Assembly: GCF_900215575.1 (NCBI RefSeq)
Contig: NZ_OBEJ01000002.1
Coordinates: 124,001-188,000, forward strand
Length of the DNA: 64,000 nucleotides
Origin: Natronoarchaeum philippinense
GTDB taxonomy: Archaea; Halobacteriota; Halobacteria; Halobacteriales; Natronoarchaeaceae
Direction: 5' to 3'
Notes under the pieces: generated by a model
What the model saw: the letters and a program-made list of their open reading frames with translations, nothing else
What the model was told of the DNA's origin: nothing
Database searches by the model: none
Translations under genes and position numbers: made by a program
Shown: positions 1 through 64,000 of the stretch, piece by piece
Layout of the letters: every line of letters begins with the position of its first letter
How positions within the stretch are numbered: position 1 is the stretch's first letter

Positions 1-261
1 AGCCAGCTCAGTGGCCTCGCAAGCGCAGTCATCGGACTGTTCATCGCCTATCAGGCCTATCGGGGCTACCGACGCAACGACTCCCGGCCGATGTTGTTTA
101 TCGCAATCGGATTCTTCCTCACGCTCGGCATCCCGCTGGCGCTGTTTCCGGCCCAACTCGTGCTTTCGACCGCCGGACGCACTATCGCGCTCGTTATCCA
201 GCAGTGCAGCCAGCTTGCCGGGCTGTTGACGATCCTCTACGCGCTCCGGATGGAGCCCTGA
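1..261 (+). CDS. Membrane protein, 3' end only
   Basis: The window opens inside this gene; 86 codons remain before TGA. The visible part has hydrophobic stretches at about residues 5-17 and 31-50 and a third near the end, joined by a short basic loop (YRGYRRNDSRP), so it is a multi-pass membrane protein. Length and pattern resemble small haloarchaeal membrane proteins of the DUF7521 type, often found beside an HTH regulator gene, but the family call is from memory. The start and upstream neighbour lie outside the window. Function unknown. Confidence 0.75.
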   Translation, partial: SQLSGLASAVIGLFIAYQAYRGYRRNDSRPMLFIAIGFFLTLGIPLALFPAQLVLSTAGRTIALVIQQCSQLAGLLTILYALRMEP

Positions 262-262
262 C

Positions 263-1117
263 TCAGGCCGTCAGGCGCTCGTACTCCTCGTCGGTGAGTT
301 CGATCGACGACGCCGCGACGTTCTCTTCGAGATGCTCGATCGAGGACGTGCCAGGAATCGGCAGCATCACGTCGGAGTGTTCGAGCAGCCACGCCAGCCC
401 GATCTGGTAGCGGGAGGCGTCGTGGGCATCGGCGACCTCGTCCAGCACGGCCTCCTTGTCGCCGAGGTCGCCCGCGCCCAGCGGGAACCACGGAATGAAG
501 CCGATGCCGGCGTCCTCGCAGGCGTCGAGCACGGCTTCGGACTCGCGGTTGCCGAGGTTGTACTCGTTTTGGACGGTGACGATGTCGGTGATCTCGCGCG
601 CCGCGTCGAGCTGTTCGGCGTCGACGTTGCTCAGCCCGACGTGACGAATCAGCCCCTCGTCTTGCAACTCAGCCAGCGCCGTCACCGAGTCCTCGAACGG
701 CGTCTCGGGATCGGGACGGTGGAACTGATAGAGGTCGATCGTCTCGACGCCGAGCCGGTCGAGACTCGACAGGGCGGCGTCCCGCAGGTAGTCGGGATCG
801 CCCATCGGCAACCAGTCGCCGTCTCGGTTCCGGAGCAGGCCGCCCTTCGTGGCGACGAGCACGTCGTCGCGGTACTCGGGATCGTCGAGCAGCGCCTCGC
901 GGAGCAGTCGCTCGCTGACGCCGGGGCCGTAGGAGTCGGCGGTGTCGATGAAGTCGACGCCGATATCGACAGCACGTCGGAGCACCGCCTTCGCGTTGTC
1001 TACGTCGTCGGGTTCGCCGATGATCCCTTCGCCCGTGATTCGCATGGCGCCGTAGCCGAGTCGGTGGATCTCGTCGTCGCCGCCAAGCTCGAACGTGTCG
1101 CTCTGGTTTTCGACCAT
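263..1117 (-). CDS. Aldo/keto reductase
   Basis: A 284-residue aldo/keto reductase, probably a cytosolic NAD(P)H-dependent oxidoreductase of aldehydes or ketones. The catalytic tetrad is visible: Asp and Tyr in DTADSYG (about residue 60), Lys in LVATKGG and His in LYQFHRPD. The C-terminal motif IPGTSS, which contacts the cofactor phosphate, is also present. Length is normal for the family. It faces the preceding membrane gene tail to tail with one base between stop codons. Substrate cannot be read from the sequence. Confidence 0.93.
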   Translation of the reverse strand: MVENQSDTFELGGDDEIHRLGYGAMRITGEGIIGEPDDVDNAKAVLRRAVDIGVDFIDTADSYGPGVSERLLREALLDDPEYRDDVLVATKGGLLRNRDGDWLPMGDPDYLRDAALSSLDRLGVETIDLYQFHRPDPETPFEDSVTALAELQDEGLIRHVGLSNVDAEQLDAAREITDIVTVQNEYNLGNRESEAVLDACEDAGIGFIPWFPLGAGDLGDKEAVLDEVADAHDASRYQIGLAWLLEHSDVMLPIPGTSSIEHLEENVAASSIELTDEEYERLTA

Positions 1118-1351
1118 ACTGTGACGGTGGACGCTCTGCCGGTTAGGGCTGAGGGTAGCGGCGTGCGCGACCGGCGGTCGAAGCGGTCGTGGTCACGTTC
1201 GTCGACCCCGTGGTGCTGACGGCGTCACGACGCCGCGGCGAGGGCAGCGTCCTGCAACGGTACGACGCCGAAGTTGGGGACGCGACGGCGTCCCGGCAAC
1301 ATCCTCGTCGGTCGCGGGGTCTTTGAACCGGGAGAGAGTGCCGGTCGTGTA

Positions 1352-3247
1352 GTGAGCACAGACGACTCCAGCGCGTTCGATCGCTACCGTGAGGACGTCG
1401 ACCGGCCACTGGCCCGACTGTTTCGGGAGTACGGCGTCCCGCGGTGGCGGCTGTTGTCGCTGGGGTTGGTAGCGAACGTGATCGCGCAGGCGGCGTCGCT
1501 GGTGCCGCCGGTCGTACTGGGCGCGGCGATCGACTCGCTGTTTCGGGGCGAGGAGGCCTACAGCCTCCTCTTCGTCCCGCAGGCGTGGATTCCAGCCACG
1601 CCGGAGGCCCAGTTCTGGTTCTCGGTGGCGCTGATCGCCGTATCCTTTCTCGCCACGGCGCTTTTCACGTGGATCTACGGCGTCGTCGGCAACGAGTTCG
1701 CCCACGGCGTGATGTACGCCGTCCGGTCTGACAGCTTCGAGAAGCTGCTGGCGCTGGACATGGCCTTCTTCGACGACAAGCAGACCGGCGAGGTGATGGC
1801 GATTCTGAACAACGACGCCTCGAATCTGGAGCGGTTTCTCGACGACGCCTTGATGAACTCGCTGCGCTTGGTCGTGATGGTCGGCGGTATCGCCGCGGTG
1901 CTTTTCGGGCTCCACCGCCAACTCGCGGCGGTCACGCTCGTCGCGGTCCCGCTGATGGTCGGGTTCACGTGGTGGTTCATGCGCGCGATCGCGCCGCGGT
2001 ATCGCCGGCGTCAGGAGTCGGTCGCCGCGTTCAACACCCGGATCGAGAACGGCGTCAGCGGCGTCGAACTCGCCAAGACGACCGCGAGCGAGCCCCACGA
2101 GATCGAGCGGGTCGACGACGCCGCCCACGACCTCTACCGGAAGATTATGTCGGTGTTGCGCCTGAGCTATCTCTACCGGCCGGGGATGGAGCTGCTGGCG
2201 GGCGTCTCGTTCGCGGTGACGTTTCTGGTCGGCGGATACTGGCTGCTGACCGACACGGCGCCGCTGTTTCTCACCGGCGAGTTGCGGGTCGGCACGTTCG
2301 TCACGTTCGTGTTCATGAGCCAGCGGATCGTCGCCCCGCTGGCGGAGGTGTCCGACATCGTCGACCAGACCCAAAACGCCAAGGCTTCCGCAGAGCGCGT
2401 GTTCGGACTCTCGGACATCCCGACTCACGTCGACGACCGAGACGACGCCGTCGAACTGACCGACGCCGACGGCCGCGTCGAGTACGACGACGTGACTTTC
2501 GCCTACGACTCGGCGCTGACCGCCGACGGCGACGAGGAGACGGTGATCGACGGTGTCTCGGTCGACGCCGCCCCCGGCGAGACGGTCGCGCTCGTCGGGC
2601 CGACCGGCGCCGGAAAGTCGACGTTGGTCAAACTGCTCGTCCGGCTCTACGACGTGACCGACGGCGCGGTGCGGGTCGACGGCCGGGACGTGCGCGAGTA
2701 CTCGCTCGCCAGCCTGCGCCGGCAGGTCGGCTACGTCAGCCAGGACACGTTCCTGTTCGACGGCACCATCGCCGAGAACGTCCGCTACGGACGCTTCGAC
2801 GCCGAGTACGACGCCGTCGTCGAGGCGGCGAAAGCGGCGGAGGCCCACGAGTTCATCCAGAGCCTCCCCGACGGCTACGACACCGAGGTCGGCGAGCGCG
2901 GCGTCAAACTCTCGGGCGGCCAGCGCCAGCGCATCGCCCTCGCCCGGGTGTTCCTGCAGGACCCCGCGATGCTCGTCTTGGACGAGGCGACGAGTGCGGT
3001 CGACACCGAGACCGAGCGGCGCATCCAGAGCGCGCTGGATCGGCTCGCGGCCGACCGGACGACGTTCACTGTCGCTCATCGGCTCTCGACGGTGACCGGC
3101 GCTGACACGATCGCAGTGCTGGAGGACGGGCGCGTCGTCGAACGCGGGACGCACGAGGAACTGATACAGGAAAACGGACGCTACGCCCGACTCTGGCGCG
3201 CACAGGTCGGAGACACTGGAACGGTCGAGACTGGCAGTGGCAACTGA
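1352..3247 (+). CDS. ABC exporter, fused membrane and ATPase domains
   Basis: Half-transporter of the multidrug/lipid exporter (ABCB-like) type, 631 residues from the chosen GTG. An N-terminal six-helix membrane domain is followed by the nucleotide-binding domain with Walker A GPTGAGKST, signature LSGGQRQR, Walker B MLVLDEATS and H-loop VAHRLS. It should act as a dimer in the cytoplasmic membrane. The reading frame is open 26 codons further upstream, but that stretch is Arg/Gly-rich and unlike the family, while the GTG opens a typical acidic N-terminus (STDDSSAFDRY). A clear paralogue lies at 45876-47816. Substrate unknown. Confidence 0.93.
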   Translation: MSTDDSSAFDRYREDVDRPLARLFREYGVPRWRLLSLGLVANVIAQAASLVPPVVLGAAIDSLFRGEEAYSLLFVPQAWIPATPEAQFWFSVALIAVSFLATALFTWIYGVVGNEFAHGVMYAVRSDSFEKLLALDMAFFDDKQTGEVMAILNNDASNLERFLDDALMNSLRLVVMVGGIAAVLFGLHRQLAAVTLVAVPLMVGFTWWFMRAIAPRYRRRQESVAAFNTRIENGVSGVELAKTTASEPHEIERVDDAAHDLYRKIMSVLRLSYLYRPGMELLAGVSFAVTFLVGGYWLLTDTAPLFLTGELRVGTFVTFVFMSQRIVAPLAEVSDIVDQTQNAKASAERVFGLSDIPTHVDDRDDAVELTDADGRVEYDDVTFAYDSALTADGDEETVIDGVSVDAAPGETVALVGPTGAGKSTLVKLLVRLYDVTDGAVRVDGRDVREYSLASLRRQVGYVSQDTFLFDGTIAENVRYGRFDAEYDAVVEAAKAAEAHEFIQSLPDGYDTEVGERGVKLSGGQRQRIALARVFLQDPAMLVLDEATSAVDTETERRIQSALDRLAADRTTFTVAHRLSTVTGADTIAVLEDGRVVERGTHEELIQENGRYARLWRAQVGDTGTVETGSGN

Positions 3248-3301
3248 TCGACAGGGTCTGGAAAAACGGCCTGTGGGTCGGGAACGCTCGCTTGGAACCG
3301 G

Positions 3302-4036
3302 TCAGTCTGCACCCGCGGAACCGGCCGAGCCGGCGCTCGAATCGGCGTCGGCGGACGCACGAACGTCCTCGACGAATTCGAGCCAGTTCTCGAAGACGAT
3401 CTTGGCCTCGCAGGCCGCGGCGTAGTTTTCCTCGGTGATGCCGTCGAGCACGCGCTGGATGCGCTCGTCGGGCAGGTCTTTTCCGAGTGTTACGTCACGG
3501 GCGGTTTCGGGGTCGTACTCGGGGTGGAACTGGACGCCGAAGGCCCGGTCCTTGCGGAACGCGTGGATCGAGTAGTCGTTCTCGGCGAGCACGTCGGCTC
3601 CCGGCGGCACCGCGGCGACCTCGTCGGAGTGGGTCGTGAAGGCGGTGAAGCGCTCGTCGATGCCGTCGAACAGCACCGAGTCGCCGCCGTGGCTGATCTC
3701 GCGGTAGCCGATCTCGTACTCGCCCATCGCCGCGACCTCGCCGCCCAGCGCCTCCGCGAGTAGCTGGTGGCCCCAACAGACGCCCAGACAGGGGATCCCG
3801 GCCTCTGCGGCCTCCCGAACCCACGCCTTCGTGGGCTCGATCCACTGTTCGTCCCAGTATACCGACGACCGGGAGCCTGTGACGACGACGCCGTCGAACG
3901 GCTCGGCCGACGGCGGGAGTTCGGACGCGTTGGCGTCGAACTCCGCCAGATCGGCGTCGAGTTCCCGGCGGAAGTTCCGCGGGGTGTGGGCGTCGTCGTG
4001 GGCTGCGTTGAGCACGGCGATTCGCGGTCGACTCAT
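3302..4036 (-). CDS. Type 1 glutamine amidotransferase
   Basis: Class I glutamine amidotransferase domain of 244 residues. The nucleophile elbow CLGVCWGHQ (Cys about 97) and the C-terminal His/Glu pair in QFHPEYDPE complete the triad, so glutaminase activity is likely. It stands alone rather than fused to GMP synthetase or carbamoyl-phosphate synthetase, and no synthase partner is adjacent. The start chosen (MSRPRIAVLN) gives the normal beta-strand opening; the open frame extends ten codons upstream. The C-terminus is an Ala/Gly/Ser/Asp tail. Acceptor substrate unknown. Confidence 0.9.
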   Translation of the reverse strand: MSRPRIAVLNAAHDDAHTPRNFRRELDADLAEFDANASELPPSAEPFDGVVVTGSRSSVYWDEQWIEPTKAWVREAAEAGIPCLGVCWGHQLLAEALGGEVAAMGEYEIGYREISHGGDSVLFDGIDERFTAFTTHSDEVAAVPPGADVLAENDYSIHAFRKDRAFGVQFHPEYDPETARDVTLGKDLPDERIQRVLDGITEENYAAACEAKIVFENWLEFVEDVRASADADSSAGSAGSAGAD

Positions 4037-4171
4037 CGGTGTCAGTGACAAGTAGACCGCGCACAAAAGGGGTTTCGCCGCCCGCGAATGGTGCCTCCAG
4101 CTGTGATCCTCGCTTCGGCGTCGTTCCAGCCACGATCCGCTTTGGCGTCGAGCAGCTTCTCCGGTGCGCGC

Positions 4172-4972
4172 CTACAGGTCCACGTCGCCGTGCTCTTCGA
4201 GGAAGCCGAGCAGCCGGTCGTTGACCGCCGCCGAGTATTCGATGCCGACGAGATGCCCCGCATCGGGTGCGATCTCTAGTTCCGCCTTGGGAAGCCCCTC
4301 GGCCAGCGCTTCGGCGTTCGAGGGCGGGACGACCCGATCCTCGGCGCCGTGGACGACCAGCGTCGGCAGCGTCGTCTCGTACAGCGGCCCCTCGTGCTCG
4401 TAGGTGGCAAAGGCCCGTTCCTGAGCCTCCCAGCCCGCTCGCTCGGCGTCGTCGTCGGCGCGCCACTCGGCGATCCGGTCGAGCGCCTCTGGATGACTCT
4501 CACGGAAATCAGCAGAAAACACCGGTTCCAGCGACGACCGAAGCGCCCGCTCGTCGTCCGGCGGCGCGAACATCGAAGTTCGGGGTTCGGCAGGAAGGTC
4601 GGCGTCGGGCCCGCCCGAACTGGTGCCAAGCAGCGTCAGCGTCTTCGCGCGACCGTACCGGCGAGCGTGTTCGAGGGCGACCATCCCGCCGAGGCCACAG
4701 CCGACGAGATGGGCAGTCCGCGCACCGGCGTCCGACAGCACCGCCTCCAGATCGGCCGCAAGCTGGGCAACGTCGTAGGGGCCTTCCGGGGTATCGGACT
4801 GCCCGGTTCCTCGCAGGTCCCAGACGAGCGTCTCGAAGGGGCCCGCCAGCGCGTCGTACTGCCAGCCCCACTGCCAAGCGCCGTAGCCCAGATCGTCGAT
4901 GAACGCGACGGTCTCGCCGTCGCCCTCGCACTCGTAGTACAGCGAGACGCCGTTTCGCGTGGTCGTCGGCAT
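4172..4972 (-). CDS. Alpha/beta hydrolase fold protein lacking the nucleophile Ser
   Basis: 266 residues of alpha/beta hydrolase fold, nearest in style to 3-oxoadipate enol-lactonase-like proteins. The oxyanion-side strand, the acid Asp in VVHGAEDRVVPP and the His in DAGHLVG near residue 245 are in place. At the nucleophile elbow the usual GHSLGG reads GCGLGG (residues 91-96), so Gly93 sits where Ser is expected and Cys92 precedes it. Either a displaced Cys is used or the protein is not a classical hydrolase. Surrounding frame is intact, so this is not simple decay. Confidence 0.85.
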   Translation of the reverse strand: MPTTTRNGVSLYYECEGDGETVAFIDDLGYGAWQWGWQYDALAGPFETLVWDLRGTGQSDTPEGPYDVAQLAADLEAVLSDAGARTAHLVGCGLGGMVALEHARRYGRAKTLTLLGTSSGGPDADLPAEPRTSMFAPPDDERALRSSLEPVFSADFRESHPEALDRIAEWRADDDAERAGWEAQERAFATYEHEGPLYETTLPTLVVHGAEDRVVPPSNAEALAEGLPKAELEIAPDAGHLVGIEYSAAVNDRLLGFLEEHGDVDL

Positions 4973-5092
4973 GGGTTCCGGTCGTGCCCGCGCCGGTTAG
5001 TATCGTTCGGTCCGGCCGGTCGTCGCGCAACTGTTCGGTACGCGGCGTTGGCCGGGCCAACCGTTAAGTGCGATTCTGCCATCGGTTTCGAT

Positions 5093-5371
5093 ATGGTCGA
5101 CCCCGCGGCGCTCCCACAGTGGGTCTACGGGTACGCGGTCGCGTTCGTTCTGGTTCACGGGACAATTCTGTACTATCTCTATCGTTCGAGTGGCGCTTCG
5201 AGTTCCGACACATCGTCCGACCCTGTCGAGACCGTGACGGTCGTGTGCGACCACTGCGGCGCCGAAAACGAGGTCGGCTACCGCTACTGCCGGAACTGCG
5301 TGCAGGAGCTCTCCGAGACGGACGGCACGGGTGACGCCGAGCAACTGGCAGACACCCGCGAAAGCCTCTGA
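5093..5371 (+). CDS. Small membrane-anchored zinc-ribbon protein
   Basis: 92 residues. One membrane helix lies near the N-terminus (VYGYAVAFVLVHGTILYYLY), followed by a Ser/Asp linker and a C-terminal zinc ribbon with two CxxC knuckles (VVCDHCGAEN and YCRNCVQ). The ribbon should face the cytoplasm, but no partner is evident. The ATG is preceded by the TATA-like CGTTAAGTG at about -30, supporting a leaderless start. This layout occurs in several haloarchaeal DUF families; no function is known. Confidence 0.82.
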   Translation: MVDPAALPQWVYGYAVAFVLVHGTILYYLYRSSGASSSDTSSDPVETVTVVCDHCGAENEVGYRYCRNCVQELSETDGTGDAEQLADTRESL

Positions 5372-5430
5372 GCGTCTCTCGAGGTGCCGCGATAGTAAAC
5401 GTCAACCGTCGTCACGCCGTAGGAAAACCG

Positions 5431-6345
5431 ATGGCTGACTGGGACAGCGACGACCACCGGGACGACGACGGTGACTGGGGCCAACGAGACGGCGACGGCC
5501 GGGCGCAGAGCGACGGCGGCGATTGGGACACCGGCACCGATCCACAGCCTCGGGGAGCGTCGCCGGACGCCGCCGGTGGTTCCGGCGATACCGATGCGAC
5601 GGCGACGCTCGGCAGCGTGCTCAAGATGTCGGGCATCTCGCTCGGTCTCGTCGGCATCGCGCTGGTCGTGAGCAACGCCGCGTTCCTGCTCGTCGCCGTG
5701 CTCGCAACGGCGGTCGGCGTCAACGTGCTCGACGACCTCGCGCTCCAACTCGTCCTCAGCACCGTGTTGCTACAGGGCATCGGCTTCGGTACCGCCGCGC
5801 TGGTGTATCTCCGGTACAACGATCTCGGCTTCGAGTACGTCCGCGCGCGGATGCCGACGTGGAACGACATCAAGTGGACGATCGGGGCGTTCGTCGCCGG
5901 CTACGGGTTGCTGATCGCCGGGAGTCTCCTCCTCACGGCACTTGGTATCTCCAGCGAGGGCCACTCGATCGCCGAAACAGCCTCCGGAAACCCCGAGATC
6001 CTGCTGGTGTTGATCCCCCTGTCCTTTCTGCTCGTCGGGCCGGGCGAAGAACTGCTGTTCCGCGGCGTCATCCAGAACGCCTTCGTCGATCGCGTCGGCG
6101 TCGGCGGCGGCATCGTCGCCTCCAGCGCGATTTTCGTCTCGATCCATCTGCCGAACTACGGCTGGACTGACGGGCTCCCGACGCTCGGCGTACTCTTTGT
6201 CGTCACGATGGTCTGGGGGTACGTCTACGAGCGCACGGACAGCCTGTTCGTCCCGGCGATGGCCCACGGCGCGTTTAATGCGGTGCAGTTTGCCGCACTG
6301 TACGCCAGTATGACCTCGGGTGCGGCGACCGGCTTGCTGTGGTGA
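5431..6345 (+). CDS. CPBP family intramembrane glutamic protease
   Basis: 304-residue membrane protein of the CAAX protease/bacteriocin-processing (Abi) family. An acidic, Asp/Gly-rich cytosolic N-terminus of about 60 residues precedes several membrane helices. Catalytic motif 1 is EELLFRG near residue 206, motif 2 contains the His of SIHLPNYG, and motif 3 is AHGAFNAVQF. All key residues are present, so it is probably an active protease or prenyl-protein peptidase; substrate unknown. The small gene 6407-6580 converges on it from the other strand. Confidence 0.92.
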   Translation: MADWDSDDHRDDDGDWGQRDGDGRAQSDGGDWDTGTDPQPRGASPDAAGGSGDTDATATLGSVLKMSGISLGLVGIALVVSNAAFLLVAVLATAVGVNVLDDLALQLVLSTVLLQGIGFGTAALVYLRYNDLGFEYVRARMPTWNDIKWTIGAFVAGYGLLIAGSLLLTALGISSEGHSIAETASGNPEILLVLIPLSFLLVGPGEELLFRGVIQNAFVDRVGVGGGIVASSAIFVSIHLPNYGWTDGLPTLGVLFVVTMVWGYVYERTDSLFVPAMAHGAFNAVQFAALYASMTSGAATGLLW

Positions 6346-6406
6346 CGCCGCCGCTCGTCGAAAGCGCATCTTTGAAAATCATCTCGCGGTCGCCGCCCTG
6401 TGCGTG

Positions 6407-6580
6407 CTACTGCTCCGGCGTCTCGTCGCCGCTGCGAAGTTTGTCGAGCAGCCACAGCGCGATCAGAAACGGCGCGATCGGCAGCATCAGGAGCAGCGTT
6501 CCCGTAGCGACCAGCAGCCCGATCGCGCTCATTTCGGCGTTCGTCCCCGCCGGGTTCGGTTGGGTCGCTGAACGAGTCAT
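6407..6580 (-). CDS. Small single-helix membrane protein
   Basis: A 57-residue reading frame. An Asn/Pro/Thr-rich N-terminus leads into one long hydrophobic helix (MSAIGLLVATGTLLLMLPIA onward, residues 17-45) and ends in a short charged tail. Codon use matches the neighbours, and similar tiny membrane proteins (DUF7535-like) are common in haloarchaea; that family assignment is from memory. Function unknown. It shares the minus strand with carS but is separated from it by 78 bases. Confidence 0.7.
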   Translation of the reverse strand: MTRSATQPNPAGTNAEMSAIGLLVATGTLLLMLPIAPFLIALWLLDKLRSGDETPEQ

Positions 6581-6658
6581 ACAGTCGAAACTAGCCGGCG
6601 ATCGATCAAGAATGTTCTCCCGAACTGTGCCCCGACGGCAGGTTCGCTCGCGGTGCGG

Positions 6659-7204
6659 TCACCAAGGCTCGTCTTTGAGTCCGAGCGCGTAGGCGATGCC
6701 GTTTGTCAGCAGATGCAGTGCCGGCGTCAAGACGACGACGACGGCGAGCACCGGCAGCGTGAACACGTCGGTGAACCAGTCGAACGCGACGATTGCGGTC
6801 AGCCCCAGCGAAACGATGACGAAATCGAGCTGGTCGACGCCCGGAAAGGCGGCACCGCGCTCCCGTCCGGTCCGGCGCTTGAGGAACGAGGCGAGAATAT
6901 CTCCGAGCATCGCGCCGAAGGCCAGCGAGACCATCACCGCCGCGGGAAACGTCGGGACGCCGATGCCCAGCGCGTCTTCGGCGCCGGGCGCGAGCGCGTT
7001 CAACAGCGCCGCGAGCGCGACGCCGACCAGCGTTCCGACCGCGGTACCGCGCCACGTCTTGCCGTCGCCGAGCACCCGCCGACCACCCCACGTCCGACCG
7101 CCGTCGATCGGCGCGCCGCCGCCCGCGAGGACTGCGGCGTTGTTCGGGACGTACGCCGGGAGCATCGCCCAGACGGCGACGACCACGGCTTCGATAACGC
7201 TCAT
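6659..7204 (-). CDS. carS: CDP-archaeol synthase
   Basis: 181-residue integral membrane enzyme that transfers CMP from CTP to unsaturated archaetidic acid, giving CDP-archaeol for polar lipid synthesis. The family marker is visible: the segment around residues 15-45 ([14 protein letters not shown] ... [20 protein letters not shown]), then Asp-bearing [21 protein letters not shown] and PGVDQLDFV. The start [13 protein letters not shown] matches family length; the frame is open upstream but not plausible as protein. Confidence 0.93.
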
Positions 7205-7322
7205 AACCGGGACCAGTCGCGCCCGCGATAAAAACGCTCCCGATTTCGACGCGGCGATGCCACTGCGCGCCGGTGAATCAGGTCCCGCACGTATCACGCG
7301 TGGAATTCTCTAGCAATCAAAC

Positions 7323-7329
7323 GTTACAA
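7323..7329 (+). promoter_or_regulatory. TATA-like box of proline dehydrogenase gene
   Basis: GTTACAA lies about 24 bases before the ATG at 7353, within an AT-richer patch that starts near 7307. This fits leaderless transcription of the gene. Confidence 0.45.
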
Positions 7330-7352
7330 ACTCTCGGCACGAAGTCGGCGTC

Positions 7353-8189
7353 ATGCTGCCACCGATCGCCGACAACTTCGTCGCGGGCGAGACCGCGCCG
7401 GAGGCGATCGCCCACGCACGCGACCTCGACGGTCGTGGCGTCGGGACGATCCTGAACCTGCTTGGCGAACACTACGAGCGACCCGGCCCGGCCGCCGAGG
7501 ACCGGGACGCGTACGTCCGCTTGATCGACGACATCGCAGACGCCGGGATCGACGCCTGCGTCTCGGTCAAACCCTCCCAGATCGGCTTAGACATCGGCGA
7601 GTCGACGTTCCGGTCGAATCTAGAGGTGATCGCCGAGCGCGCCGACGAGCGCGACGCGTTCGTCTGGATCGACATGGAAGACCACGAGACGACCGACGCG
7701 ACGCTCGACGCCTTCGAGGAGCTGGCCCGGGCCCACGAGTGGTCCGTCGGCGTCTGCCTGCAGGCCAACCTCAAGCGCACGCGCAAGGACCTCGACCGCC
7801 TGATCGACGTACCCGGAAAATTCCGACTGGTCAAAGGCGCCTACGACGAACCGGACGACCTCTCGTACACGCGCAAACCGCGGGTGAACGAGGAGTACCG
7901 CGAACTGCTTCGGTACGCCTTCGAGCACCGCGACCGCGGCGTCGCCGTCGGAAGCCACGATCCGGTGATGATCGAACACGCCGCCGATCTCGCCGCCGAG
8001 CACGGCACCGATTTCGAGATCCAGATGCTGATGGGCGTCCGCGAGTCGGCCCAGTACGATCTGGCCGCCGACTACGACGTCTACCAGTACGTCCCCTACG
8101 GGAACCGCTGGCTGTCGTACTTCTATCGCCGGGTCGCCGAGCGCCGGGCGAACGCGCTGTTCGCGCTGCGGGCTGCTATCGGGCGGTGA
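7353..8189 (+). CDS. Proline dehydrogenase
   Basis: 278-residue monofunctional FAD-dependent proline dehydrogenase, oxidising proline to pyrroline-5-carboxylate. The beta/alpha barrel motifs are present: VSVKPSQIGLDIGE, CLQANLKRTRKDLDRL, LVKGAYDEP, VGSHDP and the C-terminal YVPYGNRWLSYFYRR. The Arg pair near the C-terminus binds the proline carboxylate in the family. No pyrroline-5-carboxylate dehydrogenase gene is adjacent. Confidence 0.93.
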   Translation: MLPPIADNFVAGETAPEAIAHARDLDGRGVGTILNLLGEHYERPGPAAEDRDAYVRLIDDIADAGIDACVSVKPSQIGLDIGESTFRSNLEVIAERADERDAFVWIDMEDHETTDATLDAFEELARAHEWSVGVCLQANLKRTRKDLDRLIDVPGKFRLVKGAYDEPDDLSYTRKPRVNEEYRELLRYAFEHRDRGVAVGSHDPVMIEHAADLAAEHGTDFEIQMLMGVRESAQYDLAADYDVYQYVPYGNRWLSYFYRRVAERRANALFALRAAIGR

Positions 8190-8299
8190 CGCCGCCGTAC
8201 GCACGTCCGACGGCGATCGGTCGCGGCTGGAGTACCGTCGTGTCGTCACGCCGCCGACAATAACAGCGCTGATTAGGCAGGGTGCCAAAGGGAGTGGCA

Positions 8300-9022
8300 A
8301 TGGCAACGTGGAAGCGGGACTTCGGGAGCGGTCTTGTCGTCCTCGTCCCGATCATCGTCACCCTCTGGGTCCTCGTCTGGCTGTTCAACTTCATCGCGGG
8401 CGCGCCGCTGGTCAACCAGATCAATCAGGAGTTGCTCGTCGATCTCGGTTTCGAGGGGATCAGCACCAGCGCGGTCAGCGCCGTGCGCGTGCTCGTGACG
8501 CTCGTCGTCTTCGTCACGCTCGTGTTCGCGGTCGGCTACCTGATGCGAACCGCGCTCGGCAACGTTCTCGAAGACCGGATCGACGACCTGATCAACCGCC
8601 TGCCGGGACTCCGCGTCGTCTATAACGCCTCGAAGATGGCCGCCGAAACCGCCCTCGGCGGAACCGAAGCGCTCCAGACGCCCGTCAAAGTCGAGGTCTG
8701 GGACGGCGTCCGCATGACGGCGTTCAAGACGGGCAAGCGCACCGACGACGGCCGCGAGCTGCTCTTTATGCCGACCGCGCCGAACATCACGACCGGGTTC
8801 GTGATCGAGGTCGAACCAGAAGACATCCAAGAGATCGACGAGCGCGTCGAGGACTCGCTGACCCGCCTGTTGAGCGCCGGCTTCGGCGACGCCAACAACC
8901 AGAGCGGCGGCCTCCACGGCGTCCCGATCGACGTGCACGAGTCCGACACGGGTCGTCTCGCCGGCTCTGATGCGGATCGGAGCAACGCGGACGGCCGGGC
9001 CGACGCTGGTGCTGACGAGTAG
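8300..9022 (+). CDS. DUF502 family membrane protein
   Basis: 240 residues. Two membrane helices (VVLVPIIVTLWVLVWLFN and VLVTLVVFVTLVFAVGYLM) are followed by a soluble domain with the family motif NRLPGLRVVYNASKMA. The ATG at 8300 gives the usual start MATWKRDFGSG; a GTG six codons upstream is also in frame. The last 35 residues are low-complexity Asp/Ala. Function of the family is not established. Confidence 0.9.
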   Translation: MATWKRDFGSGLVVLVPIIVTLWVLVWLFNFIAGAPLVNQINQELLVDLGFEGISTSAVSAVRVLVTLVVFVTLVFAVGYLMRTALGNVLEDRIDDLINRLPGLRVVYNASKMAAETALGGTEALQTPVKVEVWDGVRMTAFKTGKRTDDGRELLFMPTAPNITTGFVIEVEPEDIQEIDERVEDSLTRLLSAGFGDANNQSGGLHGVPIDVHESDTGRLAGSDADRSNADGRADAGADE

Positions 9023-9130
9023 ACTCGTCACTCACCGATTCGGCGCTGCCCTCGCGAGGATACGGACAAACAGGCGTCGCTGGCTGCCGGATTTCGTCCG
9101 AAAATCAGCGCCGCCGAGTCGCAACCGTAG

Positions 9131-10060
9131 TTAGACGTAGGTGAACCAGTCGGCGTACTCGTCGCTGGGGTCTTCGACGAGGTCGAAGAACGTCTGTTGG
9201 ATCTCCTCGGTGACCGGACCGCGCGTGCCCGACCCGATCTCGACGTTGTCGACCTGCCGGATCGGCGTCACCTCGGCGGCGGTGCCCGTGAAGAACAGCT
9301 CGTCGGCGGTGTGGAGCTGGCCGCGCGAGATCGTCGCTTGGTCGTGGACCGTGTAGCCAAGATCGCGGGCGACCTCGATGACGCTCTGGCGCGTGATACC
9401 GTCGAGGATCGACTGGGAGAGCGCCGGCGTATAGAGCTCGCCGTCTTTGACCATGAAGATGTTCTCGCCGGGGCCTTCCGCGACGTAGCCCTCCTTGTCG
9501 AGCACGATGGCCTCGGTGTAGCCGTTGCGCCGGGCCTCCTCGCCGGCGAGCATGCTGTTGACGTACAGCCCCGTCGTCTTGGCGTTGGTCGGAATCTGGC
9601 TGGAGGAGTGCTTGCGCCACGACGAGACCATCACTTCGACGCCCTTCTGCAGGGCGTCCTCGCCGAGGTACGTACCCCACGGCCAGCACGCGATGGCGAC
9701 CTGCGTCGGGCAGTCCTTCGGGCTGACGCCGAGGCTGTTGTAGCCATAGAACGCGACCGGCCGGATGTAACACGACTCCAAGTCCTGCCGGCGGATGAGC
9801 TCCATCGTCGCCTCGGTGAGCTCCTCGCGGTCGTGCTCGATGTCCATCTCGTAGGGCTTTGCCGACTCGTAGAACCGGTCGAGGTGGGCGTCCCAGCGGA
9901 AGATCGCCGGGCCGTCGGCGGTGTCGTAGCAGCGAACGCCTTCGAAGATGCCGGTACCGTAGTGGAGACCGTGCGTGAGGACGTGCACCTGGGCGTCGTC
10001 CCAATCTTGGAACTCGCCGTCCATCCAGATGGTGTCGACGTCCATCTCGTCAAATCCCAT
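9131..10060 (-). CDS. ilvE: Branched-chain amino acid aminotransferase
   Basis: 309-residue fold type IV PLP aminotransferase for the last step of leucine, isoleucine and valine synthesis. The PLP lysine is in NAKTTGLYVNS, with family motifs THGLHYGTGIFEGVR near residue 30, AEGPGENIF and TGTAAEVTPI. Length and motif order are normal for branched-chain aminotransferase rather than D-amino acid transaminase or aminodeoxychorismate lyase. It is transcribed alone. Confidence 0.95.
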   Translation of the reverse strand: MGFDEMDVDTIWMDGEFQDWDDAQVHVLTHGLHYGTGIFEGVRCYDTADGPAIFRWDAHLDRFYESAKPYEMDIEHDREELTEATMELIRRQDLESCYIRPVAFYGYNSLGVSPKDCPTQVAIACWPWGTYLGEDALQKGVEVMVSSWRKHSSSQIPTNAKTTGLYVNSMLAGEEARRNGYTEAIVLDKEGYVAEGPGENIFMVKDGELYTPALSQSILDGITRQSVIEVARDLGYTVHDQATISRGQLHTADELFFTGTAAEVTPIRQVDNVEIGSGTRGPVTEEIQQTFFDLVEDPSDEYADWFTYV

Positions 10061-10177
10061 GGGTGAGCCATTGATGCCCCGTCGTTAAGAGTGTTCACGA
10101 TTTGCACGCGACGGCGGACTCGCACGCTTCCGAACGATTCGTGCTCATCTCTGGTGAGGCGACGCCGAACGAGGGAT

Positions 10178-10347
10178 CGAAGCGTCTTACGCTTCGGCGT
10201 CCTCGCGAACGCCAGTGAGCGAGGGCTCGGAGGACGCATCGCGTCCTCCGGCGTCCTGACGAGGAAGGCGAGCCGGGGTTCGACGAGTTTACTCGTCGGT
10301 ACCCTGACGAGGAAGGCGAGTCAGGGCTCGAAGCGTCTTACGCTTCG
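10178..10347. repeat. Cluster of short perfect hairpins and direct repeats
   Basis: Four small hairpins occur within 170 bp between ilvE and the kinase gene. CGAAGCG/CGCTTCG pairs at 10178-10196 and again, identical, at 10329-10347; a 10-bp stem with a 3-base loop lies at 10228-10250; CGACGAG/CTCGTCG lies at 10281-10298. The sequence CCTGACGAGGAAGGCGAG also occurs twice (from 10255 and 10303). The last hairpin overlaps the stop codon of the minus-strand kinase gene. Termination or transcript-end protection for the information operon is possible. Confidence 0.75.
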
Positions 10348-10943
10348 GCGTCCAGCAGCGCCCACAGTCGCTCGCGGTCGCCGTCCATCCGCTCTAGAAG
10401 ATCGCGGAACTCGGCGCGCGTCTCGGCCGTCACGTCGACGGCGACCATCCCGCGGTCTGGCTGGCCGTAGACGACCGTCGCGCCCTCGGGCGCGGCCAGC
10501 ACCGCCGGGAGCGTCGCAAGATCTTCCTCGCCGTCGACGACGACGGTCGTCGGACCGTCCCGGGCGACGGCGTCGCCGAGCGCCGTCAGCAGTTCGACGG
10601 TCAGCGTGCCCGCTGGATTGGTGGCGGCGATGCGGTCGGGCGGGGCTTCGACCGTCTCGCGCACCTCGTCGTCGACGGCTTGGCGTTTCGTGCGGCCATC
10701 GACCAGCGCGACATCGGGCCGTCGGTCGGCCTGCTCGAAGTGGTAGGTGACGATGTCGCCGACGGCGATCAGGGGCTCGCCGGCGTCGGAGAGTAACTCC
10801 TCGGCGTCGGTGTAGAGGGGGCCAAGCGGGTCCTTGAACGCCGATCGAAGCTCGTCGGGAAGCCGAACGACGATTGTGGCGTCGCTCTCGGGACGGGCGG
10901 CGTCAGCGGCATCGTTCTGGGAAGCGCCGTCCTCGGGAGCCAC
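10338..10943 (-). CDS. GTP-dependent dephospho-CoA kinase
   Basis: 201-residue protein of the DUF359 family, shown in archaea to be the GTP-dependent dephospho-CoA kinase that completes coenzyme A synthesis. Family motifs: RSAFKDPLGPLYTDAEELL, GDIVTYHFEQADRRPDVALVDGRTKR (conserved Asp/Arg/Lys cluster) and VDGEEDLATLPAVLAAPEG. The Asp/Ala-rich 20-residue N-terminus is variable. It is the last gene of the minus-strand operon from aIF2-gamma, a common archaeal arrangement. Confidence 0.9.
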   Translation of the reverse strand: MAPEDGASQNDAADAARPESDATIVVRLPDELRSAFKDPLGPLYTDAEELLSDAGEPLIAVGDIVTYHFEQADRRPDVALVDGRTKRQAVDDEVRETVEAPPDRIAATNPAGTLTVELLTALGDAVARDGPTTVVVDGEEDLATLPAVLAAPEGATVVYGQPDRGMVAVDVTAETRAEFRDLLERMDGDRERLWALLDAEA

Positions 10944-10949
10944 GCTGCG

Positions 10950-11147
10950 TTACCGGACTTTCAGCGCGTACGCGCCGGGCTCGGTCACTTCCATCTCGTC
11001 TGCGATGCCGCTCTCTTCGGGGTGGGCGATGAACACGTAGCCCGCCCAGTCCTCGGTGAGGCTGCTCGACCCACAGCCATCGCAGGTCTGCTGGTCGGGA
11101 TCGTTCACGCGGTGGCACTCGCGGCAGACGAGTCGGTCCTCGGCCAT
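10950..11147 (-). CDS. spt4: Transcription elongation factor Spt4 (RNA polymerase subunit E'')
   Basis: 65-residue zinc-ribbon protein that partners Spt5 on RNA polymerase to aid processive elongation. The Zn site is CRECHRVN at residues 8-15 and CDGCGSSS at 22-29, followed by DWAGYVFIAHPEESGIA, the conserved core. Its ATG overlaps the stop codon of the upstream rpo7 gene, so the two are translationally coupled. The gene is normal in length and composition. Confidence 0.96.
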   Translation of the reverse strand: MAEDRLVCRECHRVNDPDQQTCDGCGSSSLTEDWAGYVFIAHPEESGIADEMEVTEPGAYALKVR

Positions 11148-11719
11148 CAGCTCTCACCGGCTTGCGCCTGACGCTTGCGCCGCTCCTCTTCGAGCCAGCC
11201 GTGCTTGCCGAGGCCGGGCTGTTTGGCCGTCAGGCCGATCTTGGAGTCTCGCGGGTTGCGCTCGTCGATGCTCTTGGTGACGATGCGCGCCCGGACGGCG
11301 TCGTCGGTCCCCAGCGCGCGGTCGGACTCGTTCGAGGCGAGCCGCTGGTTCTCCGAGTCGAAGGCCAGATACTCGTTGGAGATCTGCGAGACGTGAAGCA
11401 GGCCGTCGACGGGGCCGATCCCGACGAACGCACCGAACTCCACGGTCTCGACGACCGTCCCGTCGACGACCTCCTGCATCTGGGGGTCGAACGTGACGGC
11501 GTCGAACTCGGCCTCGTAGTAGACGCCCGGCCGGTTCGGCAGGACGGCGCCCTGACCGATGTCGTGGACGTTGACGACGCTGACGACGGACCCGACGTCC
11601 TCGTCCATGCGCCCTTCGAGCTTGTCTTGGAGTAGCTTCTTGACGAGCTCCGGCGTGACGTTTGCGAGCTCGCGCGGCGGTACCTCGACCGTATCCTTCA
11701 ATCTGACCCGTTTGTACAT
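11147..11719 (-). CDS. rpoE1: DNA-directed RNA polymerase subunit E' (Rpo7)
   Basis: 190-residue RNA polymerase stalk subunit, equivalent to eukaryotic Rpb7, binding Rpo4 and nascent RNA. An N-terminal RNP-like domain starts MYKRVRLKDTVEVPP and an S1 RNA-binding domain follows (GTVVETVEFGAFVGIGPVDGLLHVSQIS). The start at 11719 matches the family; an open frame upstream has no such similarity. The gene lies three bases downstream of the PIN-domain gene in the same operon. Confidence 0.96.
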   Translation of the reverse strand: MYKRVRLKDTVEVPPRELANVTPELVKKLLQDKLEGRMDEDVGSVVSVVNVHDIGQGAVLPNRPGVYYEAEFDAVTFDPQMQEVVDGTVVETVEFGAFVGIGPVDGLLHVSQISNEYLAFDSENQRLASNESDRALGTDDAVRARIVTKSIDERNPRDSKIGLTAKQPGLGKHGWLEEERRKRQAQAGES

Positions 11720-11721
11720 TG

Positions 11722-12159
11722 CTATGGTTGAGTAACTGCGAGTTTGTTCTTGCCCCTTAAACCAATTACTGCGACGCCCGCGTCGAGCGTGCGCTCTTGG
11801 AGCGGCTGGTCGTTCGTGACGACGTAGTCGGCGATGCCCTCGCGGGCGAGCTCGACGACCGCGTCGTCGGCGTACGACGCCTCGGTATCGACTATCAGAC
11901 ACCGTTCCGTCGCCAGATCGTGTCCCACGCTCGCGGCGATGCCTTCCTCACCGCCCTTCTCGGACAGCTTTCGGAGCTCTTCGACGACCGACTGGGGTGT
12001 AGTCGGCTCGTACCCGTCTGCTCGCGGCTCATCGCCGCTCGCTTGTTCCGGTGCGCGCGGCGCACCGTTGAGCAGCCGGTCCAGCTCGTCGAACAGCCGG
12101 ACGTCGAGTTCCACTGGCATCATCAGCGCGTTCGTGTCGACGACGACGGTCGGTGCCAT
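11722..12159 (-). CDS. PIN-domain nuclease-like protein (Fcf1/Utp24-like)
   Basis: 145-residue PIN domain. Acidic metal-binding residues are visible in VVVDTNALMM (Asp8), PQSVVEELRKL, DTEASYADDAVVELA and YVVTNDQPLQE. A Gly/Asp-rich insertion follows residue 30. The position between aIF2-gamma and rpo7 is conserved in Euryarchaeota and suggests a role in RNA or ribosome maturation, like eukaryotic Fcf1/Utp24, rather than a VapC toxin. No antitoxin gene is adjacent. Confidence 0.85.
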   Translation of the reverse strand: MAPTVVVDTNALMMPVELDVRLFDELDRLLNGAPRAPEQASGDEPRADGYEPTTPQSVVEELRKLSEKGGEEGIAASVGHDLATERCLIVDTEASYADDAVVELAREGIADYVVTNDQPLQERTLDAGVAVIGLRGKNKLAVTQP

Positions 12160-12160
12160 C

Positions 12161-13393
12161 CTATCCCTGTAGCGTGCCGATGCCGATCAGCCGCCAGCGA
12201 GCGCCCACACGGCGGTTGATCGCGATTTTGGCACCCTCGGCGGCGCAGACGGGCCGCTTGAGCGCGACCTCGCACTCGTCGCCGCGGGCGCTCGTGACCG
12301 ATCCGACCGTCGTCGCGGTGCCGATCGTCAGCATCAGCGGCTCGCCGGTCGAAATCTCGTCGACCTCGCCGCTGTCCTGCCCGACGATCCGATCGAGCAG
12401 ATCGACCTCCATCTCGAAGGAGTTCCACGTCGGCGGGAGCGTCTCCGGCGGTCCGGCGAGCTGTCCCGCGAGCGCGTCGCCCTTGGTGAGACTGGGGTCG
12501 AGCCCGGTGCCGACGCCGAGCAGTCCGCCCGGCGAAACTGTGTCGACGTTCTCGCCGCCGGCCTGCAGCGATCGGATTTCGGTCGTGATCGGGCGGTACT
12601 CCGACTGCCCGCCTTCCTCGACCTCGCGGCCGGGGCGGATCTCGATCTCCTCTCCGTCGTTCAGTTCTCCCTGTGCGAGCGAACCGCCGAGCACGCCGCC
12701 GGTGAGGTCTTCCCAAGTCGTCCCCGGCCGATTGATGTCGAAGCTCCGCGCGACGTGCATCCGGGCGTCGGCGTCGGGATCCCGATCCGGCGTCGGGATC
12801 TCCTCCTCGATCGCTTGGATCAGCACGTCCATGTTGACCTCCTGCTGGGCGCTGATCGGGACGATCGGCGCGTCCTCGGCGACCGTGCCCTCGACGAACT
12901 CTTGGATCTCTTGGTAGTTCTCGCGGGCGCGCTCGGCGTCGACGAGGTCGACCTTGTTCTGGACGACGACGATGTTGTCGATGCCGATGATATCCAGCGC
13001 CATCAGGTGCTCTTCGGTCTGGGCCTGCGGGACCGGCTCGCTGGCGCTGACGACAAGCACCGCACCGTCCATGATCGCGGCGCCGGACAGCATCGTCGCC
13101 ATCAGCGTCTCGTGGCCGGGCGCGTCGACGAACGACACGGTGCGGAGCGGCTCGCTCTCGGTGCCGTCCTCGCAGGTTTCCTCGGCGGTGTAGCGTTCGG
13201 GTGCCTCCTTGTCCGGGCACTCGCGGAACGTCGCGTCCGCGTAGCCGAGACGGATAGAGATACCCCGCTTCATCTCTTCGGAGTGCTGGTCGGTCCACTC
13301 GCCGGACAAGGCCTGCACGAGCGTGGTCTTGCCGTGATCGACGTGGCCGACCAGTCCGATGTTCACCTCCGGTTGTCGGTGATCGTCTGACAT
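12161..13393 (-). CDS. eif2g: Translation initiation factor aIF2 subunit gamma
   Basis: 410-residue GTPase subunit that delivers Met-tRNAi to the ribosome. G1 GHVDHGKT, G3 DAPGHE, G4 NKVD and G5-region PISAQQEVN are all present, with the zinc-knuckle region ([19 protein letters not shown], two Cys visible) and beta-barrel domains II and III. ATG at 13393 gives [21 protein letters not shown]; the longer frame upstream is not supported. It heads the operon with PIN, rpo7, spt4 and dephospho-CoA kinase. Confidence 0.96.
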
Positions 13394-13687
13394 ATGGGGA
13401 GTAATCTTGGTAGGTTTTCGCCCCGAACGACTGATAAACCTACTGTTCTCGACGCGCCCCGGCGTGACGACGCTCGCCCTCAGCGCAGCCAAGCGCCGCC
13501 ACGGAACAGTCGCGGCGCGATCCGTCGACCGCCGCCGATTATTAGATTTCGAGAATACGGTGTGACTTAATGGCGGCTGCCGATAAATTTCCGCGTATGT
13601 GCCGAATGGAAACGCCGGTCGGTCGGAGCGGCGCGCTCGTCAGAACTGGCGGCACCGCCAGCCGGGAGGCTGTCGGAGGGGATCACC
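13394..13687. other. Intergenic region between aIF2-gamma and lactate permease
   Basis: A 294-bp divergent promoter region. AT-rich patches (CTGATAAACC near 13430 and GATTATTAGATTTCG near 13536) are candidates for TATA elements of the two flanking genes. No plausible gene or RNA was found in it. Confidence 0.5.
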
Positions 13688-15397
13688 GTGGTTGACCCGC
13701 TCTTGGCGCTGGCCGCGCTCTCGCCGCTCGCAGTCGTCGCTGCTCTGCTCGTGGGTGCGCTGTGGCCAGCGACGAGGGCCATGCCGGTCGCGTGGGCGAC
13801 GGCGGCGATCGTCGGATTCGTCGCTTGGAACATGCCGGTCGAGTGGGTGCTAGCGGCCAGCATCTCGGGCGTTCTGACCGCCATCGAGATCCTTTGGATC
13901 GTCTTCGGCGCGCTCGCGCTGCTGTACACGCTGATGCGCGCCGGCGCGGTCGACCGGATCAACGCCGGGTTCGTCGCGATCAGCGAGGACCGACGGGTCC
14001 AAGTCGTCTTGGTCGGATTCTTCTTGGCGACGTTCCTCGAGGGCGTCGCCGGGTTCGGGACGCCCGCTGCCGTGGTGGCGCCGCTGCTGCTCGCGCTCGG
14101 ATTTCCGCCGCTGGCCGCGGTCGTCGCCGCGCTCGTCGGCCACGCGATCGCGACGACGTTCGGCGCCGTCGGCGTTCCGGTCCGGCCGGGCGTCGAGGAG
14201 CCCCTCGGGGCTCTCGAGTCGCTATCGAGCGCCGAGGCGATCGACGTCACGCTCCAAGCTGCCGGCGCGGCGGCGCTGTACCAAGTCGCCGTCGGCGTCT
14301 TCATGCCGCTGGTAGCCGTCGGGATGATCGTCCACTTCTTCGGCGACCCCGAAGAGCGGTCGCTGTCGGCGATCCTCGAGGTCGTTCCGCTGTGTCTGTT
14401 CGCAGGAATCGCGTTCGTCGTCCCCTTCGCCCTGACTGCGCTGTTCGTCGGGCCAGAGCTGCCGTCGATAGTCGGCGCGATGGTAGGCGCCGCCGTCGTC
14501 GTCGCCGTGTTGCGCGCGGGCTACCTGCACCCCGACGAGGAGTGGACGTTCCGGACTCGGGAGCACTGGCCGGATCACTGGATCGGGTCGATCGAACCCG
14601 GCAGCAACGGCACGTCGAGCAGCTCGGACGCTACCGACGGTCTCTCCGACGACGCCCCGGCGGCGTCGATGTCGCTCGCCCGCGCCTGGACGCCGTACGT
14701 CCTCCTCGTCGTGCTGTTGATCGCGACGCGGGATTTCACGCCGATCGGCGTCGCGCTCACCGAACTCTCGGCGCTGGCGCCCGCTTGGGATGCCATTCTC
14801 GGCACCGACATCGGCGGCGAGGTTCGGTGGGCGTACGTGCCGGGAACCTGGCTGGCTCTGAGTGCGCTGGCGGCGATCCCGCTGTTCGGGATGGACCGCG
14901 GGCAGGTCGAGAGCGCGTGGCGCGAGGCAGGCCAGAAACTCGTTTCGCCGGCCGTCGCGCTCGTGTTCGTCATCGCGATGGTCGGGATCATGACCGAGTC
15001 CGGGGCGGCGCCGAACGCGCCCAGCGGTGACAGCATGATGATCGTACTCGCTGACGCGACGGCGTCGGTCGTCGGAGACGTCTACCCGGCTGTCGCGACG
15101 GTCGTAGGCGTCCTCGGGACGTTCATCACCGGCTCGATCACCGTCTCGAATCTCACCTTCAGCCAGCTCCAGTACGACGTCGCCGTCCAGCTCGGCCTGC
15201 CGACCCACCACATCCTGGCCGCCCAGATGGTCGGCGCCGCCATCGGCAACGTGCTGGCGATCCACAACGTCATCGCCGCGCTGGCGACGGTCGGGCTCGT
15301 CGGACAGGAGGGACGGGTCGTCCGTCTCAACCTGTTTCCGGTGCTGTACTACGTCGTCGCGATGGGTGCGCTCGTCTCGGTCGTGACGCTGCTGTAA
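13688..15397 (+). CDS. lctP: L-lactate permease family transporter
   Basis: 569-residue secondary transporter with about 13 hydrophobic helices, starting at GTG. Family motifs include FLATFLEGVAGFGTPAAVVAPLLLALGFPP (about residues 115-145) and VGVLGTFITGSITVSNLTFSQLQ near the C-terminus with QMVGAAIGNVLAIHNVIAA. A hydrophilic Ser/Asp loop lies near residues 305-330. It probably imports lactate or a related monocarboxylate; no lactate dehydrogenase gene is adjacent. Confidence 0.92.
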   Translation: MVDPLLALAALSPLAVVAALLVGALWPATRAMPVAWATAAIVGFVAWNMPVEWVLAASISGVLTAIEILWIVFGALALLYTLMRAGAVDRINAGFVAISEDRRVQVVLVGFFLATFLEGVAGFGTPAAVVAPLLLALGFPPLAAVVAALVGHAIATTFGAVGVPVRPGVEEPLGALESLSSAEAIDVTLQAAGAAALYQVAVGVFMPLVAVGMIVHFFGDPEERSLSAILEVVPLCLFAGIAFVVPFALTALFVGPELPSIVGAMVGAAVVVAVLRAGYLHPDEEWTFRTREHWPDHWIGSIEPGSNGTSSSSDATDGLSDDAPAASMSLARAWTPYVLLVVLLIATRDFTPIGVALTELSALAPAWDAILGTDIGGEVRWAYVPGTWLALSALAAIPLFGMDRGQVESAWREAGQKLVSPAVALVFVIAMVGIMTESGAAPNAPSGDSMMIVLADATASVVGDVYPAVATVVGVLGTFITGSITVSNLTFSQLQYDVAVQLGLPTHHILAAQMVGAAIGNVLAIHNVIAALATVGLVGQEGRVVRLNLFPVLYYVVAMGALVSVVTLL

Positions 15398-15456
15398 ACC
15401 TGCCAGAAGAACCCGCCCGCCGGTCGACTTTTGTCCATCCACACCTACGGACGACC

Positions 15457-16449
15457 GTGCGCGAGTTCGCGTTCGAGCTGTCGCTGTGCGCTCACCTCGA
15501 AGCGACGACCGAAGACGTCGTGAGCCGCCAGCTCGGCGCCGGCGTCGACCGGCCGGGCAAGCGAATCGTCGATGTCGTCTGCGTCGAGCAGGGGCCGGCG
15601 TTCGACGAGCGGACGGCGATCACCGCCGCCGCGATTCCCGACGCTGCGATCGAGTGCGACGCCGGGTCGGGCCGGTTCCAGCCCCGCGGACGAGTCATCG
15701 AGGGGTCCCCGGAGCGCAAGCGCCGCGTCGTCGAACGCGCCGTCGAGGCGGGCTTTTTCGAGCGCGAGCGCCGCGGCGGGCGCGAGCACGTTCGGCAGGT
15801 CGCGCGCTACCCCGCCGACTGGTTCGACCGGATCGTCGGCATCGAGAACAAGCCCGATCTCGGGACGCCCGGCGACCTCGAAACCCAACTCCGCAAGGAC
15901 GCCAGCCTCGGGCTGGTCGACGAGGCGATTCTGGCGACCGAAAGCCACGTGACGGGCGCCCATCTCAATCGGATTCCCGACGAGATCGGCGTTTGGCGCG
16001 TCGATCTCTCGGCCGGCGCCGCCGAACGGATCGAGGTGCTCCGCGAGCCGACGCCGCTCGCCGTCGACGAACCGGGAATCGAACTCCACGACGAGCATCC
16101 CGGCCGGGCCGAGATCTATCCGGCGACTGCGGCCGAAAAAGCGCGGGCGCGGCGTCGCCTCGCCGAGCGCGCCTACGGAAAGGGGTGGCGCACCTACGAA
16201 CTTCCCGGCTGTGCGGCAGCCGACGCCGCCGAGCGCGAGGGAGTCGCCGGGCTTCCCTACTGTGCGTGGAAAGGGCGGTTGGTCGATCCGGCGAGCGAGT
16301 GTGGGCCGGCCTGTGGCGGGTACGACGCGGCCGAGCCGCCGGACGCCGACCTCGCCGCGGCGCGCGCGGCGTCGTCGCCGTGGGTCGCTGATCCCGAGGG
16401 ACAAAAGCGGCGACAGGCGGGTCTGAGCCGGTTCATAGACAGGGAGTGA
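15457..16449 (+). CDS. DUF5787 family protein
   Basis: 330 residues from GTG. The protein is cytosolic and rich in charged residues. The central part contains RIVGIENKPDLGTPGDLETQLRKDA, whose ExK with neighbouring acidic residues recalls a PD-(D/E)xK nuclease-type fold, and a C-terminal Cys set (GCAA, PYCAWKG, ECGPACGGY) that could bind metal. The DUF name is recalled from haloarchaeal annotation. Function not established; a nuclease role is inference only. Confidence 0.78.
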   Translation: MREFAFELSLCAHLEATTEDVVSRQLGAGVDRPGKRIVDVVCVEQGPAFDERTAITAAAIPDAAIECDAGSGRFQPRGRVIEGSPERKRRVVERAVEAGFFERERRGGREHVRQVARYPADWFDRIVGIENKPDLGTPGDLETQLRKDASLGLVDEAILATESHVTGAHLNRIPDEIGVWRVDLSAGAAERIEVLREPTPLAVDEPGIELHDEHPGRAEIYPATAAEKARARRRLAERAYGKGWRTYELPGCAAADAAEREGVAGLPYCAWKGRLVDPASECGPACGGYDAAEPPDADLAAARAASSPWVADPEGQKRRQAGLSRFIDRE

Positions 16450-16469
16450 CGGTTCTGGGACAGACCGCC

Positions 16470-17417
16470 TCACACCGGAGACAGCGATTCGTCGAGCAAC
16501 TGCTCTCCCCCCGAGTAACAGAGACACGCGACGAACGCCGTCGTCCCGAGTTTGCCCCCGGCACCGGGAAACGCGCCCGCGACGAGGACGAAGACGACGC
16601 CACACAGCGCGCCGGTGAGCGCGACCGGCACCTCGCCGTCCAGCCGCCCGGACGCCGACATACCGACGAACGACGCGCAGAACGCGACGGCGGCCAGCGT
16701 GTCGCCCGCGGCGGGCACAGCGGCCGGGAGCGCGACGGCGGCGACGGCGCCGACCAGCGCCGATCCGATCACGGCGCCGAGTCCAAGGCGGCGGCTCAGG
16801 AGGGCGGTTGCGACCGCTCCGGCGGCTGCGACCGGGACGACGAGCCGGGCGTCGTGCCAAGCGAGCGGACTCGCCGCGGCGTAGGTCGCGCCGGTCAGCG
16901 ACGCCGTCGAGACGCAGCCCAAGAACGCGATCGTCCCAAGTTTGCCGCCGAAGCCGTCGAACGCCCGGTCGGCGGCAACGTACGCGAGACCGGCCACCGT
17001 ACCGGCGGCGGCGACGTATGCGACCGACGGAAACAGCGCGGGCGAGGCCATCCCCGCGAACGAGCCGCAGTACGCCGGGACGCCGATCTCCTCTGCGGCG
17101 ACGCCGACACCCAATCCGACGAGCGCCGAGGCGAGTACCGGCCCCGGCGCGGCGTGGACGTGCAGTAAGTACGTGGCGAGCGCCCCGGCGACGACCGCCC
17201 CGGCGTCGACGGCGTCCGACCGTTCGACCGAGACCCCGTCCATCGGCCCGAGCGCCCGGTCGTACTCGGCACCGACCGCGACGGCGCCGACCAGAACCAG
17301 TCCGATCCCGACGGGTCCGGACTGGACGGCGTCGGAGACGCCGACCGCGCCTGCGAGCAGCACCGCCGGCGTCAGCCCCAGCGCGGTGTACCCGAGCCCG
17401 CGCGGCAGTACGTTCAT
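16470..17417 (-). CDS. Membrane protein with internal duplication
   Basis: 315 residues with about ten hydrophobic segments. Two halves repeat: PAYCGSFAGMAS (114-125) with GFGGKLGTIAFLGC (155-168), and VAFCASFVGMSAS (244-256) with GAGGKLGTTAFVAC (285-298), an offset of 130 residues. Conserved GGKLGT and Cys residues in membrane segments suggest a transporter or channel of paired inverted or tandem repeats, but I recognise no named family. The start is the ATG giving MNVLPRGLGYTALG; the open frame upstream is Arg/Cys-rich and unlikely. Confidence 0.8.
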   Translation of the reverse strand: MNVLPRGLGYTALGLTPAVLLAGAVGVSDAVQSGPVGIGLVLVGAVAVGAEYDRALGPMDGVSVERSDAVDAGAVVAGALATYLLHVHAAPGPVLASALVGLGVGVAAEEIGVPAYCGSFAGMASPALFPSVAYVAAAGTVAGLAYVAADRAFDGFGGKLGTIAFLGCVSTASLTGATYAAASPLAWHDARLVVPVAAAGAVATALLSRRLGLGAVIGSALVGAVAAVALPAAVPAAGDTLAAVAFCASFVGMSASGRLDGEVPVALTGALCGVVFVLVAGAFPGAGGKLGTTAFVACLCYSGGEQLLDESLSPV

Positions 17418-17615
17418 GCCTTCGATAGTTCGAGTACCGCTGTAGAGCGTTACGATCTGCGACGAAACTATCTGTCCGATGAGGCTCAGGGGAGTGGACG
17501 GCGCACCGTCTGCGTGGTCGTCCGGATGCGAGCAGGTTCGTAGAAGATATGGCACGCGACGGCGTAGGCAGAGAGGACTGGCAGGCAGTGCGCCGTCGAT
17601 CTTCCCTCCAACACA

Positions 17616-18398
17616 ATGCGATCTGACAGCTACCATTCGACAGACAGCGGCGACCCCACCGCCGTGAACGACGCGCCGACAGGCTCCGACGACGAGCGTG
17701 CCGACCACGAGCGATCAGTGACGTTCACCCGAAGCGGGCTCCGGGACGGCTTCATCAAGTGCGTCCCCGTTTCGCTCGGCGTGGCGGGCTACGGCGTCGC
17801 CTTCGGCGTCCTCGCCCAGCAGGCGGGCCTGAGCGTCGCCGAGGCAACCCTGATGAGCGCGACCGTCGTCGCCGGCGCGGCCCAAGTCATCGCGGTCGAA
17901 CTCTGGGCGGACCCGATCCCGGCTGCGCTGGTCGTCGGCACCGCATTCATCGTCAACCTGCGGTACACGCTGATGGGCGCTGCGCTGCGGCCGTGGCTGC
18001 GCGAGCTGACGCCGCTGCAGGCCTACGGGAGCGTCTTCTTCATGGCCGACGAGAACTGGGCGTTGACGATGGGCGAACTCCAGTCGGGGAGCCGGAAGGG
18101 GGCGTTTCTCCTCGGGAGCGGCCTCGCCATCTGGGCCTTTTGGATCGGCTCGACGGTGCTCGGCGCGACGGCCGGCGCGGCGGTCGGCGAGCCCTCCCGG
18201 TACGGGTTGGACTTCGTACTGGTGGCGGTGTTCCTCGCCATCGCGGTCGAACTATGGGACGGCGCCTCGGACCTCGCGCCGTGGGGCGCCGCGCTGCTCG
18301 CGGCCGTGCTGGGCGCCCAACTGCTCCCAGGAAGCTGGTACATCCCGCTCGGCGGCGTCGCCGGCTTTCTCGTGGAGGTGATCCGAGTTGAGTCCTGA
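17616..18398 (+). CDS. azlC: AzlC family branched-chain amino acid exporter, large subunit
   Basis: 260-residue membrane protein of the AzlC/YgaZ family, the large component of a branched-chain amino acid exporter. The motif FIKCVPVSLGVAGYGVAFGVLA begins the conserved domain after a hydrophilic 40-residue N-terminus; GLSVAEATLMSATVVAGAAQ and NLRYTLMGAALRPWLRELTPLQ are further family signatures. The stop codon overlaps the start of azlD, so the pair is co-translated. Confidence 0.92.
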   Translation: MRSDSYHSTDSGDPTAVNDAPTGSDDERADHERSVTFTRSGLRDGFIKCVPVSLGVAGYGVAFGVLAQQAGLSVAEATLMSATVVAGAAQVIAVELWADPIPAALVVGTAFIVNLRYTLMGAALRPWLRELTPLQAYGSVFFMADENWALTMGELQSGSRKGAFLLGSGLAIWAFWIGSTVLGATAGAAVGEPSRYGLDFVLVAVFLAIAVELWDGASDLAPWGAALLAAVLGAQLLPGSWYIPLGGVAGFLVEVIRVES

Positions 18399-18702
18399 TC
18401 TCTCGCTCGATCCGGTCGTCGTCGCGGTCGTGCTGGCGATGGCGGTGTCGACGTACGTCGCCAAGGCCGGCGGGCTATGGTTGCTCGGCCGGATCGACGT
18501 GTCCGAGCGCGCCGAGGCAGGGCTCGAAGTGCTCCCCGGCGCGATCGTCGTGTCGATCATCGGGCCGGAACTCGCCGCCGGCGGCCCGGCAGAGTGGGCT
18601 GCAGCGGGGGTCGCGCTGCTGGTCGCGTGGAAAACAGAGAGCGTGTTGCTTGCGATCGTCGTCGGCGCCGGAGCCGTCGTCGGATTCCGGGGACTCCTGT
18701 AG
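18388..18702 (+). CDS. azlD: AzlD family exporter, small subunit
   Basis: 104-residue partner of AzlC with four short membrane helices (family motif YVAKAGGLWLLGRIDVSERA). The only sensible start is TTG, overlapping the last 11 bases of azlC. The rare start and overlap fit translational coupling between the two subunits. Confidence 0.9.
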   Translation: MSPDLSLDPVVVAVVLAMAVSTYVAKAGGLWLLGRIDVSERAEAGLEVLPGAIVVSIIGPELAAGGPAEWAAAGVALLVAWKTESVLLAIVVGAGAVVGFRGLL

Positions 18703-18731
18703 CCGTCGGCGGTGGCCAGCGCTTGCCCGGC

Positions 18732-19613
18732 TCAGAGTTCGTAGCGCTCGCCGTCGATCGCAAGTGGCTCCTCGAACGCTTCGTCTGCGGGATAGAAGTG
18801 CGCGAGATGGACCAGCCGCGTCTCCGTGGCGTCCAGATCGTCTGCCAGATCGAGCGCGCCCTCGCGGGTCATGTGCTTGGTGCCGAAGGTTCGCGGGACG
18901 CCCGCGTCGTCGTGGTGCGCGCCGCCGGCGGGATGGTACTCGCAGAGGTCGGCCGGGACGATGGCGTCCGCGAGAAAGAGGTCCGGATCGGCCAGCATCT
19001 CCCGGGAACGCTCGGGGATGCCGTAACTCGTATCACCGGACAGCGAGAGCTTCGCGCCCGTCTCGGGGTCCTCGATCACGAGGCCGTAGCAAACCAGCGG
19101 CGGGTGATCGACCGGGACGAGCGTCACGTCGAGCCCGCAGGTCCGTATCGTCTCGAACGGCGAGCGCGGTCGCACCTCGATCGCGTCGAGGTAGTCGAAC
19201 TTGTCCTCGATCGTCTCGGCGACGCTCTCGCCGGTGTTGGGATCGGTCTCGTCGGCCGCGTAGACGGGCACGTCCTCCAGCAGGCGGTAGGCGTTGCCCA
19301 GTCCGTCGAGGTGATCGAAGTGGACGTGCGAGACGACGACGGCGTCGGGCAGGTCGACGCCCTCGCGGAGGAACTGGTAGCGAAAGTCGGGCGAGGCGTC
19401 GATCAGCAGCGACTCGCCGGTGCGCTCGTTGTGGACGTGGACCGAAAAGCGCGTGCGCTCGACATCTCGTTCGCGCGGCGAGTCGACGCCTCGCTCGCGC
19501 AGTCGGCGACGCAACGCGTCGCCCGGGTCGCGGCTTCGCTCGCAGGTGTCACAGTCACAGCCGACCGTCGGCGTCCCCGTCGTGTCGCCCGTCCCGAGCA
19601 AGGTGACCTGCAT
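18732..19613 (-). CDS. PhnP-like metallo-beta-lactamase-fold hydrolase
   Basis: 293 residues. The N-terminus GTGDTTGTPTVGCDCDTC is the PhnP-type signature with its structural Cys cluster; the metal site follows as HVHFDH, with SGDTSYG and a late His. PhnP cleaves cyclic ribose phosphates in phosphonate breakdown, and other members act on lipoate- or tRNA-related substrates. No phn genes are nearby, so a general cyclic phosphodiesterase role is a guess. Its start lies nine bases after the stop codon of the upstream AAA ATPase gene. Confidence 0.87.
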   Translation of the reverse strand: MQVTLLGTGDTTGTPTVGCDCDTCERSRDPGDALRRRLRERGVDSPRERDVERTRFSVHVHNERTGESLLIDASPDFRYQFLREGVDLPDAVVVSHVHFDHLDGLGNAYRLLEDVPVYAADETDPNTGESVAETIEDKFDYLDAIEVRPRSPFETIRTCGLDVTLVPVDHPPLVCYGLVIEDPETGAKLSLSGDTSYGIPERSREMLADPDLFLADAIVPADLCEYHPAGGAHHDDAGVPRTFGTKHMTREGALDLADDLDATETRLVHLAHFYPADEAFEEPLAIDGERYEL

Positions 19614-19622
19614 GCGGTCGGG

Positions 19623-20966
19623 TCAGTGCTCGTGGGCGTGGTCGTGGGAGTGGCCGTCGCCGCCGTCGGCGCCGATATCGCCCCCGGCGACCAGCGCGTC
19701 GTGGTCGCCGTCCATCATGTCCATGTTCTTGAGGTTGTCACGCTCCTCGAAGTCCTCGACTGCGTCGACCAGATCGGCCTGCGTGAGCGTGGTCCGCTCT
19801 TCGGTCAGCGCGTCGAGGACGGCCTCGCGGAGCACCATCCGGAGGTCGCTGCCGGTCAGTCCCTCGGTGATGTCGGCGATCTCGTCGGGATCGAACTCGT
19901 CGATGTCCATCGCGCGGGTGATCACGCGCAGAATGTCGGCGCGCATCCCCGCGTCGGGCTTGGGGAAGTTGACGATCTCGTCGAAGCGACGCCACGCCGC
20001 GGCGTCCAACTGGTCGGGGTGGTTCGTCGCGCCGATCAGCAACACGTCGTCCTGGATGAGGCTCACGTCGTCGATCGATTTGAGCAGGGTGTTGACCGCG
20101 CGCTTGATCGCGGCGTGCTCGTCGGAGGCCCGCGTCTTGGCGACGAAGTCGAACTCGTCCATAAAGAGGATACACGGGGAGAGCCGCTTTGCGACCTCGA
20201 ACACCTTCTCGACGTTCTTGGCCGTTTCGCCGAGATACTGGCTGGTGATCATCGAGAGCTTGACTTCGACGAAGGGGAGATCGAGCGAGTGGGCAAGCCC
20301 TCGCGCGGTCGAGGTCTTCCCGGTGCCCGGCGGGCCGACGAAGAGTAGCTTGCCGATCTCGCGCAGGCCGATCTGGGCGAGGTAGTCGCGGTGCTCGATC
20401 GCCTTGACGATCTTGTGGATCTCGTTTTCCTGATCGGTCGTCAGCACCAGATCGTCGAGCGTCATCTCGATCTCCTCGGGCGCGTGGATGTCGACGAGGT
20501 CGAGCATCTCCTCTTCTTCCTCGTCCTCGAAGTACTCCTCGAGCAGGCTGTCGATCCACACCCGGTCGGCCTCGATCGGCCGGTTCGCGTCCCGAACGCG
20601 CTCGTAGTCGATGTCGAACTCCTCGCCGAAGCGGTACGCCAGCGTCGGGTTCGAGCGCAGGCGCTCGTCGTCGACGCGCTCGGTGAACCACTGCTCGGCC
20701 ATCTCGGGCTGGTTGATCGAGATCGACCCCGAGAACTCGTCGCGCTCGGTGAACATCAGCTCGGAGACGGCCTCCCAGGGCTGGTCGACGCCGGTGCCGG
20801 CCCGCGCGGTGCTGTTCGTCGCCGATAGCGGGCGCTCGATCTCGCCGTCGGTCCAGAACACCCGTCTGAACCGCGGAGGCAGGTCGTTGGCGTCGAGGTC
20901 CCGTTCGTCCGTGAAGATCCGCGTCGTCAACAGAAACTCGACGACGTCCATCGCCGCGTTGCTCAT
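19623..20966 (-). CDS. AAA+ ATPase with His-rich C-terminal tail
   Basis: 447 residues. A haloarchaea-specific N-terminal part of about 210 residues leads to one AAA+ domain: Walker A GPPGTGKT, Walker B ILFMDEFD, sensor 1 GATNHPDQLD and arginine region AAWRRFDEIV. The C-terminus ends HSHDHAHEH after a Gly/Asp linker, a possible metal-binding tail. It resembles proteasome-ATPase/Cdc48-like AAA modules but has a single ring domain. Client unknown. Probably co-transcribed with the PhnP-like gene. Confidence 0.88.
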   Translation of the reverse strand: MSNAAMDVVEFLLTTRIFTDERDLDANDLPPRFRRVFWTDGEIERPLSATNSTARAGTGVDQPWEAVSELMFTERDEFSGSISINQPEMAEQWFTERVDDERLRSNPTLAYRFGEEFDIDYERVRDANRPIEADRVWIDSLLEEYFEDEEEEEMLDLVDIHAPEEIEMTLDDLVLTTDQENEIHKIVKAIEHRDYLAQIGLREIGKLLFVGPPGTGKTSTARGLAHSLDLPFVEVKLSMITSQYLGETAKNVEKVFEVAKRLSPCILFMDEFDFVAKTRASDEHAAIKRAVNTLLKSIDDVSLIQDDVLLIGATNHPDQLDAAAWRRFDEIVNFPKPDAGMRADILRVITRAMDIDEFDPDEIADITEGLTGSDLRMVLREAVLDALTEERTTLTQADLVDAVEDFEERDNLKNMDMMDGDHDALVAGGDIGADGGDGHSHDHAHEH

Positions 20967-21119
20967 TCCCCGATAGGTTGGACCGGACTGCCCTTAAGAC
21001 CGTCGAAGGGTCGTACGCACCGGCTGGCAACCGAGACGTTCGATCGCGCCAGTAAACTCCCAGCGCGAGCGGGGCGAGTTCTACGCCCATTTAAGTTCAC
21101 GAAAGACGATTCGGATCGT

Positions 21120-22262
21120 ATGAGCGACGAGACGACTCCGGTGATCGCGGCAGCGTACCGAACGCCCCAGGGCAAAGAAGACGGCGCCTTCGCGGACCTG
21201 CGCAGCGAGGACCTCTCGGTCCCGCTGATCGACGAGATTCTCGCCGAGACGGGACTTTCGGGCGAGGATATCGACGACCTGATGTGGGGCTGTGCTCAGC
21301 AGCGCGACGAGCAGGGCAACAACCTCGCCCGCGTGATCGCGCTGCTCTCGGAACTGGGCGAGTCGGTGCCCGCGACGACGATCAACCGCTGGTGTGCCTC
21401 CTCGATGCAGGCCGTGATCTCGGCGTCCGACGCCGTCCGCGCCGGGCAACGCGACGCCGTCATCGCCGGCGGCGTCGAGTCGATGAGCCGCGTGAAGATG
21501 GGCGAGAACACCCACAAGGTTCACCCGCGCCTGAACGACCTGTACAACGTCGGCGAACTTCAGATGGGGATGACCGCCGAGAAGGTCTCCGAGGAGTACG
21601 ACGTGAGCCGCGAGGCCCAAGACGAGTACGCTCTCCAGAGCCACCAGCGCGCGGCCGCCGCGACCGAGGAGGGTCGCTTCGACGACCAGATCATCCCGAT
21701 CGAAACCGAGGACGGCGTCGTCGACGAGGACGAGGGGATCCGCCCCGACACCTCGCTCGAACAGCTCGCCCAGCTCCCGACCGTGTTCAAGTCCGACGGC
21801 ACGGTGACGCCGGGCAACGCCTCGCAGGTCAGCGACGGCGCCGCCGCGACGCTCGTGACGAGCAAGGCGTTCGCCGAGGAGCACGATCTGGACGTGCTCG
21901 CCGAGATCGGCGCGAACAACGTCGCCGGCGTCGACCCCACCGTCATGGGCATCGGCCCGGTCCCCGCGACCGAGGGCCTGCTGGAGCGCACGGGTCGGGA
22001 CATCGACGACTACGATCTGGTCGAACTCAACGAGGCCTTCGCCAGCCAGACCGTCTACGCCCGGCGCGAACTCGGCATCGACGAGGACCGCTACAACGTC
22101 AACGGCGGCGCCATCGCGCTCGGTCACCCGCTGGGCGCAAGCGGCGCGCGCCTGCCCGTGACGCTGGTCCACGAGATGATCGAGCGCGACGCCGACCGCG
22201 GGCTGGCGACGCTGTGTGTCGGCTTCGGCCAAGGTGCGGCGATCGAGTTCCGGCGTCCCTGA
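21120..22262 (+). CDS. Thiolase family protein (acetyl-CoA acyltransferase)
   Basis: 380-residue thiolase. Active-site Cys in NRWCASS (about 92), His in LGHPLGASGAR (about 337) and second Cys in LCVGFGQG (about 367) are all present, as is NEAFASQ. It may catalyse acetoacetyl-CoA formation or beta-oxidation thiolysis; lack of a neighbouring HMG-CoA synthase or DUF35 partner leaves this open. Upstream TTTAAG at 21091-21096 is a plausible TATA box for a leaderless start. Confidence 0.93.
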   Translation: MSDETTPVIAAAYRTPQGKEDGAFADLRSEDLSVPLIDEILAETGLSGEDIDDLMWGCAQQRDEQGNNLARVIALLSELGESVPATTINRWCASSMQAVISASDAVRAGQRDAVIAGGVESMSRVKMGENTHKVHPRLNDLYNVGELQMGMTAEKVSEEYDVSREAQDEYALQSHQRAAAATEEGRFDDQIIPIETEDGVVDEDEGIRPDTSLEQLAQLPTVFKSDGTVTPGNASQVSDGAAATLVTSKAFAEEHDLDVLAEIGANNVAGVDPTVMGIGPVPATEGLLERTGRDIDDYDLVELNEAFASQTVYARRELGIDEDRYNVNGGAIALGHPLGASGARLPVTLVHEMIERDADRGLATLCVGFGQGAAIEFRRP

Positions 22263-22356
22263 GCCGGCGACGCGTTCGCTTCGGCGCCTCGTTTGGCCTG
22301 ACAGCATAGCCATGCACGACGCCGGCGCGCGGTTCGGTTCACGCGCAGCGGTAGAC

Positions 22357-22364
22357 ATTTTATG
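22357..22364 (+). promoter_or_regulatory. TATA-like box of ABC exporter operon
   Basis: ATTTTATG ends 25 bases before the GTG start of the ATP-binding gene, the normal haloarchaeal distance. TTTAT and ATAAA (22359-22377) form a loose inverted repeat around it, a possible operator. Confidence 0.55.
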
Positions 22365-22388
22365 ATCGGACAATAAATCGCCGGTACC

Positions 22389-23165
22389 GTGCCCGACCTC
22401 GCTATCGAGACGCAAGCCCTCACGAAACGCTACGGCGACGCGACCGCCGTGGAAGACCTCACGCTCTCGATCTCCCGCGGGAGCGTCTACGGCTTCCTCG
22501 GCCCGAACGGCGCCGGCAAGACGACGACGATGCGGATGCTGACGACGCTGACCCGCCCCACCTCGGGCACCGCGAACGTCGCGGGCGAGTCGATCGAGGA
22601 CCGCGACGCAGTGACGCCACACATCGGCTATCTCCCCGAGGAACCGCCGCTGTACGACGAACTGACCGGCCGCGAGCAGCTAGAGTACATCGCCGGACTG
22701 CGCGATATTCCCGAGGCCGAGGCCGACGAGCAGATCGAATCGATGCTCGACCGGTTCGGCCTCGCCGAGGACGCCGACAAGCGCATCGACGCCTACTCGA
22801 AGGGGATGCGCCAGAAGGTCGGCGTCATTCAGGCGGTGCTCCACGAGCCCGACGTGGTCTTCCTCGACGAGCCGACCAGCGGCCTCGACCCCCGCGCCGC
22901 CCGGACGATGCGGGACACCATCGCCGAACTCGCAGATCGGGAGATGACCGTGTTCCTCTCGACGCACATCCTCCCCGTCGTCGACGAACTCGCCGACACC
23001 GTCGGCGTGCTCCACGACAGCCGGCTGGTTGCCGAGGGGACGCCGGATGGCCTGAAAAACCGTGCCGAGGCCGGCGACGAGCGCAGTCTGGAGGATGCCT
23101 TCCTCGATATCACCCACGACCACGGCGCCGAGCGGATCGAGGAAGAGACCACGACGACCGCATGA
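22389..23165 (+). CDS. ABC transporter ATP-binding protein
   Basis: 258-residue ATPase of the ABC-2 (drug or polysaccharide/lipid exporter) type. Walker A GPNGAGKT, Q-loop region GYLPEEPPLYDELTG, signature YSKGMRQKVG, Walker B VVFLDEPTSGLDP and H-loop LSTHI are intact. Its stop codon overlaps the ATG of the permease gene, so the two form a single transporter operon. Start is GTG. Confidence 0.94.
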   Translation: MPDLAIETQALTKRYGDATAVEDLTLSISRGSVYGFLGPNGAGKTTTMRMLTTLTRPTSGTANVAGESIEDRDAVTPHIGYLPEEPPLYDELTGREQLEYIAGLRDIPEAEADEQIESMLDRFGLAEDADKRIDAYSKGMRQKVGVIQAVLHEPDVVFLDEPTSGLDPRAARTMRDTIAELADREMTVFLSTHILPVVDELADTVGVLHDSRLVAEGTPDGLKNRAEAGDERSLEDAFLDITHDHGAERIEEETTTTA

Positions 23166-24775
23166 CCGGCCGGCTCGGACAGGCACTACAGATCGCGCGC
23201 GTCGAGACCGTGCGCCACTACCGCCGCCAGCGCGAGCACTCTTGGCGGTCGTTCTCGGAACTGTTCTTGGTCGTGACCGCCGCGCTCGTCGTCGTCGGAC
23301 GCGTTCCCGTCGCCGGCGGCGCGCTCTACCCAGAGCCGGGGGCGTACTACTACGCCGAGGCCGTGGCGGCGGGCCGCCCCGGCGCCGCCGACGCCGTCCG
23401 CGGCTTCGCAGGTATCGCCTTCGTACTCGTCGCGCTGGTGACGATACTGTGGACGATCAAGGGACAGGGCTGGCGCGAGCGCTCCGACGGCCTCCTCACG
23501 ACGCTGCCCATCGGTGCGATCGTCGCGGGCGACGCCGCCGCGAAGGCGATCAAGGCCGGCCGATTTCTCTCCGTGGCGATCGTCGGCGGCGCCGCGGCGT
23601 TCGCGCTCGGCGCAGGCCGGCCACTCGGCGCTGTCGGCGTCCTCGTCGGCGCCGTCGGCCTTGTCGCGGTCGCGGTCGGCGCTGGCTACGTCGTCGGGCT
23701 CGCTGGACTAGCTGCCCTCCGGCGATGGGCCGTCGTCCGGGAGCATCGTCTGCTCGTCGGCTCGCCGCTGGCCGCGCTGTACTTCGGGCTGTTCGTCGGG
23801 AGCCGACAGGCCGGGGCGGCGCTCGGCGATCTCCCGATCGCGTGGTACGCCGACCTCGCGCTGGCGTCGATCGGCGGCGGCGACCCGCTCCGGGCGGCCG
23901 GCGCCGTACTCGGAACGCCGGTCGCGCTCGCAGGGCTCTGGGCCGTCGGGACGCCGCTGGCGCGTCGGGCGTGGCTCGTCGATCCGCCAGCCGAGCCGAC
24001 CGACGCCGAAGCGGAGGCGTCCGGTCTGCTCGGTCTGTTCGATCGGTTACTCGCGGCCACGTGCTCGCGGCCGACGCGCGCAGTCGCCGGTGCGCTCTGG
24101 CGGCGAGCGCTCCGGGAACCGCAGGCGCTTTTGTACGTGCTGTTACCGGTCGTGTTGCTCGTCTCCGTCGGTGTCGAGTTCGCCCGCGCGTTGCCCGCGT
24201 CGGTGCCGGCGCTGGTGGCCGTCTACGGGGCGGGCGCCGCCGGCGCCGGCGCGACGCTGAACCCGCTGGGCAACGAGGGGCGCGGGCTTCCCGCGACGCT
24301 GACGACGCCGGGGAGCGCTCGCCACGTCGTCCGAGGATATCTCGTCTCGGCGGCGCTGCCGGGCGCCGGCGTCGCCTCGGTGCTGACCGTCGGCGTCGCC
24401 GCGGCGGCGTCCGGTTCGATCGTCGTCGTTATTGGTGCCGGCCTGCTCGCCGTCGCGCTGGCCGCGTCGCTCCCCGCGATCGCGCTCGGCATCGGCACCG
24501 TCCTCCCGGAGTTCGACGCGATCCGACCGGCCGAGAACGCCGGCATGACCGCGCCTCACGTGTACGCCGTGGTCGCTTACTCGACGGCGATCGGAACCGT
24601 CGGCGCACCGGTGCTCGCGGGCCACTATCTGGCCCGCGAAGGCACGGCAGCGGCGCCCTCCAGCGCGGTCGTCGTTGCCGGCACCGCGGCGACGGCGCTC
24701 GTGGCGATGGGCCTCGGCGCGCTCGGCTATCGGCGAGCGGTTCGAACGTTCGAGACGTACTTGATCGGAGGCTGA
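23162..24775 (+). CDS. ABC transporter permease
   Basis: 537-residue membrane protein with about 12 hydrophobic segments in two sets of six, separated by a hydrophilic region near residues 265-300. It lacks sharp sequence motifs, as usual for this class, and is assigned from the 4-base overlap with the ATPase gene and the repeat-like topology. Very Ala/Val/Gly-rich. Substrate unknown. Confidence 0.87.
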   Translation: MTGRLGQALQIARVETVRHYRRQREHSWRSFSELFLVVTAALVVVGRVPVAGGALYPEPGAYYYAEAVAAGRPGAADAVRGFAGIAFVLVALVTILWTIKGQGWRERSDGLLTTLPIGAIVAGDAAAKAIKAGRFLSVAIVGGAAAFALGAGRPLGAVGVLVGAVGLVAVAVGAGYVVGLAGLAALRRWAVVREHRLLVGSPLAALYFGLFVGSRQAGAALGDLPIAWYADLALASIGGGDPLRAAGAVLGTPVALAGLWAVGTPLARRAWLVDPPAEPTDAEAEASGLLGLFDRLLAATCSRPTRAVAGALWRRALREPQALLYVLLPVVLLVSVGVEFARALPASVPALVAVYGAGAAGAGATLNPLGNEGRGLPATLTTPGSARHVVRGYLVSAALPGAGVASVLTVGVAAAASGSIVVVIGAGLLAVALAASLPAIALGIGTVLPEFDAIRPAENAGMTAPHVYAVVAYSTAIGTVGAPVLAGHYLAREGTAAAPSSAVVVAGTAATALVAMGLGALGYRRAVRTFETYLIGG

Positions 24776-24833
24776 TCGACGCCGAGAGCGCCCGCGCTGA
24801 TCGCCGGCGTCGCGCGGTTCCAACCACTAACCG

Positions 24834-24839
24834 TTTTAA
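24834..24839 (+). promoter_or_regulatory. TATA-like box of DUF5808 gene
   Basis: TTTTAA ends 24 bases before the ATG at 24863, matching a leaderless promoter. Confidence 0.55.
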
Positions 24840-24862
24840 CCTTCTGTGCCCTAATCTCTCGC

Positions 24863-25135
24863 ATGGCCGACAAGCCGACCTCCGGTGAGATCCTCGGCGT
24901 ACCGTACAACTTCGAGCGACCCGAATTCCGGCGCATGCTGTCGTCGTACTGGGAGCCCGGCGAGGGGATGCTCGTCGAGAAGCCCTTCGGCATCGGATAC
25001 ACGCTGAACCTCGCCAACTGGCGCTCTTGGGTCGTGCTAGCGATCGCGGGCGCGCTTCTCTGGCAGGAACAGGGCAGCAGCGAGGACGCCGACGCGAAGG
25101 ACGACCCCGTCGAAGTCGTCGTCGACGACGACTGA
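24863..25135 (+). CDS. DUF5808-like small membrane protein
   Basis: 90 residues. The conserved soluble part (GEILGVPYNFERPEFRRML ... FGIGYTLNLAN) precedes one membrane helix (WVVLAIAGALLW) and an acidic tail. The N-terminal pattern matches DUF5808 proteins as I recall them. Function unknown. The next gene begins 38 bases downstream and may be co-transcribed. Confidence 0.8.
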   Translation: MADKPTSGEILGVPYNFERPEFRRMLSSYWEPGEGMLVEKPFGIGYTLNLANWRSWVVLAIAGALLWQEQGSSEDADAKDDPVEVVVDDD

Positions 25136-25173
25136 TCGACGGCTATTTTCGCCGCCGGCGTCGACCGCCGGGT

Positions 25174-25713
25174 ATGATCCGTTTCGTCACCGGGAACGAG
25201 GGCAAAGTCGCGGAGGCCCGCGAGTACCTGCCGACCGAGGTCGAACAGGTCGAGTACGACTACGCCGAGGTCCAGAGCGACGACTTGGAGACGATCGTCC
25301 GCCGCGGCGCCCGCGAGGCCTACGAGGAGTTGGGTGCTGAGTCGGGGATTTTTGTCGACGACACCGGCCTGTTCGTCGAGGCCCTCGACGGCTTTCCGGG
25401 CCCCTACTCGGCGTACGTCGAGGACACGCTGGGCATCGAGCGCGTTTGGGAACTCGTCGAGAACGAGTCGAACCGCAAAGCGGCGTTCCGGACCGTGCTG
25501 GCCTACTACGACGGCGACGATCTCGTCACGTTCGAGGGCTCGGTCCGCGGGCGGATCGTCGCACCTCGCGGCGAGGACGGCTTCGGCTACGACCCGATTT
25601 TCGAGCACGACGGGTCGACGTTCGCCGAACTGTCGACCGAGGAGAAAAACGCTATCTCTCACCGCGGCCGGGCACTCGCAGCGTTCGCGGACTGGCTTGC
25701 CGAGCAGGAGTAG
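25174..25713 (+). CDS. XTP/dITP pyrophosphatase (HAM1 family)
   Basis: 179-residue house-cleaning nucleotidase that hydrolyses ITP, dITP and XTP to monophosphates. Substrate and metal motifs are intact: TGNEGKVAEA at residues 6-15, VDDTGLFVEALDGFPGPYS at 65-83 and SHRGRAL near 165. The ATG at 25174 gives the standard N-terminus MIRFVTGNEGK. Confidence 0.95.
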   Translation: MIRFVTGNEGKVAEAREYLPTEVEQVEYDYAEVQSDDLETIVRRGAREAYEELGAESGIFVDDTGLFVEALDGFPGPYSAYVEDTLGIERVWELVENESNRKAAFRTVLAYYDGDDLVTFEGSVRGRIVAPRGEDGFGYDPIFEHDGSTFAELSTEEKNAISHRGRALAAFADWLAEQE

Positions 25714-25731
25714 CGCTGCAGCGGTCGGCGG

Positions 25732-26205
25732 TTACTCTCTCGGATTGCGGTCGGGGCCGGGATACTCGCCCCCGACGACGGCGTCGTAGAGGCCCGCGGG
25801 ATCGAACACGGCGTCGAACGCCTTCGGATGCCGGACGCTCATCGCGGCCCGACCCTTGAGTCGGGCGCCGGCCTCGACGCTCCCGAGGCGGTCGTCGAAC
25901 GACAGTACGTGCGCGGCGTCACCGTGATACGCGCTGGCCAGCGCCGGATGATCGCCTTGCGGATGTTCGACCGGAACGCGCTCGCGCTCGATTCGCTCGC
26001 GCCAATCGGCGGCTAACTCGGCGTCGGCGAGGTCGGCAAGCACTGCTTCGGCGTCGTCGAGCAGTGGATCGCTTGCGACGAGGTCGATCCACGAGTGCGA
26101 GCGAACGTGATCGAGCGCTGCGCGGGCGGGCCCGCCGACCAGCACGTCCGCGGCGAGCACGTCGGCGTCTGCGACGACCCGCGCCGGGTCGGACGTGTCA
26201 CTCAT
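25732..26205 (-). CDS. PIN-like domain protein
   Basis: 157 residues. N-terminal VVADADVLAADVLVGG and the later DAAHVLSFDDRLGS carry the spaced acidic residues of a PIN fold; the middle is alpha-helical. Similar proteins are named DUF7384 in haloarchaea (from memory). It overlaps the 34-residue gene upstream by 8 bases, so the two are probably co-translated. A ribonuclease role is inferred. Confidence 0.78.
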   Translation of the reverse strand: MSDTSDPARVVADADVLAADVLVGGPARAALDHVRSHSWIDLVASDPLLDDAEAVLADLADAELAADWRERIERERVPVEHPQGDHPALASAYHGDAAHVLSFDDRLGSVEAGARLKGRAAMSVRHPKAFDAVFDPAGLYDAVVGGEYPGPDRNPRE

Positions 26206-26302
26206 CGGTGGCGTCCTCGCGGCGGCGCGCCAGTGTGTCGCTCACTCGCTGTTCGTCGGCGTCGTACCCCTCGGCTCGGTCGAACAGATCCGCCCACGTC
26301 AT
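26198..26302 (-). CDS. 34-residue small protein upstream of PIN-like gene
   Basis: MTWADLFDRAEGYD begins a 34-residue helical, acidic peptide ending in RRREDATDE. Its stop codon lies within the start of the PIN-like gene, a typical coupled arrangement. It could be a partner or inhibitor of the PIN protein, in the manner of an antitoxin, but it lacks a recognisable DNA-binding motif. Short size limits confidence. Confidence 0.6.
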   Translation of the reverse strand: MTWADLFDRAEGYDADEQRVSDTLARRREDATDE

Positions 26303-26567
26303 GCTCCGAAGAAAGCGTCGGCGCCACAAAAACGGCCCGGAGACGACCGTCGTACGTCCGTCTGACGGGTGTTTAAGTCGTCTCCCTGCCATCTCCCGTT
26401 CGGGCGCGCACTGGCCACTTTCCCATCCTCTCGAATCGCGCGCCCCACACCGCTCTCCCCACTCCGCTGGCGGCGTGTCCCCCGCACGCCGCGCTGTTCA
26501 CCGGAGCGCGAACAACCGATCAGACAGCGACAGAAACGAGACGTGTCAGAACTCGACCGAAGCGCCG

Positions 26568-26849
26568 TTACTCCGCGCAGGTGCCCTGCTCGGCACAGCC
26601 CTCGGCGGCAGCCATGGCGTCCTCGTCGAGTTCGTAGAGGCTCTGGCGGGCGTCGGCGAAGTAGACGTCTTCGTCGACGATGCCGATGTCTTCGAGCCGC
26701 TCCAGCGCATAGCGGACGGTCCGGGCTGACAGCATCGACTCTTCTACGATCTGTTTCTGGGTCAGCGGACCGTCGTACTCCAGTACTTTGAACACTAGTT
26801 TCGCGCTCGGCGGAAGGTCTTCGATCTCCTCCCCGTCAGTGCCAGCCAT
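26568..26849 (-). CDS. Winged-helix transcriptional regulator
   Basis: 93 residues. A MarR/TrmB-like winged helix (SAKLVFKVLEYDGPLTQKQI, then SARTVRYALERLEDIGIVDE) is followed by a short tail with two Cys (GCAEQGTCAE) that could sense redox or metal. It is conserved as a stand-alone DNA-binding protein in haloarchaea. Target genes cannot be inferred from this window. Confidence 0.85.
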   Translation of the reverse strand: MAGTDGEEIEDLPPSAKLVFKVLEYDGPLTQKQIVEESMLSARTVRYALERLEDIGIVDEDVYFADARQSLYELDEDAMAAAEGCAEQGTCAE

Positions 26850-27018
26850 CGTTACGAATCGAACGGTCCCAGAAGCATAAAGATTGATACGACGGGTTCG
26901 TTGGGCGGCTTGAGGCGGTCGTGTTCGGTGTCGACGCCGCCATCCCGAGACCGTGGCGCCGACAGACCGTCGGCGTCCAAGCGAACGGCTTTTTAGGTGC
27001 GGTCACCGAGCACACGGT

Positions 27019-27336
27019 ATGTCGACCGAATCCGCCGACCAGAGGGAGTCACACCTCAGGTCGGTCACCATCACGACGATCACCGCGCTCGCGGGCGTGG
27101 GCGCCGCCCTCGCGTCGGCCGCTCTGGCCGGTGACGTGAGCGCGGCCGAGGCCGCCAAGAACCAGCAGGCCCAGCTGGTCGTGCTGGCGGCAATCGTCGT
27201 ACAGTTCCCACTCTACAGCATCTTGGGCTACGACGACTTCGGCGGGGTCAAAGACTTCCTGTTCGTCGTGTTCATGACGTTTTCGCTGTGGTTTCTCACG
27301 TGGGGAATCATCCTGATGACCGGCGTCACCGTCTAA
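27019..27336 (+). CDS. EMC6-like small membrane protein
   Basis: 105 residues with a hydrophilic N-terminus and three hydrophobic helices. The pattern SHLRSVTITTITALAGVGAA through VVQFPLYSILGYD to the last helix matches archaeal proteins called EMC6-like, related to a subunit of the eukaryotic ER membrane insertase; this assignment is from memory. The stop codon is one base from the ATG of the RLI gene, linking it to ribosome recycling or biogenesis at the membrane. TTTTTA at 26991-26996 is a possible TATA box. Confidence 0.72.
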   Translation: MSTESADQRESHLRSVTITTITALAGVGAALASAALAGDVSAAEAAKNQQAQLVVLAAIVVQFPLYSILGYDDFGGVKDFLFVVFMTFSLWFLTWGIILMTGVTV

Positions 27337-27337
27337 C

Positions 27338-29152
27338 ATGGCAAAGGATAGTATCGCCGTCGTCGACCTAGAGCGGTGCCAGCCCGACCGGTGCAACTAC
27401 GAGTGCAAGAACTACTGCCCGCCGAATCGCACCGGCAAGGAGTGCATCACGCTCCGGGGCGAGGAGGCCGAGGAGGGCCAGCCCGAACAGGTGCGCATCT
27501 CCGAGGAGATCTGTCTGGGCGAGACCTGTGGTATCTGCGTCGAGAAGTGCCCCTTCGACGCCATCGAGATCATCAACCTGCCACAGGAACTCGAAAACGA
27601 TCCGTCGCACCGCTACGGCGAGAACGCGTTCTCGCTGTACGGACTCCCGGTCCCGGAGGAGGGTCAGGTGACTGGCATCCTCGGGCCGAACGGCATCGGG
27701 AAGACGACCGCCGTCCGCGTGCTGGCGGGCGAACTCGTCCCGAACCTCGGTCAGCACGAGGAGCCCCCGGACTGGGACGACGTGTTAGACGAGTTCCGCG
27801 GCACCGAACTCCAGGACTACATCGCCGCCGTGCGCGACGGCGACGTGAGCGTCGCGCGCAAGCCCCAGTACGTCGACGAGATCCCCGGCCAGTTCGACGG
27901 CAACACGCGTCAGTTGCTCGACCGAACCGACGAGCGCGGCGAACTCGACTACCTCGTCGAGCGCATGGAGATCGGGCCCGTCATGGACCAGAACATCGAC
28001 AACCTCTCGGGCGGCGAACTCCAGCGGGTCGCCATCGCGGCGTGTCTCGCGCGGGACGCCGACTTCTACTTCCTCGACGAGATCACGCCGTACCTCGACA
28101 TCGGCCAGCGGATGACCGTCGCGCGGCTGATCCGCGAACTCGCCGAGGAGGGCGACCGCTCGATGCTGGTCGTCGAGCACGACCTCGCCATCTTGGATCT
28201 GCTGGCGGACACGCTCCACGTCGCCTACGGGAGCCCCGGCGCCTACGGCGTCGTCACGGACCCCAAGTCGGTGCGCAACGGCATCAACGAGTACCTCTCG
28301 GGCTATCTCGAAAACGAGAACATGCGGATCCGACCGAACCCGATCGAGTTCGAGGAACACGCCCCCCGTCCCGTCAGCACCGCCGACACGCTCGTCGAGT
28401 ACCCCGACATCTCGAAGAGCTACGGCGAGGGCGAGTTCTCGCTCGACGTGGAGGGCGGCGAGATCCGGCGCAACGAAGTGCTCGGCATCGTCGGCCCGAA
28501 CGGCATCGGGAAGTCGACGTTCGCCAAGCTGCTCGCGGGGTCACTCGAACCCGACGAGGGGAACCTCGACTTCGCGCTCGACATCGCCTACAAGCCCCAG
28601 TACATCGACATCGACCAGCCGATGCGGGTCGACGCGTTCCTGTCGTCGATCACCGACCAGTTCGGCTCGTCGTACTGGAACACCGAGATTGCCGAGCCCC
28701 TGCAGCTAGAGCGGATCATGGAGCAGAACCTCACCGACCTCTCGGGCGGCGAACGCCAGCGCGTCGCCATCGCGGCGACGCTGTCTGAGTCGGCCGACCT
28801 GTACCTGCTCGACGAGCCATCCGCGCACCTCGACGTCGAACAGCGCGTGCAGGCCACCAGCGCGATCCGGCGCTACGCCGAGCAGCAAAACGCCACCGTG
28901 CTCGTGATCGACCACGACATGTACATGATGGATCTGCTGGCCGATCGCTTGATGGTGTTCGACGGCGAACCCGCCGAGCACGGTCACGCCGGCCAGCCCC
29001 AAGAGATGCGCGCCGGCATGAACGAGTTCCTCTCGAACCTCGAAATCACGTTCCGACGCGACGAGCGCGTCGGCCGCCCGCGCATCAACAAGCCCGACAG
29101 CCAACTGGACCGCCAGCAGAAGAAAGACGGCGAGTACTACTACTCGGTGTAG
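27338..29152 (+). CDS. rli: Ribosome recycling ATPase RLI (ABCE1)
   Basis: 604-residue twin-ATPase that splits ribosomal subunits after termination. The N-terminal ferredoxin-like domain has both [4Fe-4S] Cys sets (CQPDRCNYECKNYCPP and CLGETCGICVEKCPF). Two ABC domains follow, with Walker A GPNGIGKTT and GPNGIGKST, signatures NLSGGELQR and DLSGGERQR, and Walker B YFLDE and YLLDEPSAHLD. Length and order are standard. Downstream partner of the EMC6-like gene. Confidence 0.96.
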   Translation: MAKDSIAVVDLERCQPDRCNYECKNYCPPNRTGKECITLRGEEAEEGQPEQVRISEEICLGETCGICVEKCPFDAIEIINLPQELENDPSHRYGENAFSLYGLPVPEEGQVTGILGPNGIGKTTAVRVLAGELVPNLGQHEEPPDWDDVLDEFRGTELQDYIAAVRDGDVSVARKPQYVDEIPGQFDGNTRQLLDRTDERGELDYLVERMEIGPVMDQNIDNLSGGELQRVAIAACLARDADFYFLDEITPYLDIGQRMTVARLIRELAEEGDRSMLVVEHDLAILDLLADTLHVAYGSPGAYGVVTDPKSVRNGINEYLSGYLENENMRIRPNPIEFEEHAPRPVSTADTLVEYPDISKSYGEGEFSLDVEGGEIRRNEVLGIVGPNGIGKSTFAKLLAGSLEPDEGNLDFALDIAYKPQYIDIDQPMRVDAFLSSITDQFGSSYWNTEIAEPLQLERIMEQNLTDLSGGERQRVAIAATLSESADLYLLDEPSAHLDVEQRVQATSAIRRYAEQQNATVLVIDHDMYMMDLLADRLMVFDGEPAEHGHAGQPQEMRAGMNEFLSNLEITFRRDERVGRPRINKPDSQLDRQQKKDGEYYYSV

Positions 29153-29200
29153 ACGCCGACGCGACGGCGTCGCTTCGCGGGCTGTCGGCGTCGATCGACC

Positions 29201-29377
29201 TCACAGTATTTTGGCTGCTCTGAGAAAGCCGACGAGCGCCAGTCCGCCCGCAACCATCGTCAACTCAAAGGAGTCGTACGGAATTGCGAGCACACCGGCG
29301 ACGAGCCCCACCAGCGTGATTTCGATTGCAAACAGCAACTCTTCGAGATCCCCCATCGGCCTGTCGGGCTGCTCCAT
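29201..29377 (-). CDS. Small two-helix membrane protein
   Basis: 58 residues read from ATG at 29377. A short polar N-terminus (MEQPDRPMGDLEEL) is followed by two hydrophobic helices (LLFAIEITLVGLVAGVLAIP and MVAGGLALVGFL). It faces the rli gene tail to tail. Composition looks like real haloarchaeal coding sequence, but no family is recognised and nothing shows expression. Confidence 0.5.
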   Translation of the reverse strand: MEQPDRPMGDLEELLFAIEITLVGLVAGVLAIPYDSFELTMVAGGLALVGFLRAAKIL

Positions 29378-30096
29378 AGCGACACCTCCGACTCGATTAC
29401 ATTATTTGTTGATACATGGGCGTCTCCACGATTCTCGCGCTCAGCTGGCTGGCGCGCTTGGACTGGTACTTAGTGGGTTTCGGCATCTGCATCCAAACGT
29501 TTCCAGAAAGCTCAATTTACCGCGGTTAAGGTGTCCTTACTGCCGGATTTCGGCGTCCTCAAGCGACGGCGACAGCTGTCGGCCCCGCTGCGAGCGCGAC
29601 GCCGTAGTGAACTGATCGACGCAGTTGTAGAATGGTCGACGCCGCTGTGGAGTCGTGGCCAGCGATTCAGCGGCCGATAGCTGACTGTCGATCATCTATT
29701 GGAGTCTCTGCGCCCACGCACGTGTGTGCGCCGCCTCCCGCGTCGAGGTGACGTTCACGTCGAGGAGCTCCGCGCGTCGATGTAAGCGTCGCGCGAGCGA
29801 TACCGTTCGAGCATCGAGTCGCCGATCGCGGTAACGGCGTCGTACTCGTGGTGTGGGCACTCATAACACTCGCCTCGACGTGGTCAATATGGCCGTAATA
29901 GGTCTCGAAGACGGCTTACTCGAGGTAATCGTATCGTGCTCTCGCGTAGGACCGCATTTCGCGGCGCCGGTCGAACGCCCGGATTCGCGCAAGTATCCGA
30001 AAGCGAGTCCGCCGGCGTCACGGTCGGCAGGCACAACAACTCGCAACCAAGAATCGCTATAGACGCATCTTCGGATGGTAAACTCGCGAAAATCAC
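29378..30096. other. Gene-poor stretch of lower GC
   Basis: About 720 bp with no convincing gene. Reading frames here are short, Arg/Ser/Thr-rich and unlike proteins. On the minus strand near 29780-29860 one frame reads YECPHHEYDAVTAIGDSMLE before a stop, which could be the ruin of a zinc-binding protein. The stretch precedes the Tat-exported protein gene and may mark an old insertion or deletion. Confidence 0.4.
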
Positions 30097-30104
30097 TTTA
30101 TGTA
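30097..30104 (+). promoter_or_regulatory. TATA-like box of beta-helix protein gene
   Basis: TTTATGTA lies 21-28 bases before the ATG at 30125, a close match to the haloarchaeal leaderless promoter. It supports 30125, rather than the in-frame ATG at 30158, as the start. Confidence 0.6.
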
Positions 30105-30124
30105 TACCTCGATCCTACCCGTGT

Positions 30125-31243
30125 ATGGCAGAACGCCAGACCGACGATACCGCGACGATGTCCAAGCTTAACCGACGTTCCTACCTCGCGCTCGCGGGGG
30201 CAGCGGGAGTTGCAGCGGGTACGGCGGGCCTACTCGGTGGCTCGACCGGCTCGGCCAGCGCAGACCGGCAGACCGTCGACCTCGGTGCGGAGGGGCTACA
30301 GGACGGCGACGCGATCGACGACTATCTGGCAGAACACTTCGACAATGGGACAGCGGTCCATATCCCGCCCGGTAGCTACGAGTGGAACGGAGAGGGCCTC
30401 GACGGCGACTACGAGAACGCGGCGCTGATCGGCGACGGCAAGCCCGGCGCCGTCGAGTTGAACTTCCCCGAGGGCGAGCACCGGTACAACGCCGTCCGCG
30501 CGCAGGCCGGCGAGGTACGGCTGGAGAACTTCCAGATCCGCGGCGCGACCGGCGGCGAGGAGGCGAAGCTCCGTGCCGAGGCCCGCGGCGAGGACGCGAC
30601 GATGGTGCTCGACAAGATCTGGCTCCCCGACGGCGTCGAGGATGGCGCTGACGGGGTCGGCATCTACGTCGGCGCCGAGCACGCCGGCACGATCCGAATC
30701 GTCGACTGTTGGGTCCAGAACTTCTCGGACAACGGCCTGTACGCCAGCGGTCCGGGCGCCGACTTCGACGACGCCGAAAACGGGAAAGTCATCGTCGAGG
30801 GCGGCCTGTTCCGGAACAACAACATCTCCAACGTCCGAATCGGTACCGACGGCGCCGAGGTCCGGAACGTCGCGATGGTTCACGACGGCCAGTCGCCCCC
30901 CAACGACGGCGTCTACAACCAGCGTAACCTCCGGATCCGCCAGCCCGGCCAGAACATGGTCGTCGACAGCTGTGACATCTACCACTCGATCGACCACTCC
31001 CAGCCGATCGACCTCTCCGAGGAGTTCTCGGGCGGCGAGGCCGTGATCAAGAACACGCGGGTCCTCACGAACTCCGACTCGCCGGTTGCTAACGAGCACG
31101 GCGGCGACTACCTGCTCAAAAACGTTCACCTGAAAGGTGATGGCAACCACGAAATCGCCGTCGAGACCGAGAACGTCGTCGAGGGCTCGAACGCTCAGAA
31201 AGCCACCCCGGCCGCCCAGAATCCCGTCGGTGATCGATCATGA
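30125..31243 (+). CDS. Tat-exported right-handed beta-helix protein
   Basis: 372 residues. A twin-arginine signal (NRRSYLALAGAAGVAAGTAG) begins at about residue 16 and ends near GSASA, so the protein is exported folded. The mature part is a regular series of short strands and turns (for example GTIRIVDCWVQNFSDNGLYA, GKVIVEGGLFRNNNISNVRI), the pattern of a pectate-lyase-like parallel beta-helix. It may bind or cut a polysaccharide; no catalytic set is recognised. The stop overlaps the next gene's ATG. Confidence 0.85.
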   Translation: MAERQTDDTATMSKLNRRSYLALAGAAGVAAGTAGLLGGSTGSASADRQTVDLGAEGLQDGDAIDDYLAEHFDNGTAVHIPPGSYEWNGEGLDGDYENAALIGDGKPGAVELNFPEGEHRYNAVRAQAGEVRLENFQIRGATGGEEAKLRAEARGEDATMVLDKIWLPDGVEDGADGVGIYVGAEHAGTIRIVDCWVQNFSDNGLYASGPGADFDDAENGKVIVEGGLFRNNNISNVRIGTDGAEVRNVAMVHDGQSPPNDGVYNQRNLRIRQPGQNMVVDSCDIYHSIDHSQPIDLSEEFSGGEAVIKNTRVLTNSDSPVANEHGGDYLLKNVHLKGDGNHEIAVETENVVEGSNAQKATPAAQNPVGDRS

Positions 31244-31455
31244 GTTCGGACCAGCAAAGCTGGGAGCAGCTCCGCATGGACCCCGATCCCGAGTCCGATC
31301 TGGGCTACGAGTCGAGCGAGTGGGACGTGCTCCCCGTCGAGACGGGCGGTCGCGACCAGCGGCTGTTCCTGCCGGCCGACGAGGACGCCCTCCGGGACGA
31401 CGCCTTCATCGTCGCCGACGCCACGGCGCTGTGTGACGTGCGCGACTGCCGTTGA
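31240..31455 (+). CDS. Small acidic protein coupled to the beta-helix gene
   Basis: 71 residues, strongly acidic, with no signal peptide or membrane segment. Core text: GYESSEWDVLPVETGGRDQRLFLPADEDALRDDAFIVADA. Its ATG overlaps the stop of the exported beta-helix gene (ATGA), so the two are translated together. Two Cys near the end (CDVRDC) could bind metal. No family recognised. Confidence 0.7.
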   Translation: MSSDQQSWEQLRMDPDPESDLGYESSEWDVLPVETGGRDQRLFLPADEDALRDDAFIVADATALCDVRDCR

Positions 31456-31617
31456 CCGCCCACACGCATTCCCCGAACCTGTGCGGTTTCGGCGGCTGAA
31501 GCGCCCGATCTCGCTGTTGTGATCGGCTGCCGGCGACACAAAGATTTTCACTGCTTCTTTCCAAACAATCGATAACGGATCCCCGGCACTGCGGGAGTTT
31601 CGGGGCGTCGTGCAATC

Positions 31618-32598
31618 ATGACTGACGCCAACCACTCGGACGTGCTCGACGGGACCGCCCGCCCCGGCGAGGACGCGCTCTCCATCGACGAGGTCGGATC
31701 GCTCGCCACGGACGTTCTCGACAACGTGACGACGGTGATCGTCGGACAGGACGACGTGATCGAACACGTCGTCGTCGCCATGCTGGCGCGGGGTCACGTC
31801 CTGCTGGAGGACGTTCCCGGCGTCGGCAAGACGATGCTGGCCCGGTCGATCGCGCGCTCGTTCGACTGCTCGTTCAAGCGTGTGCAGTTCACGCCGGATC
31901 TGCTACCGGCCGATATCACCGGCGTGAACGTCTTTGATAAACGCTCGGGCGAGTTCGAGTTCCAGCCCGGACCGATCTTCGCCAACGTCGTGCTCGGCGA
32001 CGAGATCAATCGCGCGCCGCCCAAGACCCAGAGCGCGCTGCTGGAAGCCATGGCCGAATCGCAGGTCACGGTCGACGGGACGACCCGCGAAGTCCCCTCG
32101 CCGTACACGGTGATCGCAACGCAAAACGCCGTCGAGCCAGGGCGGACCTACGAACTGCCACTCGCCGAGGTCGACCGGTTCATGAAGAAACTCCAACTCG
32201 GCTACCCCGGCACCGACGAGGAGATCGAACTGCTCGACCGCGTCGCCGGCGAGCATCCCATCGAGTCGCTCAGTTCGATCGCCAGTGCGAACGACCTCTC
32301 TCGTGCGCGCGACGCCGTCTCGTCGGTGACCGTCGAACGGCCGATCCGCGAGTACGTCACCAGCCTCGCGGGCTACACCCGCGAGAACGCCGAACTGGGC
32401 GCTAGCCCCCGCGCGGCAGTCGCCTTGCTGCGCGCCGGGCAGGCGCGGGCGGCCTTCGAGGGCCGCGCCTACGTCGTTCCCGACGACGTCAAAGTCGAGG
32501 CGTCGCCGGTGCTCGCCCACCGACTGCGTGCGGGCGACGCCGGGCGCTCGGGCGTCGATATCGTGGCCGACGCGCTCGAAACAGTTCCCGTCCCCTGA
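31618..32598 (+). CDS. MoxR-type AAA+ ATPase
   Basis: 326 residues. Walker A DVPGVGKTML, Walker B LGDEINRAPPKTQSALLEAMAE (the MoxR hallmark), sensor 1 VIATQNAVEPGRTYELPLAEVDRF and the C-terminal lid are in place. MoxR proteins act as chaperone-like ATPases for maturation of partner complexes. The stop is three bases from the DUF58 gene, which with the transglutaminase gene downstream forms a common three-gene unit. Confidence 0.94.
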   Translation: MTDANHSDVLDGTARPGEDALSIDEVGSLATDVLDNVTTVIVGQDDVIEHVVVAMLARGHVLLEDVPGVGKTMLARSIARSFDCSFKRVQFTPDLLPADITGVNVFDKRSGEFEFQPGPIFANVVLGDEINRAPPKTQSALLEAMAESQVTVDGTTREVPSPYTVIATQNAVEPGRTYELPLAEVDRFMKKLQLGYPGTDEEIELLDRVAGEHPIESLSSIASANDLSRARDAVSSVTVERPIREYVTSLAGYTRENAELGASPRAAVALLRAGQARAAFEGRAYVVPDDVKVEASPVLAHRLRAGDAGRSGVDIVADALETVPVP

Positions 32599-32601
32599 CC
32601 G

Positions 32602-33687
32602 ATGAGGCTCACACGCCGCGGTTGGGCAGTTGCCGCGACTGCTGCTGTGCTGTTCGCCCTCGCTGGCGCGAACGGCCCCCGCTCGATCAACGCCGTCGTC
32701 GCGCCCGCGTTGGTGGCGCTTCTCATCGCCGTCGTGCAGGTCGGACTGCGCGACAAGCCGCCCGTCGAGCGTCGCCTTCCGGAGACCGGCTTCGTCGACG
32801 AGACGGTCTCCGTCGAGTTTGCCGTCGGCGCCGACCGACCGTTCGGCGCGACGCTCGACGACGGAGTCGGTGATGGGCTCGTCGCCCGCGGGCTCCCCGT
32901 CACGGCGACCGTCGGTACCGCTGACGCCGCGGCGAACGGATCGGTCGGGTCTCCGGCATCGGCGCGGTACGAGCTATCGCTTCGCCGCCGCGGCGAGCGA
33001 CGCGTCGGGCCGATCGAGCTGACTGCGAGCGGACTGCTCGGGCTGGCTCGCACGACGTTTTACTACAACGACATCGCGACGGTGCTGGTCTATCCACGAA
33101 CATTCCAACTTGCACCCCCGGCCGACGCGCTGGCGGGGCTGCCCGCGAAGCGTCCGGCGGCGGGCACCGACGAGTTCGACGGGCTCCGCGAGTACGAGCG
33201 CGGTGACTCGCGCCGCGAAATTCACTGGAAAGCCAGCGCGAAACGCCCCGACGAGGAACTGCTCGTCCGTCAGTACGACACGATCGACGACCGGGGCACG
33301 CTGACCGTCGGCGTCTCGCCGGGCGAGCGCGGCGACGGCGTCGCGGCGGCGGCCGCGAGCATCGTGGTGTATCTGCTCGATGCCGGCTTCGACGTTGCCG
33401 TCTACACGCCCGAGAAGTCGCTCGATTCGGGCGCCGGACGGCTCCACCGGCGCACGGCGCTGGCCGCGCTCGCTCGTCTCGACGGCGGGAAGTTGTCGGA
33501 CGCCGACGCCGAGCGAGCCGATCTTGTGGTTCGGGGGGCCGGCGGTGATGTCGTCGTTGCGGATGACGAGGGTACCGTCTCGTTCGACCAAATCGTCGCC
33601 ACCGACGACGGCGACCGCGTCCGTCACGAGCGCCCGCTGGAGGGTGCCGGCAGCGCCGAGCGGGCCGGCGGCGAGGTGGTCGCGTGA
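32602..33687 (+). CDS. DUF58 domain protein
   Basis: 361 residues. Two membrane helices at the N-terminus precede a soluble region and the DUF58 core RGDSRREIHWKASAKRPDEELLVRQYD (about residues 195-220), which leads into a von Willebrand A-like domain. DUF58 proteins are standard partners of MoxR ATPases. The last four bases overlap the transglutaminase gene. Exact role unknown. Confidence 0.92.
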   Translation: MRLTRRGWAVAATAAVLFALAGANGPRSINAVVAPALVALLIAVVQVGLRDKPPVERRLPETGFVDETVSVEFAVGADRPFGATLDDGVGDGLVARGLPVTATVGTADAAANGSVGSPASARYELSLRRRGERRVGPIELTASGLLGLARTTFYYNDIATVLVYPRTFQLAPPADALAGLPAKRPAAGTDEFDGLREYERGDSRREIHWKASAKRPDEELLVRQYDTIDDRGTLTVGVSPGERGDGVAAAAASIVVYLLDAGFDVAVYTPEKSLDSGAGRLHRRTALAALARLDGGKLSDADAERADLVVRGAGGDVVVADDEGTVSFDQIVATDDGDRVRHERPLEGAGSAERAGGEVVA

Positions 33688-35918
33688 GCGTCTCGATGCC
33701 TGCGGCTGGCCGGACGTACGACGACCAGCGGATGCTCCGCGGCGCCGCACTCGCCAGCGTCCTCGTCCTGACGGCGTCGTACGTCAGCGTTCTCAACGAG
33801 GTGGCGGTCATCGTCGGCGGGGGGTCAGACGTGGTGCCGGTCGCGCTGGTCACGCTGCTCGTCGCCAGCGTCGTCGCGGCGCTGGTCAGCGAACGCACCG
33901 CGATCAGCGCGGCGCTGCTCTTGATGCTCCTCGGGAACCTCTGGTATATCCAGTCGACGCCGGCGACGGTCGGCCTCCTCCTCGATGCTTGGCGGGTGTT
34001 GCTGTCCGACGCCGTGTCGCTGCTGACCGGACTGTCGGTGGTCCAACTGTCCAACGCTGGGGCGTGGGCGGTCGGCTCGGTCCCGGCACCCGTGTTCCTC
34101 TCGTGGTATCTCGCGGTGCGACGCCACTACGCGGTGAGCGCGGCTATCGGCCTCGCCCCGCTGATCGTGTTAGTGTTGACCGGTGATGCCGGGACGCTCG
34201 TGACACTCGCGGGCGTGCTCGGCGCTGCGGGTGCGGTCGGGTTCGGCGACCTCGAGCGCCGCGGGGCCTCGATCGAGCAGGCCGACGCGCTCGCCGTCAC
34301 TTTTGCCGCCATGGCGGTGCTTTCGATGACTGTGACGGTCATCCCCGCCGGAAGCGGGAGTCCACTGTCGTTCCACGGCGCCTCGGGTGTCGGCGGGGGG
34401 CAGGGCCAGACGATCGAGGGCGGCGTCATCCAGAGCGGCGGCGAGTTCCAGATACAGGGCGGCGTCGAGCTATCGCCGGAAGTTCGATTCACCGTCGAGA
34501 GCAGCCAGCCGGGCTACTGGCGGACCGGCGTCTACGACAAGTTCACCGGCGACGGCTGGTACCGAACCGGCGGAACCAACGCGTGGGATGGCGCCGTCGA
34601 GTCGCCGCCCGGATCGACCGAGACCGTCGAGCAGGTGTACGAGATCGAGCGCCCGACCGGGGCGATGCCGTCGGTGTACCAGCCCGTCGAACTCAGCGGT
34701 GACGTGGCCGACGCGACCCAGATTTCCCGACAGGGATCGCTCGTCTACGAGCGCGCGTTCCAATCCGGCGACAGCTATCGCGTCACCAGCCTCCGCCCCG
34801 ACGCCGCGCCCGCACAGCTCCGGCAGACGGACTGGGACTACCCCGGCTCGATCCGTGCGGAGTACCTGCAGGTCCCCTCGAACCAGCCCGGCCGTGTCGG
34901 CGACCTTGCCACGGATCTGACAGCCGACGCCGACAACCCCTACGACGCCGCCATCGCCATCGAGCGCTACCTCGAAGCCGAGAAGACCTACTCGCTCGAC
35001 ATCGACCGGCCCGACGGCAACATCGCCGACGCCTTCCTCTTCGAGATGGACGCCGGCTACTGCACGTACTACGCGACCACGATGACGACGATGCTCCGCG
35101 AGATCGGCGTGCCGGCCCGGATGGCTGTCGGCTACTCGACCGGCCAACCCGTCGACGACGACCGCTACGTCGTCCGGGGGCTCAACGCCCACGCGTGGGT
35201 CGAAGTGTACTTCGAGGGCGAGGGCTGGGTGACGTTCGATCCGACGCCGTCCGATGGACGCCAGCAGCTCCGTGAGAGCTGGGTCCAGCGCGCCCGTTCG
35301 GCCGGCAACGACGCCGTCGACACCGACGAGAGCCGCGACCAGCCACCGACGCAGTACGAAAACGAGACGGCCTCGACCCCCTCGATCGACGACCCGGACG
35401 ACGATACGAACTCGACCAACACGACCGATCCCGAGGACACTAATCGGACGAACTCGAGCGTCCCCTCGATCGAAGAGTTCGAGGAGCAACCCGACGAGAC
35501 CGGCGGCCCGCTCTCGTGGCTCCCACCGCCCGACATGCTCGCGGTCGCAGCGATCGCCCTGCTCGGGCTCGGAGTGCTGTCGCGCCGAACCGGGCACGCC
35601 GCCCGCGCCCGGCGTGCTATCGGCGTCCATCGGCAGGGCCGCGGTCGAACGCCCCGCGAGGACGTCGAGCGCGCGTTCACCCGGCTCGAATACCTGCTCG
35701 CCCGCGAAAAACGACCACGATCACCGACCGAGACGCCCCGGGAGTACGTCGACCGGATGGCCGCCGACCGCGACGACGAGCGGATCGACCAGCTCCGGCG
35801 GCTCTACGAACGGGCACGGTACGGCGATGACCTCGGGCCCGCGGAGGCAGACGAGGCCGTCGATGCCATCGATGACCTCGTGGCCGAGCGGACCCGGTGG
35901 ATGCCCAACAACCGATAG
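33684..35918 (+). CDS. TgpA-like membrane transglutaminase
   Basis: 744 residues from GTG. Six to seven N-terminal helices (DUF3488-like) are followed by an extracellular transglutaminase-like domain: Cys in DAGYCTYYATTM (about 457), His in NAHAWVEVYF (about 499) and Asp in WVTFDPTPSD. A Thr/Asn/Asp-rich linker, a last membrane helix near residue 615 and a DUF4129-like cytosolic tail follow. The triad is complete, so protein crosslinking or proteolysis at the cell surface is likely; it ends the MoxR/DUF58 operon. Confidence 0.92.
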   Translation: MSVSMPAAGRTYDDQRMLRGAALASVLVLTASYVSVLNEVAVIVGGGSDVVPVALVTLLVASVVAALVSERTAISAALLLMLLGNLWYIQSTPATVGLLLDAWRVLLSDAVSLLTGLSVVQLSNAGAWAVGSVPAPVFLSWYLAVRRHYAVSAAIGLAPLIVLVLTGDAGTLVTLAGVLGAAGAVGFGDLERRGASIEQADALAVTFAAMAVLSMTVTVIPAGSGSPLSFHGASGVGGGQGQTIEGGVIQSGGEFQIQGGVELSPEVRFTVESSQPGYWRTGVYDKFTGDGWYRTGGTNAWDGAVESPPGSTETVEQVYEIERPTGAMPSVYQPVELSGDVADATQISRQGSLVYERAFQSGDSYRVTSLRPDAAPAQLRQTDWDYPGSIRAEYLQVPSNQPGRVGDLATDLTADADNPYDAAIAIERYLEAEKTYSLDIDRPDGNIADAFLFEMDAGYCTYYATTMTTMLREIGVPARMAVGYSTGQPVDDDRYVVRGLNAHAWVEVYFEGEGWVTFDPTPSDGRQQLRESWVQRARSAGNDAVDTDESRDQPPTQYENETASTPSIDDPDDDTNSTNTTDPEDTNRTNSSVPSIEEFEEQPDETGGPLSWLPPPDMLAVAAIALLGLGVLSRRTGHAARARRAIGVHRQGRGRTPREDVERAFTRLEYLLAREKRPRSPTETPREYVDRMAADRDDERIDQLRRLYERARYGDDLGPAEADEAVDAIDDLVAERTRWMPNNR

Positions 35919-35988
35919 CGCCGGACACCCGTGTCGGCCCAGCGACGGCGCGAAAACGGCCGCCAGCGCCATCCGGGTCCCGACAGTG

Positions 35989-35995
35989 TTTAATA
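35989..35995 (+). promoter_or_regulatory. TATA-like box of aIF1 gene
   Basis: TTTAATA ends 26 bases before the ATG at 36021, consistent with leaderless transcription. Confidence 0.6.
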
Positions 35996-35996
35996 G

Positions 35997-36314
<318 letters not shown>

Positions 36315-36483
36315 CACTGTTCGCCCGCGCTCGCCGGGCGTGTAGCGAGCAGACGATCGTTTCTCGTCTCCCCCACAGCTTCTTTCCGATGCCGGAACAG
36401 TATTGTTCGACGAGCGTCAGGTACGCACAGACGGCTTGTCGGCTGTCCAGTCCGGACAGTCATCACACCGCAATCGGTCATCC

Positions 36484-37503
36484 ATGAGCGAGGAACTAAT
36501 CGACGTTGCAGACGGGGCCAACGCACTCTTGCTCGGCGGCTCGGACCAGCAGACCGAGCGTTGCTGTGACGCCCTGCTCGACGTTGGCAGCGCCGACCGC
36601 CGCGGCGAGCTTTCGGTCACGTTTTCCGAGGATGTCACCGACCGGGAACGCCTCGACACCGGCTCGACGGGACGCCAGTCCGCCAAGCGCGGTCACATCA
36701 CGGTCGGGGACGTGCTTCGGTCGGCCGACGACTCCGCGCCTTCCTTCGAGGAGCCGGTCGCAACCGATATCGTCGAAGATCCCGCGGACCTCAAGGGGCT
36801 CGGCACCAGCGTCAGCCAGTTTTGCGAGGCGTGGGCCGACAGCGGCCACCTGATGGTGCTCTGTTTCGACTCGCTGTCGGAGTTGCTGGACCACCGCGAC
36901 CCGCAAGTCGTGTTTCAGTTTCTGCACACGCTGCTCGAACGCCTCTCGTCGGTCGATACTGTCGCGCACTTTCATCTCGATCCCGCCCAGTTCGACGACC
37001 AGACCGTTGCGACGTTCGGATCGCTGTTCGACGAGGTGATCGACCCCGAGACGGCGACCGATCTGGTCGACGAGTCAGCCCTCGAGGACGCCGAAAGCAG
37101 TGCGGAAGACGACGACGGCAGCCCGAGTCTCAGCAACGGCATCCCGGCGACGAGCGGCTCCAGACAGGCCAGTGACGGCGACATCGCCGCCAGACTCGAC
37201 GCACACGGCGAGGAGTACGAGGTCGCGGACGGCGGCCGAGCGTCGCCCTCGACGAGCGCGCAGGCCAGCGACGACGACATCGCTACCCAAATCCCCGATG
37301 TCGACGACGCCGAGTCGGCCACTCAGACCGACGACGGCGGCGACGCCGACGCGGGGCGTGATGACGCCGGACGCGACACCGGGTCCGAACGCGATGACGC
37401 CGACGCCGCGTCGTCGAGCGACGAGGACGGTGCCGACTCCCAAGAAAACGCAGACGACGAAGACAGCATCGACGCCGACGACCTCGACTTCGATTTCGGC
37501 TGA
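36484..37503 (+). CDS. DUF7504-like RecA-fold protein with acidic tail
   Basis: 339 residues. The first 200 residues read as a RecA/KaiC-like alpha/beta domain without a clean Walker A (ANALLLGGSDQQTERCC in its place), with LMVLCFDSLSELLDHRDPQVVFQFLHTL as the Walker B strand. The rest is low complexity and acidic, with two short repeats (QASDGDIAARL and QASDDDIATQI). Haloarchaeal relatives are labelled DUF7504 (recalled). Possibly a scaffold or signalling protein; no ATPase activity expected. Confidence 0.75.
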   Translation: MSEELIDVADGANALLLGGSDQQTERCCDALLDVGSADRRGELSVTFSEDVTDRERLDTGSTGRQSAKRGHITVGDVLRSADDSAPSFEEPVATDIVEDPADLKGLGTSVSQFCEAWADSGHLMVLCFDSLSELLDHRDPQVVFQFLHTLLERLSSVDTVAHFHLDPAQFDDQTVATFGSLFDEVIDPETATDLVDESALEDAESSAEDDDGSPSLSNGIPATSGSRQASDGDIAARLDAHGEEYEVADGGRASPSTSAQASDDDIATQIPDVDDAESATQTDDGGDADAGRDDAGRDTGSERDDADAASSSDEDGADSQENADDEDSIDADDLDFDFG

Positions 37504-37521
37504 GTCGTCGGATAGCTCGCG

Positions 37522-37929
37522 CTACTGCGTGACGATGTCGGCGACTTCGTCGACGATCGGCGTCACGGCGACGCCCGGTTCGAAGGAGAGATACAGTCCC
37601 TCCGCGCCGTCGAGCACCCGAACGACGGTCGTGTAGTCGGTGTACGTGACAAAGCCCCGCGTCTCCTTGGCTGGCGGATACAGATCCTCGAACAGCTTGC
37701 GTTCGGTAAAATCGACGTGCATGTACGAGTGGAGCCGATCCCCAACGTCGTCGAGCGCACCGGGATCGTCGTACTCTTCGAGGACGCGGTCGCTCGCGTA
37801 CAGTACCTGAAACTCCTCGACAGTGTACTCGGCGGCGACGATCACGCGGTCGTCGCTTTGCTCGCGAGCGAGTTCCGTAGCCGCCGCGGCGTCGAAGTCA
37901 ACGTGTGTCGGCGCGTTCGTGATCGGCAT
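37522..37929 (-). CDS. Conserved haloarchaeal protein (DUF7522-like)
   Basis: 135 residues, soluble and acidic, with alternating strands and helices: DDRVIVAAEYTVEEFQVLYASDRVL, LHSYMHVDFTERKLFEDLYP, YTTVVRVLDGAEGLYLSFEP. The pattern matches a family often seen near signalling genes in haloarchaea; the DUF number is from memory. It converges on the DUF7504-like gene. The start at 37929 is favoured over the longer frame that runs back through the tRNA. Confidence 0.7.
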   Translation of the reverse strand: MPITNAPTHVDFDAAAATELAREQSDDRVIVAAEYTVEEFQVLYASDRVLEEYDDPGALDDVGDRLHSYMHVDFTERKLFEDLYPPAKETRGFVTYTDYTTVVRVLDGAEGLYLSFEPGVAVTPIVDEVADIVTQ

Positions 37930-38021
37930 ACGTTCACGTTTCTCTGTGGTATTGTTAAATATACTCACGCCCACGGGGGGAGCGAAACGCTTTACCCGTA
38001 CTCGGGCGAAGGGCGTAGTAC

Positions 38022-38094
38022 GGGACCGTGGGGTAGCTTGGTATCCTTCGAGCCTTGGGTGCTCGCCACCTCGGTTCAAATCCGAGCGGTCCCA
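38022..38094 (+). tRNA. tRNA-Pro (TGG)
   Basis: A 73-base cloverleaf. Acceptor GGGACCG pairs with CGGTCCC; anticodon stem CGAGC/GCTCG closes the loop CTTGGGT with anticodon TGG; T-arm CTCGG-TTCAAAT-CCGAG is perfect; discriminator is A. The D-arm has three pairs. CCA is not encoded. A TATA-like CTTTAC at 37990-37995 lies about 30 bases upstream. Confidence 0.95.
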
Positions 38095-38095
38095 T

Positions 38096-38131
38096 ATTGC
38101 TGCCGCGAGCAACTCCGTGAGCGGCAGCAAT
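38096..38131 (+). terminator. Hairpin just after tRNA-Pro
   Basis: ATTGCTGCCGC (38096-38106) and GCGGCAGCAAT (38121-38131) form a perfect 11-bp stem with a 14-base loop two bases after the tRNA. It could terminate transcription or guide 3' processing. No T-run follows. Confidence 0.5.
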
Positions 38132-38142
38132 CTGACGAGCGA

Positions 38143-38205
38143 GGATTTGAACTACGCGAGACGAGCGACGCGAGTCTCGCACCGAGTTCAAATCCGAGCG
38201 GTTCC
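38143..38205 (+). repeat. Copy of tRNA-Pro 3' end behind a hairpin
   Basis: GTTCAAATCCGAGCGGT at 38186-38202 repeats 17 bases of the tRNA-Pro T-loop and acceptor strand (38074-38090). Upstream, GGATTTGAACT (38143-38153) is the inverse of AGTTCAAATCC (38185-38195), and GCGAGAC/GTCTCGC pair between them. The result is a long hairpin ending in a false tRNA 3' end. It resembles a relic integration site or a duplicated tRNA fragment. Confidence 0.75.
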
Positions 38206-38423
38206 TGTCTGCTGTGGACCGGTTCTAGTTGAGTTCCAGATCGTGGGCCCTCAGTATGCTCGCTGTCGGTGTGTGATTGATCATTGGCCAGTCACTCGGG
38301 TGCCGCCACACCGCAGACGGCGTGGCGTTCGGCCACATCCAGCGGTAGCAGTCGCGTGGACGGCTGACACGGCGGATCGACTCCGGAAAGGTTATCCGTG
38401 TCGTGGGGCTTTGTTGAGAAGCA

Positions 38424-38618
38424 ATGGCAACTGGAACGGTTGACTTCTTCAACGACACTGGCGGCTACGGTTTCATCGACACTGAGGACGCGGACGAGGA
38501 CGTTTTCTTCCACATGGAGGACGTCGGCGGCCCGGACCTCGAAGAGGGACAGGAAGTGGAGTTCGACATCGAGGAGGCCGACAAGGGTCCCCGCGCGACG
38601 AACCTCACCCGGCTGTAA
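38424..38618 (+). CDS. cspA: Cold shock protein
   Basis: 64-residue CspA-type OB-fold single-strand nucleic acid binding protein. RNP1 (GGYGFID) and RNP2 (DVFFHME) are present. Very acidic, as usual for haloarchaea. TTATCC near 38388-38393 is a plausible TATA element about 30 bases upstream of the ATG. Confidence 0.95.
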   Translation: MATGTVDFFNDTGGYGFIDTEDADEDVFFHMEDVGGPDLEEGQEVEFDIEEADKGPRATNLTRL

Positions 38619-38772
38619 ACGCCGAGTAACCTTCCTACTATCCTCACATTCCACAGCGGCAGCGCTGTCACGTAGTTGACACGCGCCGCCGTCGAGTGGC
38701 GACGCAGTTTGCTGGTCGACGGCCCAAGAGCCCACCTACCGAGCGCGAGCGACGACGCCGCGGGGCAGTTGG

Positions 38773-38778
38773 TTTATT
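38773..38778 (+). promoter_or_regulatory. TATA-like box of carbonic anhydrase gene
   Basis: TTTATT ends 25 bases before the ATG at 38803 but only 16 before the in-frame ATG at 38794. The spacing favours 38803 as the start. Confidence 0.5.
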
Positions 38779-38802
38779 CTCTCGCTTGGACGAATGTCAA
38801 GT

Positions 38803-39504
38803 ATGGCGCGCGACATCGTTCGGGAGCTGTTAGATCGCAACCGCGAGCACACCGACTCGCTGCCGGCCGGCTACTTCGACACCGTCCGGTTCGGTCAGCA
38901 ACCGCCGGTCGTCTCGGTGTGTTGTTCGGACTCGCGTGTCTCGCAAGAGGGGATGTTCGATGTCGACGAGCCGGGGTATCTCTTTACCGCGAGCAACATC
39001 GGTAATCAGACCCGCGACGAGCACGAGGGTGAGTTCGTCGTCGACGGCAACATCATGTACCCGGTAAAACACACTGATACACGGACTATCGCGGTCGTCG
39101 GCCACACCCAGTGTGGCGCCGTGACAGCAGCCTATAACTGGGTGCGCTACGGCGACGAAGTCGACCACCCCGGCATCCGCGAGCGCGTCGGGAAGTTGGT
39201 ACCGATTGTCGAGAACGGACTCGACAGCGGACAGATTGATGCCGATGCCGCCGACGCTGCTGTCGTCGACCAACTCGTCGAGTACAACGTCAACCAACAG
39301 ATCGGGTTCTTGCTCGACAACGCCGACCTGTCCGAGGACGTGTCGGTGTACGGGTTCGTGTACGACTTTCACGGTTCGTACGACGATGTCGACGGGCGGA
39401 CCTACGCGGTCAACGCCGACGGCGAAGCCGATCCCGCGGCGATCCGCGATCTGCTTTCCGAGGAGTACGAGGTGTTTGGCCACTCGCTGCTCGGGCCGGC
39501 GTAG
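38803..39504 (+). CDS. Beta-class carbonic anhydrase
   Basis: 233 residues. The zinc ligands and dyad are in VCCSDSR (about residues 41-47) and GHTQCGA (about 100-106), so it should interconvert CO2 and bicarbonate in the cytosol. An ATG three codons upstream is also in frame, but promoter spacing favours this one. The gene is transcribed alone. Confidence 0.93.
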   Translation: MARDIVRELLDRNREHTDSLPAGYFDTVRFGQQPPVVSVCCSDSRVSQEGMFDVDEPGYLFTASNIGNQTRDEHEGEFVVDGNIMYPVKHTDTRTIAVVGHTQCGAVTAAYNWVRYGDEVDHPGIRERVGKLVPIVENGLDSGQIDADAADAAVVDQLVEYNVNQQIGFLLDNADLSEDVSVYGFVYDFHGSYDDVDGRTYAVNADGEADPAAIRDLLSEEYEVFGHSLLGPA

Positions 39505-39511
39505 CGACGTG

Positions 39512-39856
39512 ATGACGGTCGTTGCGTTCGGTTGCAGCCGATTACGGCGCCATCTAGACACGATAAATGTCGGGCTGGTTCAACATAGTTTCTTATACCA
39601 CGTCGCTCGAACTAGACATACGGATGAGGTTCACGAGTCCATCTCGGAGCCGGCCGTCGACACACTGCCCGCAGAACTCGACTCCCCGCGCGCGAAACTG
39701 GTGTACCTCTACATTGCTACCGCCGACAGCGCCCATTTGACCGACCTTCAGGCGACGCTGGGGCTGAAGAAGATCACGCTGTTTAGCATTCTCGACACGC
39801 TGCAGGGTCGCGACCTGATCGAGGAGCGCGGCGACGCCTACGCCGTGGCATCCTGA
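39512..39856 (+). CDS. TrmB-like helix-turn-helix protein, start region probably frameshifted
   Basis: The C-terminal 75 residues are a clean winged helix (SPRAKLVYLYIATADSAHL, LGLKKITLFSILDTLQGRDL). The first in-frame ATG is at 39512, giving an unlikely 37-residue leader. A TATA box CTTATAC at 39592-39598 places a leaderless start at ATG 39624, which is out of frame; one extra G after that ATG would give MEVHESISEP and restore the frame. Either a real lesion, a sequence error, or an unusual start. Confidence 0.6.
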   Translation: MTVVAFGCSRLRRHLDTINVGLVQHSFLYHVARTRHTDEVHESISEPAVDTLPAELDSPRAKLVYLYIATADSAHLTDLQATLGLKKITLFSILDTLQGRDLIEERGDAYAVAS

Positions 39857-39900
39857 CCAAGCGCGAAACGGATTTGTAGCTGCCAGTCGAACGCCGGAGC

Positions 39901-40128
39901 GTGTCCGACGACAGCTCTCTGGCGGATTTCGGCGACGAAGCGGACGACCCAGACGAGGCCAGCGACATCGCCGATGACGCCGCTGGTACCGCTGTAGTCA
40001 CCTACCAGTGGGGTACCGAAACCACCTGCGAGCGCTGCGGCGAGGCGACGAGTCGGCTGTGGCGTCCGGACGACGACGCGGGCGAACCAGACACCGCCAT
40101 GGTCTGTGTCGACTGCAAACGCTGGTAG
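39901..40128 (+). CDS. Small zinc-finger protein
   Basis: 75 residues from GTG. An acidic N-terminus (residues 1-30) precedes a zinc ribbon with CERCGEA and MVCVDCKRW and the strand TYQWG. This layout, ending in CKxW, matches a haloarchaeal family called DUF7573 (recalled). The function is unknown. Confidence 0.75.
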   Translation: MSDDSSLADFGDEADDPDEASDIADDAAGTAVVTYQWGTETTCERCGEATSRLWRPDDDAGEPDTAMVCVDCKRW

Positions 40129-40204
40129 CCCCCGAAGCCACGCAGTCGACTGCCGGTGCTCACAAGCTACAAGGTCCGGCCCTGCGTGTGATAAGACGAT
40201 TCCC

Positions 40205-40675
40205 GTGTCCGACCGTAGCGAGTTCACCTGCACCGGCGTCTGGTCGCGCGAGCGCGTCGAGTCGTTTCTCCGCGAGACGACCGTTCCACTCAGGCTCTCG
40301 TGTCACACGCCGGCCGGTCGGCTCTGGATGCTCTCGCTGTGGTACCGGTACCGGGACGGCCGGCTGTGGTGTGCGACCGCGGCCGACGCCGACGTGGTCG
40401 AGTATTTGCGCGCCGACGAGGAGGTCGCCTTCGAGATCTCGACGAACGACCCGCCCTACCGTGGCGTGCGGGGCAACGGCGTCGCGCACGTCCGGTCGGA
40501 TGGCGGCAAGGAGCTCTTGGCGTCGCTGCTGGAGCGATATCTCGGTGGGACGGAGTCGTCGCTGGGCGATCAGCTACTCGATGACAATCGCGAGGAAGTG
40601 CGCATCGAAATCGAACCGAGGCGGGCGTTCAGCTGGGACTTCTCCGAACGAATGGCCGACGCAGTCGACGACTAA
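40205..40675 (+). CDS. Pyridoxamine 5'-phosphate oxidase-like flavin-binding protein
   Basis: 156 residues from GTG, a split-barrel FMN-binding fold. Typical elements are VPLRLSCHTPAGRLWMLSLWYRYRDGRLWCAT and YLRADEEVAFEIS, then GVRGNGVAHV. These proteins reduce or oxidise small molecules, or bind F420/FMN; the substrate cannot be told. Four bases overlap the stop of the archaemetzincin gene on the opposite strand. Confidence 0.83.
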   Translation: MSDRSEFTCTGVWSRERVESFLRETTVPLRLSCHTPAGRLWMLSLWYRYRDGRLWCATAADADVVEYLRADEEVAFEISTNDPPYRGVRGNGVAHVRSDGGKELLASLLERYLGGTESSLGDQLLDDNREEVRIEIEPRRAFSWDFSERMADAVDD

Positions 40676-41193
40676 AGTACCTGCCGCTGGCAGGTGCCAC
40701 AGAGCGTTTCCTCTTTGACATCGACCTCCCGGACTGTCGGCGAGAAGTTCATCACACAGCGGTTGTTGTCACAGTGTTCCAATCCAAGGGTGTGACCGAT
40801 CTCGTGGACGATCTCCTTGCGAACCCGGTCGCCGAAGATTTCGTCGGGATTGCGCTCGGAGAACCCGCCGTCGCTGGAGGTCTGGAGGCGGTACGTCGAG
40901 ACGACGCTCCCGTTACCGTCGAGGTACGCCAGCCCGAAGACGTAGTTACGCTTGCGGTAGAACAGGTCCTTGGCGGTGACGGCGATGTTTTTCTCTCCCG
41001 ACCCGATGTGACTGGCCATCTCGATGAAGTCCTCGGCGCGGTACTGATTTCGGTTAGCGTCGAACGCGCCGTCGGGGATCGGCTGGGACTTGTGGACGGT
41101 GACATCACAGTCGTATACCGTCCGGAGGCCGGCAGAGGCCTTCCGCTTTACCTCCGCGGGAAGGTCCCCCACCGGGACGATGTCAACGAGCAT
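40672..41193 (-). CDS. amzA: Archaemetzincin
   Basis: 173-residue zinc metalloprotease. Catalytic HEIGHTLGLEHC (residues about 124-135) supplies three His and the Glu; the adjoining NRCVMNF with CGTCQ supplies the Cys of the second zinc site. Start MLVDIVPVGDLP is the family form; longer open frame upstream overlaps the divergent gene. ATTTATG (minus strand, about 41219-41225) is the likely TATA box. Confidence 0.94.
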   Translation of the reverse strand: MLVDIVPVGDLPAEVKRKASAGLRTVYDCDVTVHKSQPIPDGAFDANRNQYRAEDFIEMASHIGSGEKNIAVTAKDLFYRKRNYVFGLAYLDGNGSVVSTYRLQTSSDGGFSERNPDEIFGDRVRKEIVHEIGHTLGLEHCDNNRCVMNFSPTVREVDVKEETLCGTCQRQVL

Positions 41194-41215
41194 GGGAACC
41201 ACTAATATCGCCCCG

Positions 41216-41226
41216 AGCATAAATAT
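41216..41226. promoter_or_regulatory. Shared divergent promoter region
   Basis: The AT-rich patch AGCATAAATAT lies 23-33 bases from amzA on one side and about 7-17 bases from the GTG at 41233 on the other. It suits amzA as a TATA box; for the UPF0146 gene the spacing is short, so that start may be served by a different element. Confidence 0.4.
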
Positions 41227-41232
41227 CCCGCC

Positions 41233-41628
41233 GTGCCACACGCTGATTCCGACGCGCTCGTCGAACGACTCGCCCGCTTCGAGCGCGTCGTCGAGGTGGG
41301 CGTCGGCCGTCGCCCCGGCGTCGCCGCCGCGCTCGCGGACGCCGGCGTCGACGTGACCGCGACGGATGTCGTCGCGCGCGAGACGCCGGCGTCGGTCCAG
41401 TTCGTCCGCGACGACGTGACCGATCCGACCCGATCGGTGTACGCCGACGCCGACGCGGTCTACGCACTCAACGCGCCGCCGGAGCTGCATCGCCCCTGCG
41501 CCGAGATTGCCCGTGCTGTCGATGCTGCGTTCCTCTTTACGACGCTCGGGTACGATCAACCCGCGATTTCAGCCGAGCGGGAGACGCTTCCGAACGAGAC
41601 GTTGTTCGTGGCTCGTCGGACGAGATGA
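41233..41628 (+). CDS. UPF0146 family protein
   Basis: 131 residues from GTG. The fold is Rossmann-like: RVVEVGVGRRPGVAAALADAGVDVTATDVV carries the glycine-rich loop and acidic end of strand 2, as in methyltransferases, and ADAVYALNAPPELHRPCAEIA follows. It is half the size of a normal methyltransferase. The function is not established. Confidence 0.85.
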   Translation: MPHADSDALVERLARFERVVEVGVGRRPGVAAALADAGVDVTATDVVARETPASVQFVRDDVTDPTRSVYADADAVYALNAPPELHRPCAEIARAVDAAFLFTTLGYDQPAISAERETLPNETLFVARRTR

Positions 41629-41655
41629 CAGTTGTCCGCCGGTTCGGAGATGCCG

Positions 41656-42516
41656 TCAGTCGGACCAGTTGACGCTCCGTCCGTTCGACCCGCTCCGTCG
41701 CTCGACGAGGCGCTGCTCGGTCCACGCGACGATCCGATCGGCGGCGTACACCGCGACGGCTCCGAGCACGATGCCGGCGATCACGTCGGTCAGCCAGTGG
41801 ATGCCCAGATGCATCGTTGCGATCATCACGCTGATGCCCAGTACCGTCGCAATCGGCGTCCACGCCGGGTACTCCTCGCGGCTCATCAGCGCCAGCACCA
41901 TCGCCGTCAGCGACATCGAGGTGTGCAACGACGGGAACACGTTCGAGCTGTAGTTGATCATCGCGGTCAGATACATCACCTCGGGGAACTGGGTGTACAT
42001 CGGCTGGGCGACCGCCGTCGGCATCATGTTCCGTGGCCCGTAGGCGACAAAGAGGGTATAACAGATCACGCCGACGCCGTAGTTGATCGCGTAGGCGGTC
42101 AACAGCACCTTCAGATGCCGGAGTTGGTCGGCGACGAAGTACGCCACCAGCGGGAACACCAGCAACACCACGTAGCCGAACACGTAGATCCCCGCGAAGT
42201 AGAGGAGTGCGGCGTCGGGGAACAGGTCCTGTATCCACGCGACGAACTCGCCTTCGAGTTCGTAGATCTGGCCGGTCGCTTTCCAGCCCACCAGCCGCGA
42301 GGCCTTGAGACTGTACTGCAGCAGACCCTTGTTGATCAGCAACACGGCGACAAGCCCGCCGAGATACGGCACGATCTCACGAAAGCGTCGCTTGCGCTCT
42401 GCGGGGCTCCGTAGAATCGCCGAGAGGCGATCCACTCCCACGCAGCCCACGAGAAGGGCTCCAAGGATCACGCCGGCCACCGCTGCAACGACGGCCAAGA
42501 TCTGGAGCAGGATCAT
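41656..42516 (-). CDS. PAP2 family membrane phosphatase
   Basis: 286 residues, six or seven helices. The phosphatase motifs are YGPRN (weak motif 1), PSLHTSMS (motif 2) and HLGIHWLTDVIAG (motif 3 with catalytic His/Asp). This PSLHTS form is closer to the inositolphosphotransferase-like PAP2 branch than to bacterial undecaprenyl pyrophosphatase. A lipid phosphate or polyprenyl phosphate substrate is likely. Confidence 0.9.
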   Translation of the reverse strand: MILLQILAVVAAVAGVILGALLVGCVGVDRLSAILRSPAERKRRFREIVPYLGGLVAVLLINKGLLQYSLKASRLVGWKATGQIYELEGEFVAWIQDLFPDAALLYFAGIYVFGYVVLLVFPLVAYFVADQLRHLKVLLTAYAINYGVGVICYTLFVAYGPRNMMPTAVAQPMYTQFPEVMYLTAMINYSSNVFPSLHTSMSLTAMVLALMSREEYPAWTPIATVLGISVMIATMHLGIHWLTDVIAGIVLGAVAVYAADRIVAWTEQRLVERRSGSNGRSVNWSD

Positions 42517-42722
42517 CGGATACCTACCACTACCTTCTCGACCATAAAGAAGGTATACATTTTGTCAGACACTCACAACGAGTGCCACAGAGTCACTAGC
42601 GAGAGCGTACTTCGCCGTCAGTCAGCAATCGAGAATAGTTGCGGCAGGCTATCATGGACGACCGCTCCGTCATGCGGATCGATAGACGGGATCACTCGTC
42701 ACGTCCGGAACACGCTGGGAGG

Positions 42723-42887
42723 TCAGTCTTTGTGGTCTACGTCGACGCGCTCGCGGAGGTCTTCGAGGGCGTCGGACTCGGCGAGCTCTTCGAGACGCTC
42801 CTGAAAGTGCGCCTCACAGAGTCCCACCTTGATGCCGTCGGATTCGGCGGCGACGGTGGCGTCGTCGTCGCAGTAATGACACTGCAT
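42723..42887 (-). CDS. Small zinc-binding protein (DUF6757-like)
   Basis: 54 residues. MQCHYCDDDATVAAESDG supplies CxxC, and VGLCEAHFQE supplies a Cys and His for the second half of a zinc knuckle; the rest is helical and acidic. The pattern matches DUF6757 as I recall it. Function unknown. Confidence 0.75.
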   Translation of the reverse strand: MQCHYCDDDATVAAESDGIKVGLCEAHFQERLEELAESDALEDLRERVDVDHKD

Positions 42888-42963
42888 ACCTTCTCTATCC
42901 GCCCAAGCAGTTTGAACGCTACGGCTTCGGCCGCGCCCGCCGCGGTCTCCATACGCACACGCC

Positions 42964-43761
42964 CTACGATTCGTCGGCCCGCTTGAGAGCATCCTCGATG
43001 GGCTGGTAGTCGGCTTCCGATAGCCCGGCGACGCCGAGCTGTTCGTCGTGGGCGTCGCTCCCACCAGTCGCCACCAGATCGTGCTCGCGGATCGAACGCT
43101 CGACCGGTTCGTGATCGACCGCCTCGCCGTAGGGATAGTACCGCTCGACGGCGTCGAGGTCGCTCGTCAGCGCCAGCGCCGACGCCGGATCGTCGTACCG
43201 CAACGGGTGGGCCAGTCCGACGAGCGCGCAGGCCTCGTCGAGGACCTCGCGCCCGCGCTCGAACGTCGGCAGCGTCCGCGCGGTGTAACAGGGACAATCG
43301 TTGCCGATCAGTTCCGCGAAGGCGCCCTGATAGTCCTGCGGGAGATCCGGATGGTCGGCGATCGCCCGCGCGATGTGGGGCCGGCCGATCCCCTCGTGGG
43401 CGTCGACGCCGAGAGCGACGCCAGTCCGGTCCTCGACGGCGTCGACGATCGCCCGCCCGCGCTCGATCCGATCGCGCTGGAGTCGTTCGATCTCCTCGTC
43501 AAGAGCGGGCGTCGAGCGCGCGCCGTAGCCCAACAGATCGACGCGCTGGCCGCTGGCGGCCTCGACCCGCAACTCGATCCCGCGGATCACCGTGACGCCG
43601 TCGAGCGTCGTCACCGGAGCGTCGAGGGCGGGCTGCAACCGATCGTGGTCGGTAACCGCGACGACATCGACGCCGGCCGATCGGGCAGCCGCCGGAATCG
43701 TCTCCGGCGTCAGCGCGCCGTCGGACGCCGTCGTGTGGACGTGGAGATCAGCGTACACCAT
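42964..43761 (-). CDS. PHP domain phosphoesterase
   Basis: 265 residues. The PHP metal site is intact: DLHVHTTASDG (residues 4-14), VAVTDHDRL (about 34-42), the Glu in IRGIELRV, LAHPLRY and GGSDAHDE near the C-terminus. Likely a 3',5'-nucleoside bisphosphate or similar phosphatase. Start MVYADLHVH is the family form. Confidence 0.92.
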   Translation of the reverse strand: MVYADLHVHTTASDGALTPETIPAAARSAGVDVVAVTDHDRLQPALDAPVTTLDGVTVIRGIELRVEAASGQRVDLLGYGARSTPALDEEIERLQRDRIERGRAIVDAVEDRTGVALGVDAHEGIGRPHIARAIADHPDLPQDYQGAFAELIGNDCPCYTARTLPTFERGREVLDEACALVGLAHPLRYDDPASALALTSDLDAVERYYPYGEAVDHEPVERSIREHDLVATGGSDAHDEQLGVAGLSEADYQPIEDALKRADES

Positions 43762-44132
43762 GCACGTACTCGGCGCCCGCCGGCGCAAAGTCGTTGCGCA
43801 CGCGGTCGAGGCGATGCCGGTGGTGGGGTGCCGCCGGAGATCGGTTTACTGGTGGGTGCTCGGTGGGGGTTGGGAGTGAAACGCCGTTCGGGCGGGTTCG
43901 AACCGCGAGGACTTCGCTTCGCTCGTCCTCTGGGCTCGAACCCGCGTTTCCACTTCGACGGCGTAGCTCCTCGCTACGCTCGTCGCGTTACGCCGTCAGA
44001 AGTGGGTTCGGGCGGGTTCGAACCTCGTTCGTTCCCGTTCGCTCGCTGCGCTCGCTCACCTCTCACTCTCTGGTTCGAACCTCCCTCGAGTAAACGATTT
44101 GACTGCTCACGTCCGTTCGCAGTCAAAGTCGA
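43762..44132 (-). repeat. Tandem copies of tRNA-Val 3' end with hairpin spacers
   Basis: GTTCGGGCGGGTTCGAACC occurs at 43886-43904 and 44006-44024 as well as in the tRNA (44136-44154); the second copy matches for 22 bases. GGTTCGAACC recurs at 44072-44081 and GGCTCGAACCCGCG at 43933-43946. Between copies lie hairpins: GAGGAC/GTCCTC (43907-43930), CACTTC-GACGGCGTA with TACGCCGTC-A-GAAGTG (43951-44004) and TTTGACTGC/GCAGTCAAA (44098-44127). All lie 3' of the tRNA. No gene is present. Confidence 0.8.
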
Positions 44133-44206
44133 TGGGTTCGGGCGGGTTCGAACCGCCGATCTCGGCCTTGTAAAGGCCACGTCATAACCAGCTAGACTAC
44201 GAACCC
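44133..44206 (-). tRNA. tRNA-Val (TAC)
   Basis: A 74-base cloverleaf on the minus strand. Acceptor GGGTTCG/CGAACCC, D-stem GTC/GAC, anticodon stem TGGCC/GGCCG with loop TTTACAA (anticodon TAC), T-arm GGCGG-TTCGAAC-CCGCC, discriminator A. CCA is not encoded. Confidence 0.96.
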
Positions 44207-44290
44207 GACAGTCGAACCGAGAGGATCCGACGAAATAACGCTTTCTCTCTCGGTCGGTAGCCTTACCTCGGGACGCACCTACGATCACGT

Positions 44291-44791
44291 ATGGCAGACA
44301 CGCGCGCGACAGCGGCAGTCGGAAGCCTCGTCGTCGTCTTGCTGCTCGGCGCGCTGGCGGTGCAGGCGGGCTACGTCCCGACGCCGTGGGCCGACCAGTA
44401 CGGCGAGGCCACGGTGACGATCGCCGACGAAGACGGCGAACGGCTCGCGGTCGTGCAGGCCGAGGTCGCCGACACGCGCCACGAGCGCTACACCGGGCTG
44501 AGCGAACACACCTCGTTAGAGCCCGGTCGCGGAATGTTGTTCGTCTACAATGAGGCGGACGACCGCACCTACGTGATGCGCAACATGTCCTTCGGCATCG
44601 ACATCGTCTACGTCGACGCCGACAATCGGATCACCGAGATCCACGAGGCCCGCGCACCCGGGCCGAACGAGAACGGCGAGTCGATGCAGTACCCCGGCTA
44701 CGGCCAGTACGTGCTCGAAGTGCCAAAGGGGTACATGGCCGAGCACAACGTCACCGAGGGCGACCGCATCACGATCGAGTACAACGAGTGA
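44291..44791 (+). CDS. DUF192 family protein
   Basis: 166 residues. An N-terminal hydrophobic helix (VGSLVVVLLLGALAVQAGY) anchors or exports the protein; the DUF192 domain follows with YTGLSEHTSLEPGRGMLFVY, YVMRNMSFGIDIVYVD and YVLEVPKGYMAEHNV. DUF192 is a small beta fold seen alone or fused in many prokaryotes; its role is unknown. Confidence 0.92.
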   Translation: MADTRATAAVGSLVVVLLLGALAVQAGYVPTPWADQYGEATVTIADEDGERLAVVQAEVADTRHERYTGLSEHTSLEPGRGMLFVYNEADDRTYVMRNMSFGIDIVYVDADNRITEIHEARAPGPNENGESMQYPGYGQYVLEVPKGYMAEHNVTEGDRITIEYNE

Positions 44792-44792
44792 C

Positions 44793-45407
44793 TCAGGCGA
44801 CCTCGATCGCAACCTCGTTCCGGCGCATGAACGGCGGCGTCCACGGGTCGTCGTAGCGCAACAAGAACGGTTCGCCGATCGCCTCGACGCCGTGTTCGTC
44901 CAGCGTGTCGAGCAGATCGCGTTCGATCCGATCGACACGACCCGATGTCGCGTACCACGAGAACGAGCGTACCGCCAGCACGCGCTCGCTCTCGCTGCGT
45001 ACCGTCACGTCCGGATCCGTCGGCTCGGGCGGCGTCTCGACGCCGTACTCCGGCGGGAGGTAGAACCCCATCGTCATGCCGTCGCCGGACTCTTTGGAGC
45101 GGACCGGCGCCGTCATCGGGATCTTCGTCGATTCCGACCGGACCGGCGCCGTCATCTCGATCTCGCTGGCCGTCTCGTTGTCACCCGTGATGTAGTTGAA
45201 CAGCCGCCGAAACGCGGTCGTTTGGTCCTCAGCGGTCGTCTCGGCGACCGCGATGGGCGGATACCGTCGCAACTCGACGCCGTCGACCATCCGGATGGTC
45301 GTCGACGGAACCGGATCGGCGCTTTGTCTCGCGTACAGCCCCCACGCCGTCCACGCGGCCAGCGCCCCGGCGGCGACGGTCGCCAGCGATTTGCGGGTCA
45401 GTGCCAT
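44793..45407 (-). CDS. SOUL family heme-binding protein
   Basis: 204 residues. An N-terminal helix (residues 8-22) precedes the SOUL domain: VELRRYPPIAVAETTAEDQ, FRRLFNYITGDN, EIEMTAPVRSES and MTMGFYLPPEY. SOUL proteins bind heme or tetrapyrrole. It converges on the DUF192 gene with one base between stop codons. The ATG at 45407 sets the membrane helix at the N-terminus as expected. Confidence 0.9.
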   Translation of the reverse strand: MALTRKSLATVAAGALAAWTAWGLYARQSADPVPSTTIRMVDGVELRRYPPIAVAETTAEDQTTAFRRLFNYITGDNETASEIEMTAPVRSESTKIPMTAPVRSKESGDGMTMGFYLPPEYGVETPPEPTDPDVTVRSESERVLAVRSFSWYATSGRVDRIERDLLDTLDEHGVEAIGEPFLLRYDDPWTPPFMRRNEVAIEVA

Positions 45408-45506
45408 ACTCTCAGTAGCGCCCGACCAGTCATAAGTCCCGCCGCTGGCTGGGCGTGACGACGCCTGATCGTAACGCATACGCGCCCGCCGACAGCAGGG
45501 AGAGAC

Positions 45507-45776
45507 ATGGGTGAGCACGTCGACGCGCTCGCGGACCGCGAGGGGTGGCGCGCCGAAGACTTCGCGGCGCGGGTACACTACCAAGGCGCCGGAGACGCCT
45601 TCAGCATCGAGTACTACGAGCCGAGCGACTGCGTGCTCTACTGGAAAGTCAAAGACGACGGCGAGACGGCCGTTCCAGTGGGTCGCGACACCGTCCCCGA
45701 TCCGCTGCGCGAGCGCATTCGTGAGGACCTCGCAGCCGCCGGCATCGACGCCGATGCCGAAGACCGCCGACTCTGA
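45507..45776 (+). CDS. Conserved small haloarchaeal protein
   Basis: 89 residues, soluble. Text such as WRAEDFAARVHYQGAGDAFSIEYYEPSDCVLYWKV suggests a small alpha/beta domain. No motif for enzyme activity or metal binding is visible. Similar short proteins appear throughout haloarchaea, but I cannot name the family. Confidence 0.7.
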   Translation: MGEHVDALADREGWRAEDFAARVHYQGAGDAFSIEYYEPSDCVLYWKVKDDGETAVPVGRDTVPDPLRERIREDLAAAGIDADAEDRRL

Positions 45777-45875
45777 GCGGCGGGACGCCACACTCCAATT
45801 TGCGAGGCCCGAGAAACCGGCACCGTTCGGGTCACTCGCAAACGCTTTTAGACGGCTATCCGCTAGAGCGGGGTC

Positions 45876-47816
45876 ATGAGCGGCGTCGATCTCGACGAGG
45901 ACGATCCCTTCGAGGAGCAGCGGGAGCAGGTCGAGAACCCGATGCGCCGGCTGTTTCGGGTCTACGGCGGAGACTACAAGTTCTCGGCGACCGTCGGGGT
46001 TGTCGGCAGCCTGTTCGCCCGCCTGTTGGATCTCGTGCCGCCGATTTTGCTGGGGTTCGCGCTCGACGCCATCTTCGAACAGAACAAGGAGTTCTCGAGC
46101 ATCTGGTTCGTGCCCGACAGCGTGATCCCGGCCGACCAACAGGGCCAGTTACTCCTCACCGTCGCGCTGATCGCTGGGGCGTTTTTCACCGCCGCGGGCT
46201 TTCACTGGGTTCGAAACTGGGGGTTCAACGACTTCGCCCAGAACATCCAGCACGACGTTCGCACCGACACGTACGACAAGATGCAGCGGCTGAACATGGA
46301 CTTCTTTGCGGACAAACAGACCGGCGAGATGATGTCGATTCTCTCGAACGATGTCAACCGACTGGAGCGCTTTCTCAACGACGGGATGAACTCGATGTTC
46401 CGCCTGCTCGTGATGGTCGTGGGCATCGCGGGCGTGCTGTTCATCTACAACTGGCAGCTCGCGCTCGTGGCCCTGCTGCCGGTGCCCCTGATCGGCCTCT
46501 TCACCTACAAGTTCATCCAGATCATCCAGCCAAAGTACAAGGAGGTGCGCTCGACCGTCGGCAAGGTCAACTCCCGGCTGGAGAACAATCTCGGCGGGAT
46601 CACGGTGATCAAGTCCTCGAACACCGAGCCCTACGAGTCCGACCGCGTCGAGGACGTCTCGCAGGACTACTTCGATGCCAACTGGGACGCGATCGGCACC
46701 CGGATCAAGTTCTTCCCGGGCTTGCGGATCCTCGCGGGGATCGGCTTCGTCGCGACGTTCCTCGTCGGCGGGCTGTGGGTACTCGCGGGCGAGGGCGGGG
46801 AGGCACCGTGGATCTTCACGATCCCGCTGTCGGCCGGCGAGTTCGTTACGTTCATCCTGCTCACCCAGCGCTTTATCTGGCCGATGGCCCAATTCGGACA
46901 GATCATCAACATGTACCAGCGCGCTCGGGCCTCCAGCGCTCGCATCTTCGGGCTGATGGACGAACCCGCCCGGATCGAGGAGGACCCCGGCGCCGAGGAG
47001 CTGGTCGTCGAGGACGGCTGCGTCGAGTACGACGATGTCACCTTCGGCTACGAGGACGGCGAGACCATCATCGAGGACGTGAGCTTCGACGTCGAGGGCG
47101 GCGAGACGCTCGCGCTCGTCGGGCCGACCGGCGCGGGCAAGTCGACGATCCTCAAACTGCTCATGCGGCTGTACGATGTCGATGAGGGCGAGGTCCGAAT
47201 CGATGGGACGAACGTGCGCGACGTGACGCTGCCCAGCCTCCGGCGCCAAATCGGCTACGTCAGTCAGGACACGTTCCTGTTCTACGGCACCGTCGAGGAG
47301 AACATCCGATACGGCGCGTTCGACGCCGATCGCGAGGACGTGATCGAGGCCGCCAGAGCCGCCGAGGCCCACGAGTTCGTCCAGAATCTCCCTGACGGCT
47401 ACGACACCGAGGTCGGCGAGCGCGGCGTCAAGCTCTCGGGGGGCCAGCGCCAGCGCATCTCGATCGCACGCGCGGTGCTTCGGGACCCCGAGATCCTCGT
47501 GCTGGACGAGGCGACCAGCGACGTCGACACCGAGACGGAGATGCTGATCCAGCGCAGCCTCGACAAACTGACCGAAGATCGGACCACGTTCTCGATCGCC
47601 CACCGGCTCTCGACGATCAAGGACGCCGACGAGATCGTCGTCCTCGAAGGCGGCCGGATCGAAGAGCGCGGGCGCCACGAGGAGCTGATCGACAACGACG
47701 GGCTGTACGCCCACCTCTGGGGCGTCCAAGCCGGCGAAATCGACGAACTACCCGACGAGTTCGTCGAACGCGCAGCGAGGCGGCAGGCCAGAACTGAGGC
47801 AGACGGTGACGACTGA
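45876..47816 (+). CDS. ABC exporter, fused membrane and ATPase domains
   Basis: 646 residues, the same architecture as the exporter at 1352-3247 and clearly paralogous (shared KQTGEMMSILSNDVNRLERFLND-type loop near residue 145, shared YVSQDTFLF). Walker A GPTGAGKST, signature LSGGQRQR, Walker B ILVLDEATSDVDTETE and H-loop IAHRLS are intact. Probably a homodimer or a heterodimer with its paralogue. Substrate unknown. Confidence 0.94.
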   Translation: MSGVDLDEDDPFEEQREQVENPMRRLFRVYGGDYKFSATVGVVGSLFARLLDLVPPILLGFALDAIFEQNKEFSSIWFVPDSVIPADQQGQLLLTVALIAGAFFTAAGFHWVRNWGFNDFAQNIQHDVRTDTYDKMQRLNMDFFADKQTGEMMSILSNDVNRLERFLNDGMNSMFRLLVMVVGIAGVLFIYNWQLALVALLPVPLIGLFTYKFIQIIQPKYKEVRSTVGKVNSRLENNLGGITVIKSSNTEPYESDRVEDVSQDYFDANWDAIGTRIKFFPGLRILAGIGFVATFLVGGLWVLAGEGGEAPWIFTIPLSAGEFVTFILLTQRFIWPMAQFGQIINMYQRARASSARIFGLMDEPARIEEDPGAEELVVEDGCVEYDDVTFGYEDGETIIEDVSFDVEGGETLALVGPTGAGKSTILKLLMRLYDVDEGEVRIDGTNVRDVTLPSLRRQIGYVSQDTFLFYGTVEENIRYGAFDADREDVIEAARAAEAHEFVQNLPDGYDTEVGERGVKLSGGQRQRISIARAVLRDPEILVLDEATSDVDTETEMLIQRSLDKLTEDRTTFSIAHRLSTIKDADEIVVLEGGRIEERGRHEELIDNDGLYAHLWGVQAGEIDELPDEFVERAARRQARTEADGDD

Positions 47817-47873
47817 CCGGTCGAGGTGACGGCTGGCCGTCGACGCCCTCCTCGATGGCCGTCGACACCGTCC

Positions 47874-48722
47874 TCAAGCCTCACCGTCGGCGTCGCCCGC
47901 GACGTGACGCCGCCCCGTCCCCGCAAGCCAGCCCACGAGCGCCCGCACTGCCTCGGGATCGGAGAGCGCGTGTTCGGCGGCCGTCTCCGTCCGCCCGACC
48001 GCAATGCCGACGCCGTCGTCCAGCGCAGCGAACGCGTCTTCGTCGGTCACATCGTCGCCGACGTAGACGGTGAGCCAGCGCTCGTCGTCGGGGACCAGTC
48101 GATCGCGCAACCACTCGACGGCGGCGCCTTTGTCCCAGTCCACGGCGGGCCGGATCTCGAAAATCTTCTTGCCGGACGTGATCCGCAGGTCGGCATCGGC
48201 GTCCGCGACGGCGGCCTCGACCGCGCGCTGTACGTTAGGCACTGCACTCTCGTCGACGCCGCGGTAGTGGACTGTCGCAGTGACGCCTTTGTCCTCGACG
48301 GCGGCGCCGTCGATGCCATCGATTCGGGACGCCACGTCGCCGGCCACCTCGCCGACGGCGTCGGCCGCCGCCGCGGCGTCCGGATGGATTTCGATTTCGG
48401 GGTCGGCGTCCTCGCCCTCGGCCGCGGGGGCTTGCAACTCCAGCCCGTGATTTCCGGCGTAGTGGACGCCGGAGACGCCGGCGCGCTCGCGGAGATCCGC
48501 CAGCGCGCGGCCGCTGACCAGCCCGACGGCGATCCGGTCGGTGTCTCGTAACGCGCGCAGGCTCTCGGGAACGCCGTCGAGCGGCGTGGCCGTTGTCGGA
48601 TCCTCGACGATCGGTGCGAGCGTGCCGTCGAAGTCCGCGAGAAAGAGCAGTCCGTCGGCGCGGTCGAGCCGCCGCTCGAACGTCGAACGAAGCGTCGCCG
48701 GGACGGCGTCGTCGCCGCCCAT
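47874..48722 (-). CDS. otsB: Trehalose-6-phosphate phosphatase
   Basis: 282-residue HAD-type phosphatase. Motif I is LADFDGTLAPIVEDP (Asp nucleophile about 30), with GLVSGR and HYAGNHGLEL typical of trehalose phosphatases, and motif IV YVGDDVTDEDAFAAL. It removes phosphate from trehalose 6-phosphate, making the compatible solute trehalose. It lies three bases downstream of otsA. Confidence 0.95.
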   Translation of the reverse strand: MGGDDAVPATLRSTFERRLDRADGLLFLADFDGTLAPIVEDPTTATPLDGVPESLRALRDTDRIAVGLVSGRALADLRERAGVSGVHYAGNHGLELQAPAAEGEDADPEIEIHPDAAAAADAVGEVAGDVASRIDGIDGAAVEDKGVTATVHYRGVDESAVPNVQRAVEAAVADADADLRITSGKKIFEIRPAVDWDKGAAVEWLRDRLVPDDERWLTVYVGDDVTDEDAFAALDDGVGIAVGRTETAAEHALSDPEAVRALVGWLAGTGRRHVAGDADGEA

Positions 48723-48725
48723 CTG

Positions 48726-50411
48726 TCAGGCGTCGACCGCGGATTCCTGCTCGGGGCCGGGGCGCTCGATCCGTTCGGCCGTCCGGAACTGGCTGGCGAT
48801 CCACTCGTACACGTCGGCGTCGAGGACCTGCTCGCGGAGTCCGCGCATGCGCCGCTCGCGCTCGTCGGCGGGCATCGACAGCGCGCGCTCGATGGCGTCG
48901 GCGACGGCGGGCGTGTCCGAGGGGTGGATCAACACCGCGTCGTCGCCGAGTTCGTCGCTGGCGCCCGCGAGCTCCGAGAGTACGAGCACGCCCGTTGTGT
49001 CGAGCTGGGCGGCGGCGAACTCCTTGGCGACGAGGTTCATCCCGTCGCGCAGGGACGTGACCAGACAGAGATCGGCGTGGCGGTACAGCCCCGCCAGCGC
49101 CTCTCCAGAGAGCATCTCGGTCGTGTAGACGATCGGCTGCCAGTCGGTCGTTCCGAAGCGGCTGTTGATGTCCGCGACCTTCGCCTCGACGCGCTCTTGG
49201 ACTTTCCGGTAGGCGGGGATGCGACTTCGGCTCTCGGAGCCCTTCTGGACGAAGGTGAACTCGCCGCGCCACTCCGGGCGGGTCTCGAAGAACTGTTCGA
49301 GCGCTTCGAGGCGTTCGACGATTCCCTTGGTGTAGTCCAGCCGGTCGACGCCGACGCCGACGCGCCGATCCTCGAGCCCGTGGGCGTCCGCGAACGTCTC
49401 CCAGAACGACGCCGCTTCGTCGGTGTCGGCCGCGGCGGCCTGCGCGTCGGCGTCGATGCCGATTCGGAACGGCCGAACGTACGTCCGGCGGTCGTTCTGT
49501 CTGACACAGCGAGTTCCTCGGTCGACGTCGTAGTCGGTCGTCGCCTCGACGGTGTCGAGGAAGTGCTGGCAGTACGCCGCCGTGTGAAAGCCAAGCAAGT
49601 CGTTGGCCAGCAGGCCGTCGAGCAACTGCTCGGCCTGCGGACAGGCTCGGAACACGTCCCAGCCGGTCCACGGCAGGTGCCAGAACTGCATGAGGAATGC
49701 GTCCTCGCCGAGGCGCTCTCTTGCCATCTGCGGGGCCAGTCCGAAGTGGTAGTCCTGAAACCAGATCACCGGATCGGCGTCGTCACAGGCCTCGACGGCG
49801 GCCTCGGCGAACAGCTCGTTGACCTCGCGGTAGCACTTCCAGTCGTCGCGCGAGAACGTCGCCCGGGTCGTGTCCGAGTGGCTCAGCGGCCACAGCGCCT
49901 GATTGCTGTAGCCGTAGTAGTAGCCGTCGACCTGCTCCTCGTCGAGCCACACCCGCCGCAGGTCGTAGGCGGGATCCTCGGGCGGCACTTCGACCACGTC
50001 GTCGTCGGCGACGACGCGGTCGGCCTCGCCGCTCCCCCACGCGACCCACGTGCCGCCGACGGTTTGGATCACCGGGTCGAGCGCGGCGGTCAGCCCGCCC
50101 GCCGGTCGGTTGACGACGACCTCGTCGCCGTCGTACTCGTGACTGTAGGGCTGGCGATTCGACATCACGACGAGGCGGCGTCCGTCCAGAAACGACGCCG
50201 CGGCGTCGGTCGCAGCCGCCTTCGAGTCGGCGCCGCTCCCTCCAGATCGGTCGTCCGACGGCGTCACGTCGAACCACCCCGGCGGACGCGTGGGCTTGCC
50301 CGCACGTTCGGCCCCCGGCCTCTCGGTCGGCGCCGGTGCGTCGCTCTCCCGTTCGTCACTCGGCACGTCGACTGTCCGCCAGATCCGTGCTGTACGCTGG
50401 TCATGTCCCAC
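48726..50411 (-). CDS. otsA: Trehalose-6-phosphate synthase
   Basis: GT20 glycosyltransferase, about 561 residues from the GTG at 50411. It joins glucose from a nucleotide sugar to glucose 6-phosphate. Core motifs: VVMSNRQPYSHEY, NRPAGGLTAALDPV, WFQDYHF, FHTAAY and GVDRLDYTKGI. The first 100 residues are Asp/Ser/Pro-rich and variable, so the start is uncertain; a GTG at 50366 also fits. It forms an operon with otsB for osmoprotectant synthesis. Confidence 0.9.
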   Translation of the reverse strand: MGHDQRTARIWRTVDVPSDERESDAPAPTERPGAERAGKPTRPPGWFDVTPSDDRSGGSGADSKAAATDAAASFLDGRRLVVMSNRQPYSHEYDGDEVVVNRPAGGLTAALDPVIQTVGGTWVAWGSGEADRVVADDDVVEVPPEDPAYDLRRVWLDEEQVDGYYYGYSNQALWPLSHSDTTRATFSRDDWKCYREVNELFAEAAVEACDDADPVIWFQDYHFGLAPQMARERLGEDAFLMQFWHLPWTGWDVFRACPQAEQLLDGLLANDLLGFHTAAYCQHFLDTVEATTDYDVDRGTRCVRQNDRRTYVRPFRIGIDADAQAAAADTDEAASFWETFADAHGLEDRRVGVGVDRLDYTKGIVERLEALEQFFETRPEWRGEFTFVQKGSESRSRIPAYRKVQERVEAKVADINSRFGTTDWQPIVYTTEMLSGEALAGLYRHADLCLVTSLRDGMNLVAKEFAAAQLDTTGVLVLSELAGASDELGDDAVLIHPSDTPAVADAIERALSMPADERERRMRGLREQVLDADVYEWIASQFRTAERIERPGPEQESAVDA

Positions 50412-50558
50412 TCCCCTCTCGATTGAGCGGTTTCGGTGAAAAGCCGCCCCACCGTTTCGAACCGTTCGGCGAGTGCTTGCCGCGAGTAAGGACTCGCTTC
50501 GATGCCGTCGCCAGCCCGTCACGTCCGGTAGGCGCTCCTTTCTCCCCGAACCGAGCAC

Positions 50559-50924
50559 CTAGAGCGACTCCTGATCGGAGTCGGTGTCTTGGCCGGGCGC
50601 GCCTTCCTCCGGTCTGTCCTCGCCGGTCGCCGGCGGCGTCCGGTCGCTGTAGTTCTTGCGTCCGATGGCGTCGTCGCCGACCATGTTGAGCGCGGCCTGC
50701 TGAACGTCAGTTTTCGACTCGAACTTCTGTCCGCCCATCGGGTCGAGCAGTTCGGCGAGCGTGGCGCTGCCGCCCTCGTACTCCAGCTCGGCGTCGCCGT
50801 GGTCGTCGAGCAGTCTCTCGGTCGTCACCGGATACGACAGCTCGTCGAGCGCGTCGTCGAGGTAACCGAAGTCGACGCCCATCTCGCGGCTGTCGCTCCC
50901 GTTTGTCTCGGTGTCGTCTCCCAT
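50559..50924 (-). CDS. DUF5789-like small acidic protein
   Basis: 121 residues, soluble, strongly acidic. The centre (DALDELSYPVTTERLLDDHGDAELEYEGGSATLAELL) reads as a small helical fold seen in haloarchaeal DUF5789 proteins (recalled). The C-terminal 40 residues are disordered. Start MGDDTETNGSD is preferred to the longer frame. Function unknown. Confidence 0.78.
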   Translation of the reverse strand: MGDDTETNGSDSREMGVDFGYLDDALDELSYPVTTERLLDDHGDAELEYEGGSATLAELLDPMGGQKFESKTDVQQAALNMVGDDAIGRKNYSDRTPPATGEDRPEEGAPGQDTDSDQESL

Positions 50925-50978
50925 TGTGTTCTCCCGGGTGCAAAAACGCGAGGCGGACACAAACCCCTTGGCCCCACA

Positions 50979-50985
50979 TATTTAT
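50979..50985 (+). promoter_or_regulatory. TATA-like box of creatininase-family gene
   Basis: TATTTAT ends 24 bases before the GTG at 51009 and fixes that codon as the likely start. Confidence 0.6.
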
Positions 50986-51008
50986 CGCCGGCACGCCAGG
51001 GAACGCAC

Positions 51009-51746
51009 GTGCATCTGAGCGACCGGACTTGGACCGACGCCGCCGACGCCGAGACGGACCTCGCCGTCTTGCCCGTCGGCAGCACCGAGCAACACGGCCC
51101 CCACGCTCCGCTCGGCACCGACGTGCTGACCGCCGAGGCGGTCGCTGACGCCGGTGCTGAGCGCTACGACGGCGAGGTCGTCGTCGCGCCGGCGATCCCC
51201 GTCGGCGTCGCCGAGGAACACCGCCAGTTTTCCGGCACGCTGTGGGTCTCCGAGGAGACGTTCCGCTCGTACGTCCGCGAGACGGTTGCCAGCCTCGCCG
51301 CCCACGGCTGGGACCGGGTCGTGCTGGTCAACGGCCACGGCGGCAACGTCGCCGCGCTTCGGGAGGTCGCCGGGAGAATTGTCCGGCGCGACGACGCCTA
51401 CGCGGTGCCGTTCACGTGGTTCGAGTCGGTCGGCGAGCACGCCGCCGACATGGGCCACGGCGGCCCGCTGGAGACGGCGGTGCTGCGCGCCGTCGCGCCC
51501 GAACTGGTCCGCGAGGACCGGGTCGAGGACGCCCGCGAGGGCGCCAGCGACGGCTGGGGCGAGTGGCAAAGCGGCGTCAATCTGGCCTTCGACTCGGCGG
51601 AGTTCACCGAAAATGGCGTCGTCGGCGATCCCGAGGCGGGCGACGCCGAACGCGGAGACGAACTGCTCGAACTTGGGGCCGACGCGCTGGCGGCGCTACT
51701 CGACGCTATCGAGGAGCGGGACCTGAGCCGTCCCGACCGGCGCTGA
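51009..51746 (+). CDS. Creatininase family amidohydrolase
   Basis: 245 residues. Metal ligands are in GSTEQHGPHAPLGTD (Glu, His, Asp, residues about 24-38), VNGHGGNVAAL and DMGHGGPLETA. In archaea the family includes ArfB, the formamide hydrolase in riboflavin and F420 synthesis, which is one candidate role; a creatinine substrate is unlikely. It stands alone here, so the reaction is inferred only to the family level. Confidence 0.9.
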   Translation: MHLSDRTWTDAADAETDLAVLPVGSTEQHGPHAPLGTDVLTAEAVADAGAERYDGEVVVAPAIPVGVAEEHRQFSGTLWVSEETFRSYVRETVASLAAHGWDRVVLVNGHGGNVAALREVAGRIVRRDDAYAVPFTWFESVGEHAADMGHGGPLETAVLRAVAPELVREDRVEDAREGASDGWGEWQSGVNLAFDSAEFTENGVVGDPEAGDAERGDELLELGADALAALLDAIEERDLSRPDRR

Positions 51747-51769
51747 GCGCGACGACAATCGGGGCGTCG

Positions 51770-52228
51770 TCACTCGGCCTCGGCTTCTTCGGCGTCCGCA
51801 TCGGCCTCTGTATCCGCGTCGTCTGCGTCCGTACCGGCGTCTGCGGCGTCGTCGAGCGTGCCCCGCAGATCGGGGATCGTCGCCGTGAGGTCGCCGACCT
51901 GATCGTGGGCCTCCTCGATCGTCTCGATCAGCGCTTCGACCTCCTCGATGCTCTCTTCGAGGTCCTCTGCGTCGTCGAAGGCGTCGGCGCGCTGGCCCAT
52001 CGTGAACCACTTCTTGGCGTCGCGCAGGTCCGACTGAGCGTCTTCCACGTCGAGTGCCGAGCGGAGCCCGTTGAGCACGCCGAGCACGTTGTCCGCCTCG
52101 GTCTCCCAGACGGCGTCGCCGTCCGGGAGCGCGGCGCGGGCGTCGTCGAGCGACGCCTCGACGTCCTCGCGCATCTCGTTTGCGGCTTCGCCGAACAGTT
52201 CGTCGTTGTCGAGCGTCGACTGGCTCAT
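51770..52228 (-). CDS. DUF5790-like helical acidic protein
   Basis: 152 residues, almost wholly helical, with a disordered Asp/Ala/Glu tail from residue 125. Core: DELFGEAANEMREDVEASLDDARAALP and NVLGVLNGLRSALDVEDAQSDLRDAKKWFTMGQRADAF. Named DUF5790 in haloarchaea as I recall. Its promoter carries the triple CACTTT-type motif also found at 58403. Function unknown. Confidence 0.8.
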   Translation of the reverse strand: MSQSTLDNDELFGEAANEMREDVEASLDDARAALPDGDAVWETEADNVLGVLNGLRSALDVEDAQSDLRDAKKWFTMGQRADAFDDAEDLEESIEEVEALIETIEEAHDQVGDLTATIPDLRGTLDDAADAGTDADDADTEADADAEEAEAE

Positions 52229-52252
52229 ACCCCACGTTCAACCTGCCCACTG

Positions 52253-52281
52253 TTAAAAAGTCGCCCGAAAGTGAAAGTGAA
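52253..52281 (-). promoter_or_regulatory. TATA box with upstream CACTTT repeat motif
   Basis: On the minus strand, TTCACTTTCACTTTC (52281-52267) precedes CTTTTTAA (52260-52253), which is 24 bases before the ATG of the DUF5790-like gene. The same 15 bases stand upstream of the TATA box of the gene at 58467, so the motif is a candidate activator site. Confidence 0.65.
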
Positions 52282-52360
52282 GATCCCGCCGAGAGCTATC
52301 GAGCGCGTTGATTCGACTTTGGCGGCGGCGACGATTCGAAACGAATGTCGTCTGTCTCGG

Positions 52361-52912
52361 CTACGTCGCGTCGCGCCCCGAGACGACGCCGAAGGAGTCA
52401 GTCGAGACCACGACGGCGGCGTGGGCCGCCAGTGCGACAGTCAGCAGACCGGCGTTCCACCACGGCGAGTTGTACCAGATCAGATCGAGCCCCCACCACC
52501 CCTCGACGACCGGCCAGAGCGGTTCGATCGGCGTCGAGATGTCCGGCGCCGACAGCATGTCCGCGAACACGTGACTCAGTCCGCCGGCAGCGTAGCCCGC
52601 GGTGGCAAATGTGAACGTGGATCGCTCGTCGAATCGCGCGCTGGTCCAGCGCGCCAGCGGTTCGGCGAGCGCGGCGGCCGTGATCGCGCCGGCCACGACC
52701 GCGATGCCGACGACGAACACCACAGTGTGCGTGACGCCGTGGTGGTGGATCGCCGCCGGGAACAGCGACGACAGCACCAGATCCACGTCCGGAAGCATCG
52801 ACGCCGCCGCCGCGAAGCCGACGAAGGCCAGACTGACGCGGTCGTCCCAGACGATCCACGCGGGCAGCGCCCACAACAGCCCCATCGCCACGTGTCCCAT
52901 GACATCTACCAT
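52361..52912 (-). CDS. YdjM-like membrane-bound metal-dependent hydrolase
   Basis: 183 residues, four or five helices. The family signature is a series of His and Asp at helix ends: MGHVAMGLL, MLPDVDLVL, HHHGVTHTVVF and LSHVFADMLSAPD. The family (LexA-regulated YdjM, PF04307-like) is predicted to be a membrane hydrolase, perhaps on phospholipid. ATG at 52912 is preferred (MVDVMGH); an in-frame ATG lies 15 codons upstream. Confidence 0.88.
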   Translation of the reverse strand: MVDVMGHVAMGLLWALPAWIVWDDRVSLAFVGFAAAASMLPDVDLVLSSLFPAAIHHHGVTHTVVFVVGIAVVAGAITAAALAEPLARWTSARFDERSTFTFATAGYAAGGLSHVFADMLSAPDISTPIEPLWPVVEGWWGLDLIWYNSPWWNAGLLTVALAAHAAVVVSTDSFGVVSGRDAT

Positions 52913-52969
52913 TGCAACCGAGTACGCCCCGACCGAGTAAAAAGCGAATGCCTGCACCGCCCGGCCGTG

Positions 52970-53329
52970 CTACTCGTCGCGTCGCACGGCGTCGACGCGC
53001 ATCAGCGGGTAGCCGTCCTCCATCTGCATGCTGGTGACGACCTCTGTGCCCTCGTAGTCGACGACGACCTCGACCTCCATGAACTCGCCCGTCAACTCGG
53101 TGTAGCCGTGGTCGATGGCGGCGTCCAGACGCTCGTTGAGGATGTCGACGGACACCGCGGCGCAGTGGGGCTGGTTCTCGATCGACTCCTCGATGGCGCG
53201 CTCTAAACTGGACGCATTGTCGGGGCTGACCGGCGTGCCCGCGAACTGGTGGTACAGCGTGCCGAACTTGATGCCGGCCTCGAACGCCGCTCGCTCGCCG
53301 GTTGTCGGCGTCGCGTCGGTGTTGTCCAT
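52970..53329 (-). CDS. Archaeal dihydroneopterin aldolase family protein
   Basis: 119 residues. Motifs GIKFGTLYHQFAGTPVSP and SLERAIEESIENQP are those of the archaeal MptD-type family, which cleaves dihydroneopterin in pterin cofactor (methanopterin or folate) synthesis. Unrelated to bacterial FolB in sequence. It is divergent from azf. Activity in a halophile is inferred from the family. Confidence 0.85.
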   Translation of the reverse strand: MDNTDATPTTGERAAFEAGIKFGTLYHQFAGTPVSPDNASSLERAIEESIENQPHCAAVSVDILNERLDAAIDHGYTELTGEFMEVEVVVDYEGTEVVTSMQMEDGYPLMRVDAVRRDE

Positions 53330-53366
53330 GTCAGTGACTCGTCGCGTGGCGCCCTAAATCGCATGG

Positions 53367-53374
53367 TACTTATC
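53367..53374 (+). promoter_or_regulatory. TATA-like box of azf
   Basis: TACTTATC lies about 25 bases before the ATG at 53399, supporting that start over an in-frame ATG at 53363. Confidence 0.5.
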
Positions 53375-53398
53375 GACCCTGTCCCACTGGGCGAACGA

Positions 53399-54172
53399 AT
53401 GGACGACCCCGTGCTGCTGACCGGCGCCGGCGGGCGCGTCGGACAGGCGATTCTGGGCGGGCTCGCGGACGACTACGAGTGGCGACTCCTCGATCGAGAG
53501 CCACCGACGGGCGAGCATCCGGGCGAGTACGTCGTCGCCGATGTCACCGACTACGACGCCATCCGCGATGCGATGGAGGGCGTCAGCGCGGTGATCCATC
53601 TCGCCGGCGATCCGCGCCCTGAGGCGCCCTGGTCGAGCGTTCTGGAGAACAACATCGACGGCGCCAAGACCGTCTTCGAGGCCGCCGTCGACGCCGGCGT
53701 CGAGAAGGTCGCCTTCGCCTCATCGAACCACGCTGTCGGCGCCTACGAGACCGACGAGCGCACGCCCGAGATGTACCGCGACCACCACGAGCTCCGTCTC
53801 GACGGCACCGAACTCCCTCGGCCCACCAACCTCTACGGCGTCAGCAAGGCCGCCGGCGAGACGCTCGGTCGGTACTACCACGACCAGCACGGACTGGACG
53901 TGGTCTGCGTGCGCATCGGCAACCTCACTGAGGGCCACCCCCCGATCGACTACGAGCGCGGACAGGCGATGTGGCTCTCCTATCGTGACTGTGCCCACCT
54001 GTTCGATCGCTGCCTGCAGGCCGACTACGACTACGAAATCGTCTACGGCATCTCGGACAACGACCGCAAGTACTACTCGATCGAGCGCGCGAAGGAGGCA
54101 CTTGGATACGAGCCGCGAGACAATTCTGCACACTTCGACGGCGAGGAGCGGGTCGACGAACCCGAGGCGTGA
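53399..54172 (+). CDS. azf: NAD-dependent glucose-6-phosphate dehydrogenase
   Basis: 257-residue short-chain (extended SDR) dehydrogenase. It matches the haloarchaeal Azf enzyme, which opens the oxidative pentose phosphate route with NAD: LLTGAGGRVGQAILGG, HLAGDPRPEAPW, KVAFASSNHAVGAYE, LYGVSKAAGETLGRYYHD (YxxxK) and SYRDCAHLF are all characteristic. The second ATG in the frame gives the known N-terminus MDDPVLLTG, and TATA spacing agrees. Confidence 0.9.
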   Translation: MDDPVLLTGAGGRVGQAILGGLADDYEWRLLDREPPTGEHPGEYVVADVTDYDAIRDAMEGVSAVIHLAGDPRPEAPWSSVLENNIDGAKTVFEAAVDAGVEKVAFASSNHAVGAYETDERTPEMYRDHHELRLDGTELPRPTNLYGVSKAAGETLGRYYHDQHGLDVVCVRIGNLTEGHPPIDYERGQAMWLSYRDCAHLFDRCLQADYDYEIVYGISDNDRKYYSIERAKEALGYEPRDNSAHFDGEERVDEPEA

Positions 54173-54232
54173 GCGCGGCACTACGACTCTACGCGACGGC
54201 GGCGACACAGCGGCGTCCGTGCGCGAACGATG

Positions 54233-54850
54233 TTACTCGAACAGGCCTTCGACATCTCGCTCCCGCGAGCGACGCCGATCGACGTGCTGGCTCAGTCGCT
54301 GGTAGATGATTCCCCTGTTTTCGGCGTCACGAACGAAATCCAGCACGAACGTGACGAACGGGCTCCCCTCCTCACCAGCATCGAGGTCATCACGGGCGTA
54401 CTCGACGGCGCGGTCGATCGTCGCTTCGTCGTACCTCTCGGCCGCTTCGGCGAGCAGTGGCGCGACGGTCCAGACCGCTCCGATGTCGAGATCGGTGAAC
54501 TCGACAGCTCGCCCGTCGACCCGTAACTCGGGCGGACGGCGCCGTTCGATCACCTCGGGGTCGGACGCAAGCGTCGAAAGCGTCTCGCGGACCGTCCCGA
54601 CGTTGACGCCGCGGTAGTCGGCCGGCAGCTCACGGAGGTACGCGCCGGCGCTCTCGGCGAGTCCGACCGCTCCCTCCCAGTTGCGATCGTGCGCGTGGTG
54701 GACGGCGGCTGTGAACTGAATCAGGCCGTGGAGCAGGCGCTCGTCGTGGCCTTCCTCCAGTTCCAACCACCGATCCTCCCACGCGTCGTGGGCCGCGTGG
54801 TAGTAGCCCGCGTTGTAGGCGGCGATGCCAGCGCGGAGTAGTGACTCCAT
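54233..54850 (-). CDS. DUF309 family protein
   Basis: 205 residues. The family signature lies at residues 11-33 (YNAGYYHAAHDAWEDRWLEL), then LLHGLIQFTAAVHHAHDRNWEGAVGLAESA. The rest is helical and variable. DUF309 is a small helical bundle whose role is unknown. Confidence 0.88.
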   Translation of the reverse strand: MESLLRAGIAAYNAGYYHAAHDAWEDRWLELEEGHDERLLHGLIQFTAAVHHAHDRNWEGAVGLAESAGAYLRELPADYRGVNVGTVRETLSTLASDPEVIERRRPPELRVDGRAVEFTDLDIGAVWTVAPLLAEAAERYDEATIDRAVEYARDDLDAGEEGSPFVTFVLDFVRDAENRGIIYQRLSQHVDRRRSRERDVEGLFE

Positions 54851-54881
54851 CGGATGGGCGTCCGTAGAAAATCCGGCGCGG

Positions 54882-55031
54882 TCAGGCGCTGCGGGCTTCC
54901 TTGGCCTTCGGGCGGAGATTGCCGTAGCCGCACTTCCGGCAGTTCTCGGCCTCGGCGGCGTTGCGCGCGTTACACCGCATGCAGATCATCTTGTTCAGCA
55001 GTCGCCCCTCCGCTTTTTCGAACGTAGCCAT
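54882..55031 (-). CDS. rpl40e: Ribosomal protein L40e
   Basis: 49-residue zinc-binding large subunit protein. [20 protein letters not shown] starts it; Zn ligands are [10 protein letters not shown] and [11 protein letters not shown]. Basic C-terminus as in other archaea. It sits between DUF309 and the coiled-coil gene on the minus strand. Confidence 0.95.
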
Positions 55032-55152
55032 ACCCGTCGGTTAGCCGCTCGCTCGTTTAAGCGTGGTGGTTCCCGGTTGCGACGCCGACGCTACACAGTG
55101 GCGACAGCAGTCGCTTGTCGCGCGTAAAAACCGCAGAAGAATCCCGAAATCC

Positions 55153-56049
55153 TTAGAGACGGCCCGCCTTCTGGAGCTTCATCAGGTCCTCGGTGTCGAG
55201 GGTCTCGCCGTCCTTGAAGCGCTCGTAGATCTCCTCGGCTTCCTGCTCGACTTCCTCTTTCTCCTGCTCGCGCTCGGACTTGCGCTCTTGTTCTTCTTCC
55301 TTGTCGAGTTCGCGCAGACGCTTCTGGACGCGGACGAAGTCCTCGTGGTGACGGTCGGCGGCCTCTTGGGCTTCGACGAACAGCTCGTGCATCTCGTCGG
55401 CGTCGTCACGGATGTCGTCGGCCTCCCGATAGGCCTCGATCATCTCGTTGTGGTGCTCTTGGGCCTTGTCGGCGAGCTCGGTCACCTTCTGGTGGTGCTG
55501 ACTGGCTTCCGATCGGACCTCTTCGGCCTCCTCGACGAGGTCATCGAGCTCCTCGTTCTGATCGAGTTTCTCCTTTCGCTGCGTGTACTCCTCGCGCTTC
55601 TCCTCGATCTTCTCGATGAGTTCGCGCTCGTCCTCGGTGCTGAGAACCTCGGTCTGCTGCTTAAATTCGAGCTCCTCGATCTCCTCTTCGAGCTCCTCGA
55701 GGTCCTTGCCCTCGTCGAGCTCCATGTCCGACTTCATGGCCTCGACCTTGTCGAACAGCTCGTTTGCCTCGGCGTTGAGCTCGTTGCGCTTTTCTTTGTG
55801 CTCTTGGACCTGCTCGTTGAGCTCGTCGCGCTGCTCGCGGTGCTCTTGAGCTTCGTCGACCTTCTCGCGTGTCTTCGCGTTCAGGTCGTCGCGCTTGGAT
55901 GCGCGCTCGGATGCGAGCTGGTTCAGCTCGTTTCGCCGGTCTCGCAGCTGGCCTGCGAGCTTGATGAGCTGTCCTTTCGATTTGTTTTCGAGGTCGTCCT
56001 CCGTAAGTTCGACGTTGTCCGCTTCGTCGAGTTCTTGTGCATCTACCAT
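55153..56049 (-). CDS. Long coiled-coil protein
   Basis: 298 residues, almost entirely heptad-repeat coiled coil from residue 20 to 260, Glu/Lys/Arg/Gln-rich, with a short break near residues 100-115. Archaeal homologues have been mislabelled as phosphoserine phosphatase and are now a separate family (DUF7121, recalled). It likely forms rods or scaffolds. A TATA-like CTTATAAT near 56121-56128 (minus strand) would give an unusually long leader of about 50 bases. Confidence 0.85.
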   Translation of the reverse strand: MVDAQELDEADNVELTEDDLENKSKGQLIKLAGQLRDRRNELNQLASERASKRDDLNAKTREKVDEAQEHREQRDELNEQVQEHKEKRNELNAEANELFDKVEAMKSDMELDEGKDLEELEEEIEELEFKQQTEVLSTEDERELIEKIEEKREEYTQRKEKLDQNEELDDLVEEAEEVRSEASQHHQKVTELADKAQEHHNEMIEAYREADDIRDDADEMHELFVEAQEAADRHHEDFVRVQKRLRELDKEEEQERKSEREQEKEEVEQEAEEIYERFKDGETLDTEDLMKLQKAGRL

Positions 56050-56459
56050 TGTTAGTCAAGCCTCTGTGCCATACCCGCACCGGCGGGTAGCAATAGCTCG
56101 TGACGTACGATGACGGTCCGATTATAAGGATTGCCTGTCATTCTGGTCTGCGAGCGATGCTACCCGAACGCCGGTGACGTTCTGGTACTGCTTAGTAACG
56201 GGGCTTACAATTTAAAAGTACCGGTCATCAAACCCCTGAAAACAGTTAGCAAGCGGCCTGACTCCCCGTGTAAAGGGTTCTCACGACCCCCGCCAAACCA
56301 TATAAAAGGAACCTCGGCGTCCCGCCGTTCCGCCCGGCGATTGCTCGGCGCGTCCTCGACGCCCTCGGCGAACGAGCGCCGCCGACGCGTACCGGCCGCG
56401 ATGCTCGACGCACTCTCAGCAACAGCCCCATCGGACCCTGTATGACGGCGTCCAGCCGA
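56050..56459. other. Intergenic region with several TATA-like patches
   Basis: About 410 bp without a credible gene. AT-rich elements appear at 56121-56128 (ATTATAAG on the plus strand), 56211-56219 (ATTTAAAAG) and 56299-56306 (CATATAAA). The first two suit the coiled-coil gene on the minus strand. The third has no gene at the proper distance and could drive a small RNA, for which there is no other evidence. Confidence 0.4.
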
Positions 56460-58310
56460 CTACAGCCGGTACGTGTTCGTGACCCCCTCCCCGTCGTTCG
56501 ACAGCGTCAGCACGACTTCGTCGGCGCCGTCGGGAATCTTGACGCCGCCGGCGGACTCGCTGTCGAGCGGCTCGACTGTGGCATCGAACGAGCCGCCACG
56601 GTCGCCGGCCGTCCACTCGACGGTCGCCTCGGCGTGCTCGCCCGTGTCGTTGACCACCGTGACGCCGACGGTGCCCGGACGCGGCGTGTCGTCGAGCACG
56701 GCCTGTAGCGGCTCGTAGGCGTCGGCGAGGGCGCTGTAGGCCGGTTTCTCACCGCCGTCGGCGGCCAGCAGGCCCATCCCGCCCGCCGGTCTGGCGTCCT
56801 GCAACGCGAACGCGGCGACCACGGCCGCGCCGTTGCGCCGCAGCGTCTCGCCGACGCGTTTTACTGTCCGTGCCTGCTCGCGCTGTGTCCTCTCCGGGTC
56901 GTTTGCCTCGATGCGATCGGCGAGTCCGGGAACCGAGTCGGTCCCGTCGGGATCGACGACCGATCCGGCGCCAAACTCCGACACGACTTCGCCGAGCCCG
57001 GGATAGCGGTCGAGCAACCGGTCGATATCCGCGGCGACGCCGTAGTCCCAGCCGGGGTACAGATTCGCGGCGTCGGGCGCAGTGCCGGGCGGGCCGGCGA
57101 CCGGGACGACCGGTCGATCGGTGTCGAACGTCGCGGCGATCTCGTCGGCGGTCGATCGGTCGTAGTCGGTGCGCCACGCGCGCCAACGAAGCCGCGAGCG
57201 CGCAATGGTGCCGCTTCCCAGCGGTTGCTCGAAGGGATCCGCGGGGTCGTCGTGGACGCCGTAGACGCCGACGCTGGGGCTGGCGCGAGTCGTCTCGACC
57301 AGTGCGTCGGCGAGTTCGGCGCCCCGTTCGGGGTCGACATCCACGGGGCCCGATAGCGGGAGATCCTGCCAGAGCAGGAGTCCGGCCTCGTCGCAGGCCT
57401 CGCGGAACGACGGCGAGGCGACGTGTGCGTGTGCGCGAACGAGATTGGCGTTGGCGGCCGCCGCGGCCTCGACAGCTCCGACGGGATCCTCGCTCGGAAC
57501 CACGTTGACCCCGCGTGCGCGGGCACGGCGGCCGTTGATGCGAAGTCCGTCGTCGTCGAGCGACACCGTACTGAAGCCGGTCGTCGCCGCCCGCTCCGCG
57601 CCGTCGAGCTTCGCGCGCACCGTGTAGCGGTGCTGGGAGCCCAGATCGCGAGGCCACCAGCGCCGCGGCTCTCGAACCTCGATCTCGCGTTGGACCGTGA
57701 CGCGCTCACCGGCGTCGGCCTGCACGTGGACCCGCTCCATCGCGCCGCCGCCGCGGAACCCCTCGGGCCGGAGCGACAGCGTCGCGCGCTCGTCGATCTG
57801 CTCGGCGGCGTCGACGGTCAACTCGGCCGTGATCGTTCCGCGGTTCTCGTCGAGTCGTGGCGTCACCGACAGGTCGACGAGCGCGACCGGTCCGTGCGTC
57901 TCGACGTGGGCATCCCACCAGATACCCGGTACGCGCGCGCTCTCCGGCAACCGGTCTGTCTCGTGGACGCCGCCGAAGCCGTCGTCGGGGCGCCGGCACT
58001 CCACGATCAACTCGTTGTCGGCCGAGGGCTCGAACTCGAAGCGAGCAGGTCGGAAGTAGGTGTCGTGCTCGCCGAGCAACTCGCCGTCGTGCCAGACGCG
58101 TGCGTGCGCGTACAGCCCGTCGAGGACGAGCGTCGCGCGCGTTTCCTCGTCGTCACGCGGATCCGGAAACGTCGTCCGGTACGCGACGGCGTCCGCTCCG
58201 GCGAGCGCGTCCGGACGGCCGGGAATATCGACTGGATCGGGGTCATCGAGGACCGGCGGCTCGTCGTCGTCGCTCGGTTCGACCGCGGCCCCTTGCCACT
58301 GGTCCAGCAT
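56460..58310 (-). CDS. GH2-like protein lacking the acid/base motif
   Basis: 616 residues with the layout of glycoside hydrolase family 2: jelly-roll N-domain (DGLYAHARVWHDGELLGEHDTYF), Ig-like domain ending RRWWPRDLGSQHRYTV, TIM barrel and a C-terminal Ig-like domain. A candidate nucleophile Glu is in VVSEFGAGS (about 445). At the acid/base position, where HPS...NE is expected, the protein reads SPSVGVYGVHDDP (344-356), with no NE. It may be a non-catalytic or altered enzyme. No signal peptide is visible. Confidence 0.85.
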   Translation of the reverse strand: MLDQWQGAAVEPSDDDEPPVLDDPDPVDIPGRPDALAGADAVAYRTTFPDPRDDEETRATLVLDGLYAHARVWHDGELLGEHDTYFRPARFEFEPSADNELIVECRRPDDGFGGVHETDRLPESARVPGIWWDAHVETHGPVALVDLSVTPRLDENRGTITAELTVDAAEQIDERATLSLRPEGFRGGGAMERVHVQADAGERVTVQREIEVREPRRWWPRDLGSQHRYTVRAKLDGAERAATTGFSTVSLDDDGLRINGRRARARGVNVVPSEDPVGAVEAAAAANANLVRAHAHVASPSFREACDEAGLLLWQDLPLSGPVDVDPERGAELADALVETTRASPSVGVYGVHDDPADPFEQPLGSGTIARSRLRWRAWRTDYDRSTADEIAATFDTDRPVVPVAGPPGTAPDAANLYPGWDYGVAADIDRLLDRYPGLGEVVSEFGAGSVVDPDGTDSVPGLADRIEANDPERTQREQARTVKRVGETLRRNGAAVVAAFALQDARPAGGMGLLAADGGEKPAYSALADAYEPLQAVLDDTPRPGTVGVTVVNDTGEHAEATVEWTAGDRGGSFDATVEPLDSESAGGVKIPDGADEVVLTLSNDGEGVTNTYRL

Positions 58311-58402
58311 CGGTTATCGACTCCACCGTCCGGCACCGAAATAGGTCTTACTCTCGATAGGCTCCGGACCGCCGGCAGTCGCTGCGCCGACGACCCGATC
58401 TG

Positions 58403-58441
58403 TTCACTTTCACTTTCACTCCGGGGGAGGCGCAGTTTAAG
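58403..58441 (+). promoter_or_regulatory. CACTTT triple repeat and TATA box
   Basis: TTCACTTTCACTTTCACT (58403-58420) stands 14 bases before GTTTAAG (58435-58441), which is 26 bases before the ATG at 58467. Fifteen of these bases recur upstream of the gene starting at 52228. Confidence 0.65.
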
Positions 58442-58466
58442 GGTGCTTGCCCATCCAGTCGGTAGT

Positions 58467-58625
58467 ATGCTCGAACGGCTCACCAGCACGTGCGAGGGCG
58501 AGGACTGCGACCGTGCGCTCGACGACGAGCACCTGATGCTTGCGATGGAGACGGAGTCCGGCACCCGTCGCGCCTACGAGTGCGACTGTGGCGCCGTGAC
58601 GATCACCGTCGTCCGGGAGCAGTAA
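58467..58625 (+). CDS. Small Cys-rich zinc protein
   Basis: 52 residues. Two Cys pairs, CEGEDC and CDCGAV, frame a short strand-helix segment, suggesting a zinc ribbon. Good TATA spacing supports expression. Function unknown; its promoter shares the CACTTT motif with the DUF5790-like gene. Confidence 0.75.
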   Translation: MLERLTSTCEGEDCDRALDDEHLMLAMETESGTRRAYECDCGAVTITVVREQ

Positions 58626-58700
58626 CCGACGTTCGGCGTCGCCCGACACCCCCGACCGGAGATGCGTGCGCTCAAGTTTCGCGGCCGGGAAGGCTCGGCC

Positions 58701-59114
58701 ATGCAAGAACAGATCCATGCGACGGGGCACCAGAACGTGCTCGCAGAACACACGAGCACGTTCGAGGTGACGACCGACGACTACCTGACCACGGCCGGCG
58801 ACTGCATCCTCGCGGTCGAGGCCGATCGCGCCCCCGCCGACTTCGATCCCGACTTCGTCGCGGCCTGCCAAGACGCCGACGCGACGATCACCGCCGAGCT
58901 GGCCGTCGGTGACCAAACCGAGACTGTCACCGGCAGCGGCCACCCCGATCTCTCCTTCGAGAGCGAGCGCAGCGCCGTCGGTCGCACCAGCGAACACGTC
59001 GACGAGCGTACGATCATGGTGAACGCCGACAGTCCCGCGCTCGGCTTCGACCGCGATCTGGTCGCCGATCTGGCCGACGGCGCCGACGCGACGCTGACGC
59101 TTTCTGTCGAGTAA
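58701..59114 (+). CDS. DUF371 family protein
   Basis: 137 residues. The family core is ATGHQNVLAEHTSTFEVTTDDYLTTAGDCILAVEAD, conserved across archaea, followed by GHPDLSFESERSAVGRTS. It is a compact beta-rich domain of unknown function. ATG at 58701 is chosen because the 13 upstream codons are basic and lie outside the family. Confidence 0.88.
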   Translation: MQEQIHATGHQNVLAEHTSTFEVTTDDYLTTAGDCILAVEADRAPADFDPDFVAACQDADATITAELAVGDQTETVTGSGHPDLSFESERSAVGRTSEHVDERTIMVNADSPALGFDRDLVADLADGADATLTLSVE

Positions 59115-59120
59115 ACTCCC

Positions 59121-59519
59121 TTACACGTCGGCGTCGACGTGTTCCTCGACGAGTTCGACGTTCCGACGATTGGCCTTCCATCCGGCATCGAACAGCGTCC
59201 CGAGCACCGGGACCGAGCCGATAGTGGCGTCAATGCCGATGTTGAGTACCATCCGCGCGAGAACGTGCCGCGGGACGCCGAGGTTGATCGCCTCGGCGAC
59301 GACGTACAGCGAGATCAGCGCCATCGTCCAGTCGCCGGCGACCGGCAACGCGCTGACTACCGGGTCCAGTCCGAACCGCATCTCGGTACCGGGCACGCGA
59401 AACGCGTCGTCGAGCACCGCCCCGACGCCGCGGATGCGCTGGATCGCCGCTGCCTCGCCGCCGAGGATCGCGTCCTCGATCTCGGTTTCGATGTCTTCGA
59501 CCGCCGTTTCGTGTTCCAT
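59121..59519 (-). CDS. DUF4112 family membrane protein
   Basis: 132 residues. Family motif: VLDDAFRVPGTEMRFGLDPVVSALPVAGDW, then ISLYVVAEAINLGVPRHVLARMVLNIGIDATIGSVPVLGTLFDAGWKANRRN. Two membrane-associated hairpins are predicted. Function unknown. It converges on DUF371 with six bases between the genes. Confidence 0.9.
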   Translation of the reverse strand: MEHETAVEDIETEIEDAILGGEAAAIQRIRGVGAVLDDAFRVPGTEMRFGLDPVVSALPVAGDWTMALISLYVVAEAINLGVPRHVLARMVLNIGIDATIGSVPVLGTLFDAGWKANRRNVELVEEHVDADV

Positions 59520-59571
59520 ACCGCCCGTTCAGCCTCCGGCGTCGTAGGCTCGCGGCCGAAGTGTGTAGGCT

Positions 59572-60606
59572 TCACTCCCCGATGCGCTCGCGCGCGGCGG
59601 CGACGACCAGCGGGAGCGTGATCGTCGCGTCGGCGTAGACGCTTGCGTTTCTGCCGGCCTTCTCGATTTTCCCCCACGAGCGAGCCTCTTCGAGGGTGGC
59701 GCCCGAGAGCCCGCCGGTCTGTTCGTCGTCCATCGTCAGCTGGACGGCGTAGTCGTAGGAATCGGGCGCGACCAGCATCGTCTGGAGGACGAAGTTCTTC
59801 GGGACGCCGCCGCCGACGACCATCGCGCCGGACTGCTCGGCGTCGAACGCCCGGTCGGTCAGCGGCGTCATGTCGCCGAGCGCGTCGAGTTCGAAGTCGG
59901 TCGTCTGAGAGTACATCCACGCCTGCAGGCCGAGCACCGAGTCCTGAATGGCCGGGCAGTAGATCGGCACGTCGTTCTCGTAGGCCGCGGCGGCGATGCC
60001 GGCGCCCTCGTCGATGCCCTCGCGCTCGTTGACCTCGGCGTTCGCTCGCCCCAACTCCTCGGTGAGTCGTTGGATGGTGACGGTCTCTTCGACCTCGGAG
60101 AACACCTCCGAGCGCAGGTGGTCCTCGAACAGCGCGAAGTGCTCTTGGGGGAGATAGACGTTGTAGATCCGGTCGACGCCCTCGTCGCGCAACTGCTCGT
60201 CGTGCTCGCGCATCGTCCCCTCGCCGTGGGTGCGTCCGTGGTGGTGCTTGCCGCCGATCGCCTCGATCGCGTCGTGGGTGAGGTTCGCGCCGGTCGTCAC
60301 CAGCACGTCGATGTGCCCGTCCCGGATCAGATCGGCGACGACTTTGCGCATCCCCGTCGGCACCATCGCGCCGGCCAGCCCGAAGAAGTTGGTCACGTCG
60401 TCGCCGAGCATCTCCGCGTAGATGTCGACGGCGCGGTTGAGGTCGTCGGCGCCGATGCCGGCCTCGCCGTACTGGTCGACCAGCTCGCCCACCGACATCC
60501 CGCCGCGCACGTCGGCGTGCCCGATCGGGTCGTGCGCGAACTCCTCACGGGGCGGCTGTTCGTGCTCTTCGTGCTCGTCGTGGTTCTCGTGGTCCTCGTC
60601 GCTCAT
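59572..60606 (-). CDS. dys: Deoxyhypusine synthase
   Basis: 344-residue enzyme that attaches the aminobutyl (or agmatine-derived) group to a lysine of aIF5A. The catalytic Lys is in GGGVPKNF (about 287); NAD-site motifs FFGLAGAMVPTGM and VTTGANLTHD are present. The N-terminus carries a His/Glu-rich run (HENHDEHEEHEQ), possibly metal binding. It is grouped with agmatinase and aIF5A downstream (62.0-63.2 kb), as expected for one modification pathway. Confidence 0.93.
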   Translation of the reverse strand: MSDEDHENHDEHEEHEQPPREEFAHDPIGHADVRGGMSVGELVDQYGEAGIGADDLNRAVDIYAEMLGDDVTNFFGLAGAMVPTGMRKVVADLIRDGHIDVLVTTGANLTHDAIEAIGGKHHHGRTHGEGTMREHDEQLRDEGVDRIYNVYLPQEHFALFEDHLRSEVFSEVEETVTIQRLTEELGRANAEVNEREGIDEGAGIAAAAYENDVPIYCPAIQDSVLGLQAWMYSQTTDFELDALGDMTPLTDRAFDAEQSGAMVVGGGVPKNFVLQTMLVAPDSYDYAVQLTMDDEQTGGLSGATLEEARSWGKIEKAGRNASVYADATITLPLVVAAARERIGE

Positions 60607-60692
60607 ACGACTCTCTCGCGGTGCGAGCGATTTGAACGCGACGGTCCTAGGATGGGTTGCTTTTGCTGTTCGATCTCTCGGTATCACCAACG

Positions 60693-61003
60693 CCGCCTCG
60701 AAAGCCCCCGATCGCTGGCGGGCCGGGACTCGCTGCGCGCGCTCGCTTCGCTCGCGTGCTTTCGTCGTCCGGGCGCCGCCAGCGATCGGCCCCTTTCAGT
60801 CCCGCCCGATGCCGGCTGACCAACCGGCGCAGGAGGGACTGAAAGGGGCTGCCGTCTCGGGGAAGACGGCCGACGTAAGCACCGCAGCCGCCGGAGGCGG
60901 TGAGCCGAGCGCAGCGAGGCGATCCTCGTCAGAGCCTTACTCTGACGGTGGCGAGGAGCGCAACGAAGCCCTCGACCCGAGACGGCAGGGGCTTTCGAGG
61001 CGG
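60693..61003. repeat. Perfect four-way-junction inverted-repeat element
   Basis: Four perfect helices meet with no unpaired base between them. P1: 60693-60708 with 60988-61003 (16 bp). P2: 60709-60721 with 60776-60788 (13 bp). P3: 60789-60803 with 60835-60849 (15 bp). P4: 60850-60861 with 60976-60987 (12 bp). P3 is capped by GCCGG/CCGGC; the P4 arm holds GCCGCC/GGCGGT and GTCAGAG/CTCTGAC hairpins. It could be a structured RNA, a cruciform or a small non-coding mobile element. It codes for nothing credible. Confidence 0.85.
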
Positions 61004-61211
61004 TGGTATCATGCTATTCGGTTCTCCAGCTACTGCAGCACAGGTTTATCCGACAGTGAGCGGCCAAAATCCCCCATCCGCCACTTGCTAGCCGCGACGC
61101 AGGAGTAGGCCGGTGCGCGACGCACCGCGTCGCGGCGGGGCTGGTCGACGCCGCTTCGATCCCCCGGTCGGAAGCGTCGCCTGCTCGCCCCTCACCCAGC
61201 CGTAACTTTCC
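61004..61211. other. Intergenic remainder before Nif3-like gene
   Basis: About 200 bp with no gene. GGTGCG/CGCACC near 61111-61125 forms a small hairpin, followed by further GC-rich partial repeats to about 61180. These lie at the 3' side of the minus-strand Nif3-like gene and could help end its transcript. Confidence 0.4.
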
Positions 61212-61979
61212 TCAGAGTCCGGTCGGATGGTCGACGAAGGTCGTCTCCAGTCCCCACTTTTCGGCCAGCTCCTGCAGCGATCGGACGCCGAACGTCTCGG
61301 TGGCGTAGTGGCCTGCGAGGAACACGTTGATCTCCAGTTCCCGAGCGAGGTGGTAGGCCTTCTGTTTGCCCTCGCCGGTGATCAGCGCGTCCGCACCGGT
61401 CGCAGCGGCGTCCTCGAGCCAGTCGACGCCGCTGCCGGTGACGATAGCCACGTCCTCGATCTCGTCGGGGCCAAAGGTCATCGCCCGAACGTCGCGCCCG
61501 CCGGTGTCCAGTTGCGAGCGCAGGTCGGCTTCCAGATCGTCAGCTTCGATCGGCTCGCTGGCCCGCCCGCGCTGGCCGATGTACTCGGCGCCGACGGTGC
61601 CGAAGGGCTCGCGGTCGTCGAGTTCGAGCAGGTCTGCGATTCCGGCGGCGTTACCCAGCTCTTGGTGGCCGTCCAGCGGCAGGTGCGAGACGTACAGCGC
61701 GATGTCGTTCTCGATCAGCGGTGCGATCCGCCCGTACTCGGTGCCGGTCACGCGCTCGATGCCGCCCCACGAGAGCCCGTGGTGGACGACCAGCGCGTCC
61801 GCGTCGGCGTCGACGGCGGCGTCGATGGTTGCCCGTCCGGCGTCGACGGCAAATGCGACGTGCTCGACGGTCCCTGAGTCCGGGCCGACCTGAAGGCCGT
61901 TCGCGCTGGCGTCGACATCGCTGTAGGCGTCGGTATCGAGACGATCGTCGTAGCGTCCGACGAGTTCCGAAAGCTCCAT
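61212..61979 (-). CDS. Nif3-like dinuclear metal centre protein
   Basis: 255 residues. Metal-binding motifs are NGLQVGPDSG near the N-terminus, VVHHGLSWGG (about 72-81), VSHLPLDGH and the late GHYATETFG. Family members form hexamers with two metals per site; some are linked to NAD/GTP cyclohydrolase-related chemistry, but the role is unsettled. It lies between dys and agmatinase in the aIF5A cluster. Confidence 0.92.
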   Translation of the reverse strand: MELSELVGRYDDRLDTDAYSDVDASANGLQVGPDSGTVEHVAFAVDAGRATIDAAVDADADALVVHHGLSWGGIERVTGTEYGRIAPLIENDIALYVSHLPLDGHQELGNAAGIADLLELDDREPFGTVGAEYIGQRGRASEPIEADDLEADLRSQLDTGGRDVRAMTFGPDEIEDVAIVTGSGVDWLEDAAATGADALITGEGKQKAYHLARELEINVFLAGHYATETFGVRSLQELAEKWGLETTFVDHPTGL

Positions 61980-62020
61980 GCGCGGGGTTTCGAAGACGGG
62001 GAGAAAGGGCGTTGCGGTCC

Positions 62021-62833
62021 CTATCTGTGGGCCGCCGCGTGCGAGAAGACGAACTCCCGGAGGAGCTTCCCGGCCAGCGTCGCGGCCTGCCCGTCGTCCC
62101 GGTCGTTCACCTCGACCACGTCGAACGCGTCGGCGTGGGGTCCGACCTCGCGGACGACATCGCGCAACTCGCGGCTGTCTAGTCCGAACGGCTCGGTCGT
62201 GCCCGTCCCGGGTGCGACGGCCGGATCGGCGGCGTCGATGTCGACGCTGAGGTACACCGACTGCTCGGCCAGCCGCTCCGGCGGCGTCCACGCAGCGACT
62301 TCCTCGGGTGGAACCACCGTCACGTCGTCGCGCTCGGCGCGGTCCCACTCGGCCTCGCTTCCCGTGCGCGCGCCCAGCACGAACGCCTCGTCGGCGACAT
62401 CGAGCGCGTGGCTGGTGACGGTCGCGTGACTCAACTCGTTGCCGTCGTAAGCCTCGCGAAGATCGAGATGGGCGTCCAGACAGACGAACGCGTCGGGCTC
62501 GACCGCGCGGACGCCGGCGATCGAGACGGTGTGCTCGCCGCCCACTACGAGCGGGACGGCGTCGTCCCAGACGATATCCGTGACAACGCCCTCCAGATAG
62601 TCGAGGTACTCGGCGGCGTCGTCCCACGCGCGGACGTCGCCGTGGTCGTGCACGAAAAGCTCAGAGAAGTGCGCGTCCGTCCGTCGGTCGTAGTCGTCGA
62701 AGGTGCGGGCGAACCGGCGAATCCGGTCCGGCCCGAATCTGGTGCCGGGCTGGAACGTCGTCGAGACGTCCAGCGGCGCGCCGGCGAGGACGTAGTCAGC
62801 CTCGTCGCGGGCGGCGCCGGCACCGGGAAACAT
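62021..62833 (-). CDS. speB: Agmatinase
   Basis: 270-residue ureohydrolase. Manganese ligands: VGGEHTVS, FVCLDAHLDLRE and LSVDIDAADPA; all key Asp/His residues are present. It converts agmatine (or an agmatine adduct) with release of urea. The ATG shares one base with the stop codon of the aIF5A gene, so the two are coupled. This supports a role in deoxyhypusine formation on aIF5A, as proposed in Haloferax. Confidence 0.92.
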   Translation of the reverse strand: MFPGAGAARDEADYVLAGAPLDVSTTFQPGTRFGPDRIRRFARTFDDYDRRTDAHFSELFVHDHGDVRAWDDAAEYLDYLEGVVTDIVWDDAVPLVVGGEHTVSIAGVRAVEPDAFVCLDAHLDLREAYDGNELSHATVTSHALDVADEAFVLGARTGSEAEWDRAERDDVTVVPPEEVAAWTPPERLAEQSVYLSVDIDAADPAVAPGTGTTEPFGLDSRELRDVVREVGPHADAFDVVEVNDRDDGQAATLAGKLLREFVFSHAAAHR

Positions 62834-63216
62834 CAGTCCTGCAGAATCTTGCGCTGCTCTTCCATCTCGAGGTACTCGATGTCGTCGTCGGGCGAGAGGT
62901 CGACGTCACCGGGCGTCTTGATGGAGATCGTCTCGTAGGTTTCGAGGTCCATGACCTGCGCGACCGTGTCGCTCTCGACACTGACGACTTGGCCCTGCTT
63001 TCGGTTGACGATCGGGACCCAGATCTTGGCGTCCACAGGCTGGGAAAGGCTGCGCTTCTGGTCGTCGAAGACGCCCTTGCCCTCGATACGGGCCTTCGCG
63101 CTGCCGTGCTTGCCGGGCTTGGCCGTGCTGTAGGCGGTGATCTTGCACGGTTCGTCGTCCATCATCACGTAGTTACCTTCCTGAAGATCTCGCACTTCCT
63201 TCTGCTCTTTCGCCAT
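62833..63216 (-). CDS. eif5a: Translation initiation factor aIF5A
   Basis: 127 residues. The hypusine loop [12 protein letters not shown] carries the target Lys (GKHG, residue about 36), followed by the SH3-like and OB domains ([22 protein letters not shown]). The start [15 protein letters not shown] is standard. It is coupled to agmatinase downstream and clustered with dys, its modifying enzyme. Confidence 0.96.
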
Positions 63217-63355
63217 ACCAGCGGTGTAATATCCGCGGGTGTATAAACGGTTTGGAAACGCTGAGTGACGGATTTCGGGCACTTCGGGCCGTTTTCGGCC
63301 GGTTCGCAGGTTGGCGAGCGCACCCCTCAAGTGGCTGTCGAACCAACGGTCGGGC

Positions 63356-63805
63356 ATGTCCGACGATCAGGAACCGGCCGAGAACATCAGCGGTGGCGCG
63401 GCCCGCGGCGGTCGTGCTGCGGCGTTCGAACCGGGCGACGCCGACACCCGCGCCGAGGCCGTCGTCGACCGGCTCGGCGAGCTGTACTGGCAGAAAGCCT
63501 ACGGCGGACGCGACGCCTTTGAGTGTCTCGTCCGGACGATCCTGAGCCAGAACACCAGCGACGTGGCGAGCCAGCCCGCTCACGACGCGCTGATGGAGCG
63601 GTACGCGCCTGCCGAGAACGCCGAAACCGGCAAAGACGCCGCGCCGACGCCGGACGCCGCCGAGCGCAGCTCGTCGAGCCCTGCCTCGACTTCGTCTCGG
63701 CAGGACGCCGACCTCGCCGCGGCGCTCGTGGCCGCCGACCGCGAGGAGCTCGCAGAGACGATCCGGCCCGCGGGATTGTACAACCAGAAGCCCTCAGTAA
63801 AGTAA
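63356..63805 (+). pseudogene. nth: Endonuclease III, truncated
   Basis: The first 145 or so residues of endonuclease III (base excision glycosylase): LGELYWQKAYGGRDAFECLVRTILSQNTSD and RPAGLYNQK. After YNQK, where SRxI and the catalytic LPGVG-K-Asp region should follow, the frame reads PSVK and stops. The HhH motif, catalytic Lys and Asp, and the iron-sulphur Cys set are all missing. The junction near 63790 coincides with a drop in GC, so the 3' end was displaced by an inserted element. Confidence 0.8.
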
Positions 63806-63848
63806 AGAAACATTATTTACGCCAGCGCATCAGCTTTCCGCCGCAGCG
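63786..63848 (+). promoter_or_regulatory. AT-rich junction with repeat and inverted repeat
   Basis: Just past the break in nth, GTAAAGTAAAG and ATTATTTAC (63798-63821) give a direct repeat (GTAAA) and an inverse (TTTAC). This AT-rich patch of about 30 bp contrasts with the surrounding GC-rich DNA. It may be an element end, an attachment site or the operator of the gene at 63849. Confidence 0.45.
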
Positions 63849-64000
63849 ATGGCGGAAACAACCCAAGTGAACGTCAAAGTCCCAGTCTCGATGAAACAGG
63901 ACTGGGAGAAGTACATCGAGGAACACGAGGAAGCCACATCGCTATCCCACCTGATCCGACTGTCGGTGCAGCGCGAGGTCAGTGGCGAGCGCGGGTCGAA
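63849..64000 (+). CDS. Putative mobile-element regulator, 5' part
   Basis: The gene runs off the window after 50 codons. MAETTQVNVKVPVSMKQDWEKY and SLSHLIRLSVQREV resemble small haloarchaeal proteins with a ribbon-helix-helix-like N-terminus that occur beside integrase genes of proviruses and plasmids (recalled pattern). Its position right after the broken nth gene fits the edge of an integrated element. The rest of that element is not visible. Confidence 0.6.
   Translation, partial: MAETTQVNVKVPVSMKQDWEKYIEEHEEATSLSHLIRLSVQREVSGERGS

Follow-up and report, generated by a model that had tools for sequence, protein, structure and literature searches.

The window studied here, a stretch of 64,000 nucleotides (C2:124001-188000 of the 3.16-Mb genome G000, which groups with Halobacteria by its relatives), contains two tRNA genes, tRNA-Pro(TGG) and tRNA-Val(TAC), each followed by hairpin-bearing units with a further copy of the tRNA 3' end (Table 1). 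Behind tRNA-Pro, the sequence GTTCAAATCCGAGCGGT of the tRNA 3' part (38074-38090) has an exact second occurrence at 38186-38202, at 112 bp from start to start, and in a longer register of 29 nt the copy keeps 83% identity. Hairpin A sits between the tRNA and the inverse T-arm. Folded as DNA, the stretch 38074-38205 beats 200/200 dinucleotide shuffles (z -4.8), and the same result is obtained as RNA for 38022-38220, which includes tRNA-Pro (200/200, z -4.8). tRNA-Val(TAC) is followed by two units in tandem, whose folding beats all shuffles (z -6.5). The arrangement of copy, inverse and inner stem that an earlier note had described at tRNA-Pro, as well as its likeness to tRNA-Val, is confirmed by sequence and fold. 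At the gathering threshold, the sole Rfam match in the window is tRNA-Val, and the units match no family of known structured RNA. The output of this window scan does not include tRNA-Pro (38022-38094), although the genome-wide search gives it 51 bits.

Table 1. Features of the units behind the two tRNA genes of the window (positions are those of the window).
Feature	Position	Strand	Basis or remark
tRNA-Pro(TGG), target gene, intact	38022..38094	+	ARAGORN; genome-wide RF00005 match, 51.1 bits at C2:162022-162094
tRNA-Pro hairpin A: ATTGCTGCCGC (38096-38106) / GCGGCAGCAAT (38121-38131), loop GAGCAACTCCGTGA	38096..38131	+	inverted repeat, sequence, fold
tRNA-Pro unit, inverse T-arm GGATTTGAACT, reverse complement of T-loop plus 3' T-stem	38143..38153	+	
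tRNA-Pro hairpin B: GCGAGAC (38156-38162) / GTCTCGC (38174-38180), loop GAGCGACGCGA	38156..38180	+	sequence, fold, alignment pair table
tRNA-Pro T-arm plus acceptor 3' strand, copy	38186..38205	+	exact over 38186-38202, divergent after
tRNA-Val(TAC), second target gene	44133..44206	-	ARAGORN; Rfam
tRNA-Val unit 1, hairpin A: TTTGACTGC / GCAGTCAAA, loop GAACGGACGTGA	44098..44127	-	
tRNA-Val unit 1, inverse T-arm GGTTCGAACC	44072..44081	-	
tRNA-Val 3' end, first copy	44003..44024	-	22 nt exact
tRNA-Val unit 2, inverse T-arm	43933..43945	-	
tRNA-Val 3' end, second copy	43886..43906	-	21 nt exact

The earlier note had also proposed that one mechanism acts at tRNA genes, to be checked by scanning all of them against shuffled controls and to be given up should such copies not be enriched at other tRNA genes. 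In G000, 45 tRNA genes were found by RF00005; the intron-bearing tRNA-Trp is missed by this search, so that the genome has more tRNA genes than these 45. A copy was scored when the last 26 nt of the gene itself reached an ungapped score of at least 12 within 500 nt of the tRNA gene. Own 3' copies were detected downstream of 28/45 genes and upstream of 0/45 (Fisher p about 1e-11), and these 28 genes have the distal direct repeat of their 3' end that characterises tRNA-targeting integrative elements. The score was not reached within 500 nt downstream of 17/45 genes. Dinucleotide shuffles score at least 12 in 0.2% of trials; when the downstream stretches of other tRNAs were used as a swapped control, a score of 12 was reached in 10.8% and a score of 16 in 0.8%, vs 22/45 own pairs at score 16. 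In a genome of the same genus (G194), own copies are found downstream of 26/43 tRNA genes and upstream of 0/43. The proposal of a single mechanism is thus supported by a very strong enrichment, by its recurrence in G194 and other Halobacteria and by the same anatomy at different tRNAs.

This anatomy was analysed in 32 units of a first kind, parsed at 25 tRNA genes of G000 with arm positions set by script and by eye. The units follow the order hairpin A, inverse T-arm, hairpin B and T-arm plus acceptor copy, and are 97-178 bp long (median 118.5 bp). The copy terminates exactly at the tRNA end in 17/32 units; several copies extend 2-9 nt beyond it into the trailer and one extends 42 nt, which points to copying at the DNA level in those copies. 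Retro-copying of the mature tRNA was rejected for the copies that enter the trailer; others stop at the tRNA end, so that this argument does not apply to all of them. The inverse arm is specific to its own tRNA, with a mean match of 10.72/13 vs 9.26 after permutation (sd 0.16, p<=1e-4). By eye, the stems are variable and the loop ends alike, with GA(A/G)C...GTGA in many A hairpins and ends resembling GAGCGNAGCGA in many B hairpins; one hairpin-B sequence is present at five different tRNAs (C2:780434, C2:168133, C1:441154, C2:91269 and C2:782996). The strict loop motif was found downstream 17 times on the sense strand and 8 times on the other strand in G000 (upstream, 1 and 0), and 21 and 7 times in G194 (upstream, 3 and 0). 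In an alignment (A1) of 11 out of 31 excised cores, hand-chosen for similar length and representing one type, 6/17 base pairs are changed on both sides, and one of these six belongs to the pairing between T-loop and inverse arm. The tRNA-sense strand is the better folder in 24/32 cores as DNA (p 0.003) and in 30/32 as RNA (p 1e-6); since it is better in both cases, strand bias cannot distinguish DNA from RNA.

There is a second kind of unit, which copies the last 13-14 nt only and has, by eye, its hairpins on the other strand (e.g. C2:260538 and C2:699175). Casposon-type duplications of 14 nt were considered as a comparison for it. Downstream of the tRNA-Leu type gene at C1:609741-609825 there are long repeated blocks, other hairpins and an 18-nt copy, an arrangement unlike the standard unit.

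The distribution of the units was studied by means of a pattern for one common pair of inverse arm and copy, which was found in 161/194 Halobacteria genomes (59/65 genera); the reversed pattern gave no match in the same search. When 196 genomes were drawn from the phylum, the pattern was present in 28/33 genomes of the window's order vs 2/163 of the others (p 1e-26), and the two outside matches look like chance, one of them resembling a tRNA. Among the distinct places listed for G000, 9/9 lie behind tRNA genes detected by RF00005. Orthologous tRNA genes were matched between G000 and G194 on the basis of their sequence and flanks, with a few doubtful pairs; 36/45 pass a stricter filter, and the units were compared one by one in 7 pairs. 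One clean case of an empty site in a relative was found at tRNA-Val(GAC), directly behind which G194 has one complete unit and G000 none, the flanks aligning strongly upstream and moderately downstream. Behind the Leu-type tRNA at C2:436185, one of these genomes has two units and the other a single unit, and the difference is one exact unit. At tRNA-Val(TAC) the first unit is kept and the second is different, and the units of tRNA-Pro are wholly different between both genomes.

tRNA-Pro was surveyed at 80 loci out of 102 stretches found, 35 of them haloarchaeal by title; one Halobacteriales locus (L116) comes without downstream sequence. Among the 32 haloarchaeal loci with at least 150 nt downstream, an intact copy is present at 2 (L104 and L152) and four others look decayed by eye (L101, L119, L132 and L136), whereas 1/44 loci that are non-haloarchaeal by title reached the copy score (L150). 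The 2/32 intact copies imply that the presence of a unit at a given tRNA is patchy. A conserved RNA as the main reading at tRNA-Pro was rejected because the unit is absent from this locus in most haloarchaea. The units are widespread in Halobacteria, and they are gained and lost within a genus.

Comparison of the paired tRNAs also revealed that 16/360 T-stem sites differ between G000 and G194, vs 28/2352 other tRNA sites (36 pairs, p 8e-5), that is, about four times as frequently and mostly through paired changes. Given these differences, the units may bear on tRNA evolution. Exchange of the T-arm at insertion was considered and found no support, T-arm changes being counted by eye in 8/28 unit-bearing pairs vs 2/8 others.

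Thirteen PF00589 matches were identified in G000, and integrases occur in the same arrays as the units. At tRNA-Val(CAC) (C1:909808), the tRNA is followed by a 2.2-kb element with an integrase ORF; next come a strong hairpin, which bears a 26-nt exact copy, and two mini-units. Behind the intron-bearing tRNA-Trp there are a stretch of about 25 kb with a PF00589 match, an att repeat and two mini-units. The Val(CAC) integrase contains, by Pfam, the PF00589 (Phage_integrase) domain plus SAM-like domains. Homologues are present in 183/194 Halobacteria genomes, and the 12 phage records that match it are all haloviral, SNJ2 at 39%. Att ends were checked in the 12 nearest of 30 retrieved homologues, the Val(CAC) integrase itself included. 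A tRNA-Val 3' copy lies 116-300 bp in front of the integrase gene in 12/12, and the 80-nt window before this copy folds at least 1 sd better than local controls in 10/12 (mean z over the 12, -2.1), the two att windows without a strong fold being L343 and L344. By eye, mini-units follow the tRNA-Val copy in several of these loci (L337, L339, L341 and L348). In a second integrase group, tRNA-Ala is located just behind the 3' end of the integrase gene, so the integrase family uses more than one layout. In two haloviruses with related integrases, Harhisp1 and part of Humcor2, the attP regions measure 13-15 nt and are located at the other end of the integrase gene, and by eye they have neither the inverse T-arm layout nor such a fold. 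No mini-unit contains a recombinase gene or was observed to excise or move, and with 97-178 bp they are too small for an integrase gene of their own.

Some further loci combine copies and integrases. In front of the integrase gene of L351 (G123) there are two tandem copies ending in GGCGAGTCCA, the second of the short kind, and a first-kind-like stretch follows the second GGCGAGTCCA copy. About 15 kb from the tRNA-Ala at C1:1114179, two short Ala-like 3'-end copies (C1:1129152-1129240) are found beside an integrase match, and behind them stands the trailer that this tRNA-Ala also has; this is probably an integrated element. The tRNA-Met at C2:96960 has a 14-nt 3'-end copy 19 kb downstream (C2:115928-115941), with an integrase match in between.

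The units are probably non-autonomous att mini-cassettes of haloarchaeal tRNA-targeting tyrosine integrases. No mechanism had been given by the earlier note, and tRNA-targeting tyrosine integration is an addition of the present analysis. What the sequences show is a common anatomy, units that match the tRNA they follow and lie downstream of it only, turnover within the genus, and integrase elements that share the arrays and have att ends with hairpins. In the proposed mechanism, the unit would be inserted directly behind the tRNA gene by a tyrosine recombinase such as those that target tRNA genes in haloarchaea, with the T-arm and acceptor end of the tRNA as chromosomal attachment site. The tRNA would stay intact, and the second copy of its 3' end would be displaced to the far side of the unit, which would allow more units or integrase-bearing elements to stack next to the tRNA. 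The recombination site of the element itself would be composed of the inverse T-arm, hairpin B and the T-arm copy, folding better on the tRNA-sense strand. We infer that the mini-units are moved in trans by such an integrase and that the fold has a role in recombination, which would act on a folded single strand. Nevertheless, the matching of the cassette to each different tRNA goes beyond plain site-specific integration and counts against this explanation; as a guess, the two arms could be homogenised through folding. Further points against it are the absence of recombinase genes from the mini-units, the Val(CAC) integrase element, at whose left end hairpin A was not seen by eye, the attP regions of the two haloviruses, the two att windows without a strong fold and the patchy presence at tRNA-Pro.

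Each unit could instead be what remains of a full integrated element after deletion of its body, with the two ends joined; such remnants, left at tRNA genes by successive proviruses and plasmids, would themselves be immobile. We consider this possible though rather unlikely. The integrase elements of the same arrays and the decaying copies at tRNA-Pro are in agreement with such an origin, and the part of PMC3119063 consulted reports that in Haloquadratum prophages leave partial copies of tRNAs behind and that deletions take place between repeats of this type. However, random deletions would produce variation, and the 32 units have uniform length and order; the sharing of one hairpin-B sequence by five different tRNAs and the left end of the Val(CAC) element, where hairpin A was not seen by eye, argue in the same direction.

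It has also been considered, as an improbable reading, that the hairpins act in the read-through transcript of the tRNA, either in termination or in 3' processing. The sense bias, stronger as RNA (30/32 cores) than as DNA (24/32), and the pairs changed on both sides (6/17) would fit this function, but the bias is compatible with a folded DNA strand, too. Moreover, the 17/45 tRNA genes without a copy, the orthologous tRNAs that bear none, one or two units within a genus and the failure of the units to match any Rfam family are against it. Replication slippage or template switching at tRNA genes, which would yield inverted and direct 3' copies without dedicated machinery, would account for the match of copies and inverse arms to their own tRNA, as expected of local copying, but it is very improbable in view of the conserved hairpins common to different tRNAs, the near-restriction to Halobacteria and the lack of upstream copies.

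Among known systems, the mini-cassettes resemble SNJ2-type and related tRNA-targeting elements of Halobacteria, which carry tyrosine integrases, in the tRNA 3'-end target, the direct repeat and the haloviral relatives of the integrase; tandem stacking is reported in the part of PMC8371274 consulted. Unlike SNJ2-type elements, the mini-units have no integrase gene, measure about 120 bp and contain a conserved inverse T-arm and two hairpins. The PATE, SMR and MITE elements of Haloquadratum are also short, transposase-free, palindromic or with inverted repeats, and from Halobacteria, whereas linkage to tRNA is not reported for them in the consulted part of PMC3119063. According to the same source, PATEs are tied to IS605-type transposons and cause no target duplication; the units show a 3' duplication behind tRNA genes. 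tRNA-targeted integration, partial tRNA copies linked to prophages and PATEs are reported across the consulted parts of PMC3119063, PMC8371274 and PMC9897764, and no description of hairpin units behind tRNA genes was found in these portions of the literature searched. If the proposed explanation is true, mini-cassettes would account for a feature that is widespread among haloarchaeal genomes and has no description in that literature, and the units provide a natural archive of integration events at tRNA genes that can be counted.

A layout of this type was also looked for in viral sequences, where 77 stretches were obtained. On the IMG/VR prophage contig L256, an integrase-like ORF (211-1044, - strand), a putative tyrosine integrase as judged from its sequence, adjoins an inverse T-arm, a hairpin and a T-arm plus acceptor copy (about 1100-1172). 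Including L256, six of the stretches show the layout and lie on GC-rich contigs, which presumably resemble bifidobacterial prophages. The remaining 71/77 are chance by eye, and a viral source traced through the pattern was rejected. L256 differs from the units in being a single site of a large prophage, with a hairpin sequence unrelated by eye; it shows that an integrase gene can have such a layout next to it, and kinship with the units is not thereby proven. In Escherichia coli, tyrT is reportedly followed by 178-bp repeats, each of which includes 19 nt from the 3' end of the tRNA. These repeats are like the units in their tandem position behind a tRNA gene and in carrying the tRNA 3' end, whereas they are limited to a single locus, and we know of no inverse T-arm in them.

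The units are similar in their working to integron cassettes (attI, attC): both have an inverse arm, a variable hairpin and a direct arm, the array grows beside a fixed site, and one strand folds better. On the other hand, the arms of the units are tRNA T-arms, the fixed site is the tRNA, the mini-cassettes are gene-less and the relatives of the integrase in phage records are haloviral. The core arms of integron attC sites are RYYYAAC / GTTRRRY, a consensus from which the GTTCRAA arms of the units depart. It is conceivable, although we think it unlikely, that Halobacteria have a tRNA-anchored integron-like system, in which the T-arm would be the docking site, cassettes folded as single strands would be recognised by a tyrosine recombinase, and gene-less and gene-bearing arrays would stand behind most tRNA genes. 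Folded single-strand attachment sites are a property of integrons and of CTX-type phages, and the units described here allow a direct test of whether such sites exist outside these two systems.

Follow-up and report, generated by a model that had tools for sequence, protein, structure and literature searches.

What occupies the interval between the dys and Nif3-like genes of Natronoarchaeum philippinense, where four perfect helices meet in an uninterrupted four-way junction? The locus lies in a window of 64,000 nucleotides (the whole stretch of DNA that was analysed), between two co-directional minus-strand genes (the Nif3-like gene ends at 61212 and dys starts at 60606), and a sequence-only reading had named three options for it: a structured RNA, a cruciform with a bound junction protein (for instance Hjc), and a non-autonomous mobile repeat. 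According to the analysis presented here, the element most probably belongs to a haloarchaea-specific family of the MITE type, the cargo of which consists of one or two inverted folding units of ~105 nt; TIR-bearing members would be mobilised by IS6, and the fold is kept in its single-stranded form.

Architecture of the element

The four helices of 16, 13, 15 and 12 bp are all present at the positions that had been claimed for them, each perfectly complementary, and exact complementarity over 60693-61003 bears out the absence of unpaired bases at the junction (Table 1). That the junction is not a product of chance was likewise supported: the minimum free energy of the 311 bases amounted to −214 kcal/mol on the plus and −219 kcal/mol on the minus strand, with a stability z of about −11 on both strands and none of 100 shuffles being as stable. 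Rfam gave no match at the gathering score; weaker matches were at chance level.

The element consists of two inverted units, each fitting the covariance model of the family with an E-value of about 1e-17. Unit A is composed, in this order, of GGGACTGAAAGGGGC, the stem TGCCGTCTCGGG/CCCGAGACGGCA, inner hairpins and GGGGCTTTC, with about 60 nt of extra hairpin inserted into its inner part near 60890-60950; in unit B, GGGACTGAAAGGGGC is followed by the stem CGATCGCTGGCGG, the inner hairpin GCGAGCGAAGCGAGCGC and GGGGCTTTC. The junction is flush because the two units are inverted: their constant flanks GGGACTGAAAGGGGC and GGGGCTTTC pair flush against two hairpins. The four-way junction of the dimer is thus a geometric consequence of the head-to-head duplication.

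Table 1. Features of the dys-nif3 interval (positions in the window).
Feature	Position	Strand	Basis
Outer helix	60693-60708/60988-61003		exact complementarity
Outer stem, left side	60693-60708		inverted Y ends of both units plus extension
Outer stem, right side	60988-61003		exact complementarity, partner 60693-60708
Arm 1	60709-60721/60776-60788		exact complementarity
Arm 2, helix of 15 bp	60789-60803/60835-60849		exact complementarity
Arm 2, whole (X ends of units A and B in inverted orientation around a 31-nt spacer)	60789-60849		exact complementarity
Arm 3	60850-60861/60976-60987		exact complementarity
Unit A	60835-60996	+	covariance model R1, 95.4 bits, E 1.5e-17
Unit B, inverted copy	60700-60803	-	covariance model R1, 94.9 bits, E 1.9e-17
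CTAG left of element, putative boundary or target site	60647-60650		CTAG excess in dimer flanks
CTAG right of element, putative boundary	61088-61091		CTAG excess; flank CTAGC(A/G)A recurs
dys (deoxyhypusine synthase-like; name from the sequence-only reading), downstream gene	59572-60606	-	ORF and orthologues
Nif3-like gene (name from the sequence-only reading), upstream gene	61212-61979	-	ORF and composition-based gene call

A family of folding units in haloarchaea

In its general form the family unit of ~105 nt carries the constant ends GGGACTGAAAGGGGC (X) and GGGGCTTTC (Y). Between them lies a variable stem, S/S', mostly of 12 bp, which encloses inner hairpins built around GACG.AAGCACYGCAG..GAGGAGCGCAGCGAG. 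In dimers, the inverted X copies form arm 2 and the inverted Y copies the outer stem, with the hairpins flush between them; arm 2 and the inner portion of the outer stem do not change between copies, and arms 1 and 3, which vary from almost every copy to the next, are still paired. The arm-2 signature GCCCCTTTCAGTCCC-N-GGGACTGAAAGGGGC was present in at least 120 genomic stretches, all matches listed being haloarchaeal. Indeed, relatives and a scan of the genome collection showed that the recurrence of GGGACTGAAAGGGGC and GGGGCTTTCGAGG in haloarchaea had been rightly suspected; the search for many intergenic copies with covarying stems revealed a family of structured elements, and not a single copy with stems lost in relatives. 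Besides dimers, monomers occur. In some of these, GAAAG and CTTTC change jointly (CAAAG/CTTTG in L007 and L025; GGAAG/CTTCC in L008 and L026); therefore, the monomer closes on itself.

The covariance model of the unit was positive in 106 of 146 Halobacteriales genomes (copy numbers per genome are lower bounds, many genomes having at least 26 scored candidates). In a phylum-wide sample all 29 positives were Halobacteriales, and the model found no unit in the other orders sampled. Plasmids bear units as well, mostly between annotated genes. Carriage by phages or other viruses was rejected: phages gave no match, the viral contigs tested contained neither unit nor dimer, and viral 15-mer matches were devoid of units.

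As judged by a simple gene caller of our own, none of 77 dimers overlapped a predicted gene; their contexts (tandem 42, divergent 28, convergent 7) resembled the background, and in divergent contexts the dimer edge was mostly located 80-97 bp from the start codons. Both the exclusively intergenic position and this spacing could be expected of a terminator working in both directions, or of an insulator, retained for the sake of host gene expression. Such a role is unlikely, however: convergent pairs are not favoured (7/77 versus 37/277 in the background), the distance to the start codons fits mere promoter avoidance, and in other genera the dys-nif3 interval does without the element, with the copy of the sister species decaying.

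Several further features of the units were observed. In the dimers L031-L150, the stem of one arm usually begins with C and that of the other with G (85/115 versus 49 expected), as if most dimers descended from an ancient heterodimer. Arms of more than 140 nt (L061, L095, L100, L132, L135, L145 and others; the insert of unit A in the window) harbor two-hairpin modules, e.g. GTTCGAGAGAGC..GCTCTCTCGTCATCACGAAAGACGC..GCGTCTTTCGAAC, at varying arm positions and with the fold unbroken; apparently, these are small structured repeats nested in the units. A class of monomers (L007, L025, L008, L014, L029, L154, L155, L188) has a conserved module CGGYTGGGGAGG...GGGYGG directly before the X end; in these monomers the fold may extend further, to as much as about 300 nt. 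In several haloarchaeal plasmids, most of them MPF_T (L181, L183, L184, L185, L186, L187), a unit is positioned about 470 bp upstream of a gene for an SSB-like OB-fold DNA-binding protein; the position is conserved and the orthologous copies possess different, still paired stems, i.e. compensatory change took place in situ. The SSB-like gene was dismissed as a general partner of the unit, the link to MPF_T plasmids reflecting homologous plasmid backbones. Units in MAGs (L257, L258, L263, L271, L278, L279) often contain runs of N or are located at contig ends; the hairpins probably break assemblies, with the result that MAG counts are too low.

Covariation and strand specificity

The alignment used for the covariation analysis comprised 60 distinct units and 25 consensus pairs. 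Two-sided changes were present in 22 of these 25 pairs, pairing cells accounted for 94% in the units versus 66% in shuffles, and the covariation score of 0.696 (shuffled: 0.197) was attained by none of 500 shuffles; the signal was lost when the partner was slid by one column. In unit orientation, the S stem contained 82 G-U versus 22 A-C combinations (75 versus 16 in dimers alone), 101 of the 138 apical loops were C(GNA)G and a single one was C(TNC)G, and the column pair 44-93 was occupied by CG (34), UG (15), UA (8) and CA (1). GNA triloops were discarded as proof of DNA, since such triloops occur in RNA too, and are considered here for strand specificity only. Taken together, compensatory changes are shown to preserve each unit as a folded single strand, in the orientation 5' GGGACTGAAAGGGGC to 3' GGGGCTTTC and on the unit's own strand; shared ancestry of the copies could explain part of the strand bias.

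Within a dimer, the units occupy opposite strands, and the skew of each follows that unit's own orientation; therefore, the unit is selected, not a dimer-long RNA or a junction. Of the structured RNA option, the covarying fold was borne out, but a single four-way-junction RNA is unlikely, the arms of the dimer being kept on their own, opposite strands and monomers being found as well. The cruciform option fared worse: a double-stranded DNA fold bound by a junction protein such as Hjc would be in line with the perfect inverted repeats and the flush junction of the dimers, but a cruciform folds both strands alike and is strand-symmetric by nature, yet the G-U/A-C counts and the GNA/TNC loops are strongly asymmetric. 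In addition, monomers exist and the flushness follows from the inverted duplication. The strand asymmetry refutes the cruciform as the selected object, extrusion as a side effect being possible, and we regard a Hjc-type explanation as extremely unlikely.

The skew of G-U over A-C was 25:6 in units read on their own strand by a gene upstream and 42:6 in the others. This equality speaks against an RNA made by host read-through; single-stranded DNA and self-transcribed RNA are left as candidate objects of selection. A transcribed RNA family, in which the unit is a small ncRNA (or part of one) with its own promoter that was spread by transposition and is kept for its RNA function, is conceivable but rather doubtful. 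The strong covariation, the one-strand G-U wobble (e.g. at the column pair 44-93) and the slightly higher stability of the unit strand than of its complement under RNA parameters (115 versus 76) are in favor of it; however, there is no relative in Rfam, G-U accounts for merely about 3% of the stem cells, no TATA-like element was seen by eye before the X end, and transcription would have to start inside the element, given that the bias is equal without an upstream reading gene. We lean towards single-stranded DNA rather than host-transcribed RNA as the form that would be recognised, self-transcribed RNA being a possible one, because the strand bias does not depend on an upstream gene and because transcribed intergenic contexts are not favored by the elements.

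Terminal inverted repeats, target duplications and empty sites

In many lineages the inward-reading end GGTAGTGTTYAGATAAG is located 30-45 nt outside the outer stem; it was detected in 57 of 171 flanks versus about 7 in shuffled flanks. When left and right flanks were anchored at the TIRs, their identity (computed over 20 dimers) peaked at 8 bp with offset 0, at 0.49 versus mostly roughly 0.25-0.3 elsewhere; directly at the outer stem, there was no signal of a target duplication above random flank pairing. Perfect 8-bp duplications are present, e.g., in L135, L149, L278, L288, L289 and L291. The joined flanks of eight Halonotius dimers match continuously in sister genomes for most of them, and three of these empty sites were checked base by base (L104, L125, L140).

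A search with the end pattern revealed 697-bp elements with identical ends, perfect 8-bp duplications (CCCGTTCG, TAATAGGC, CCACCGAG, GGTTTACC, AGGAGGGG) and, in most of them, an intact ORF of 211 aa that represents an IS6-family transposase (NF033587, E 3.6e-58; PF13610). The ends GGTAGTGTTCAGATAAG are common to monomers, dimers and this insertion sequence; because an autonomous IS6 element has identical ends, both monomers and dimers are non-autonomous passengers whose ends are of the IS6 type. For many lineages, the suggestion of a non-autonomous mobile repeat was thus supported: the elements have TIRs and 8-bp target duplications, relatives have empty sites, and the ends of an IS6-family partner are identical. 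The TIR-bearing lineages are mobile, as their target duplications and empty sites show; an IS6-family transposase would act in trans on the GGTAGTGTTYAGATAAG TIRs and leave 8-bp duplications, a partnership suggested at sequence level by the common ends and the length of the target duplication. The unit itself would be recognised in its single-stranded form.

Two other partners were considered. IS1595, a candidate for 8-bp duplications, was only weakly present (1 of 5 TIR genomes), and IS6 turned up instead. A REPIN-like element moved by a Y1 transposase (RAYT/IS200-IS605 type) on single-stranded hairpins would account for inverted, intergenic hairpin units with a strand-specific fold; but Y1_Tnp (PF01797) is missing from unit-rich genomes such as G012, G015, G026, G032 and G039, its presence does not track unit copy number, and the TIR-type copies are bounded by IS6 ends and flanked by 8-bp duplications, which are not produced by Y1 elements. 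The Y1/RAYT partner was rejected, and a REPIN-like origin is very unlikely.

Some deviating forms were noted: a TIR-bounded element with a collapsed unit and 98 bp between its ends (L272:1501-1614) and another with an internal piece resembling the IS6 transposase gene (L294:1501-1807) look like intermediate or deleted forms, and L306:795-2198 comprises two tandem 697-bp IS6 copies with a common 8-bp AACGCCAC between them.

CTAG ends and inversion of the core at the dys-nif3 locus

Near the outer stem of the window element, the IS6-type TIR is absent from both flanks and CTAG is found instead. CTAG was present in 50 of 164 dimer flanks versus a background of 3%; the window copy and Haloarcula-type copies have it 40-90 nt outside and lack an IS6 end, the candidate ends of this type in Haloarcula and relatives being CTAGGAAC / TTGCTAG. 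A search for an autonomous element of the CTAG type yielded none.

With dys orthologues as anchor for locating the corresponding interval in relatives, the dys-nif3 interval was found to be short and free of the element in other genera that keep the gene order (L191, L192, L198). The sister species (G001) has a dimer at the same place, the inside of which is inverted versus the flanking DNA; one of its arms is nearly lost, the other decayed. In Halonotius, where two end types and two arms can be distinguished, seven copies had one combination and four the other. Both comparisons show that the inner core inverts relative to ends and flanks. A CTAG-type copy of the sister species is absent at the orthologous place in the window genome, which is not a clean empty site. 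The window copy is a family member by its units, and we infer its mobilisation; that one cargo is combined with two kinds of ends is notable in itself.

Comparison with known systems

The family resembles IS6-driven MITEs (haloarchaeal ISH14-like group): it shares its TIRs with an IS6 element, its target duplications measure 8 bp, a transposase is missing, copies are numerous and relatives have empty sites. It differs in its cargo, one or two folding units that are strand-specific and undergo compensatory evolution copy by copy, and in that this cargo also occurs with CTAG-type ends, e.g. in the window. Since MITE passengers normally decay, transposition alone does not account for the upkeep of the fold of each copy. 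What was found is a MITE variant, structured and built as an inverted dimer, and neither a known RNA nor a Hjc cruciform.

With REPIN/REP elements and their RAYTs, the family shares two inverted hairpin units, intergenic position and multiple copies; unlike these, the haloarchaeal units have about 105 nt, a freely drifting stem, IS6 ends, 8-bp duplications and no Y1 association, the REP-associated PF01797 transposase being missing from several unit-rich genomes. Integron attC sites are selected for the fold of one strand and have constant outer boxes and variable stems. The units resemble them in all three respects, but are scattered and mobilised through IS6 ends, and neither a cassette nor an integrase arrangement was seen.

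Among haloarchaeal repeats, the PATEs and SMRs of Haloquadratum walsbyi are transposase-free and contain palindromes, with small repeats nesting one inside another; SMR-A has about 110 bp and prominent inverted ends, and PATEs and SMRs make no target duplications (PMC3119063). Compared by description, they and the units are alike in being haloarchaeal, transposase-free and palindromic with nested small repeats (PMC3119063); the two are set apart, again by description, by the 8-bp duplications of the TIR-type units, and the covariance model found no unit on the Haloquadratum plasmid PL47. The open-access papers searched contained neither a description of the family nor a paper with its core sequence.

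Significance

The family is very abundant in haloarchaea, undescribed as far as the literature was searched and without a model in Rfam. It combines IS6-driven mini-transposons with the per-copy upkeep of a strand-specific fold, two things usually found apart, and opens to testing the question of why a non-coding mobile passenger retains helices that are perfect yet drift freely. Furthermore, it accounts for puzzling intergenic repeats and for some of the assembly breaks in genomes of haloarchaea, and its covariance model can serve to annotate the units. As a more far-reaching reading, put forward tentatively and with less than even confidence, the unit may represent a new haloarchaea-wide functional nucleic-acid fold that is read in single-stranded form by a protein, rides on different transposon ends (IS6 TIRs, CTAG) and can form an invertible head-to-head pair. 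If this is true, several transposition systems of haloarchaea would carry one structured, strand-specific passenger, which would be analogous to REPINs and attC yet distinct from both.
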